This document shows positions 1-34,684 of a stretch of 34,684 nt of DNA, in pieces (within the stretch, counting starts at the first letter, position 1; each line of letters starts with the position of its first letter). Both the position numbers and the translations under genes were made by a program. The DNA is from Anaerolineae bacterium (lineage in GTDB: Bacteria; Chloroflexota; Anaerolineae; B4-G1; SLSP01), in contig JALOOJ010000016.1 of assembly GCA_025454475.1 (NCBI GenBank), forward strand, positions 1 to 34,684. The letters run 5' to 3'. The notes under the pieces are model-generated. The model was given only the letters and a program-made list of their open reading frames with translations, made no database searches and was not told the origin of the DNA.

Positions 1-48
1 CCCTCGCTCAAGGGGATCCGGATCGCGGAGCTTGAGTGGGGCGATTGA
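1..48 (+). CDS. 3' end of an unidentified gene (partial)
   Basis: An open frame enters from the left edge and stops at TGA 46-48. Only 15 codons are visible, ending in residues IRIAELEWGD. This is too short to identify. A parA gene would be a natural guess next to parB, but the tail has no recognisable ParA feature and lies about 400 bases from parB. Two other frames are also open for a short distance, so the reading frame itself is uncertain. Confidence 0.25.
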   Translation, partial: PSLKGIRIAELEWGD

Positions 49-359
49 CCTGCAATCATAGGGATATCGTTTGCGAATCGTGAAGCGGCGAACGCCTGCA
101 CGGAATCAGGTCCCGCTGCCCCTTCCATACGTGCCAATGGGCATTCCGGGCAACCGATGCGTCAGGAGCTCGCTCAGAACGACGAGGGAGGGGACGACAG
201 TGCACTGCTGCGTTGAGAACCTTGTCGCGGTACCTACATCTATACCCATGATATTCAGAATTCGGGTTCTGTGACACCGAGTTTCGGCGACCGGCCCATC
301 TTCCGCCTGAGGTTCAGGTGGGCTAGAAGTGCTGATCATCCTGTGGGATCGACGACACC
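49..359. other. Intergenic stretch before parB
   Basis: About 310 bases hold no convincing gene. Short open frames on both strands lack ribosome binding sites and protein-like composition. A possible hairpin lies at 294-323 (GCCCA with TGGGC, plus an inner CCTG with CAGG). It has no T-run, so it is at best a weak terminator for the upstream gene. No tRNA cloverleaf and no parS-like palindrome were seen. Confidence 0.5.
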
Positions 360-388
360 TTGGGTTCGTAGGCCCTCTCTGCTATAAT
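360..388 (+). promoter_or_regulatory. Promoter for parB
   Basis: TTGGGT (360-365), a 17-base spacer, then a perfect TATAAT (383-388) preceded by TGC, which makes an extended -10. It predicts a 5' untranslated region of about 65 bases before the parB ATG. Confidence 0.7.
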
Positions 389-460
389 GTGTGCATAGGC
401 CTCCCGAGGTGCTTTCGGGTGTGGATGTGGGCAGGCCAGCGAGACTGAGGAAGGGTTGAT

Positions 461-1312
461 ATGGCGAGACGGGGACTGGGACGCGGTCTGGATATTCTGA
501 TTCCGGGCGGGGATGCGGCGGAGGGGCTCATAGTGGTTCCCATCGATGCGATCACGCCGAATCCGCGCCAGCCTCGGACCAAGGTCTTGGAGTCGAGTCT
601 CACTGAGCTTGCTGCGTCAATCCGCGAGCACGGCGTGATCCAGCCACTGGTAGTCACGCGTGCCGCTGATGGGGGCTACCAGCTTATCGCGGGTGAACGC
701 CGCTGGCGCGCCTCCCGGCTTGCCGGTCTGGAGGACGTGCCTGTCATTGTCAAGGAAGCCGCCCCGCAGGACATGCTGGCTCTGGCCCTGGTCGAGAACA
801 TCCAGCGCGCGGATCTCAATCCTCTGGAGGAGGCGCTGGCGTTCCAGCATCTCGTCGAGGACTTCGGCTTGTCACAGGGGGAAGTGGCGCAGCGGGTGGG
901 CAAGAGTCGCTCAGCCGTCACCAACTTGATGCGGTTGCTTTCGGCGTCATCCGAGGTGCAGCAGGCGCTGTTGGATGGTGAGATCACAGAGGGGCACGGG
1001 CGCGCGCTCTTGGGGCTCGCGACCGCTGAGGCGCAGACTGCTGCGCTTGGGCGCGTGCTTCAGAAGCAGCTCAGCGTGCGCGAGACCGAGGCGCTGGTCC
1101 GTCGACTACGCGCCTTCCAGGAATCGGGGTCGCCATCAACGCGCGAGCCAGAGGACCCCCAAATCCGTGCGCTGGAAGAGCGTTTCTGCGAGGCATTGGG
1201 GACACGCGTCCGGCTGAGACACAACAAGCAGCAAGGGCGCGTGGTGATCTACTACTACTCCGATGAGGAGTTTCAGGCGCTTTACAGGCGGATAACGGGC
1301 GAGGAGCTCTAG
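461..1312 (+). CDS. parB: ParB/Spo0J chromosome-partitioning protein
   Basis: A 283-residue ParB, the centromere-binding CTPase that loads on parS sites and works with ParA and SMC in chromosome segregation. The N-terminus has the typical RGLGRGLD motif (residues 5-11). The nucleotide-binding box GERRWRA lies at 78-84, and ENIQRADLNPLEEA at 112-125. A KorB-type helix-turn-helix follows at about 136-160 (LSQGEVAQRVGKSRSAVTNL), then the C-terminal dimerisation domain. Length is normal for the family. The ATG at 461 follows a purine-rich GAGGAAGGG. It has its own extended -10 promoter. No parA is visible in the window; it may lie to the left. The gene converges on the regulator at 1352-1990 with only about 40 bases between the stops. 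Confidence 0.95.
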   Translation: MARRGLGRGLDILIPGGDAAEGLIVVPIDAITPNPRQPRTKVLESSLTELAASIREHGVIQPLVVTRAADGGYQLIAGERRWRASRLAGLEDVPVIVKEAAPQDMLALALVENIQRADLNPLEEALAFQHLVEDFGLSQGEVAQRVGKSRSAVTNLMRLLSASSEVQQALLDGEITEGHGRALLGLATAEAQTAALGRVLQKQLSVRETEALVRRLRAFQESGSPSTREPEDPQIRALEERFCEALGTRVRLRHNKQQGRVVIYYYSDEEFQALYRRITGEEL

Positions 1313-1351
1313 TCGGCTCCACGTCTCGAAGCTCCGCACCCCGGCACGCCG

Positions 1352-1990
1352 CTACTGGTGGAGCTCCGGCCAACTAAGCGCATACACGCATAGCCCGCCT
1401 CTGTTGGCTGCGTTGGTCAGGCGCTTCACTTCCGATTTTGGGCCGGCAAGCAGTTGTACCATGTAGCGATCGATCTGACATACGTCCTTGTGCGCCTGGC
1501 TGACGTGGTAGTAGGGGCAACTGCTTACGTGGATAAGGTACTGCCCTTTCTCCTCCTTGCTCTCCTCCCAGCGCGACACATAGCCTTGCTGATTGAGGAA
1601 AGTCACCACGCTGTCGACGCGGACCGCCGGGTCATCGGGCAGCGTCCCGGCACGCTCGGCGATGCGATTTGCAGCTCGCTCAAGTAGGTAGTCACGCTCC
1701 GCCGGGGCCATGCACTCCTCGATCGTCCCCAGAAGTGCCGATGCCAGGCCGCTGTAATTGTTGGGAAACAGATCGGCTGCCGTAGACGTCAGTCGATAGA
1801 CGAACCGGGGCCTGCCGGGCCGGCTGGAGCGGACGATCTCCGGATCGGAGATGTACCCCTCAGAACGCAAGATCTCGAGATGGTGGCGAACAGTGACGCT
1901 GGTCAACCCCAACTCGTTGCTAAGGTCCTGGACGGTAACTTCGCCAAGACGCTTCATGATCTCCAGGATCTGCTGTCTTGTATCCTGCAT
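1352..1990 (-). CDS. SufR-like winged-helix transcriptional regulator
   Basis: A 212-residue regulator. An N-terminal winged helix (about residues 4-70, with LTSVTVRHHLEILRSEG as recognition region) is followed by a C-terminal sensor domain. That domain keeps Cys158 (SSCPYYHVSQAHKDVC), Cys171 and Cys201 (GGLCVY). This cysteine pattern resembles the SufR family, whose members bind an iron-sulfur cluster and repress suf genes. I infer a cluster or redox sensor, not shown. The ATG at 1990 is chosen because TTGGAGAAAG lies just upstream; a TTG at 2005 would add five residues but lies within that ribosome-binding region. A strong promoter and a perfect palindrome at the predicted transcription start suggest autoregulation. 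No suf operon is in the window, so its targets are unknown. Confidence 0.8.
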   Translation of the reverse strand: MQDTRQQILEIMKRLGEVTVQDLSNELGLTSVTVRHHLEILRSEGYISDPEIVRSSRPGRPRFVYRLTSTAADLFPNNYSGLASALLGTIEECMAPAERDYLLERAANRIAERAGTLPDDPAVRVDSVVTFLNQQGYVSRWEESKEEKGQYLIHVSSCPYYHVSQAHKDVCQIDRYMVQLLAGPKSEVKRLTNAANRGGLCVYALSWPELHQ

Positions 1991-2051
1991 TTTCGCTTTC
2001 TCCAAGAATCCGACAGTTGCCGTGGTCGTGTGTCAACCTGTCAATAAACAA

Positions 2052-2064
2052 GGTTTACTAAACC
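2052..2064. promoter_or_regulatory. Palindromic operator (GGTTTA-C-TAAACC)
   Basis: A perfect 13-base palindrome sits at the predicted transcription start of the SufR-like regulator, 7 bases downstream of its -10. A repressor bound here would block the promoter, so autoregulation is likely (inference). Nearby on the minus strand is a direct repeat TTGACAGGTTGACA. Confidence 0.6.
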
Positions 2065-2071
2065 CTATTGC

Positions 2072-2100
2072 ATTTTAACACTACGTGCGCGTTTTGTCAA
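2072..2100 (-). promoter_or_regulatory. Promoter for the SufR-like regulator
   Basis: On the minus strand, a perfect TTGACA (complement of 2095-2100), a 17-base spacer, then TAAAAT (complement of 2072-2077). This is one of the best promoters in the window and lies about 80 bases upstream of the regulator ATG. Confidence 0.8.
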
Positions 2101-2198
2101 ACGCGCATATGGTTATTGGACGAAGCTCCTGGGTATCTCAGTTGTTCGGCAGAGGGTGGGTGGACGGGGTCGCAGTGGCTGGTGTTTAGGGGAGGGTG

Positions 2199-2207
2199 TG
2201 CTATAAT
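2199..2207 (+). promoter_or_regulatory. Extended -10 promoter for tig
   Basis: TGC followed by a perfect TATAAT (2202-2207). No good -35 is visible, as expected for an extended -10 promoter. The predicted start near 2214 leaves about 23 bases before the GTG at 2237. Confidence 0.65.
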
Positions 2208-2236
2208 CAGCGCGATCTGTGATCGGAGGTAGGTAC

Positions 2237-3640
2237 GTGTTTGAGGTGACGAAAGAACTTCTTGATTCCCACGAAGCGCTCCTCGAGATCGTCTTTGAGG
2301 AGTCCACGGTCGACGAAGCCAAGCGTCGCGCTGCTCTGAAGATCTCTCGCGAGGTCAACATCCCCGGATTCCGCAAGGGCAAAGCTCCCTATGCCAAGGT
2401 TCTGCAGTACGTTGGCGAGCCGACCGTGATCCAGGAAGCTGCTGAGCTGTTGATGGACGAGGCTTACCCCCAGATTCTCGAGAAGGGTGAGGTCTCTCCT
2501 TATGGCCCTGGGGAATACGTGAGTATGCAGCCTTCGCCCCTCACGCTGAAGATCCGCGTGCCCCTGCAGCCCACGGTTGAGCTGGGAGACTATCATAGCC
2601 TCAGAGAGCCCTGGGTTGATCCGTCGGTTTCTGGCGAAGAGGTCACGCAGACCCTTGAACAGATGCGCGAGGAACATGCGATCTTGGAGCACGTGGACCG
2701 CCCGGCGGCCATGGGCGACGAGGTTGTGGTGGATGTGAAAGCGGTCGCCAACGGCGATGTGATCGTAGAAGAAAACGAGATAGAGATTGTACTCTCGGAG
2801 AGCCGCCCGTTCCTGTCGCATGAATTCGTGGCGGCGCTGGTTGGGATGAGCGTTGACGAGACCAAGCAAGTTACCCTCGTTTTGCCGGAGACGGTCGAAG
2901 AGCCGTCGCTGCGCGGCGTGGAGGCCGATTTCACACTGACGGTCAAGCACGTTCACGAGCGCGCTCTGCCGAACGTCGATGACGCCCTGGCGAGCACGGT
3001 GGGGTCGTTCGAGACCGTTGCGGAGCTTGAGCAAGACATCCGCCAGCGCATCATCAGGCGAAAGCAGGATCAGACCTTGGCTGAGTATCGCGCGAAGTTG
3101 TCCGCGCAGCTTGTGGAGCAGGCGACGGTGGCCTATCCACCCTTGCTGCTGAAAGAGACGCTGGACGATATTGTTGACGAGGCCTCCAAGAGCATTGAGA
3201 GCCAGCGCAAGATGTCCCTGGAGGACGGCTTGCGGCTCGATGGTCTGACCCTGGAGCAGTTTCGAGAGCAGATGAGACCACAGGCCGAGGCCAGGATCAG
3301 ACGCAGTCTGGCCCTGAGCAAGTTGGCTGAGCTCGAGAATGTGACGGTCAGCGATGAGGAAGTTGTCCAGGAGTACACAGGGCTCATGGGCCGGCTTGGC
3401 GTAGTTGAGGAGCTGTCTAGCCGCAAAATCGAGGTGGATTCCCCGCTCGGTCGGAACCTGCGCTCCAGCGCGCTCGGCCGGAAGGTATTGGATCGCCTGG
3501 CCAGCATTGGGCGCGGAGAGGGCCAGGTCCCCGGGTACGGGGCCGAGGTCCCCAAAGCAAATGGGGTAGATGTAGCTGAGCACGAGGTGGATGCGTCTGC
3601 GGGCGAGGTAGAGACACCGAAGAGCGAGGCGGACGCCTAG
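2237..3640 (+). CDS. tig: Trigger factor
   Basis: Ribosome-associated chaperone and peptidyl-prolyl isomerase that meets nascent chains at the exit tunnel. The protein has 467 residues. The ribosome-docking signature GFRKGKAP is at 44-51. A FKBP-like domain starts near residue 155 (MGDEVVVDVKA), followed by the helical C-terminal chaperone domain. The tail is acidic and low in complexity, making it slightly longer than the E. coli protein (432 residues). GTG 2237 is chosen as start because GGAGGT sits just upstream and the protein then begins MFEVTKELLD. GTG 2219 is also in frame but lies almost on the predicted transcript start and would include the ribosome binding site. It is followed by clpP, a common gene order. 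Confidence 0.95.
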   Translation: MFEVTKELLDSHEALLEIVFEESTVDEAKRRAALKISREVNIPGFRKGKAPYAKVLQYVGEPTVIQEAAELLMDEAYPQILEKGEVSPYGPGEYVSMQPSPLTLKIRVPLQPTVELGDYHSLREPWVDPSVSGEEVTQTLEQMREEHAILEHVDRPAAMGDEVVVDVKAVANGDVIVEENEIEIVLSESRPFLSHEFVAALVGMSVDETKQVTLVLPETVEEPSLRGVEADFTLTVKHVHERALPNVDDALASTVGSFETVAELEQDIRQRIIRRKQDQTLAEYRAKLSAQLVEQATVAYPPLLLKETLDDIVDEASKSIESQRKMSLEDGLRLDGLTLEQFREQMRPQAEARIRRSLALSKLAELENVTVSDEEVVQEYTGLMGRLGVVEELSSRKIEVDSPLGRNLRSSALGRKVLDRLASIGRGEGQVPGYGAEVPKANGVDVAEHEVDASAGEVETPKSEADA

Positions 3641-3659
3641 GGCACCAACGTGTTTTCGT

Positions 3660-3703
3660 CGATGAGCGAATCTGCGTTCTTCTCGTACCAGGTTCGCTCA
3701 TCG
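3660..3703 (+). repeat. Inverted repeat between tig and clpP
   Basis: CGATGAGCGAA (3660-3670) pairs perfectly with TTCGCTCATCG (3693-3703) across a 22-base loop. There is no T-run after it, so it is more likely an mRNA processing or stability hairpin, or an attenuator, than a full terminator. Confidence 0.55.
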
Positions 3704-3742
3704 CTTTGCAGTGGATGGCGGTCAGAGACTGAGGAGGCAGCC

Positions 3743-4327
3743 ATGACAATCCCATACGTCATCGAAACTACAGGGCGTGGGGATCGGATGTATGATATCT
3801 ACTCCCTTCTGTTGCGGGAGCGCATCATTTTCCTGGGAACGCCGATTAACAGCCAGGTGGCTAACGTGATCGTCGCCCAACTTCTGTTCCTCGATCGCGA
3901 GGACTCGGAGCGCGACATTTCACTCTATATCAATTCCCCTGGTGGTGAGATTCCTGCAGGGCTGGCGATCTACGACACGATGCAGCTCATCCAGGCACCC
4001 GTCTCAACGATCGCGGTGGGTATGACAGCAAGTATGGGGACAGTTCTGTTGACGGCCGGGACAAAGGGACGGCGCTATGCCCTGCCTCATGCGACAATCC
4101 ACGTACACCAGCCACTTGGGGGCGTACAGGGGCAGGCTGCCGATATCGAGATCGCGGCCCGAGAGATCCTCAAAAAACGCGATCTGCTCAACGAGATCCT
4201 GATGCGGCACACCGGAATGGACGAAACCCAGATCGGCAGCATCACCGATCGCGACTTCTATATGACCGCGGCTGAAGCTATAGAGTATGGCATCGTGGAC
4301 AAGATCCTTGAGCCTTCGGAAAGATAG
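3743..4327 (+). CDS. clpP: ATP-dependent Clp protease proteolytic subunit
   Basis: A 194-residue serine protease that forms the double-heptamer chamber of the Clp protease and degrades substrates fed by ClpX, ClpA or ClpC. The catalytic triad is Ser97 (GMTASMG), His122 (IHVHQP) and Asp171 (TDRDFYM). It also carries the INSPGG motif at 64-69. ATG 3743 is chosen because GAGGAGG precedes it and the protein then begins [10 protein letters not shown], as is usual. Longer upstream frames are not needed. It lies about 100 bases after tig behind an inverted repeat and ends in a strong terminator. The usual partner clpX is not downstream; an acyl-CoA synthetase follows instead. Confidence 0.96.
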
Positions 4328-4333
4328 GAATAT

Positions 4334-4368
4334 GAATCGGGGGAGACAATGTCTCCCCCCGATTCTTG
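4334..4368 (+). terminator. Terminator after clpP
   Basis: GAATCGGGGGAGAC (4334-4347) pairs with GTCTCCCCC-C-GATTC (4351-4365), with one bulged C and a 3-base loop (AAT). A short T-rich TTGT follows. It closes the tig-clpP unit. Confidence 0.8.
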
Positions 4369-4478
4369 TATGGATAGCGAGGACCGGCGGGAAGACTTTC
4401 CTCTGCAAGCAGTCTCCGTCTACACACATGATCGTACAGATCGCCAAATCTACCCTATAGCGTGAGGAGGTTACGAAC

Positions 4479-6596
4479 GTGGATCTAGAAGTCTTGAATG
4501 GCCTTTTGCGCCCGAAATCCATCGCTGTTATTGGGGCCTCGGATACTCCTGGCAAGATCGGGTATACGGTAGTCCGCAGCTTGCTCGAGAGCAAGTATGA
4601 GGGTGCGATCTATCCGATCAACCCGAAGGCGGGTGAGATTCAGGGACTCAAAGCCTACACATCCGTGCTGGAAGTCCCCGGCGAAATCGACGCCGCCGCG
4701 GTTGTCGTGCCGGCCAAGCTCGTGCCGCAGGTCGCCACCGAGTGCGGCCAGAAGGGCGTCAAGGGCCTGATTATCATTGCGTCCGGGTTCAGCGAGGTTG
4801 GCCTTGCGGATTTGGAAGAGCAGGTGGTCGCGATCTCACACTCGTATGGTATGCGCGTGCTGGGCCCCAACATTGTGGGCATTCTGTCCAACTCCGATAA
4901 GTGCAACGCCTCCTTTGCGCCTTTCCTACCACTGCCAGGCAGCGCGGCCCTGGTTTCACAGAGTGGTGCGCTGCTAATTGCGATGGACGCCTCGACATAT
5001 ATCCGCCGCGTCGGCTTCGACAAGATGATCTCCATCGGGAATATGTCCGATGTGGATTTCGCCGACCTCATTGAATGGCTGGACCAGGATGCGGCCACCG
5101 AGTGTATCTCGCTATATATTGAGGGCATCCGGGACGGACGTCGCTTTATGCAGAACGCGCAGAAGGCCAGCAAGCCTATCGTAGCGTTGAAGGCGGGTGT
5201 CTCCACCCACGGCGCTGCCGCTGCTGCGTCGCATACCGGGTCACTGGCCGGCGCGCACAAGGTCTATGATGCGGCCTTTGGCCAGGCAGGCTTGGTGATG
5301 GCATCCGATCTGAACAACCTCTTCGATCGCACATTGGCCCTGTCGTTGCAGCCGCCTATGATGGGCGACAACCTGCTCATTCTCACGAACGGTGGCGGCG
5401 TGGGCGTGCTGGCGACGGATTCCGCGGAGCGGTATGGGTTGCCACTGCGATTTGCTCCGGCGGAAGTGCAGGTGGAGTTGAAGAAGCACATGCCCGATTT
5501 CGGGTCAGCCAAGAACCCTGTGGACCTGACGGGTATGGCCGGGCGCGAGTGGTACCAGGATTCCGCCCAGTATGCCTATGCCCATAGCTGGGTTGATGGG
5601 TTGGTCATTCTGTACTGCGAGACGGCTATGACCGACCCGCAGGACATCGCTGAGGGCATCAAGGCCGCAGTCGACGCGTCAGGCGTCACCGGGAAGCCGA
5701 TTGTGGTCTCTTTTGTTGGCGGCGAGCGCTCCGAGGCTGCCATGCGATGGCTCGTCGAGAATGGCATCCCGGCGTACAGCGAGCCCGACACTGCGGTGAA
5801 CGTGATGGCGGCGCTGCGTGAGTACGCTCGAAACAAGGCGAAGGCTGCCAACGGATTTGTGCGGCTCACAGACGTGGACGAGGCGAAGGCCCGTGCGATC
5901 ATCGCTCAGGTTCGTGCTGAGGGGGATCGTAACGTCACCGAGATCGAGTCCAAGATGATTTTCGAGGCATACGGCCTGCCGGTGGTCCTATCAAGACAGG
6001 CTACGACCGAAGATGAAGCAGCAACGCTTGCTAACGCTATGGGCTACCCCATCGTGATGAAGGTCCTGTCCCCAGACATTTTGCACAAGTCGGATGCCGG
6101 CGGAGTGAAGGTGGGCCTCGAGACCGAGGAAGAGATCCGAACAGCATTCCGCGCAATCATGGAAGGTGCCAAGGCGTACGATGCGAATGCTCGGATCCAC
6201 GGCGTGGTCGTGCAGAAGATGGCCCCTTGGGGAACCGAGGTGATTCTGGGGTCGGTGAACGATGCAACGTTTGGGCCGACGCTGATGTTTGGGCTGGGGG
6301 GTATCTTCGTGGAGGTGCTCAAGGATGTGACCTTCCGTGTGGCACCGGTCGGGGCAGAGGAAACCTTGACGATGTTATCCGATATCAACGGCGCGCCGAT
6401 TCTTAAGGGTGTGCGCGGCGAAGGTCCCCGCGATCGTAGGGCTCTTGCGGATGTGCTGAGCCGCTATTCGCAGATGATCTGCGATCTGGCTGACGAGATC
6501 CAGGAATCTGATGCCAACCCGATGATTGTCTACGAGGAAGGCGCCGGGGCGAGCATCGTTGACGCCCGCATCATCCTCAAGGCCAAGAAGAGCTAG
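4479..6596 (+). CDS. Acetate/acyl-CoA synthetase, ADP-forming, fused alpha-beta
   Basis: A 705-residue NDP-forming acyl-CoA synthetase. It converts acyl-CoA, ADP and phosphate to acid, CoA and ATP (reversible), giving substrate-level phosphorylation. Domain order: CoA-binding Rossmann domain (KSIAVIGASDTPGKIG, residues 13-28), succinyl-CoA-ligase-like domains with GPNIVG and SQSGAL, the phospho-histidine motif ASHTGSLAG (His252), then a C-terminal ATP-grasp beta part from about 485 (PIVMKVLSPDILHKSDAGG; FGLGGIFVEVLKDV). All expected parts are present, so it should be active. GTG 4479 follows GAGGAGG. Monocistronic: a terminator lies on either side. Substrate range (acetyl-, isobutyryl-, phenylacetyl-CoA) cannot be read from sequence. 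It would pair functionally with the 2-oxoacid:ferredoxin oxidoreductase at 27660-30363. Confidence 0.92.
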   Translation: MDLEVLNGLLRPKSIAVIGASDTPGKIGYTVVRSLLESKYEGAIYPINPKAGEIQGLKAYTSVLEVPGEIDAAAVVVPAKLVPQVATECGQKGVKGLIIIASGFSEVGLADLEEQVVAISHSYGMRVLGPNIVGILSNSDKCNASFAPFLPLPGSAALVSQSGALLIAMDASTYIRRVGFDKMISIGNMSDVDFADLIEWLDQDAATECISLYIEGIRDGRRFMQNAQKASKPIVALKAGVSTHGAAAAASHTGSLAGAHKVYDAAFGQAGLVMASDLNNLFDRTLALSLQPPMMGDNLLILTNGGGVGVLATDSAERYGLPLRFAPAEVQVELKKHMPDFGSAKNPVDLTGMAGREWYQDSAQYAYAHSWVDGLVILYCETAMTDPQDIAEGIKAAVDASGVTGKPIVVSFVGGERSEAAMRWLVENGIPAYSEPDTAVNVMAALREYARNKAKAANGFVRLTDVDEAKARAIIAQVRAEGDRNVTEIESKMIFEAYGLPVVLSRQATTEDEAATLANAMGYPIVMKVLSPDILHKSDAGGVKVGLETEEEIRTAFRAIMEGAKAYDANARIHGVVVQKMAPWGTEVILGSVNDATFGPTLMFGLGGIFVEVLKDVTFRVAPVGAEETLTMLSDINGAPILKGVRGEGPRDRRALADVLSRYSQMICDLADEIQESDANPMIVYEEGAGASIVDARIILKAKKS

Positions 6597-6623
6597 GTCG
6601 TACGCGCCCCGAGTGTAGAGGCG

Positions 6624-6658
6624 ATGGCCGCCCGCGTTTTTGCGCGGGCGGCCATTTC
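6624..6658 (+). terminator. Terminator after the acyl-CoA synthetase
   Basis: A perfect 13-bp stem, ATGGCCGCCCGCG (6624-6636) with CGCGGGCGGCCAT (6643-6655), closes a 6-base loop TTTTTG. A short T stretch follows. Confidence 0.85.
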
Positions 6659-6674
6659 GTTCCAGACCGACGGC

Positions 6675-6702
6675 TTGCCGTGGGTCACACTAAGCCTATA
6701 CT
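6675..6702 (+). promoter_or_regulatory. Promoter for the ECF transporter genes
   Basis: TTGCCG (6675-6680), 16-base spacer, TATACT (6697-6702), about 30 bases before the start of the ATPase gene. No riboswitch is recognisable between the promoter and the gene. Confidence 0.5.
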
Positions 6703-6737
6703 GACCGAAGCAACAGGACCTGTCGAGGGAGGTGTCA

Positions 6738-8360
6738 GTGGGACCCTGTGACAACGCATTGCCCTTGTGCGTGCGCGAGTTGACCTTCCGTTATCGCATT
6801 CGCGAACAGCCCGCGCTTCGGAACCTCTCCCTTGACCTGCACCAGGGTGAGCTGATGCTGGTCGCAGGCACGAGCGGCTGCGGCAAGACGACGCTGATGC
6901 GGTGCATCAATGGCCTCATTCCCCGAAGTTATCGCGGCGAGCAGTCCGGCAGCATCCGGATATTCGGCGAAGACGTTCGCGGGATGAGCATGGCATGGCT
7001 CTCGCAGAAGGTCGGGACGCTGCTCCAGGATCCCGAGCGTCAGATCGTGGGCAGTTATGTCCTGAACGAGGTGGCGTTTGGCCTCGAGAACCTGGCAGTC
7101 CCGCGCCACGAGATTCTGGCGCGTGTTGACGAAACGCTCGATTTCCTGGGCATCCTGAAGCTGCGCGACCGTGAGACTTTCAGCCTCTCCGGAGGGGAGA
7201 AGCAGAAGGTAGCGCTGGCCGGAGCGCTGGCCATGCGACCGCAGATCCTGCTGCTTGATGAGCCGCTGGCAAGCCTGGATAGCGCCTCGGCCCAGGATGC
7301 GCTCGCTCTCTTTCGTCGGCTTGCGGATAGCGGCGTCGCGATCATGCTGGTCGAGCATCGGGTCGAGGATGTGTTGCGCATCGGTCCCGACACTGTACTC
7401 TACCTGCGCGACGGGGAGCCGGCTTACTTCGGCGATGCCGAGGGAATGATGCAGGCGCTGGACTACCACGAGGTGAAGCTGCCCGCGCCTGTGGTCTTCG
7501 AGCGGGCGAAGGCTCAGCCCGCGCCGCGCTTCGAGGCAGCCGTGAAGCCAGATGGCCAGGAGACGTTGGTCTCGTTTGATCATGTGATCTTCAGGTACGA
7601 CCCGGCGCTTCCCGATGTGCTTCGCGACGTCAACTTCACAATACGCAAGGGCGATGTCGTGGCGATGTTAGGGGCCAACGGTGCGGGCAAGACGACGCTG
7701 GTCAAGCACGCTCTGGGCCTGCTCAAGCCGACTGAGGGCCGAGTCCTGTTGGAGGGCCGCGATACGCGCGAGCTCTCCGTGGCGCAGGCGGCCCGCACCG
7801 TGGGATACGTGTTTCAGAGCCCTTCGCAGATGCTCTTTGCTCCGACCGTCAGTGAGGAGCTGGCCTTTGGCCCTCGCAACCTTGGCCATGATAGAGAACA
7901 GGTACGGCGTGATGTTGTTTGGGCGTTGGACGTAGTCAACATGCGTGACTACGCGGATTCCCCGCCGCTGGCACTCTCGTTCGGCCAGCAGAAGCGGATC
8001 AGTATCGCCGCTGTGCTGGCCATGCGCTCGCGCATCCTGATGATGGATGAACCGACGGCAGGTCAGGACTACTGGAATTACACTGCCTTCATGGACGCGA
8101 TCTTGCAGATGCCCGGATTCGATGCCGTGATTTTCATCACCCACGATCTGGACTTGGCCATCAGCTATGCCAATCGGATCGTGCTGGTGAGCGATGGACA
8201 GATCGCCGCCGATGGATCCCCTGCGGAGGTCTTCGTGGACGAGACCCTGCTCTTGCGTTGCCGGGTCGTGCCGACGTCGCTACTCAAGCTGAACACCGAG
8301 AAGCTTCCGGTGACGGGGACCTTCATGCGCGCTGAGCTGTTGGCCCACGCCGTCGCCTGA
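6738..8360 (+). CDS. ECF transporter ATPase, two ABC domains fused
   Basis: A 540-residue protein carrying both ATP-binding halves of an energy-coupling-factor vitamin or metal importer (EcfA and EcfA' in one chain). Domain 1 (about 8-240): Walker A GTSGCGKT at 44-51, signature LSGGEKQ near 150, Walker B ILLLDEP near 170-176. Domain 2 (about 275-510): Walker A GANGAGKT at 312-319, signature LSFGQQK at 413-419, Walker B ILMMDEP near 433-439. The second signature has Phe where LSGGQ has Gly. GTG 6738 is chosen because GGGAGG lies 5 bases upstream; GTG 6732 overlaps that site. It is followed by S and T components, so the locus encodes a complete transporter. Confidence 0.9.
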   Translation: MGPCDNALPLCVRELTFRYRIREQPALRNLSLDLHQGELMLVAGTSGCGKTTLMRCINGLIPRSYRGEQSGSIRIFGEDVRGMSMAWLSQKVGTLLQDPERQIVGSYVLNEVAFGLENLAVPRHEILARVDETLDFLGILKLRDRETFSLSGGEKQKVALAGALAMRPQILLLDEPLASLDSASAQDALALFRRLADSGVAIMLVEHRVEDVLRIGPDTVLYLRDGEPAYFGDAEGMMQALDYHEVKLPAPVVFERAKAQPAPRFEAAVKPDGQETLVSFDHVIFRYDPALPDVLRDVNFTIRKGDVVAMLGANGAGKTTLVKHALGLLKPTEGRVLLEGRDTRELSVAQAARTVGYVFQSPSQMLFAPTVSEELAFGPRNLGHDREQVRRDVVWALDVVNMRDYADSPPLALSFGQQKRISIAAVLAMRSRILMMDEPTAGQDYWNYTAFMDAILQMPGFDAVIFITHDLDLAISYANRIVLVSDGQIAADGSPAEVFVDETLLLRCRVVPTSLLKLNTEKLPVTGTFMRAELLAHAVA

Positions 8361-8479
8361 CGCCCACGGAATGAGCAGTGTGGAAGGAGGTGGACTTGGG
8401 GAGTGATATGCTGGCCATTTGCAGAGACGGTGGTCCAAACATACGTTCGTCCTGACTGCTATCAATCGGGAGGGTTCTT

Positions 8480-9028
8480 ATGGATAAGAAGTCGTTGTGG
8501 AAGTTTGGCACGCGGGAGGTTGTCTACGCGGCGATCGGCGCGGCACTCTACGGTGTGTTTTCATTTCTCACGAACTGGATCGGGCTGCCCGCTGCCGGCA
8601 ACATCGCACTGCGCCCGGCCGTCGCAATCCCGATGTTCTTCGGTGTCGCGTTCGGCCCGATCGTGGGCTTCATCACGGGCTTTCTGGGCAACGTGTTGGG
8701 AGATTTTCTGTCAGGGTATGGCTTCTGGTGGTCGTGGGACCTGGGTAACGGCCTGATGGGCCTCATTCCTGGGTTGATGGCTGTGGGTATCGCCTCCTAC
8801 AAAGCGAAGGCCACGATCATCAAAGCCGAGATCCTCGTTGTGATCGGCGCCGCCATCGGCATGCTCGTACCATCGCTGTTGGAGATCCCTTTGAGTGGCA
8901 TCGACCTGCGCACAGCTATTGTAGGTTACTGGCTCCCATCGTTTCTGAGTAACACCATCAATGGGTTGATCCTTGTGCCCATCCTGATGGTTGCGTATGA
9001 CGCCGTTGTGTCGAGATCCGGGCGGTAG
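8480..9028 (+). CDS. ECF transporter substrate-binding (S) component, UPF0397-like
   Basis: A 182-residue very hydrophobic membrane protein with about five to six transmembrane segments. Motifs resemble the UPF0397 / ECF riboflavin-type S-component family: RPAVAIPMFFGVAFGPIVGF, GFLGNVLGD, and WWSWDLGNGLMGLIPGL. S components capture the vitamin and dock on the EcfT/EcfA module. Riboflavin is a frequent annotation for this family, but the ligand is not certain here. ATG 8480 has GGGAGG upstream. The 119 bases before it hold no recognised riboswitch. A strong hairpin lies between this gene and the T component. Confidence 0.8.
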   Translation: MDKKSLWKFGTREVVYAAIGAALYGVFSFLTNWIGLPAAGNIALRPAVAIPMFFGVAFGPIVGFITGFLGNVLGDFLSGYGFWWSWDLGNGLMGLIPGLMAVGIASYKAKATIIKAEILVVIGAAIGMLVPSLLEIPLSGIDLRTAIVGYWLPSFLSNTINGLILVPILMVAYDAVVSRSGR

Positions 9029-9039
9029 CGTGATCGTGG

Positions 9040-9075
9040 CAGGCCGGCCCCGTCGTGAGTGGAAGGGCCGGCCTG
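9040..9075 (+). repeat. GC-rich hairpin between S and T component genes
   Basis: CAGGCCGGCCC (9040-9050) pairs perfectly with GGGCCGGCCTG (9065-9075); the loop is 14 bases. No T-run follows and the ribosome binding site of the T component starts about 5 bases later. It probably acts on mRNA stability or on the ratio of the two proteins rather than as a terminator. Confidence 0.6.
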
Positions 9076-9091
9076 ACCGGGGGGAGAGACT

Positions 9092-9967
9092 ATGCTGGTC
9101 ACCTGGAGATATCGGCCTCGTGGCAGTGTCATAGAGAAGGTAGATCCTCGAGCTCGATGGATCTACTCTTTTATGGTTCTTCTGTCACTGACCCAGTTCT
9201 GGGACATTCGCTTCCTGCTGTGTTTCCTGGGCGTTGTGCTGGTTCAGTACGCGCTCGCGCGGGTTACCTGGGCCGAGACGCGTCGGGGCTGGACGTTCAT
9301 CCTGATCTTTGCCGTGGGGATTGTTGCGCTAAACACGCTGTTCACTGGGCGGGGCGGACCGGGTGAGGTCCTGCAGGGCGGGCACGTACTGTGGCGCACG
9401 GACTGGCGCGTCCTTGGGTTAGCTATACATCCTACGATTACGGTGGAGCGCGTTTGGTTTGCAGTATCTCAGATCGTGCGAATGGTGTCGATCTCCGGCC
9501 TATTTCTCATTATCCCTTATACCATGAACCCCCGGCACTATGGTGTGACGTTCCGGTCGATGGGTGTCCCGGATCGTTTCGCGTTTTCGATGGACCTGGC
9601 ATTCCGATTCGTGCCGACATTGGCGCGCGACTTCAATACGACACTGGATGCACAGAAGGCCCGTGGTTACGAGGTGGAAAAGCTCGAGGGCGGTCTCATC
9701 GCACAGATCCGCAAGATGGCGCCGCTGGTTGTCCCTGTGACGATGAACGCGATTCTTAGCGGCGAGGAGATCACGAACGCAATGGACCTGCGCTGTTTCG
9801 GGACGCGTCTGAGGACCTGGGTTCACGAGTTGCATTACCGGCGCATGGACTACGTCCTGATGGGAGCAAGCGTCGTTGTGCTTGTGGCATCGCTGGTGGT
9901 GCGTTATGGTCTGAAGATCGGCACGTTCTGGGTGCCCGGTTGGGCGCTGGCCTGGGCCGGTGGCTGA
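9092..9967 (+). CDS. ECF transporter transmembrane (T) component
   Basis: A 291-residue integral membrane protein that couples ATP hydrolysis to toppling of the S component. The N-terminal DPRARWI and the coupling-helix motif AQKARGYE (ARG at residues 190-192) are typical of EcfT. The second coupling motif, normally also Ala-Arg-Gly, reads MDLRCFGTR (LRC at 233-235), so it is altered. ATG 9092 follows GGGGGGAGAG. Order ATPase, S, T on one strand implies one transport unit dedicated to the neighbouring S component, although a shared module cannot be excluded. Confidence 0.87.
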   Translation: MLVTWRYRPRGSVIEKVDPRARWIYSFMVLLSLTQFWDIRFLLCFLGVVLVQYALARVTWAETRRGWTFILIFAVGIVALNTLFTGRGGPGEVLQGGHVLWRTDWRVLGLAIHPTITVERVWFAVSQIVRMVSISGLFLIIPYTMNPRHYGVTFRSMGVPDRFAFSMDLAFRFVPTLARDFNTTLDAQKARGYEVEKLEGGLIAQIRKMAPLVVPVTMNAILSGEEITNAMDLRCFGTRLRTWVHELHYRRMDYVLMGASVVVLVASLVVRYGLKIGTFWVPGWALAWAGG

Positions 9968-9984
9968 CCTTACTGGAGGTATCG

Positions 9985-10698
9985 ATGTTCCCGCTGCGTG
10001 ACAATGTGCCGTCGAGGCGCTTTCCGGTCGTGACCCTGGTGATTGTCGTGGTCAACGTGTTGCTTTTCCTGTATGAAGTCATGATGGGCGCAGACGCTGG
10101 CGCATTCACTGTATCGTATGGGGTGGTGCCGGCGCGGCTGCTCGCTGGCTGGTATAACCCCGGAGTTCTGTTCACGCTGTTGTCGTCGATGTACCTGCAC
10201 GGCGGGTGGGCGCATCTCATCGGCAACATGTGGTATCTATGGATCTTCGGCGACAACATTGAGGACCGCATGGGGCGGCTGCGCTATTTCGTGTTCTACA
10301 CGCTCTGCGGTATCGGTGCTGCGCTGATTCAGGTGGCGGTCGCCCCGCGATCGACGATCCCTATGATTGGCGCCAGCGGCGCGATCGCGGGTGTTCTGGG
10401 TGCTTATCTCCTGCTCTATCCACGGGCTCGCGTGAGCACACTCGTGCCCGTGTTCTATTTCATACGGATCATCTGGCTGCCAGCGGTTGTGGTGTTGGGT
10501 GGATGGTTCCTGGTGCAACTGCTCAACGGCCTGGCGAGCCTAAACGTGCAGATGATGACTGGCGGCGTTGCGTTCTGGGCCCATATCGGGGGGTTTGTGG
10601 CGGGTATGGTGCTGATGCCGATCTTCCGTAAGCGCGACGCCTTGCCGCCATCGCTAGGGTATGATCAGCGCTATTATGATCCGCGGCCACGCTGGTAG
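9985..10698 (+). CDS. Rhomboid family intramembrane serine protease
   Basis: A 237-residue six- to seven-helix membrane protease. The catalytic dyad is Ser131 (GASGAIAG, 129-136) and His200 (AHIGGFVAGM). The oxyanion-side HxxxN region is present in LHGGWAHLIGNMWYLW (Asn81), and a GDNIEDRMG loop follows. The C-terminus after the last helix is short and polar and ends in PRPRW. ATG 9985 has TGGAGGT upstream and lies 17 bases after the EcfT stop, so it may be read through from the transporter genes. Natural substrates are unknown. Confidence 0.92.
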   Translation: MFPLRDNVPSRRFPVVTLVIVVVNVLLFLYEVMMGADAGAFTVSYGVVPARLLAGWYNPGVLFTLLSSMYLHGGWAHLIGNMWYLWIFGDNIEDRMGRLRYFVFYTLCGIGAALIQVAVAPRSTIPMIGASGAIAGVLGAYLLLYPRARVSTLVPVFYFIRIIWLPAVVVLGGWFLVQLLNGLASLNVQMMTGGVAFWAHIGGFVAGMVLMPIFRKRDALPPSLGYDQRYYDPRPRW

Positions 10699-10707
10699 TG
10701 CGCGGCG

Positions 10708-11493
10708 ATGAGCCGATCTCCCACCATCGCAGCGGCCTTGCGTGACGTCCGTGAGCGGATTGCGGAGGCGGCGCTGCGCGCCGGGCGCGATCCTGCCGAC
10801 GTGCGCCTGGTCGCCGTGACCAAGACCTTTCCGGCAGAAGTGATTGTCGAGGCGTACGCTGCCGGGCAGCGCAACTTCGGTGAGAACCGACCCGAGGAGG
10901 GAGCCGAGAAGATCCCCCGGGTGGTTGGACGCTTGCTCAGTCAGGTCCGTCGTCCGGGCCCGGATGATGCGTTCGCGCCATCTGTCGACCCTCCGGTCTG
11001 GCACATGATCGGCCATATTCAGAGTCGGAAGGCTGACCTTGTCGTCTCACACTTCAATGTGGTCCACTCCGTCGATCGGCTGAAGCTTGCGGAGAGACTG
11101 AACCAGCTTGCGCTGAGGGCGGGGCGCAAGATCCCCGTCATGCTCGAATGCAATGTCTCCGGGGAACCGAGCAAATACGGCTATGCCGCCGCTAACTGGG
11201 AAACCGTTAGCGCTGTACGCGAGGTCGTGCGTGCGGAAGTGGCGGCGGTGGTGGGTTTGCCTGGATTGCGGGTCGAAGGGCTGATGACCGTGGCGCCAGT
11301 GTCGGGGGATCGCGAGGCGACGAGGAAGGTCTTCGCATCGCTGCGGGGCTTGCGCGATTTTCTCCACGAGCAGTTCCCTGAACTTGGCTGGCCCGAGCTC
11401 TCTATGGGGATGACTGGCGACTTCGAGATTGCGGTGTCGGAAGGTGCGACGCTGGTGCGCATTGGGCGCGCTATCTTCGGGTCGCGCGTGTGA
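10708..11493 (+). CDS. YggS/PROSC family PLP homeostasis protein
   Basis: A 261-residue pyridoxal-phosphate-binding alanine-racemase-fold protein of the YggS/YlmE/PROSC family, involved in vitamin B6 homeostasis. The PLP lysine is Lys39 in VAVTKTFP. Other family motifs are [38 protein letters not shown] and the phosphate-binding [22 protein letters not shown] (about 230-252). Between ENR and WHMIGHIQ there is an extra segment of about 18 residues ([20 protein letters not shown]) that the short bacterial forms lack. The gene starts 9 bases after the rhomboid stop with only a weak ribosome binding site, so translation coupling is likely. A yggT-like gene follows, a widespread pairing. Confidence 0.93.
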
Positions 11494-11549
11494 AGGGGCC
11501 GGGGAGCGCCATTCGCCCGCGTATGGGTAGGGTAGGAGCCTGACAGACT

Positions 11550-12161
11550 ATGATGGTTACGATTGGCCTAATGATGCGGGTCCTGGACATCGTTTTCGGC
11601 GCGCTGGGGCTGTTGCTTGTCCTTCGCGCCGTGTTGCAGGTATTTGGTATGCGGTGGGCCCATCCGGTGCTTCAGATCGTGGTCAAGGTGACGGACCCCG
11701 TCATCAAGTTGACCAACCGCGTGCTGGGCATCCCTGCTTACCGGTCCACCTATCGTGCTTACGGGACAGGGCATGCTGACGTGCTCAATGCTGCGACAGC
11801 ATTGGTAGTTCTGTGGTTCACCCGCACCATAATCACGTGGGCGTTGCAGACCGTGCTGCTCGTTCCTGGCTGGGTCGCGCAGCCGTGGGGTGCGATTGGC
11901 GGCATTCTGCGCCATATCCTGACGCTGCTCTTTGAGCTCTATGGGGTCGCGATTTTCGTGCGGGTGCTCTTCGCCTGGATCCAGGTGCCTTACTCGAGCA
12001 AGGTCACGCGATTTGCCTGGACAATCACTGAGCCATTGCTTGCGCCGATCCGTCGGGTGCTTCCCGCGCTTGGGGGTCTGGACTTCTCGCCGGTGATCGC
12101 CTTTCTCCTGCTGCGGCTGTTGCAGCAGGTGGTCTTCTCACTCCTGGCGTGGGTCTTCTGA
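11550..12161 (+). CDS. YggT-family membrane protein with two YggT repeats
   Basis: A 203-residue membrane protein made of two YggT domains. Each has a pair of hydrophobic helices. The second domain has the clearest signature ([14 protein letters not shown], then [13 protein letters not shown], then [16 protein letters not shown]). The first is more divergent ([21 protein letters not shown]). YggT proteins are often near yggS and, in some lineages, division genes; their biochemical role is poorly known. The start is ambiguous between ATG 11550 and ATG 11553. A TAGGAG lies about 11 bases upstream of the first. The 3' end overlaps the convergent aminotransferase gene by 24 bases. Confidence 0.85.
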
Positions 12162-13322
12162 GAGCGATCGCACAAACCGTTCCAGGCGCCTGAGCCCCTC
12201 AAGGATCGTATCGGTGTCGGTGGCGTACGAGATCCTGATATTTTCATCCGCCTCGAAGGCCACGCCTGGCACCGTGGCTATGGCCTCCTGCTCCAGGAGC
12301 CGGCTGCAGAAGGTCATCGAATCGAGCCCCGTGCGGGCGATGTTGGGGAAAACGTAGAAGGCACCTTGGGGCCGTGTGCAGGTCAGGCCGGGGATCGCCT
12401 GCAGGCCACGTACGACTAGATCGCGCCGCTCCTCGAAGACGACTCGCATCTCCTCAATTGTGTCCCCAGGTTCCGCAAGGCCCGCCACGGCGCCATACTG
12501 TGCGAAGGTATTTGCGCCCGAGGTGCTATGATCCTGGACGGACGTCGCAGCTTTGATGACAGGCAAGGGCGCTGCGGCGTATCCCAGACGCCAGCCCGTC
12601 GCTGCGTACGCTTTGCTGAAGCCGTTGACCGTGATGGTGAGGTCGAAGATCTCCCGACCTAGGCTGCCAATGCTAAGATGGCTGAGCCCATCGTAAACCA
12701 GCTTCTCGTAGATCTCATCAGCAACGACGACGATCTGATGCGCGACAATGACCTCGGCAAGCGCGGCGAGTTCCTCCGATGTGTAGACTGCGCCCGTGGG
12801 GTTGGAGGGTGAGTTGAGGATCAGCAGCCGCGTCTTCGAGGTGATGGCGGCTTCCAGTTGGGGGGCCGTGAGTTTGAACCCCATGTTCTCGGCCGCTCTG
12901 ACAAAGATCGGCTCCGCCCCGTTGAGCTTCACGATTTCCTGATAGGTGACCCAGGCTGGGGTCGGGAGGAGCACCTCGTCGCCTGGATTCACCAGGACCG
13001 TGAGCATATTGTACAGCGCCTGCTTGGCCCCCGCGGTCACCAGGATCTGCTCGGCTGTGTAGGGTAGCCCGTTTTCGCCGTTGAGTTTGGCTGCGATGCG
13101 CGCGCGGAGCTCGGGCAGCCCGGCGGTTGGCGTGTACTTGGTCTTGCCTGCATCCAGCGCCGCCTTGGCGGCCTCGCGCATAACCGTTGGCGTGATGAAG
13201 TCGGGTTCACCCACGCTGAAATCGCAGACATCGACACCAGCGGCCCTGAGCGCCTTGGCTTTGTTGCCGATCGCAAAGGTCATAGAGGGAGAGAGGCGGC
13301 TGACCCTGTCTGCAAGCTTCAT
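12138..13322 (-). CDS. Aspartate-type aminotransferase, class I/II PLP-dependent
   Basis: A 394-residue fold-type I aminotransferase, subgroup I-gamma by its look (SVGEPDF, YTPTAGLPELR). It moves an amino group between an amino acid, probably aspartate, and 2-oxoglutarate. PLP contacts visible: Asp202 (ADEIYEKLVY), the Schiff-base Lys237 (NGFSKAYAATGWRLGY), Asn174 in SPSNPTGAVY, and the substrate-carboxylate Arg near the C-terminus (IRISYATD). ATG 13322 is preceded by AAGGAGAAG; the longer frame to 13385 has no family match. Its 3' end overlaps the yggT gene tail-to-tail, so there is no room for a normal terminator between them. Specificity between aspartate, prephenate and other acceptors cannot be settled here. 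Confidence 0.92.
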   Translation of the reverse strand: MKLADRVSRLSPSMTFAIGNKAKALRAAGVDVCDFSVGEPDFITPTVMREAAKAALDAGKTKYTPTAGLPELRARIAAKLNGENGLPYTAEQILVTAGAKQALYNMLTVLVNPGDEVLLPTPAWVTYQEIVKLNGAEPIFVRAAENMGFKLTAPQLEAAITSKTRLLILNSPSNPTGAVYTSEELAALAEVIVAHQIVVVADEIYEKLVYDGLSHLSIGSLGREIFDLTITVNGFSKAYAATGWRLGYAAAPLPVIKAATSVQDHSTSGANTFAQYGAVAGLAEPGDTIEEMRVVFEERRDLVVRGLQAIPGLTCTRPQGAFYVFPNIARTGLDSMTFCSRLLEQEAIATVPGVAFEADENIRISYATDTDTILEGLRRLERFVRSLSEDPRQE

Positions 13323-13460
13323 CACATGCTTCTCCTTGGTGTTGGAATGACGGGTCGATTGTACAACAGGGAGCACTTGGGTCAATGTGCCGTGTGCACC
13401 CGCAACCTAACGTCGTGCCCTTCGTATATCAGTGTGGGACATCGGACTGCCGTGCCATGG

Positions 13461-13488
13461 TTGCGGAAATGGGCCGGGCCCCTATAAT
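13461..13488 (+). promoter_or_regulatory. Promoter for the DUF4126 gene
   Basis: TTGCGG (13461-13466), 16-base spacer, perfect TATAAT (13483-13488), about 36 bases before the ATG at 13525. Confidence 0.65.
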
Positions 13489-13524
13489 GGAGTTGAGCGA
13501 TGGAATCGCGCGAAGGAGCGGGAA

Positions 13525-14091
13525 ATGATTGAAGGGCTTCTGGATCTGGCATCGGCTTTTGGGCTATCTACTTCGTCGGGCCTGAATGCCTACATACCGA
13601 TGCTGATCATGGCATTACTGGCCAAGTTCACTGGGCTGATCGAACTCGGCGAGCCGTGGAATGCGCTGACGAGCTGGTGGATTATCGGGCTCTTGGCAGT
13701 GTTGCTGGTCGTCGAGGAAATAGCCGACAAAATCCCCGCGGTGGACTCCATCAATGACGTGGTGCAGACGCTTGTCCGACCAACGGCCGGCGCGATTGTG
13801 TTCGCGGCGACGACGCAGTCCTCTATCAGTCTGCACCCTGTGCTGGCATTCGGCTGCGGGATCATCTTGGCCGGAACGGTTCACGTGGTCAAGGCAGGGT
13901 CGCGGCCTGCAGTTACGGCGCTTTCTGCGGGCGTGGCCAATCCCGTGGTGAGCACCCTTGAGGACATCGTTGCGACGGTGACATCGTTCGTGGCGATCAT
14001 CTTCCCCTACCTCATCGTCATCTGGCTCATCCTGCTGATCGCTGCTATCTTCCTGGTCTTGCGCTGGCGCCGCCAGCATATAAGGCGATAA
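13525..14091 (+). CDS. DUF4126 family membrane protein
   Basis: A 188-residue membrane protein with about five hydrophobic segments. It matches the DUF4126 pattern: an N-terminal GLSTSSGLNAYIPML, then EEIADKIPAVDSINDVVQTLVRPTAGA, and SRPAVTALSAGVANPVVSTLEDIVA. The basic tail (RWRRQHIRR) should face the cytoplasm. Function is unknown. ATG 13525 is chosen because AAGGAG lies 6-12 bases upstream and the protein then begins MIEGLLDLASAFGL, typical of the family. The frame open from 13432 precedes the promoter and is rejected. It leads into two small membrane-protein genes on the same strand. Confidence 0.85.
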   Translation: MIEGLLDLASAFGLSTSSGLNAYIPMLIMALLAKFTGLIELGEPWNALTSWWIIGLLAVLLVVEEIADKIPAVDSINDVVQTLVRPTAGAIVFAATTQSSISLHPVLAFGCGIILAGTVHVVKAGSRPAVTALSAGVANPVVSTLEDIVATVTSFVAIIFPYLIVIWLILLIAAIFLVLRWRRQHIRR

Positions 14092-14188
14092 TCGATTAAG
14101 GTCATCGCGTGGCTGTCGATTGGCTGTTCCACCAGGGCACGAGCCCGGTGCAAATATCCATCATACTCTAGGGGCTAGCGGGGGTACC

Positions 14189-14404
14189 ATGACACAAGAT
14201 CCATTCTACGATTCGCAGTCTGCGGCCTATGCGGAGGTTCAGCCCGCCAAGAAGAGCCGTACCGGTCTCATCATCCTCATCGTTGTTGCGGTGTTGTTGT
14301 TGTGCTGCTGCGCGGTCATCGCCGCGGGGTGGTTCTTCGGCGATCCTGTTCTGGAAATGCTGCGGGAGATGGGGATCGATATCTTCCTGCCTGTGCTCTT
14401 CTAG
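14189..14404 (+). CDS. Small single-pass membrane protein with a Cys cluster
   Basis: A 71-residue hypothetical protein with a polar N-terminus of about 26 residues (rich in D, Q, S, Y), a KKSR stop-transfer-like motif, one transmembrane helix containing LLLCCCAV, and a short hydrophobic C-terminal tail ending FLPVLF. ATG 14189 is chosen because GCGGGGGT precedes it; the longer frame from 14120 has no good site. It resembles the C-terminal part of the next gene: both read K-S-x-T-G-x-I, then the helix, then a triple or quadruple Cys, then a tail ending in a hydrophobic PVLF or PLL. Probably an ancient duplication. No known domain. Confidence 0.6.
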   Translation: MTQDPFYDSQSAAYAEVQPAKKSRTGLIILIVVAVLLLCCCAVIAAGWFFGDPVLEMLREMGIDIFLPVLF

Positions 14405-14524
14405 TTGCGGTCTTAGGATGTCTGGCTGAGTATTGGGTGGGGCTCAGCATCGATGGCGAGGTAGGCGCAGGCGCGCAGGCCTTGTTTCAGTACGTGGGTG
14501 CACCTCTGGGAAAGGTAGGGCAAG

Positions 14525-15169
14525 ATGACCGGAAACTCGATCTACGCGACGCGACGCTTGGATCCTGACGACGAAGATTCGGGGATATCTGAGGAGGAGG
14601 TTGCAGAAGGGCAGACGCTTATTGCGCCTCCACCCCTGCCGGAGTCTGAAGCGGTGGTAACGCGACCACCTTTGCCGGATATGGGTGCAGAAGCGCCGCC
14701 ACCGCTACCTGAGCCGGAGGTCCTTCTGTCACTACCGGACGTGGACGTTGAGGCGCCGCCCCTACCCGAGGCGGAAGGAGTCCATATCACATCCCCGGCC
14801 ATGCCCGAGATCGTTGCCGAGCCGCAGGTGCTCACGTTTGCTGGGACGTCGGAGCCGGAGGCCGGGGGACCGTCTGAAATCCCCAGCCCCTTCGAGGAGG
14901 CTGAGGTCTTGATTGAGCCTGCGGAGAATGCGGTGGTCGCGCCGCCGTCACCGGTGGAGGTAAGCAGTGGCGGGGGGACGCAAGTGGTGCTTCCTTCGGA
15001 TAGAGGATCGACGAAGTCTAGTACGGGGATGATCGTGCTAATCGTCGTCGTGGTCCTGTTGCTGCTGTGCTGCTGCTGTTTTGTGGCAGGGGCCCTCGTG
15101 TTGATGGTCGTTCCTGAGAGTTCTTGGGACACGATGTACCTATTGCGAGGTGTCTTGCCCCTCCTGTGA
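14525..15169 (+). CDS. Pro/Glu-rich single-pass membrane protein with a Cys cluster
   Basis: A 214-residue hypothetical protein. Residues about 30-160 are a low-complexity acidic, proline-rich region with repeated PPLPE-like units (PPPLPESE, RPPLPD, PPPLPEPE, APPLPEAE). Then comes KSSTGMIVLIV, one transmembrane helix with LLLLCCCCFVAG, and a hydrophobic tail ending VLPLL. The membrane and tail part looks paralogous to the 71-residue protein at 14189-14404. With the positive residues before the helix, the long acidic region would lie in the cytoplasm by the positive-inside rule (inference). ATG 14525 has AAAGGTAGGG upstream. A terminator follows. Confidence 0.65.
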   Translation: MTGNSIYATRRLDPDDEDSGISEEEVAEGQTLIAPPPLPESEAVVTRPPLPDMGAEAPPPLPEPEVLLSLPDVDVEAPPLPEAEGVHITSPAMPEIVAEPQVLTFAGTSEPEAGGPSEIPSPFEEAEVLIEPAENAVVAPPSPVEVSSGGGTQVVLPSDRGSTKSSTGMIVLIVVVVLLLLCCCCFVAGALVLMVVPESSWDTMYLLRGVLPLL

Positions 15170-15194
15170 GCGCGCGCTGTGAGTCCGCGCAATC

Positions 15195-15228
15195 CAAACG
15201 CCTCAGGGGCCTCCCTGGGGCGTTTGCT
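15195..15228 (+). terminator. Terminator hairpin abutting the uvrC promoter
   Basis: CAAACGCCTCAGGG (15195-15208) pairs with CCCTGGGGCGTTTG (15213-15226), 14 pairs including one T-G, with a 4-base loop. The tail is short. Its 3' arm ends only 4 bases before the uvrC -10. Confidence 0.7.
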
Positions 15229-15229
15229 G

Positions 15230-15235
15230 TATAAT
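15230..15235 (+). promoter_or_regulatory. -10 element for uvrC (leaderless)
   Basis: A perfect TATAAT lies 8-13 bases before the uvrC GTG. Transcription would start at or within a base or two of 15243, so the mRNA should have no 5' leader. No convincing -35 is visible; that region is inside the terminator hairpin. Confidence 0.65.
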
Positions 15236-15242
15236 CTGGGCC

Positions 15243-17144
15243 GTGATACAGACAACAGAGGCTGTACAGCAGAAGCTTGACGCGCTGCCACGAAAGCCCG
15301 GCGTCTATCTGATGCACAACCTGAAGGGCCGGGTGGTCTACGTTGGCAAGGCCATCGATCTGGCGAGCCGCGTGCGCTCCTACTTCCACGCCTCGGCGCA
15401 GGAGAATGCCAAAACGCGCCGACTGGTCGCTGAGATCACCGATCTGGAATGGATTCTCACGGACTCGGAGGTGGAGGCGCTTATCCTTGAGGCCAACCTC
15501 ATCAAGAAGCATCGTCCGCGCTACAATATTCGGCTCAAGGACGACAAACGCTACCCCTATCTGAAGGTTACCCACGAGGACTTCCCCAAGGTCCTGATCA
15601 CGCGGCGGATGCAGCGCGACGGCGGGCGTTACTTCGGTCCGTACACCTCCTCCAACGCTCTGCGCGAGACGCTGGACTTGATCCGGCGCCTGTTTCCCTA
15701 TCGCACGTGCGACCGTGAGATCACGGGACAAGACCGCCGGGCGTGTCTGTACTACGACCTCAGGCTATGCACTGCGCCCTGCATCGGCGCGGTGGATCGC
15801 GCGCAGTACAACGCCGTGATCGAGCAGTTGATCCACTTTATGGGTGGCGAGACGGAAGAGGTGATGGGCGACATGCGGCAGCAGATCGACGCGGCTGCGA
15901 CAGGCTTGCAGTTTGAGCGAGCGGCGCAGTTGCGGGATCGCTACAAGGCGCTGCAGCAGGTGATGGAGCACCAGCGCATCATCACCACCGCGGCGACAAA
16001 TCAGGATGTCGTGGCGATGGCGCGTGACAACGGCAATGCCTGTGTCGAGGTCTTCTTCGTCCGCAATGGCAAGCTGTTGGGGCGTGAGTACTTCGTGATG
16101 GAGGGGGCCGGCAACGATGACGATGAGGCGGTTGTCACGGCTTTCCTGCAGCAGTTTTATACCGAGGCCGCCTCGGTGCCGCCGGAGATCCTACTGCCGG
16201 CCCAGATCGCCGAGGCTGCGGTGCTGGAGCAGTGGCTCAGGGTAAAGCGCGGCGACGTCGTCTACATCAACGTGCCGCGCGAGGGGCCGGGCCGCGAACT
16301 GCTTGATCTTGCATCAACCAACGCGACCGAGACGCTGCGCTTGCTCAAGGCGCAGTGGGAGATGGATCAACACCGCAGTGAGTTGGCCTTGAGCGAGTTG
16401 CAGCAGGGGCTTGACCTCCCGCGACCGCCGGTGCGGATGGAATGCTACGACATCTCCACCACGCAGGGGGTGGAGGTGGTCGGCAGCATGGTGGTCTTCG
16501 AACACGGCGTGCCGAGGAAGGCGCACTACCGGCGCTTCAAGATCCGGACGGTGGTGGGGCAGGACGACTTCGCGAGCATGCGCGAGGTTCTCACACGCCG
16601 GTTTGACCGCTGGCGGCGGGTCAACAGCGGCGAGCAGCGTGGGGCGCGGGGCAACCAGGCTTGGGCGATGTTGCCCGACTTGCTGATCGTGGACGGCGGC
16701 AAAGGGCAGTTGGGGATGGCGGTGGAGGTCCTCGAGACGTTCGGCCTCACCGATCAGGTCCCTGTGGTCGGCCTGGCAAAGCGGTATGAGGAGATCTTCA
16801 TCCCGGCGCGCCGGGTGCCGGTGCGCTTCGACGCCGCCGCTCCGGCGATCCTGCTGTTGCAGCGCATCCGCGACGAGGCGCATCGTTTCGCGATCACCTA
16901 TCACCGCCAGCGACGACAGCAGGTGGGCCTCGCCTCGCAGATCGACGAGATCCCGGGTATCGGTCCGGTGAAGCGCCGAGCGCTGCTCAAGCACCTTGGG
17001 TCACTGGACGCCATCCAGAAGGCCGACGCCCAGAGCCTGCGGGCGGTGCCGGGGATCTCGAAGGTGCTAGCGACGACGATCGTGGAGCATTTCGAGCGAC
17101 TGAGGCGGGAGCAGGAGCTCGAGGCTCAGGAGTCCGGGGGATAG
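15243..17144 (+). CDS. uvrC: UvrABC excinuclease subunit C
   Basis: A 633-residue nuclease that makes both incisions in nucleotide excision repair. Layout: N-terminal GIY-YIG domain (PGVYLM near 19-24, VVYVGKA near 31-37), a Cys-bearing loop (CLYYDLRLCTAPC), UVR helix pair near 205-240 (LQFERAAQLRDRYKAL) that binds UvrB, RNase H-like second nuclease domain (MECYDIST; LLIVDGGKGQLG), and C-terminal helix-hairpin-helix pair (IPGIGPVKRRALLKHLG; VPGISKVLATTIVEHF). Length is normal. GTG 15243 is the only sensible start: the family begins about 10-15 residues before PGVYLM. No ribosome binding site can exist because the -10 is directly upstream, so this is read from a leaderless transcript. Confidence 0.97.
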   Translation: MIQTTEAVQQKLDALPRKPGVYLMHNLKGRVVYVGKAIDLASRVRSYFHASAQENAKTRRLVAEITDLEWILTDSEVEALILEANLIKKHRPRYNIRLKDDKRYPYLKVTHEDFPKVLITRRMQRDGGRYFGPYTSSNALRETLDLIRRLFPYRTCDREITGQDRRACLYYDLRLCTAPCIGAVDRAQYNAVIEQLIHFMGGETEEVMGDMRQQIDAAATGLQFERAAQLRDRYKALQQVMEHQRIITTAATNQDVVAMARDNGNACVEVFFVRNGKLLGREYFVMEGAGNDDDEAVVTAFLQQFYTEAASVPPEILLPAQIAEAAVLEQWLRVKRGDVVYINVPREGPGRELLDLASTNATETLRLLKAQWEMDQHRSELALSELQQGLDLPRPPVRMECYDISTTQGVEVVGSMVVFEHGVPRKAHYRRFKIRTVVGQDDFASMREVLTRRFDRWRRVNSGEQRGARGNQAWAMLPDLLIVDGGKGQLGMAVEVLETFGLTDQVPVVGLAKRYEEIFIPARRVPVRFDAAAPAILLLQRIRDEAHRFAITYHRQRRQQVGLASQIDEIPGIGPVKRRALLKHLGSLDAIQKADAQSLRAVPGISKVLATTIVEHFERLRREQELEAQESGG

Positions 17145-17183
17145 TTTCCTGTCCGAACGCAGTCCGTGGGAAGGAATCAACCA

Positions 17184-17669
17184 ATGAGCGACAGGGTTTC
17201 ACCACTTATCGGTTTCTATCAGAGCAATGAGCGTTCGATCCGGCGTCACGTCGAAGGCCTCTCCAACGAGGACAGCTATCTGCAGCCGAAGTTCGAGGCG
17301 ATCTCGTTGAACTGGACGCTGGGTCACATCGTGCAGTACAGGGTCATGGCCCTGCAGGTAACGGGCGAGCCCTTTGCATGGGACGTGGGCGAGGTGTCGC
17401 CGTACCGTCGTGATCCCGCCGGCATCGCGAGGCCGGGGGATGGACGTGCCCTCGCGGACCTGATGACGGACCTGGATGCGACCGGGCGCTTGCTGGAGAC
17501 CGTGCTCTCGGGGGCGAGCGCCGACACGCTCGATGAGGTCGTCCAGACGCACCTGGGCGAAAAGTCGCGCTACGACTATGTCAGCCGGCTGGCCTGGCAC
17601 GAGACCTACCATGTCGGGCAGCTAGGGCTGCTGCGGTCCCTGGCGAATCCGGTAGGCGCATCGTCCTGA
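17184..17669 (+). CDS. DinB-like four-helix metal-binding protein
   Basis: A 161-residue DinB/YfiT-type protein. The family's metal-binding His triad is visible: His48 (NWTLGHIVQYR), His139 and His143 (LAWHETYHVGQLG). Members include thiol S-transferases and many proteins of unknown role, some damage-inducible; the exact activity cannot be read here. ATG 17184 follows GGGAAGGAA at a good distance. It lies 39 bases after uvrC and may share its transcript. It is closed by a shared terminator facing thrS. Confidence 0.82.
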   Translation: MSDRVSPLIGFYQSNERSIRRHVEGLSNEDSYLQPKFEAISLNWTLGHIVQYRVMALQVTGEPFAWDVGEVSPYRRDPAGIARPGDGRALADLMTDLDATGRLLETVLSGASADTLDEVVQTHLGEKSRYDYVSRLAWHETYHVGQLGLLRSLANPVGASS

Positions 17670-17718
17670 TCCCTGCAAGACAACCGAGGCGTCACGAGTG
17701 TACAGAGGTGTTACGAAA

Positions 17719-17750
17719 GCCGAGGCCCTCAGAGGAGGGCCTCGGTGTTT
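17719..17750. terminator. Terminator between dinB-like gene and thrS
   Basis: CCGAGGCCCTC (17720-17730) pairs perfectly with GAGGGCCTCGG (17735-17745) around a 4-base loop AGAG, with one extra G-T pair. The T-tail on the plus strand is TGTTT. The genes converge here, so it may serve both directions. Confidence 0.8.
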
Positions 17751-17769
17751 CCTCTGCGTTGCCTGTCGC

Positions 17770-19563
17770 CTAGGCCTGCGTGTGATCCTTGATCGCAGCC
17801 TGCGCCCTGACGATGAAGTCCGCGATGGACATCGCGCCGAGGTTCTCGCCGTCGCGCAACCGCACGGCGACGGCGCCGCTCTCGGCCTCTCGGTCACCCA
17901 CGACGAGCATGTAGGGCACCTTCATCATCTGCGCGTCACGGATCTTGGCGTTCATCCGCGAGTCCGAGGCGTCGGTCTTGACCCGGATCCCGGCCTGCCG
18001 GAGTTGGTCCTCGACCTGTTTGGCATAGTCGATATGGCGGTCCGCGATCGGGATCATCCGCACCTGCTCCGGCGAGAGCCAGACCGGGAAGGCGCCCGCG
18101 TAGTGCTCCACCAGAATGCCGAAGAAGCGCTCGACCGAGCCCAGAAGCGCCCGGTGGACCATATAGGGCCGGTGCTCGAACCCATCCTCGCCCACGTAGG
18201 TCATGCCAAACCGTTCTGGCTCGTTAAAGTCGAACTGAATGGTCGTGAGCTGCCAGGAGCGGCCCAGCGCGTCCTTGATGTGCAGGTCGATCTTCGGCCC
18301 GTAGAAGGCGCCGCCGCCCTCATCCACCTTGTATGCCAGCCCCTCGGCGTTGATGGCCCGGACGAGCGATTCCTGGGCCTGCTCCCAACGCTCAGGCTCG
18401 CCCACGGCCTTCTCGGGTCGCGTGGAGAGGTAGGCCTGGATGTTGTCGAAGCCGAACGCGCGCAGGATTGACAGGGAGAAGCGCAGCACCCGGAGCACCT
18501 CGGACTCGATCTGATCGGGCGTGCAGATGATGTGTGCGTCGTCCTGTGTAAATCCGCGCACGCGCATCAGGCCGTGGAGCACGCCGCTCTTCTCGTACCG
18601 GTACACGGTCCCCAGCTCGGCCCAGCGCAACGGCAGCTCGCGGTACGATCGAAGCTGCGTCTTGTAGATCATAATGTGGAAGGGGCAGTTCATAGGCTTG
18701 ATGAAGTAGTCCTGCCCGTCCACGTCCATCGGGGCATACATGCCCTCTTTGTAGAAGTCCAGGTGCCCGGATGTCTCCCACAGCCATGACTTCCCGATGT
18801 GCGGCGTATAGACCAGGTCGTAGCCGCCCTCCAGATGCCGGTCACGCCAGTAGTCCTCGATGGTCTTGCGCATCAACCCGCCGCGCGGGTGCCAGTACGC
18901 CAGACCCGGCCCGGCCTCCTCGTGGAACGAGACCAGGTCGAGCTCACGGATCAGCCGCCGGTGGTCGCGCTTCTTGACCTCCTCCATCCAGTCGAGGTAC
19001 TCGCGGAGGTCACTGGGCTTGAGCCACGCCGTGCCGTAGATGCGCTGGAGCATCGGGCGATTGGAATCGCCACGCCAGTAGGCGCCGGCGACGTTGAGCA
19101 GCTTGACGGCCTTGGCATTGATCTCCTTCGAGTTGCCGACGTGTGGCCCGCGGCACAGATCTACGAAGCCGCCGCTGCGGTAGATCGAGAGTTGCGTTGC
19201 CTCGGCGGATTTCTCGCCATACTCATCGGTGCCGCGTTGCAGGATGTCCTGGATCAGCTCAAGCTTGTAGGGCTGGTCTGCAAAGAGCTCCATGGCAGCC
19301 TCTGGCGCGATCTCCTCGTAGACAAAGTCGCGGTCCTCGTCGATGAGCTCCTTCATCCGCGCCTCGATCGCATCCAGATCCTCCTGGACGAGCGGGCGCG
19401 GCAGATCGAAGTCATAGTAGAAGCCGCTCTCAATCGGGGGCCCGATCGCGATCTTGGCCTCCGGGAACTTCTCCAGCACCGCGGCCGCCATCATGTGCGC
19501 GGCTGAGTGCCGGACGCGATACAGCTTGCTCTCGTGATATGCTTCTGGATTACCCTGTTCCAT
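17770..19563 (-). CDS. thrS: Threonyl-tRNA synthetase lacking the TGS domain
   Basis: A 597-residue class II synthetase that charges tRNA-Thr. The editing domain has the HSAAH motif (His19, His23) and CRGPH (Cys137, His141), which clear Ser-tRNA-Thr. The catalytic core has the zinc ligands Cys293 (MNCPFH) and His344 (DDAHIIC), and motif 3 (YMVHRALLGSVERF). An anticodon-binding domain ends the protein. The N-terminal TGS domain of about 60 residues found in E. coli ThrRS is missing. ATG 19563 is chosen because GAGAGGAGG precedes it and the upstream stretch is the T-box leader; the longer open frame to 19938 is that leader read through. Expression should respond to uncharged tRNA-Thr. Confidence 0.96.
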   Translation of the reverse strand: MEQGNPEAYHESKLYRVRHSAAHMMAAAVLEKFPEAKIAIGPPIESGFYYDFDLPRPLVQEDLDAIEARMKELIDEDRDFVYEEIAPEAAMELFADQPYKLELIQDILQRGTDEYGEKSAEATQLSIYRSGGFVDLCRGPHVGNSKEINAKAVKLLNVAGAYWRGDSNRPMLQRIYGTAWLKPSDLREYLDWMEEVKKRDHRRLIRELDLVSFHEEAGPGLAYWHPRGGLMRKTIEDYWRDRHLEGGYDLVYTPHIGKSWLWETSGHLDFYKEGMYAPMDVDGQDYFIKPMNCPFHIMIYKTQLRSYRELPLRWAELGTVYRYEKSGVLHGLMRVRGFTQDDAHIICTPDQIESEVLRVLRFSLSILRAFGFDNIQAYLSTRPEKAVGEPERWEQAQESLVRAINAEGLAYKVDEGGGAFYGPKIDLHIKDALGRSWQLTTIQFDFNEPERFGMTYVGEDGFEHRPYMVHRALLGSVERFFGILVEHYAGAFPVWLSPEQVRMIPIADRHIDYAKQVEDQLRQAGIRVKTDASDSRMNAKIRDAQMMKVPYMLVVGDREAESGAVAVRLRDGENLGAMSIADFIVRAQAAIKDHTQA

Positions 19564-19579
19564 CGTCTTCCTCCTCTCA

Positions 19580-19858
19580 ATAGCAAGCGCCCCAGTCCGC
19601 TTGGGACGTGGGGCGCCACGTGGTTCCACCCAAGTTCCTGCGTGTCCACCGGGGCACGACAGGCACTCTGGTCGCGCTAACGGGCGAACCCGGGGAGCTA
19701 TACTCGGTGCTCTTTCCAGCTCCCACTCGCGGGTGGTTTTCGCCGGGCTTCTGCAGAGGGGGCTCTCAGCCGATGACCCCCACTTTCTGTCGCAGTCCGC
19801 CGGGTACTCGTCCCGCTCAACGCTTTCGCGTGTGCGATAGGTACCGCACACTGACTTA
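19580..19858 (-). promoter_or_regulatory. T-box leader of thrS (tRNA-Thr sensing)
   Basis: Read on the minus strand, the leader begins just after the promoter. The Stem I region carries a CTGAGAG element and a specifier loop with GAAA-ACC-ACC. The specifier is ACC (complement of 19735-19737), a Thr codon. The T-box core GGGTGGAACCACG lies at 19631-19619. Its UGGA (19628-19625) would pair with the tRNA 3' end ACCU-type acceptor where position 73 is U, as in tRNA-Thr. The following stem GCGCCCCA (19616-19609) with TGGGGCGC (19594-19587), extended by GTCC with GGAC, is strong. It is followed by TTGCTATTG and not a T-run, and ends about 12 bases before the ribosome binding site. Confidence 0.88.
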
Positions 19859-19863
19859 TACGC

Positions 19864-19892
19864 ATTATAGGCAGGTTGCGCGCGAAAGTCAA
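19864..19892 (-). promoter_or_regulatory. Promoter for thrS
   Basis: On the minus strand, TTGACT (complement of 19887-19892), a 17-base spacer and a perfect TATAAT (complement of 19864-19869). It places the transcript start at the head of the T-box leader. Confidence 0.85.
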
Positions 19893-19929
19893 GCATGACG
19901 GGGGTACGGAGGCGCCTAGGCCCCCTTTG

Positions 19930-19938
19930 TGGTATCAT
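19930..19938 (+). promoter_or_regulatory. Extended -10 promoter for tgt
   Basis: TGG followed by TATCAT (19933-19938), about 40 bases before the tgt GTG and divergent from the thrS promoter. No clear -35 is seen. Confidence 0.5.
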
Positions 19939-19978
19939 AGCCCGTGGTCGTCTGAACGGGTAGCCAAGGAGTTGTCGC

Positions 19979-21115
19979 GTGGCGTCGCTCTTCGCGTTTG
20001 ATCTGGTGGCAAGAGAGGGATTGGCGCGCGCCGGTGTGTTTCACACGGCGCACGGGCCGTTGCCCACACCTGTGTACGCGCCGGTCGGGACGCAGGCCAC
20101 CGTCAAGGCGGTCACGCCGCGCCAATTGCAGGAGACTGGCACTTCGCTCGTGCTGGCAAATACGTATCATCTGTATCTGCGACCCGGCGATGCGCTGATC
20201 GCGGCGTTGGGGGGCGTACATCGTTTTATGGGATGGGATGGCCCGATGCTGACGGACTCCGGTGGTTTCCAGGTCTTCAGCCTCGCCGGCGGCGATGGGA
20301 AGCAATCGCTGCGGAAGATCGATGACGATGGCGTGACCTTTCGGTCGCACATTGATGGTCGTACGCATCGCTTCACACCCGAAAAGGTGATGGAGATCGA
20401 GCAGAACTTGGGTGCGGATATCGCTATGGTGCTCGATGAGTGCTCCGCGCCTGACGACTACGGTTATCTGAAGCGCCAGGCCTTGCCGCGTACCCATGCG
20501 TGGGCCGAGCGCTGCAGGGCCGTGCACAGCCGCCCGGATCAGGCGTTGTTTGGGATCGTGCAGGGCGGCATCTTCCCTGACTTGCGGCAGGCGAGCGCAG
20601 AGGCGCTGGTCGCCCTGGGCTTCCCGGGGTATGCGATCGGCGGCCTCTCCGTCGGCGAGAGCAAGGCCGAGATGCTTGCGACGTTGGACGCCACGACGCC
20701 GGCTCTGCCCGAGGACAAGCCGCGCTACCTTATGGGCGTCGGCACGCCTGAGGACCTGGTAGAGGGGGTGGCGCGGGGGATCGACATCTTCGACTGCGTA
20801 CTGCCTACGCGCGTGGCCCGGAATGGGCAAGCGCTACTGCGCACAGGGAAGTACAATATGCGTAACGCCCGGTTTGCTGACGACCCTGCACCCATAAACG
20901 AGGCCTGCGAGTGCTACGCGTGCCGTGGGTTCAGCCGGGCCTATATCCGGCACCTCTTCGTGGCGAAGGAGATCCTGGGCGCGACACTCCTGACGATCCA
21001 CAATCTGCACACGATGTTGTCGCTCATGAGCGATGTACGCGCTGCCGTCGTCGCGGGCAGGTTCACTGACTTCCGGGCGGCATTCTGGGAAGCGAGGGAG
21101 GGAGAAACCGAATGA
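19979..21115 (+). CDS. tgt: Queuine tRNA-ribosyltransferase (tRNA-guanine transglycosylase)
   Basis: A 378-residue TIM-barrel enzyme that swaps guanine 34 for the queuosine precursor preQ1 in tRNAs with GUN anticodons. Catalytic residues: Asp93 (LTDSGGFQVFS) and nucleophile Asp272 (GIDIFDCVLPTR). The structural zinc site is Cys310, Cys312, Cys315 (ACECYACRG) and His341 (TIHNLH). It also has GIVQGG and GGLSVGE. Length fits the family. GTG 19979 follows AAGGAG at good spacing. The stop overlaps a possible 19-codon ORF by ATGA, and map follows 62 bases later. Confidence 0.97.
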   Translation: MASLFAFDLVAREGLARAGVFHTAHGPLPTPVYAPVGTQATVKAVTPRQLQETGTSLVLANTYHLYLRPGDALIAALGGVHRFMGWDGPMLTDSGGFQVFSLAGGDGKQSLRKIDDDGVTFRSHIDGRTHRFTPEKVMEIEQNLGADIAMVLDECSAPDDYGYLKRQALPRTHAWAERCRAVHSRPDQALFGIVQGGIFPDLRQASAEALVALGFPGYAIGGLSVGESKAEMLATLDATTPALPEDKPRYLMGVGTPEDLVEGVARGIDIFDCVLPTRVARNGQALLRTGKYNMRNARFADDPAPINEACECYACRGFSRAYIRHLFVAKEILGATLLTIHNLHTMLSLMSDVRAAVVAGRFTDFRAAFWEAREGETE

Positions 21116-21171
21116 GCGAAAAGGCGGAAAAGCGAGAAGCGGAGTGGGCTCTGCAGGGTCGGGAAAGGTAG
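21112..21171 (+). CDS. Possible 19-codon ORF between tgt and map
   Basis: ATG overlaps the tgt stop (ATGA) and runs 19 codons to TAG: MSEKAEKREAEWALQGRER. It is highly charged. The overlap would allow reinitiation and carry ribosomes to the start of map 6 bases later. There is no homology argument, so it may only be a spacer. Confidence 0.22.
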   Translation: MSEKAEKREAEWALQGRER

Positions 21172-21177
21172 ACGGGC

Positions 21178-22053
21178 GTGGATATTCTGTCGCGCAATGA
21201 CCCGTGTTGGTGTGGGAGCGGAAAGAAGTACAAGCACTGCCACATGAGGCAGGACTTAGCCAGTCCTCGCTCTCGCCGGCGGTTTGTGTCTCGCGGAGAT
21301 CGCCAGGTGATCATCAAGACCCCAGACCAGATCGAGGGCATTCGGAAAGCATGCCATCTGACCCGCGACATCCTGGACAGCTTGGACGGGCGCATCCTGC
21401 CGGGGATCACGACGGAGCACATCAACACATGGGTGCACGAGATGACGATCGCCGCCGGTGCGGTGCCGGCGCCACTGAACTACCGCGGGTATCCCAAGAG
21501 CGTCTGCACCTCGATCAACGAGGTGATCTGCCACGGTATCCCGTCTCAGGACCGCGTGCTGAAAGAGGGCGACATCATCAACATCGATGTTACGTCGATT
21601 CTGGGTGGCTACTACGGAGACTCAAGCCGGATGTACCTCGTAGGGAACGTCTCCGAGGCCGCGCGTCGTCTGGTCGAGGTGACGCGCCAATGCCTGGCGG
21701 TTGGCATTGAGCAAGTCAGGCCGGGTAACACCGTTGGTGATATCGGCTACGCGATCCAGCAGTTGGCAGAAGGATCTGGGTACTCGGTCGTGCGGGCGTT
21801 TGTGGGCCATGGTACAGGCGTGTCCTTCCACGAGGCGCCTGACGTGCCTCACTATGGGGAACCTGGCGCCGGCGTGACCTTGGTCCCCAACATGGTCTTC
21901 ACGATTGAACCGATGATAAACATCGGAGGTTACCACGCGACAGTACTGGAGGATGGCTGGACCGCGGTGACGACGGATGGCTCGCTCTCGGCGCAGTGGG
22001 AGCATACGGTGCGCGTCACCGAGAACGGTGTAGAGGTGATGACCGGCCGCTAA
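21178..22053 (+). CDS. map: Type I methionine aminopeptidase with N-terminal SEC-C motif
   Basis: A 291-residue enzyme that removes the initiator Met from nascent proteins. The N-terminus carries a SEC-C zinc motif (RNDPCWCGSGKKYKHCH, residues 6-22; likely ligands Cys10, Cys12, Cys21, His22), as in the longer MetAP-I class, and may help ribosome contact. The pita-bread catalytic domain starts near 45. Metal ligands visible: Asp137, Asp148, His211, Glu244, with His119 (ICHGIP) in the active site; the last Glu lies in the C-terminal WEHTV region. GTG 21178 follows GGGAAAGG. Starting later would cut into SEC-C. It appears co-transcribed with tgt. Confidence 0.96.
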   Translation: MDILSRNDPCWCGSGKKYKHCHMRQDLASPRSRRRFVSRGDRQVIIKTPDQIEGIRKACHLTRDILDSLDGRILPGITTEHINTWVHEMTIAAGAVPAPLNYRGYPKSVCTSINEVICHGIPSQDRVLKEGDIINIDVTSILGGYYGDSSRMYLVGNVSEAARRLVEVTRQCLAVGIEQVRPGNTVGDIGYAIQQLAEGSGYSVVRAFVGHGTGVSFHEAPDVPHYGEPGAGVTLVPNMVFTIEPMINIGGYHATVLEDGWTAVTTDGSLSAQWEHTVRVTENGVEVMTGR

Positions 22054-22076
22054 ATTGTAGATCTGTAGTTGTTTTA

Positions 22077-22104
22077 TTGTCCGGTGTCCGTGATCTGGTA
22101 TAAT
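22077..22104 (+). promoter_or_regulatory. Promoter for the DUF59 gene
   Basis: TTGTCC (22077-22082), 16-base spacer and a perfect TATAAT (22099-22104), 30 bases before the ATG at 22135. Confidence 0.65.
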
Positions 22105-22134
22105 CTGGACAAGTGATCTGCTGAGGAGGGTTCC

Positions 22135-22428
22135 ATGCAGGGTGATGCAGGTGAGATCCGCAAAGGTCTGCGCGATGTGATTGATTTCGAGATCGGGCTG
22201 GATGTTGTCTCGTTGGGCATGATCCGCGACATTGACACAGAGGGAGATGGGGTGCGGATCACGATGATTCTGACCTCGCCGATGTGTCCGATGGCCTCGT
22301 TCATGATGAACCAGGTCAGAGATCGCGCCTCCGAGATGACGGATAAGCCCGTCGAGGTGGTGATGGGCAAGGAGCTTTGGAAGCCCGATATGATGGAGCA
22401 GGAAGCCAGAGAGGCACTCGGCATCTGA
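22135..22428 (+). CDS. MIP18/DUF59 family Fe-S assembly factor (SufT/PaaD-like)
   Basis: A 97-residue single-domain protein. Typical features are an N-terminal helix (IRKGLRDVIDFEIGLDVVSLG), the core strand RITMILTSP and the conserved Cys51 in SPMCPMASFM. Family members help build or deliver iron-sulfur clusters. This would suit the ferredoxin oxidoreductase and SufR-like regulator elsewhere in the window, but there is no operon link. ATG 22135 has GAGGAGGG directly upstream. It lies between map and the pheS T-box, with its own promoter. Confidence 0.85.
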   Translation: MQGDAGEIRKGLRDVIDFEIGLDVVSLGMIRDIDTEGDGVRITMILTSPMCPMASFMMNQVRDRASEMTDKPVEVVMGKELWKPDMMEQEAREALGI

Positions 22429-22430
22429 GC

Positions 22431-22458
22431 TTGACATTTCGGTCCATCAAGCGATAAT
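22431..22458 (+). promoter_or_regulatory. Promoter for pheST
   Basis: A perfect TTGACA (22431-22436), 16-base spacer and GATAAT (22453-22458). It begins a leader of about 430 bases that carries the T-box. Confidence 0.75.
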
Positions 22459-22464
22459 AAAACT

Positions 22465-22804
22465 ATTCGTTTGGACGTCGAAACGTTCAAACGTTCAGAT
22501 GCAAAAGGCAGCGACGGGGAAAAGTAAACGGGCAGCACCTGACAGGGACGTGTGACCGTAGACTGAGAGTCACACCCAGGGAAACCCCGGTGAAGTTCGC
22601 CCCCGAGCCGACCGTTGAACGGCCCTCTGCAAGGGCTCAGTAGATGGCTCCGCACGCTCAGCGTTACTGGAGCAATCCCATCGCCGAATTGGCTGTGGGT
22701 GAGTGGCTTTGCGACCGCTGCCTGAGAGGCTGCGGACAGGCAGGGCAAGCAGGGTGGTACCACGGGAGTCACGCTCTCGTCCCGGCAGGGATGAGGGCGT
22801 TTTT
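22465..22804 (+). promoter_or_regulatory. T-box riboswitch of pheS (tRNA-Phe sensing)
   Basis: Stem I has the characteristic GACGGGGAAAAGTA start (near 22514), a CTGAGAG element (22563-22569) and a specifier loop GAAG-TTC-GCC. The specifier is TTC (22596-22598), a Phe codon. The T-box core AGGGTGGTACCACGG is at 22751-22765; its UGGU (22755-22758) would pair with an acceptor end having A73, as in tRNA-Phe. The terminator stem at 22772-22783 with 22788-22799 has 12 pairs and a GGCA loop, followed by TTTTT (22800-22804). Uncharged tRNA-Phe should prevent termination and raise pheST expression. Confidence 0.94.
22772..22804 (+). terminator. T-box regulated terminator of pheS
   Basis: The 12-pair stem and T-run described under the T-box. 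It is the conditional terminator that competes with the antiterminator. Confidence 0.88.
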
Positions 22805-22891
22805 GTTTGCCGCAGTTTCGTTGGGTTGTGCGTTGTGATGGTTGCACGATGGCGTGGTCGTCGGGAAGTCGTAGCTTGTAGGAGGTGGGGT

Positions 22892-23941
22892 ATGAGTTCA
22901 TTCGACGAGTTGGAGCAGATCCGTGAGCAGGCGCTGGCCGAACTGGCAGACGCCCGCACGACGGCGGCGCTGGAGTCCTGGGAAGACCGGTACCTGGGCC
23001 GCAAGGGCGAGATCACCCAGCGGGCGCGGCTGGTGGGTCAGCTGCCACAGGAGGACCGACCGGCCTACGGGCAACGGGTCAATGAGATCAAGCGGCTATT
23101 GGGGCAGGCCTTTGAGGCCCGAGCGGAGGAGATCAAGCGCACGGAGCTCGCGACGCAGTTGTCCGCGGAGGCTATTGATGTGACGCTGCCTGGGCGACCG
23201 GTCATACCCGGTCACCTACATCTCACAACGCAGGCGCTTCGCGAGTTATACGCGATCTTCGGCAAGATGGGCTTCGAGGTCTACGAGGCGCCGGATGTGG
23301 AGCTGGAGGCCTACAACTTCGATTTGCTCAATATCCCTGAGTATCACCCGGCACGGGATATGTGGGATACGTTCTGGGTGAAGGATACTGGAGAGGAATC
23401 GGGCGATCGTCGGTTGTTGCGGACGCATACCTCACCAGGCCAAATGCGGGCGATGCGTGAGCGGTGTCCTGAGCCGATCCGCGTGATCCTGCCGGGAAAG
23501 TGCTATCGCTACGAGCAGATCACGGTCAGGTCCGAACACCAGTTCTACCAGCTCGAGGGGCTCGCCGTTGGCAAGGGCATCACGATGACTGACCTCATCG
23601 GCACACTGACACAGTTTGCGCGGTTATTCTATGGGCCTGATAAAGCGGTACGTGTTCGGAGTTCCTACTTCCCGTTTACGGAGCCGAGTGTCGAACTCGA
23701 CGCCGCGTGCATCTTCTGTCACGGCGCCGGGTGCGCTGTCTGCAAATACACGGGGTGGCTGGAGCTGGCCGGTGCAGGCATGGTGCATCCCGTCGTGCTC
23801 GCGAACGGCGGCTACGATCCCGATGTCTGGAGCGGCTTCGCGTTTGGGCCCGGAGTCGAGCGACCCGCGATGCTGCGATACAGTGTCGAAGACATTCGCC
23901 TGTTCTATGGGAATGACCTGCGGTTTTTGAGGAGGTTCTGA
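22892..23941 (+). CDS. pheS: Phenylalanyl-tRNA synthetase alpha subunit
   Basis: A 349-residue catalytic subunit of the alpha2-beta2 synthetase. The N-terminal coiled coil (about 1-85, EQIREQALAELADARTTAAL) is followed by the class II core: THTSPGQMRAM (motif 1/2 area), CYRYEQITVRSEHQFYQLEG, and motif 3 FGPGVERPAMLRY. Length is normal. ATG 22892 is chosen because GGAGGTGGGG is directly upstream. The open frame running back to 22703 is the T-box leader. TGATG overlap with pheT indicates translation coupling. Confidence 0.97.
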   Translation: MSSFDELEQIREQALAELADARTTAALESWEDRYLGRKGEITQRARLVGQLPQEDRPAYGQRVNEIKRLLGQAFEARAEEIKRTELATQLSAEAIDVTLPGRPVIPGHLHLTTQALRELYAIFGKMGFEVYEAPDVELEAYNFDLLNIPEYHPARDMWDTFWVKDTGEESGDRRLLRTHTSPGQMRAMRERCPEPIRVILPGKCYRYEQITVRSEHQFYQLEGLAVGKGITMTDLIGTLTQFARLFYGPDKAVRVRSSYFPFTEPSVELDAACIFCHGAGCAVCKYTGWLELAGAGMVHPVVLANGGYDPDVWSGFAFGPGVERPAMLRYSVEDIRLFYGNDLRFLRRF

Positions 23942-26499
23942 TGAAGATACCCCTGTCATGGCTTAACGATTACGTCAATGTGGCGGACCTCGAGATCGGG
24001 GCGCTGCGGCAGCGTCTGACTCTGGCCGGTTTGGAGGTGGAATCCATCGAGATCATCGGCCATGCTGGTGCCGAACTGCCGTGGGACCCGGAGCGCGTGA
24101 TGTCGGCGGCGGTACTCGCTGTGCGTCCGCACCCGAATGCGGATCGACTGGTGCTGGTCGAGGTGGACTATGGCGGGCCGGAGCACGAAATCGCTGTGAC
24201 CGGCGCCCCGAGTCTGTATGCACGCAAGGGCGAGACGGGGTTGGACCTCAAAGTAGCGTTCGCCTGGGAAGGCGCGGAGCTCTACGATGGCCACGCCGAG
24301 GGCTGGGTCAAGTCACGGCTCAAGAAGACGCAGATCCGGGGCGAGCCATCGCGGGCTATGGTGTGCTCGGAGAAGGAGCTTGGGCTATCCGAGGCAGCTG
24401 GCGATATCATCTACCTGTCCGATGACACGCCTGTGGGTGTTCCACTGGTGGGGATCCTTGGCGACTACGTGCTCGACTTCGAGATCAAGGGACCCTTTGG
24501 GCACCTGCAGTCGATCTACGGTATCGCACGCGAGGTCTCGGCGCTGTGTAATCGTCCGCTCAAGCGTGATCCGCTGGCGGTAGCTGAAGCTGTGGGGCTC
24601 AAGGTGGCGTCAGGAGCCAACTTCGTGGATCTGGCGATCGCTGATCCTTCGCTCTGCCCACGGTATACGGCAACGCTGATCCGCGACGTGGAGATCAAGC
24701 CCTCACCCCTCTGGATGCAGTTGCGGCTGCAACGGGCCGGGGTGCGTCCGATCAACAATGTCGTCGACATCACCAACTACGTGATGCTTGAGCTGGGACA
24801 ACCGCTCCACGCCTTCGACTATGCGGAGGTCCGTCCGAGGCCCGGGACCACACAGCCGGCGATCGTCGTGCGTCCTGCTGCTGAGGGTGAGCGGATGGCA
24901 ACGCTCGATGGCGAGATGCGGGTGTTTGATGACCAGATGCTGTTGATCACCGACGGGCAGGGGGCGGTGGGCATTGCCGGGGTGATGGGCGGTCTCGACA
25001 GCGAGATCGGTGATGATACCCGGGCTGTGCTCCTTGAGGCAGCTAACTTCAACTTTCTCAACATCCGCCGCACCGGACAGATGCTCAAGCTCACAACGGA
25101 GGCTTCGACGCGGTTCGGGAAACGGGTTGATCCGGATCTGACGCTACCGGCGGCTGCCCGTGCCGCGGAGCTGATGCGCGATCTGGCCCATGGGTCGGTC
25201 GATCCGGTGATCGCCGATCTTTATCCAGGGAAGCCCGAGCGCCGAGCGATCGCCTATGATCCCACGTTGGCGAACCGGATTCTGGGGATCGAGATCCCGC
25301 TGCCTGACCAGGCACGCATCCTGAGCGCATTAGCCTTCGAGGTGGTCGATGATGGGGCGACGTGGACGGTGACCGTGCCCTCTTATCGGCTGGACGTCGG
25401 ACTGCCGGTGGATCTTGTCGAGGAGATTGCTCGGGTGTGGGGCTACGACAGATTCCCGGGCACGCTGATCGACGAGGAGTTGCCGCCACTGCGCCGCAAC
25501 CATGCCCTGGAGGCCGAGGAGCACCTTCGTGACCTGCTCATGGGGCTGGGGTTGGACGAGGTGATCACCTATTCGCTCATCGATCCGGTGGACGAAACAC
25601 GGCTTCGATCGGAGCCGGATAAGGCGCTGGAACTGCCCGGTGAGTGTGTGGTCTTGCAGAACCCATTGGCTCCCGAGCGATCGCAGATGCGGCGCACGCT
25701 GCTTTCGGGGACGCTGCGTACGGCCTGGGCCAATCTGCGCTATCTGGATCGTATCGCGATCTTTGAGATCGGCCGGATCTATACCCATGTGGACGCGCCC
25801 GATGCGTCGACGGGGCAGACCGGTGTCGCCGAACCGCGCCACGTGGGTATGTTGATGACGGGTGTGCGGGATCCCCTCTGGTGGCAGACCGGAGCCGCGA
25901 CCCGCGAGAAGCTGGATTACTTCGATCTGAAGGGCGTCGTTGATGTGATGCTTGACCGGCTAGGACTGACCGCGAAGGTTCAGTGGGCCCGGCCTTCGGA
26001 GGGGAAGACCCATCCCTCGTTCCACCCTGGGCGCTGTGCGGTAGTCTCCATTGGGAACCGTGCCCTGGGCGTGTTGGGTGAGCTGCATCCGCGTGTCCGC
26101 GACAACTTCGACCTACCCGAGCAGCCGGTGCTGGCGCTGGAGTGGGATCTGGAGGTGCTCCTGGATGCGGCGGATGTGGCGGATGCCGAGAAGCAGATTG
26201 GGCGGCTCTCGCCGCACGCGCCGGTCCACGAGGATCTGGCGCTGGTCGTCGATGAGGCGACACCTGCCGTGGAGGTGAAGCGAGCCATCGAGGCTGCCGG
26301 CAGACCGTTGGTGACGGAGGTCGTGCTGTTCGATGTCTACCGCGGCGAACAGGCAGGCCCCGGCAAGAAGAGCCTGGCGTTCGGCCTGAGCTACCAGGCG
26401 CCCGATCGCTCGCTGTCGGACCGCGATGTTGTCAAGGTGCGGGCGCGGATCATCAAGACCGTTGAGAAGGAACTTGGAGCCCGGCTGCGCGGGAGCTGA
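23941..26499 (+). CDS. pheT: Phenylalanyl-tRNA synthetase beta subunit
   Basis: An 852-residue subunit for tRNA binding and editing. Layout: N-terminal KIPLSWLNDYV, EMAP-like tRNA-binding domain (about 45-170, VRPHPNADRLVLVEVD), B3/B4 editing domain (LRLQRAGVRPINNVVDITNYV; LGQPLHAFDYAEV), B5 DNA-binding-like domain, catalytic-like core, and C-terminal ferredoxin-fold anticodon-binding domain (VHEDLALVVDEATPAVEVKR). Slightly longer than the usual 800 residues. ATG 23941 shares one base with the pheS stop. A terminator ends the operon. Confidence 0.97.
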   Translation: MKIPLSWLNDYVNVADLEIGALRQRLTLAGLEVESIEIIGHAGAELPWDPERVMSAAVLAVRPHPNADRLVLVEVDYGGPEHEIAVTGAPSLYARKGETGLDLKVAFAWEGAELYDGHAEGWVKSRLKKTQIRGEPSRAMVCSEKELGLSEAAGDIIYLSDDTPVGVPLVGILGDYVLDFEIKGPFGHLQSIYGIAREVSALCNRPLKRDPLAVAEAVGLKVASGANFVDLAIADPSLCPRYTATLIRDVEIKPSPLWMQLRLQRAGVRPINNVVDITNYVMLELGQPLHAFDYAEVRPRPGTTQPAIVVRPAAEGERMATLDGEMRVFDDQMLLITDGQGAVGIAGVMGGLDSEIGDDTRAVLLEAANFNFLNIRRTGQMLKLTTEASTRFGKRVDPDLTLPAAARAAELMRDLAHGSVDPVIADLYPGKPERRAIAYDPTLANRILGIEIPLPDQARILSALAFEVVDDGATWTVTVPSYRLDVGLPVDLVEEIARVWGYDRFPGTLIDEELPPLRRNHALEAEEHLRDLLMGLGLDEVITYSLIDPVDETRLRSEPDKALELPGECVVLQNPLAPERSQMRRTLLSGTLRTAWANLRYLDRIAIFEIGRIYTHVDAPDASTGQTGVAEPRHVGMLMTGVRDPLWWQTGAATREKLDYFDLKGVVDVMLDRLGLTAKVQWARPSEGKTHPSFHPGRCAVVSIGNRALGVLGELHPRVRDNFDLPEQPVLALEWDLEVLLDAADVADAEKQIGRLSPHAPVHEDLALVVDEATPAVEVKRAIEAAGRPLVTEVVLFDVYRGEQAGPGKKSLAFGLSYQAPDRSLSDRDVVKVRARIIKTVEKELGARLRGS

Positions 26500-26519
26500 C
26501 ACACCGTCTATGCCGGCAG

Positions 26520-26557
26520 ACGCGCCAGGGGCATATGCTTCCTGGCGCGTTCGTTTT
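26520..26557 (+). terminator. Terminator after pheT
   Basis: ACGCGCCAGG (26520-26529) pairs perfectly with CCTGGCGCGT (26541-26550) across an 11-base loop. The tail TCGTTTTG follows. It separates pheT from the convergent HAD gene. Confidence 0.85.
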
Positions 26558-26595
26558 GTCGGGCGGCAACGGCTCACTACGGCAAGGGCACCCGA

Positions 26596-27450
26596 TCAGG
26601 TCAGTTCCAGATCGAACCAGGCGGCGAGAAAGCGGGCTACACCATCATCCGCGTTGGACGAGGTCGTGCGCCAGGCAAGCCTCCTGACCTCAGGGCGTGC
26701 GTTCTCGACCGCCACGGTATGGCGAAACACCTCGAAGACTGGGAGATCGTTGAGGCTGTCTCCGAAGTAGAGTACCTCATCAGCCTCGATTCCCAGCTTG
26801 TGCGCCAGCGCGAGCAGCCCCAAGTCCTTTCTCGCGTCGGGATGGTTGACCTCCACCCAGGTGCGAGTCCCCCAGGCGGGGCTGCTGGGTTGGTGCACGA
26901 CGTAGGCTCGATCTCCCAGTGCGACCATAAGCAGTGAGCTGAGGGCGGCGCCTCGTGCCTGCGTCTCACAGACCGACACGGTAGCGGGGCGAACGCTGAA
27001 GAGGTCCTCCAGCGAAGCGACAGGCACGTAGGGTTGGTAGGGGCGCTCGGCGATCAGGGCCTGCAGCGGCTCGAGGCCTTCCGGATGCCATGGGAGGTAG
27101 CGCGAGATCTGGTCCTCACCATAGACTAGCGGCACGTAGCCGTGATCGAGCATTAGCGTCGCAGCCTCGCGAGCGACAAGAGGGTTGACCAGACGTCCCG
27201 GCACCGGGTGACCGGATTCGAGCGTGAAGATCCCGTTGAGGCAGACCGCGTGCGTCCATTCGCCGATTTCTTGGACCCAGCGTTGGACCACCCAGGGGTT
27301 GAGCCCGGTGACGAAGGCGAATGCGACGCCCAGCGCCGGAAGCTGCCGGAGTGTGCGACGGGTCCGTTCCGTGAGCACGCCGTCAGGGTCAAGGAGCGTG
27401 CCGTCGATGTCGCTGGCGATCAGGCGGAACGTGGGGCGCGTACTGCTCAT
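26596..27450 (-). CDS. HAD superfamily (Cof-type) phosphatase
   Basis: A 284-residue haloacid-dehalogenase phosphatase with a C2-type (Cof) cap. Motif I is ASDIDGTLLDPDG with nucleophile Asp14 and Asp16. Motif IV is YFGDSLNDLPVF near residue 235. The substrate is not predictable; Cof-type enzymes act on sugar phosphates, PLP or similar. ATG 27450 gives MSSTRPTFRLIASDIDG. It has no good ribosome binding site but overlaps the stop of an upstream 35-codon ORF (ATGA). Two further copies of its first 13 codons lie upstream. The ancestral start was probably at 27658, one base after the oxidoreductase beta stop. Confidence 0.88.
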   Translation of the reverse strand: MSSTRPTFRLIASDIDGTLLDPDGVLTERTRRTLRQLPALGVAFAFVTGLNPWVVQRWVQEIGEWTHAVCLNGIFTLESGHPVPGRLVNPLVAREAATLMLDHGYVPLVYGEDQISRYLPWHPEGLEPLQALIAERPYQPYVPVASLEDLFSVRPATVSVCETQARGAALSSLLMVALGDRAYVVHQPSSPAWGTRTWVEVNHPDARKDLGLLALAHKLGIEADEVLYFGDSLNDLPVFEVFRHTVAVENARPEVRRLAWRTTSSNADDGVARFLAAWFDLELT

Positions 27451-27554
27451 GCCGGAGCGGGCAAGGATGCCCGCGGTCCGAGGGGGAGGCGAACAAGACA
27501 GTTCGCCGTACGCGCGGAGGCGATCAGGCGGAACGTGGGGCGTGTCTTGCTCAT
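27447..27554 (-). CDS. 35-codon mini-ORF, middle copy of the HAD start
   Basis: ATG 27554 starts MSKTRPTFRLIAS, nearly identical to the HAD start, then runs through the 65-bp element (ARTANCLVRLPLGPRASLPAPA) and stops at TGA 27449-27447. That stop overlaps the HAD ATG at 27450. Probably a duplication remnant that also serves to pass ribosomes on; a stable peptide is unlikely. Confidence 0.4.
   Translation of the reverse strand: MSKTRPTFRLIASARTANCLVRLPLGPRASLPAPA
27451..27515 (-). repeat. 65-bp two-hairpin element, copy 1
   Basis: Inserted between the second and third copies of the HAD 5' end. It has two perfect inverted repeats: GCGGGCA/TGCCCGC (27457-27463 with 27468-27474) and GCGAAC/GTTCGC (27489-27494 with 27501-27506). 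It is identical to copy 2 as far as I can compare by eye. It looks like a REP-type palindromic element; no terminal repeats of an insertion sequence are present. Confidence 0.8.
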
Positions 27555-27658
27555 GCCGGAGCGGGCAAGGATGCCCGCGGTCCGAGGGGGAGGCGAACAA
27601 GACAGTTCGCCGTACGCGCGGAGGCGACCAGGCGGACCGTGGGGCGTGCAGTGACCAT
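27551..27658 (-). CDS. 35-codon mini-ORF, upstream copy of the HAD start
   Basis: ATG 27658 begins one base after the beta-subunit stop (TAG at 27662-27660) and reads MVTARPTVRLVAS, the most divergent of the three HAD starts. It continues through the second 65-bp element to TGA 27553-27551, which overlaps ATG 27554. Its position suggests it is the original HAD start, now cut off from the rest of the gene. Confidence 0.4.
   Translation of the reverse strand: MVTARPTVRLVASARTANCLVRLPLGPRASLPAPA
27555..27619 (-). repeat. 65-bp two-hairpin element, copy 2
   Basis: Same sequence as the element at 27451-27515, shifted by exactly 104 bases, with hairpins at 27561-27578 and 27593-27610. Flanked on both sides by copies of the HAD 5' end. 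Confidence 0.8.
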
Positions 27659-27659
27659 C

Positions 27660-28502
27660 CTAGCGCTTGAGGCCCTCGAAGATGGCGGCAAGCGTCGTCT
27701 GAGGCGCCTTCGCTCGAACAGCGTCAAACCGCTCGCCATAGCTTGGGCGGCTGGAATCACGGTAGAAGATGCCGAGGTACTGTGTCTCGGTCTGAAGCGC
27801 GAGGGCTATCGCCGCGAGACGGTCCGTGGGATCGTGGGACGAAGGGAGCGGCTGGGTGATCTCCCGATAGTGATCGTAAGTGTTGTAGTAGGTCACACAG
27901 GGGCTCAGAACCTGGATCAGTGAGAATCCCGGATGCTTCAGCGCCTCGATCAGTACGTCGGTCAGCTCCTTGATCTTGCCCGAATAACAGCGAGCAACAA
28001 AGGAGACGTCGTAGCTCAGCGCCAGCAGGATCGGGTTGAGCGGACCCTCTTGAGCGCCGTAGGGTGCGGCCTTGTTGACGATGCCCTCAGGGCTGGTGGG
28101 GGAGGGCTGCCCCTTAGTCATCCCATAGATGTTGTTGTCCATCACGATGTACGTGAGGTCGACGTTGCGCCGCGCGGCGTGCGGAATGTGCCCGCCGCCG
28201 ATGCTGAAGCCATCGCCGTCGCCACCTACCGCGATGACCGTGGTCTCCGGCCGGCCCAGCTTGATGCCGGTGGCCAAAGGTAGGACACGTCCATGTATCC
28301 CATGGATGCCATACGTATCCAGGAACGTCGGAAAGCGGCTCGAACAGCCGATCCCGGAGGCGACGGTGATATTCTCCTTGGCCAGGCGCAGATGGGCGAA
28401 GGCACGCATCAGGGCGGCAAGGACCGCGTAGTCACCGCAGCCCGGACACCAGATCGGCTTGACGTCACTCTTGTAATCACTCGCCCTGGGTTCGTCAGGC
28501 AT
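27660..28502 (-). CDS. 2-oxoacid:ferredoxin oxidoreductase beta subunit
   Basis: A 280-residue KorB/PorB-type subunit that holds thiamine diphosphate and a 4Fe-4S cluster. The enzyme oxidises a 2-oxoacid with CoA to acyl-CoA, CO2 and reduced ferredoxin. Cluster cysteines visible: Cys19, Cys22 (WCPGCG), Cys53 (GIGCSSRF) and Cys202 (LSPCVTYY). TPP/Mg motif: GDGDGFSIGGG (94-104) with MDNNIYGMTKGQ (121-132). ATG 28502 is chosen because ACGGAGG is just upstream and it overlaps the alpha stop by 8 bases. Substrate (2-oxoglutarate, pyruvate or branched-chain oxoacid) is unresolved; the fold matches the 2-oxoglutarate type best. Confidence 0.93.
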   Translation of the reverse strand: MPDEPRASDYKSDVKPIWCPGCGDYAVLAALMRAFAHLRLAKENITVASGIGCSSRFPTFLDTYGIHGIHGRVLPLATGIKLGRPETTVIAVGGDGDGFSIGGGHIPHAARRNVDLTYIVMDNNIYGMTKGQPSPTSPEGIVNKAAPYGAQEGPLNPILLALSYDVSFVARCYSGKIKELTDVLIEALKHPGFSLIQVLSPCVTYYNTYDHYREITQPLPSSHDPTDRLAAIALALQTETQYLGIFYRDSSRPSYGERFDAVRAKAPQTTLAAIFEGLKR

Positions 28503-30363
28503 CACATCCTCCGTCACAACCGTCGCCGTTGGCTGCACTGTGCGCCTCGCGCACAGCGTCAAAGATCCTGGCTAGCTCCCCATGCTCCTTCGTCCACAGG
28601 CGACGCTCCTGATCGATCATGTCGATGGTGGCGTCGTAGATCTCGCGCACCTTGAAGGGGATCCCTTGCTCTTTCTTGTGTTGATAGATGTGGACGCCCC
28701 GCTCGTCGAGCTGCCGGTAGTAGCGGTGTTCGATCATCCGCCCGAATTGACCTGAGAAGTTAAGCTCAGGCACCAGGATCGCACGCTTGGTCGCGAGGAA
28801 ATCGCTCATTGCCTGATCGGGCATCGGCAAGAGGGTGTGTGGATAGATGGCCTCGATGGGAATGCCCAGGGTGTGGATGTGACCCATAGCCTCGCGGACG
28901 GCGCCCCGGGTGCTGCCCCAGCCGACGATACCGAAGGGCGCCCCGCGATCGCCCCAGCGCCGCGACGTCATCGACCAATCGGCCAGCATGCGCCGCGCAG
29001 TCTCGACCTTGTTGGCGCGTTTCTGCATCATCCGTTGGTGATTGTCGGGCGTCTGGTCCGGATGGCCATACACATCGTGTTCGAGGCTCTCAGCCAAGTA
29101 CATGCCCCCGGGCATGCCGGGATGGGTCATCGGTGAGATGCCATCCGCCGTATGGGCATAGCGTTGATAGTCCCCGGCTAGCTGATCCGTGGTGGGCGTC
29201 AGCCGCCGGAGCGGGCCGCTCCACGGGTCGCCTGGCAGTGGCGTCGTCTCCTGACGCGCAGCCATTGCCTGGTCCGACAGAACGATCACGGGCATCTGGA
29301 AGCGCTCCGAAAGGCTAAAGGCATAGGCCATCTGGAAGTAGCAGTCTTTGACTGAGTCCGGCGCCAGGACAAAGCGTGGGGCATCGCCATGGCCGCCGTA
29401 GAGCGCCAGAAAGAGATCGCCCTGCGAGGTCTTGGTCGGCAGTCCTGTGGATGGGCCTGCGCGCTGAACGTTTACCAATACCAAGGGGATTTCGGCCATA
29501 CTCGCCAGGCCGAGGCCCTCGACCATCAGCGATAGGCCCGGTCCCGAGGTCGCGGTCATCGCGAGCTGCCCGACGTAGGCGGCCCCAATCGCCATATTGA
29601 TCGCCGCAATCTCGTCCTCGACCTGCACCAACGTGCCGCCGAACTGAGGTAGATAGCGCGCGAGCGATTCCATCACCGGGGTTGCCGGCGTGATGGGATA
29701 ACCCGCGTAAAACTTGCAGCCACCGGCAAGGGCGCCGAGGGCCATCGCGTCGGCCCCCGACAGCAGGATGCGTTCTTCGTGCATCGTGTCGAGCAGCGGG
29801 AAGGCAAAGGGGAAAGGCTCGGGATAGGTGTCCCGCGCGTAGCGATAGCCGCGGCGGAACGCTTCAAGGTTCTTCTCCACGGATTCGGCATGGCGTCTCA
29901 TCCGCTGCCGAATCAGTCCTTCAGCCATGTCAGAGTCGAAGCGAAACAACCACGTCAACGCGCCCAGGAAGACGAAATTCTTGCCCATCGGCCAATCCAG
30001 CGCCTGGGTCGTCTTCTCGGCAGGGATCGGGTAGTGCACGTGCTGATCCGAGGGGATGTTGACGGTTGCCTCGTGAATGATGACCGCTTCGGCGCACAGA
30101 TCCTCGTGCTCCTCGGCCCAGGCCTGTTGGTTCATCGCCACCAGAACATCGGCCTCGTCACCCTCGGTCATCACGCGCCGGAGGCCCAGGCGCGTCTGGT
30201 ACATCACTTGTCCGCCCCGGATCTCGGCAGGATAGGTCTGGAAGCTGTAGATCTCCAGGCCCGCCCGCGCGGCAATGCGGGTGAAGAGATCCCCCAGCGT
30301 GATGGTACCCTCGCCTCCCTCACCCCCCACGCGCACAACAACGGTTGGATCGGATCCTAGCAT
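28495..30363 (-). CDS. 2-oxoacid:ferredoxin oxidoreductase alpha subunit, gamma-alpha fusion
   Basis: A 622-residue subunit. The N-terminal gamma domain (about 1-190) contains VRVGGEGGEGTITLGDLF and YPAEIRGGQVMYQTRLG. The alpha domain follows from about 205 with YPITPATPVMESLARYLP, VQVEDEIAAINMAIGAAYVG, TSGPGLSLMVEGLG and RAGPSTGLPTKTSQGDL. This gamma-alpha fusion is typical of KorA-type enzymes. ATG 30363 is used because AGGAGT precedes it; a TTG at 30390 would add nine residues. It overlaps the beta gene by 8 bases. No separate ferredoxin-like delta subunit is present, so electrons should go directly to soluble ferredoxin. Confidence 0.93.
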   Translation of the reverse strand: MLGSDPTVVVRVGGEGGEGTITLGDLFTRIAARAGLEIYSFQTYPAEIRGGQVMYQTRLGLRRVMTEGDEADVLVAMNQQAWAEEHEDLCAEAVIIHEATVNIPSDQHVHYPIPAEKTTQALDWPMGKNFVFLGALTWLFRFDSDMAEGLIRQRMRRHAESVEKNLEAFRRGYRYARDTYPEPFPFAFPLLDTMHEERILLSGADAMALGALAGGCKFYAGYPITPATPVMESLARYLPQFGGTLVQVEDEIAAINMAIGAAYVGQLAMTATSGPGLSLMVEGLGLASMAEIPLVLVNVQRAGPSTGLPTKTSQGDLFLALYGGHGDAPRFVLAPDSVKDCYFQMAYAFSLSERFQMPVIVLSDQAMAARQETTPLPGDPWSGPLRRLTPTTDQLAGDYQRYAHTADGISPMTHPGMPGGMYLAESLEHDVYGHPDQTPDNHQRMMQKRANKVETARRMLADWSMTSRRWGDRGAPFGIVGWGSTRGAVREAMGHIHTLGIPIEAIYPHTLLPMPDQAMSDFLATKRAILVPELNFSGQFGRMIEHRYYRQLDERGVHIYQHKKEQGIPFKVREIYDATIDMIDQERRLWTKEHGELARIFDAVREAHSAANGDGCDGGCDA

Positions 30364-30390
30364 TTTCACACTCCTAGACGGCTGACGCAA

Positions 30391-31110
30391 TCAGCTTTCC
30401 GAGTCGAGGTCGACGTCAGCAGCCCCTCTGGCACTGATGACTGCGGTGACCTGCCCCTCGCCCCACGTCTCCACCTGACCCAGTGGCCCGAGGGCCAGCG
30501 CGACTCCATCGGGAATTCCCAGTCCGAGCAGGTTCTCATCGATATGGGGTAGGGCACGCAGGATGGGGGAGTTCTCGGTCCCAGCGAAATGAGGGGCGAT
30601 CACGGCGTTCATTGCGAAGCCCAGCCCCAAAGCCTGGTGATAGGGCGGTTGTGGAGTGAAGATCCATCGTCCTAACGCCGCTGCACCGGCGACTGAGCCG
30701 ATCAAGGTAAGCCCCTGAAGCGTGCTAAAGCCCTCCACAATCGTGATGAGCGCCTCGGTGTTGACCAGGTTGTTAACCAGGGGTAACGGGTTCGCGCCGC
30801 CGAGATAGAGAATGCCCGCCTCCTGGAGCAACAGCCTGAACTCCTCTGCCTGGAGCTGGTCGCGGGTCATCGTTGCCAGACTGAAGGCCTCACCACCGGG
30901 GCCCCCGAGCGATGTGTAGTGCTCAAGGATGCGGTCGGCGCCGGCGGCACTGCCCTCCGCAGTCAGAACGATCATAGGGCGGTCGAGGTTCGCCACACTG
31001 AGGGCTAGCGCATCGACCTGGTCCGTCTCGCCACGGTGCCAGTCCCCCCCTCCAAGGAGAACGAGCCACCCCTCGCCATCGAGCCAGCGCAATGGGCCTT
31101 GTTGTGGCAT
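30391..31110 (-). CDS. S51/cyanophycinase-like protein with altered nucleophile motif
   Basis: A 239-residue protein with the fold pattern of the S51 (cyanophycinase/dipeptidase E, class I amidotransferase-like) group: GGGDW (20-24), GADRILEHYTSLG, ILYLGGANPLPLVNNL, and a C-terminal GIPDGVALALGPLGQVETWG. The family nucleophile lies in a Gly-x-Ser-Ala-Gly-Ala motif. Here it reads GSVAGAAALG (138-147) with Val140 at the expected Ser position. A serine sits one residue earlier. Activity is therefore doubtful, or the protein has another role. ATG 31110 is 7 bases after the M20 stop, implying one transcript. Confidence 0.65.
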   Translation of the reverse strand: MPQQGPLRWLDGEGWLVLLGGGDWHRGETDQVDALALSVANLDRPMIVLTAEGSAAGADRILEHYTSLGGPGGEAFSLATMTRDQLQAEEFRLLLQEAGILYLGGANPLPLVNNLVNTEALITIVEGFSTLQGLTLIGSVAGAAALGRWIFTPQPPYHQALGLGFAMNAVIAPHFAGTENSPILRALPHIDENLLGLGIPDGVALALGPLGQVETWGEGQVTAVISARGAADVDLDSES

Positions 31111-31117
31111 CGTGCGC

Positions 31118-32293
31118 TCAGGCCGCCCTGACCGGCATCAGGCGATGTAGCGTCTCGACGATCAGGCCGACGCCGTTAGCCAACACACGTTCATCGATGT
31201 CGAAGCGGGGACTGTGGTGCGGACGGGTTCCAAAGTCCTCAGGGCCCGAGGCCACGAAGACGTAACATCCGGGTACCTCCTGCAGAAAGAAGGCGGCGTC
31301 CTCACTTCCCATCGTGCGCTCCGAGGTGTCCAGGGATTCAGACCCGAAGAGGTCTCTCGCCACATCCTGCACCAGAGCAGTGACCGATCGGTCGTTGACC
31401 AACGCAGGGGTCACGGGCATCATCTGCAGGTCAGCCGTAGCGCCCATCATCTCGGCGGTGCCGTGAACGATGGCCTGAAGACGGTCCAAGACCCTGGCGC
31501 GAACCAGGGGATCGTAGGTGCGGATTGTGCCCCGAAGCTCCGCAGTTTCCGGAATCACGTTGAAGGCGTCGCCGCTCTGAATGGAGCCTATGGTCAACAC
31601 GGCTGTCTCCAGGGCGCCGATATTCCGGCTGATGATGGTCTGAAGGTTCGTGACCATCAGCGCTGCTATGATGACGGCATCGATGGTCTTCTCCGGGAGC
31701 GCGCCGTGTCCACCCCTTCCGCTGACAGTGACCTTGAACGCTTCCGCCGCTGCCATCACCGGCCCCGGCGCGGCGCTGATTTTGCCAAATGGCATATGAT
31801 TCCAGATGTGGAGTGCCAACGCGACCTGAGGTCGGGGATTGTCGAGCGCGCCCTCCTGCACCATAATCTCTGCCCCGTTTTGGCCTTCCTCTCCTGGCTG
31901 GAAGATGAGCTTCAGCGTGCCTTGCCATGTGTCTCGGTGTTGCGCCATGATCATTGCGATGCCGAGGCCGATAGCGGTGTGGGCGTCGTGACCGCAGGCG
32001 TGCATACGCCCCGGGATCTTTGAGGCATAGGAAGTGAGGTTCTCCTCGAGAATGGGGAGGGCGTCCATATCCACCCGGCTCATAATAACCGGACCCTCAC
32101 CGTTCTCCATCAGGCCGATGACGCCACTCCTGGCGACGCCTTCCTGAACGGTGTAGCCCAGCTCACGCAGAACGCCTGCGACAATCCCGGCGGTGCGGAA
32201 TGTCTCCAGCCCCAGCTCGGGATGAAGATGGAAGTCGCGGCGCCACGTGACGAGTTGGTCAAAGATGTCGTTTGCTTGTTCGAGCGCTTTCAT
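31118..32293 (-). CDS. M20 family amidohydrolase/carboxypeptidase
   Basis: A 391-residue zinc-dependent amidohydrolase of the hippurate hydrolase/N-acyl-amino-acid amidohydrolase/IAA-hydrolase type. N-terminal RRDFHLHPELGLETF, metal-ligand motif MHACGHDAHTAIGLG (Cys100, His102), catalytic Glu in FQPGEEGQNGAE (132-142), dimerisation domain with SGRGGHGALPE, and C-terminal MGSEDAAFFLQEVPG. It should cut acyl or aminoacyl groups from amino acids; exact substrate unknown. ATG 32293 is chosen because AAGGAGG precedes it and MKALEQANDIFDQL is a normal family start. First gene of a run that continues through the S51-like and oxidoreductase genes. Confidence 0.92.
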   Translation of the reverse strand: MKALEQANDIFDQLVTWRRDFHLHPELGLETFRTAGIVAGVLRELGYTVQEGVARSGVIGLMENGEGPVIMSRVDMDALPILEENLTSYASKIPGRMHACGHDAHTAIGLGIAMIMAQHRDTWQGTLKLIFQPGEEGQNGAEIMVQEGALDNPRPQVALALHIWNHMPFGKISAAPGPVMAAAEAFKVTVSGRGGHGALPEKTIDAVIIAALMVTNLQTIISRNIGALETAVLTIGSIQSGDAFNVIPETAELRGTIRTYDPLVRARVLDRLQAIVHGTAEMMGATADLQMMPVTPALVNDRSVTALVQDVARDLFGSESLDTSERTMGSEDAAFFLQEVPGCYVFVASGPEDFGTRPHHSPRFDIDERVLANGVGLIVETLHRLMPVRAA

Positions 32294-32317
32294 CGGTCCT
32301 CCTTGGGACGTCACATA

Positions 32318-32346
32318 AGTGTAGCCAGGCCAGGTGGCACGGGCAA
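32318..32346 (-). promoter_or_regulatory. Promoter for the M20-S51-oxidoreductase-HAD run
   Basis: On the minus strand, TTGCCC (complement of 32341-32346), 17-base spacer, TACACT (complement of 32318-32323), about 25 bases before the M20 ATG. Confidence 0.55.
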
Positions 32347-32372
32347 GTATGGATTGTACCCCAGAGACACGA

Positions 32373-32405
32373 GAATCCTCCCGGAGCTGAGCCCAAGGAG
32401 GATTC
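32373..32405 (-). terminator. Inverted repeat, possible terminator of the toroid gene
   Basis: GAATCCTCC (32373-32381) and GGAGGATTC (32397-32405) form a perfect 9-bp stem with a 15-base loop, about 70 bases downstream of the gene at 32475-33392. The T-tail is poor (TCGTGTCTC on the minus strand), so termination is only likely. Confidence 0.45.
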
Positions 32406-32474
32406 GCTGGGGGGGACCTTTCGGGTGGGCCTAGCTCACGCCTTACCTGTTGACGATCGGTGTGTCGCGAGAGG

Positions 32475-33392
32475 CTATGCCGCGGTACCTCGCGGCAGCG
32501 ATGCGGCACTGCCTTGGCTCTTGCTATTCCATGCAAGGTAAGCGTAGAGTGTTCCCCACTTGCTGGGTTGTCCGACTCTCTCTCGCGCCAAATATGACTT
32601 GTTTGCGGGTAGGGTTCCTTCGAGGCGAATCCTGCCGTGCTCGTCCTTTTTCTCCTCCAGGAGCATCCACGCCTCGCGGAGGTCCGGTGACTGCCCGACC
32701 CCCATCGCTGCCAGGGAATCGAGCAGCAAAGGTAGTCCAACGCGGAAGTACTCGGAGGGGAAGAAGTTGTCAACCATCCTCTTGCCGGGATGGTCGGGCA
32801 ATACCAACTTGGCCGGGTCATCCGTTCTGTAGAACAGCCGCCGCCTCAGAAAGTAGTCGACCAACTGCCGGCTTCCTTCGAGACACAGGCCCTGTTTCCT
32901 AAGCTCCCCAGCCAGCAGCAGCCCATGCATAGCGGCCCTTATGCAGCTCTTTGGCTCTCTGTTCATCTTCTCGACACGGTGGACGCAGAGCCATGCGCCA
33001 TCCGTGCGCTGAGCATCTCTCAGATGCTCAAGACGTCTCTCAACGCGTGGGTCACGCCCATATCCAAGCATTACCATCGCACGTAGCGCCATCAGATCGC
33101 CGCAGTTCGCGTCGAATGGCTGCGACAGGAGTATGCTTGCGACAGCCTCTATGGAAACGTCCTCATAGGACAGCCCTGATTCGGCCAGCGCTGTCAAGTT
33201 GTATACAAGCACCTGGCCCTTTCGGTCCATCCACGATAGGTCACGCGCGGCAGGGAGTGAATCCAGCACAAGGCAACGTGCCTGTCTGACCGTCTCGTGG
33301 TCTCTCTGCAACTGGACCAAGCTGGTCAGGGTGCGCATGCGTACGCCAGGGTTGTCTTCCTGCAGTAGCCAACTGAGGATGTGCTCGTTCAT
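32475..33392 (-). CDS. Alpha/alpha-toroid-like (terpenoid-cyclase fold) hypothetical protein
   Basis: A 305-residue mostly helical protein. Sequence pattern suggests repeated helix pairs of the prenyltransferase/squalene-cyclase toroid: DNPGVRMRTLTSLVQL, then YGRDPRVERRLEHLRDAQRTDGAW, then IRAAMHGLLLAGELR, FFPSEYFRVGLPLLLDSLAAMG, and EEKKDEHGRIRLEGT followed by PSKWGTLYAYLAW. Such proteins are widespread and mostly unassigned; I see no cyclase DXDD motif. ATG 33392 gives MNEHILSWLLQEDNPGVR; a CCAGG upstream is a weak ribosome binding site. It lies 47 bases downstream of the M32 gene and could be co-transcribed with it. Confidence 0.65.
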   Translation of the reverse strand: MNEHILSWLLQEDNPGVRMRTLTSLVQLQRDHETVRQARCLVLDSLPAARDLSWMDRKGQVLVYNLTALAESGLSYEDVSIEAVASILLSQPFDANCGDLMALRAMVMLGYGRDPRVERRLEHLRDAQRTDGAWLCVHRVEKMNREPKSCIRAAMHGLLLAGELRKQGLCLEGSRQLVDYFLRRRLFYRTDDPAKLVLPDHPGKRMVDNFFPSEYFRVGLPLLLDSLAAMGVGQSPDLREAWMLLEEKKDEHGRIRLEGTLPANKSYLARERVGQPSKWGTLYAYLAWNSKSQGSAASLPRGTAA

Positions 33393-33439
33393 CCTGGTAA
33401 CCCACTCCCAATGGATAAGGGGCGTGAGGCAGAGCCGCC

Positions 33440-34684
33440 TTACAGCCCGTACAGCGCTGCGTACTTGTCCCGGAGGTAGGCCAACAGAGGCTGTGCGCTG
33501 ATCTGCATGCCGAACTCCCGCTGCATCAGCTCGGGCGCGGTGAACTTGCTGCCGTGTCTGTGGATGCGCTCACGCAGCCAGCGCAAGAGCGGTGCGAACT
33601 CGCCCTGAGCGTAGCCGTCCTCGAGGCCGGGGATCTCCTGAAGTGCCCGTGCATACATCTGGGCCGACATCAGGTTGCCCAGCGTGTAGGTTGGGAAGTA
33701 GCCGAGTATGCCGTGGGACCAGTGAACATCCTGCAGGCAGCCGTCCGCGTTGTTGGGCGGCGCGATCCCCAGATATTCCTCGTACCGGGCGTTCCAGGCC
33801 TCCGGAACATCGGACACCTTGAGCTCGCCGGTGAGGAGCGACTTCTCCAACTCGAAGCGCACGAAGATATGGAGGTTGTAGGTGACCTCGTCGGCCTCGA
33901 CGCGGATCAGGCTGGGCTCGACCTTATTGATGGCGCGATGGAACGTGGCAATGGAGATGTCACCAAGCTGCGCTGGGAAGAACGCCTGCAAGATGGGGTA
34001 GTAGTGGCGCCAGAAGGGTAGGCTGCGCGCGACCTGGTTCTCCCACATGCGAGACTGAGACTCGTGAAGACCAAGGGTCGCGCCGCCCGCCAGCATCGTG
34101 CGCTCGTACTTGTCGGGACTGCCCAGCTCGTAGAGCGCATGGCCCCCCTCATGAACGCTGCTGAAGATCGCTGACTGCGGCATCGTCTCATGGATGCGTG
34201 TGGTCACACGCACGTCCGAGTTGCCGAACTCCGTAGTGAAGGGATGGGGAGCTTTGTCCTGACGACCGCGCTTGAAGTCGTATCCAATGCCGCGCAGCAG
34301 GAGCAGCGTGAAGTCCCACTGTTTCTGAGCATCGTAGGGCTTCCCTAGAAAACTGTCGTCTACCTCCGGCTGGGCCGCGATCTCCCTCACGAGCGGGACC
34401 AGACCTGTCTTGAGGTCGCAGAAGAGCGACTCAACCTGGGCCGTGGTCGTGCCGGTCTCGAACTGCCCGAGCAGAGCGTCATACGGGTGATCCGCGTAGC
34501 CCAAGTAGCCGGCCTTTTCGATCTGGATCTCGACCAGTTCCTGCAGATGTGGCTCGAACGCGGGGAAGCTATCGGCTTCCCGCGCCTTGCGCCATGCCAT
34601 AAAGGCCTTGGAGATGGCCTTGCTCTCGCGCGTCACGAGCGGGGTGGGGATCTTCGTCTGCTGGTCAAACTCCCGGCGCGTGAC
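33440..34684 (-). CDS. M32 carboxypeptidase (Taq type), 5' end outside window
   Basis: A thermostable-carboxypeptidase-1 (Taq) family metallopeptidase that removes C-terminal residues. 414 residues are in the window and the frame stays open to the edge at 34684, so about 90 N-terminal residues are missing (family about 500). The zinc motif HEGGH is clear (residues 178-182 of the visible part), with the third ligand Glu in GLHESQSRMWEN. Also present: YDALLGQFETG, TTRIHETMP, and DVHWSHGILGYFPTYTLGN. A GTG at 34636 is in frame but the homologous sequence continues upstream (RREFDQQTKIP), so it is not the start. Confidence 0.95.
   Translation of the reverse strand, partial: VTRREFDQQTKIPTPLVTRESKAISKAFMAWRKAREADSFPAFEPHLQELVEIQIEKAGYLGYADHPYDALLGQFETGTTTAQVESLFCDLKTGLVPLVREIAAQPEVDDSFLGKPYDAQKQWDFTLLLLRGIGYDFKRGRQDKAPHPFTTEFGNSDVRVTTRIHETMPQSAIFSSVHEGGHALYELGSPDKYERTMLAGGATLGLHESQSRMWENQVARSLPFWRHYYPILQAFFPAQLGDISIATFHRAINKVEPSLIRVEADEVTYNLHIFVRFELEKSLLTGELKVSDVPEAWNARYEEYLGIAPPNNADGCLQDVHWSHGILGYFPTYTLGNLMSAQMYARALQEIPGLEDGYAQGEFAPLLRWLRERIHRHGSKFTAPELMQREFGMQISAQPLLAYLRDKYAALYGL

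Follow-up and report, generated by a model that had tools for sequence, protein, structure and literature searches.

Between a DUF4126 gene and uvrC, the 34,684-nucleotide stretch of Anaerolineae DNA analysed here (the window) encodes two small proteins, each with three or four consecutive cysteines inside a hydrophobic helix. The locus raises the question of whether these proteins represent a family, which genes that family keeps as neighbours, and what such a run of cysteines may do within a membrane.

Two adjacent proteins share a cysteine-cluster module

The features concerned, in window coordinates, are:

13525..14091, + strand: DUF4126 gene (PF13548), a multi-helix membrane protein, upstream of the module gene
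14189..14404, + strand: first Cys-cluster protein, an open reading frame of 71 aa, with a short tail carrying a DPFYD motif
14249..14344, + strand: module of the 71-aa protein, comprising KKSRTG, a hydrophobic helix, CCC (14303-14311), then G-D
14525..15169, + strand: second Cys-cluster protein, an open reading frame of 214 aa
14525..15007, + strand: Pro/Glu-rich tail of the 214-aa protein, with four PPLP motifs and SPFEE
15014..15130, + strand: module of the 214-aa protein, comprising KSSTG, a hydrophobic helix, CCCC (15068-15079) and acidic residues past the helix

A sequence-only reading of this DNA had described two adjacent frames sharing K-S-x-T-G and a helix with CCC or CCCC, and both were recovered at these positions with the pattern literal: KSRTG-LIILIVVAVLLL-CCC in the 71-aa protein and KSSTG-MIVLIVVVVLLLL-CCCC in the 214-aa protein. 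In both, K-S-x-T-G is followed by approximately 13 hydrophobic residues and the Cys run. About ten residues, most of them hydrophobic, come after the run, then an acidic one, and the protein closes with a short hydrophobic segment. When the genome of origin was searched with the 71-aa protein, the sole real match was the 214-aa neighbour (E 1.5e-5), the remaining four matches all having E values of 0.199 or worse. Judged from its sequences, the tandem pair belongs to a single family of predicted single-pass membrane proteins. An AlphaFold2 model of the 71-aa protein, of modest quality (mean pLDDT 67), has coil over residues 1-23 and a helix over residues 24-61; no strand is present in residues 1-23, where pLDDT is only about 53 over residues 1-20. 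The long paralogue begins with a TRRL(D/E) motif region that is conserved across the genus (positions 14525-14570 of the window; L036, L054 and L056).

Elsewhere, the window holds ECF transporter genes (6732-9967), with an ABC protein and a membrane component assigned by sequence and an S component of the riboflavin type (PF07155), a Peptidase S51 family protein (30391-31110) adjoining 2-oxoacid:ferredoxin oxidoreductase genes, and a 305-aa protein (32475-33392) with no Pfam match at E <= 0.01. A scan of the window against Rfam gave no match.

Distribution of the family

The 71-aa protein has a relative in genome G004 with 53% identity over residues 1-70 (E 4.7e-21), and matches 28 of 59 relatives besides its own genome at E <= 1e-4; the looser tally of 53 out of 60 relatives at E <= 1 contains chance hits. 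A profile (A1) was made from 36 aligned modules, L052, L064 and L067 being left out of the 39 module rows listed; it also lacks L045, L049 and L051, module loci of the window's family that were missed by the filters. Applied at E <= 1e-4 to 301 genomes forming an even sample of the phylum, A1 matched 24 of the 39 genomes of the window's class, its own genome counted, and six of the 262 genomes of other classes. Homologues therefore exist well beyond the genome of origin, and a spread in Chloroflexota, together with the rarity expected in the sequence-only reading, is supported.

The best match contains at least three consecutive Cys in 21 of the 24 matching class genomes, while in the remaining three it reads CCVC (G283), CCAC (G127) and CAC (G159). 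Outside the class, a Cys run is found in two of the six matching genomes only (G061 and G070); the four other matches belong to family f40 and have a Lys-rich helix with a single Cys. At the f40 loci (L214-L217) this helix stands behind a Pro/Tyr-rich tail, and these proteins are possible kin without the Cys run. At E <= 1e-3, A1 had no match in 18 named genomes that carry no Chloroflexota label (two of them called only 'bacterium'), and a match in one of six labelled Dehalococcoidia, Dehalococcoides or Chloroflexia.

The module is taken in by no Pfam or NCBIfam family, and its profile found nothing meaningful among solved structures (best E 0.36). In the open-access literature searched, no paper was found on Chloroflexi poly-cysteine proteins or Anaerolineae CCCC proteins. 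The family is conserved and as yet has no name; its members are membrane proteins of one helix, with three or four consecutive intramembrane Cys.

DUF4126 is the conserved neighbour

The DUF4126 gene of the window clearly passes the PF13548 cut-off (173.7 bits against 27.5, E 3.8e-51). All 301 genomes were searched for both genes, and adjacency was defined as a module lying about 600 bases or less downstream of DUF4126 on the same strand. Of the 24 class genomes matched by A1, 21 have DUF4126 directly upstream of the module; outside the class this arrangement occurs in G061 only, giving 22 of 30 genomes overall. The three class genomes without it are G151, in which both genes lie at contig starts, G159, in which they are apart, and G024, which has no DUF4126 match. 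The statement in the sequence-only reading that the pair has no known partner was thus mistaken. DUF4126, a family of unknown function, is the conserved neighbour of the module and not the module itself.

Gene order was also compared across 41 stretches, namely the window and 40 around matches of P0001, of which 11 are weaker than E 1e-4. DUF4126 is upstream of the module in 20 of these. Family f16 retains DUF4126 in 16 stretches in which uvrC and the four other tested neighbours from the window give no match.

The association does not hold in the opposite direction. Of the 34 class genomes that have DUF4126, 13 lack an adjacent module match, although in G339 a Cys-rich helix of looser form occupies that position and G151 is cut by contig ends, and the module was downstream in none of 20 further DUF4126 loci of other classes. 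This implies that DUF4126 is not dependent on the module. The two genes also need not be co-transcribed, because a TATAAT sequence is present in nine of 13 DUF4126-module gaps in f16; the corresponding gap of the window is without one. In several loci (L043, positions 3173-3493; L048, L057, L060 and L070), and not in the window, a DUF4190-like gene (PF13828, tested on L043 only) lies between DUF4126 and the module.

Other information on DUF4126 is sparse. An AlphaFold2 model from eight sequences was poor (mean pLDDT 56, pTM 0.38), the profile matched none of the solved structures, and a search of open-access full text by the name of the family returned no paper on the topic, just an unrelated title.

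Conservation of the cysteine run

Runs of four Cys codons are not in themselves unusual at the DNA level. The word TGY repeated four times occurs at 29 sites in the 4.8 Mb genome of origin, against 25 for the reversed control word, and is hence hardly enriched; of these sites, only that of the 214-aa protein lies inside a long hydrophobic stretch of an open frame. A 53-aa frame (L260) is hydrophobic up to its Cys run and ends straight after it. In 69 module-like helices, picked by requiring CC and so unable to show Cys invariance, the Cys codons comprise 161 TGC and 88 TGT in 24 different patterns, with all-TGC runs in 17 helices. Since the codons are mixed, it is the amino acid, rather than a DNA repeat, that appears to be kept. 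The run has four Cys in 46 of these CC-selected modules, three in 13, two in eight and five in two.

Two Cys columns are invariant among the 36 aligned members, the rows having been chosen with CCC, while helix positions near these columns vary among I, V, L and A. A survey anchored on DUF4126 examined the downstream side of 58 distinct loci, a set enriched for module loci and including two that were too short. A helix with at least three consecutive Cys was found downstream in 38, and two more have CC (CCVC and CCAC). Two others have scattered Cys-rich helices (CLCVMIVC; LCAC..GGCC), scored by the script as none, and the helix found in L227, which bears Lys but no Cys, was taken as unrelated. 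The remaining 13 have no such protein downstream. This implies that the helix beside DUF4126 stays Cys-rich, while the strict run can loosen. Conservation of the cysteines among homologues, on which the earlier proposal depended, is therefore found in this form, with a run of at least three in 21 of 24 class genomes. The run appears to lie near the middle of the membrane part, where it would place a cysteine on nearly every helix face near the middle of the bilayer.

Topology, fusions and tails

The module is joined to several kinds of N-terminal region, as the sequence-only reading had suggested it might be: the short tail, the long Pro/Glu tail and a zinc ribbon. In one protein (L213, in G070; 4870-6120) the CCCC helix module is preceded by a zinc ribbon and followed by a PnrA/Bmp solute-binding domain (E 2.8e-47). 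In another (L052) the module is terminal and stands behind a zinc ribbon and a Pro-rich stretch, an arrangement that also appears in the sequence of L286 (G058). In f16 (L206-L209), the CCCC helix forms the N-terminal anchor of proteins of approximately 165-210 aa that share an exported-looking domain, for which no Pfam match was found in the protein of L209. Lys and Arg average 2.3 before the helix and 0.27 after it, in a set to which, as to the tail set below, the filter admitted at least two DUF4190-type proteins. Together, the fusions and the charge distribution suggest that the N-terminus of the module would be in the cytosol and its C-terminus outside.

The tails carry recurring short motifs. 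PPLP is present in 10 of 14 long tails, in a total of 23 copies, whereas 1000 shuffles averaged 1.4 and never gave more than six. The motif [S/D/T/N]-P-[F/Y]-acidic occurs in 18 of 55 tails (mean 2.0 and maximum seven in shuffles), short tails carrying it as DPFYE and long tails as SPFDE. As all of these occurrences come from the window's family, the counts represent recurrence among relatives, not independent events.

A possible adaptor, and the alternative of a plain anchor

The reading favoured here, held tentatively and with rather less than even confidence, is that these proteins are adaptor subunits of a membrane assembly around DUF4126, with the thiols used for helix contact and the tail for recruitment. 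Module proteins would sit as single-pass adaptors beside DUF4126 and in contact with it. The Cys run might make helix-helix contacts, either by hydrogen bonding of its thiols or by forming a disulfide to another copy. The unstructured tail could recruit a cytosolic protein via its PPPLP and S/D-P-F-acidic motifs, in which case the two paralogues would offer one short and one long tether. The evidence behind this proposal is the homology of the family, its neighbourhood, the Cys-rich helix in the class, the reuse of the module and the recurring tail motifs. Against it, adjacency to DUF4126 is not equal to contact; moreover, the module, as read from the fusions, also anchors proteins without a DUF4126 link, and the four f40 matches have a single Cys.

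The last two of these points favour a serious rival, in which the module would serve this lineage as a general membrane anchor and the Cys run would simply be the clade's way of building the middle of a strongly hydrophobic helix, with no chemistry attached. The same helix holds unrelated domains, namely the zinc ribbon with the solute-binding protein and the exported-looking domains of f16, and the Lys-rich helix of the four f40 matches manages with one Cys. Such an explanation nevertheless seems doubtful, as it accounts poorly for the members located through DUF4126, which were found without asking for CCC and still keep a Cys-rich helix, and for the invariance of the two Cys columns in the CCC-chosen alignment while neighbouring positions drift. 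The adaptor proposal is favoured over both this anchor and the redox or metal role considered below.

Comparison with CYSTM and other known proteins

The closest known parallel is with the eukaryotic CYSTM stress proteins (PF12734; yeast MNC1, YDR034W-B and plant PCMs), the layout of which is described as a variable N-terminal part and a C-terminal helix with three to four consecutive Cys, followed by an acidic residue (PMC10217909). Like the module proteins, these are small and have one helix with an acidic residue behind it, and the three and four consecutive Cys of the window proteins fall within the described range. Arabidopsis CYSTM genes include tandem copies, as does the window (PMC8049917). 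Of 64 proteins, a set to which the filter again admitted at least two of DUF4190 type, 57 have an acidic residue at most 16 positions past the Cys run, in 39 cases at position 11 or 12. CYSTM proteins are also tail-anchored with a cytosolic N-terminus, and their N-terminal cytoplasmic element is predicted as a beta-strand; in the module proteins charge and fusions favour an N-terminus inside, although a hydrophobic C-terminal stretch comes after the helix, and the model of the 71-aa protein shows no N-terminal strand, in a segment of low confidence. The differences are equally clear: the window helices have three and four Cys, not five to six in all; the module helix opens with K-K/S-N-T, ordered I, V, L, C; there is a hydrophobic tail past the helix; and the module is bacterial, linked to DUF4126 and reused as an N-terminal anchor.

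No protein of 60 relatives exceeded the PF12734 cut-off. The best weak match, at 20.3 bits against 25.2, was the zinc-ribbon, Pro-rich CCCC protein of G058, and weak matches are common in relatives (34 of 60) and control genomes (six of 14) alike at E <= 10. Among the PF12734 matches listed, none was at a DUF4126-linked module, and PF12734 was absent among the 25 listed of the 29 families to which the 36 members gave weak matches. With the profile below its cut-off and fewer Cys, the module looks like CYSTM, and may work like it, without being a member.

By analogy, the module might act as a membrane thiol device in the manner of CYSTM, buffering membrane redox state or binding metal for protection against stress. 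The similarity of layout (PMC10217909), the acidic residue that follows the run and the fact that the best weak PF12734 match is itself a CCCC module protein are consistent with this. It is rather doubtful, however, given the failure of any relative to reach the cut-off, the frequency of weak matches in controls and the finding of no redox or metal gene among the few conserved neighbours tested. What the CYSTM thiols do is itself unproven (PMC10217909).

Resemblance to other families is slighter. The NCBIfam entry NF040945, 'CCC motif membrane protein', is alike by name and gave matches below its cut-off in three of the 36 members (best E 0.0011; P0001 scored 16 bits against a cut-off of 65). 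The Lys-rich segment and helix weakly match the N-terminal region of FliL (NF006283 and NF004285, in 23 and 12 of 36 members respectively), with P0001 reaching 14.3 bits of 187 and 19.5 of 179 over a short N-terminal stretch only. Identities as phage holin, EssA or FliL were rejected, all matches being below the cut-offs.

The relationship with uvrC

Downstream of the pair, the window contains:

15195..15226, + strand: terminator-like hairpin of 14 pairs between the 214-aa gene and uvrC
15230..15235, + strand: TATAAT box before uvrC, seven bases ahead of its GTG start
15243..17144, + strand: neighbouring uvrC, probably on a separate transcript

The 73-nt gap before uvrC folds at -37 kcal/mol (z -3.62), and the hairpin within it is one of three matches found by a terminator scan against 1.5 expected. 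Most gaps before uvrC in relatives hold hairpins of other sequence. TATAAT precedes uvrC in 13 of 20 gaps examined; all 13 are among the 15 gaps from the window's family, and the five gaps from other families have none. A scan for two-hexamer promoters listed no site before uvrC in the window. The recurrence of the box implies that uvrC probably has its own, near-leaderless transcript in the window's family.

The module and uvrC are nonetheless frequently adjacent, uvrC being downstream on the same strand in 27 of the 41 stretches. In a survey anchored on uvrC, 77 of 80 loci were usable (L116, L131 and L146 were dropped because the match reaches the contig start). UvrC identity was at least 72% in 12 of these, ten of which have at least 300 bases upstream, and the CCC helix is right before uvrC in all ten; the two other close loci have only 97 and 205 bases upstream. 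At UvrC identities of at most 56%, none of 65 loci has a CCC helix upstream. The helix does occur there in other members of the same order, whose UvrC is 58-61% identical and which are outside the 80-locus survey.

A uvrC operon was considered as a functional link in view of this strong synteny, and was dropped given the f16 loci without uvrC, the hairpin and the TATAAT box. A role as a partner of UvrC, tethering excision repair to the membrane, would fit the position of uvrC directly downstream in so many stretches and in all ten close loci, but is very unlikely in view of the 16 f16 stretches that have DUF4126 and no uvrC match, the hairpin and box standing between the genes, and the absence of the helix from all 65 distant uvrC loci. 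On gene order, DUF4126 is a tighter link to the module than uvrC.

Lipid modification

Lipid modification of the Cys run, whether by acylation, as raised in the sequence-only reading, or by processing of the lipoprotein kind, is unsupported and most improbable: the order of charged stretch, hydrophobic stretch and Cys bears a superficial likeness to a lipoprotein signal, but the window proteins have L-L-L-C-C-C and L-L-L-L-C-C-C-C in place of a lipobox ([LVI][ASTVI][GAS]C), the charged stretch is preceded by an N-terminal extension, and the run is of several Cys, lies near mid-helix and is followed by further hydrophobic residues. We know of no DHHC-type acyltransferase in bacteria.

Implications

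It is conceivable, though unlikely, that the class has evolved its own counterpart of CYSTM, in which the mobile thiol-run anchor would be a redox- or metal-responsive assembly switch for a DUF4126 complex and cytosolic motifs of the PPPLP and DPF types would recruit a client. The client would be recruited when the thiols change state, and on this view the f40 helices, with their single Cys, would be relatives that lack the switch. Bacterial proteins with a CYSTM-like layout, and without membership of the CYSTM profile, would represent an independent natural experiment. The variants with a loosened run, along with the possible single-Cys kin, make the role of the thiols, if any, testable in a simple host. 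The module also gives a first lead for DUF4126, which is itself unexplained.
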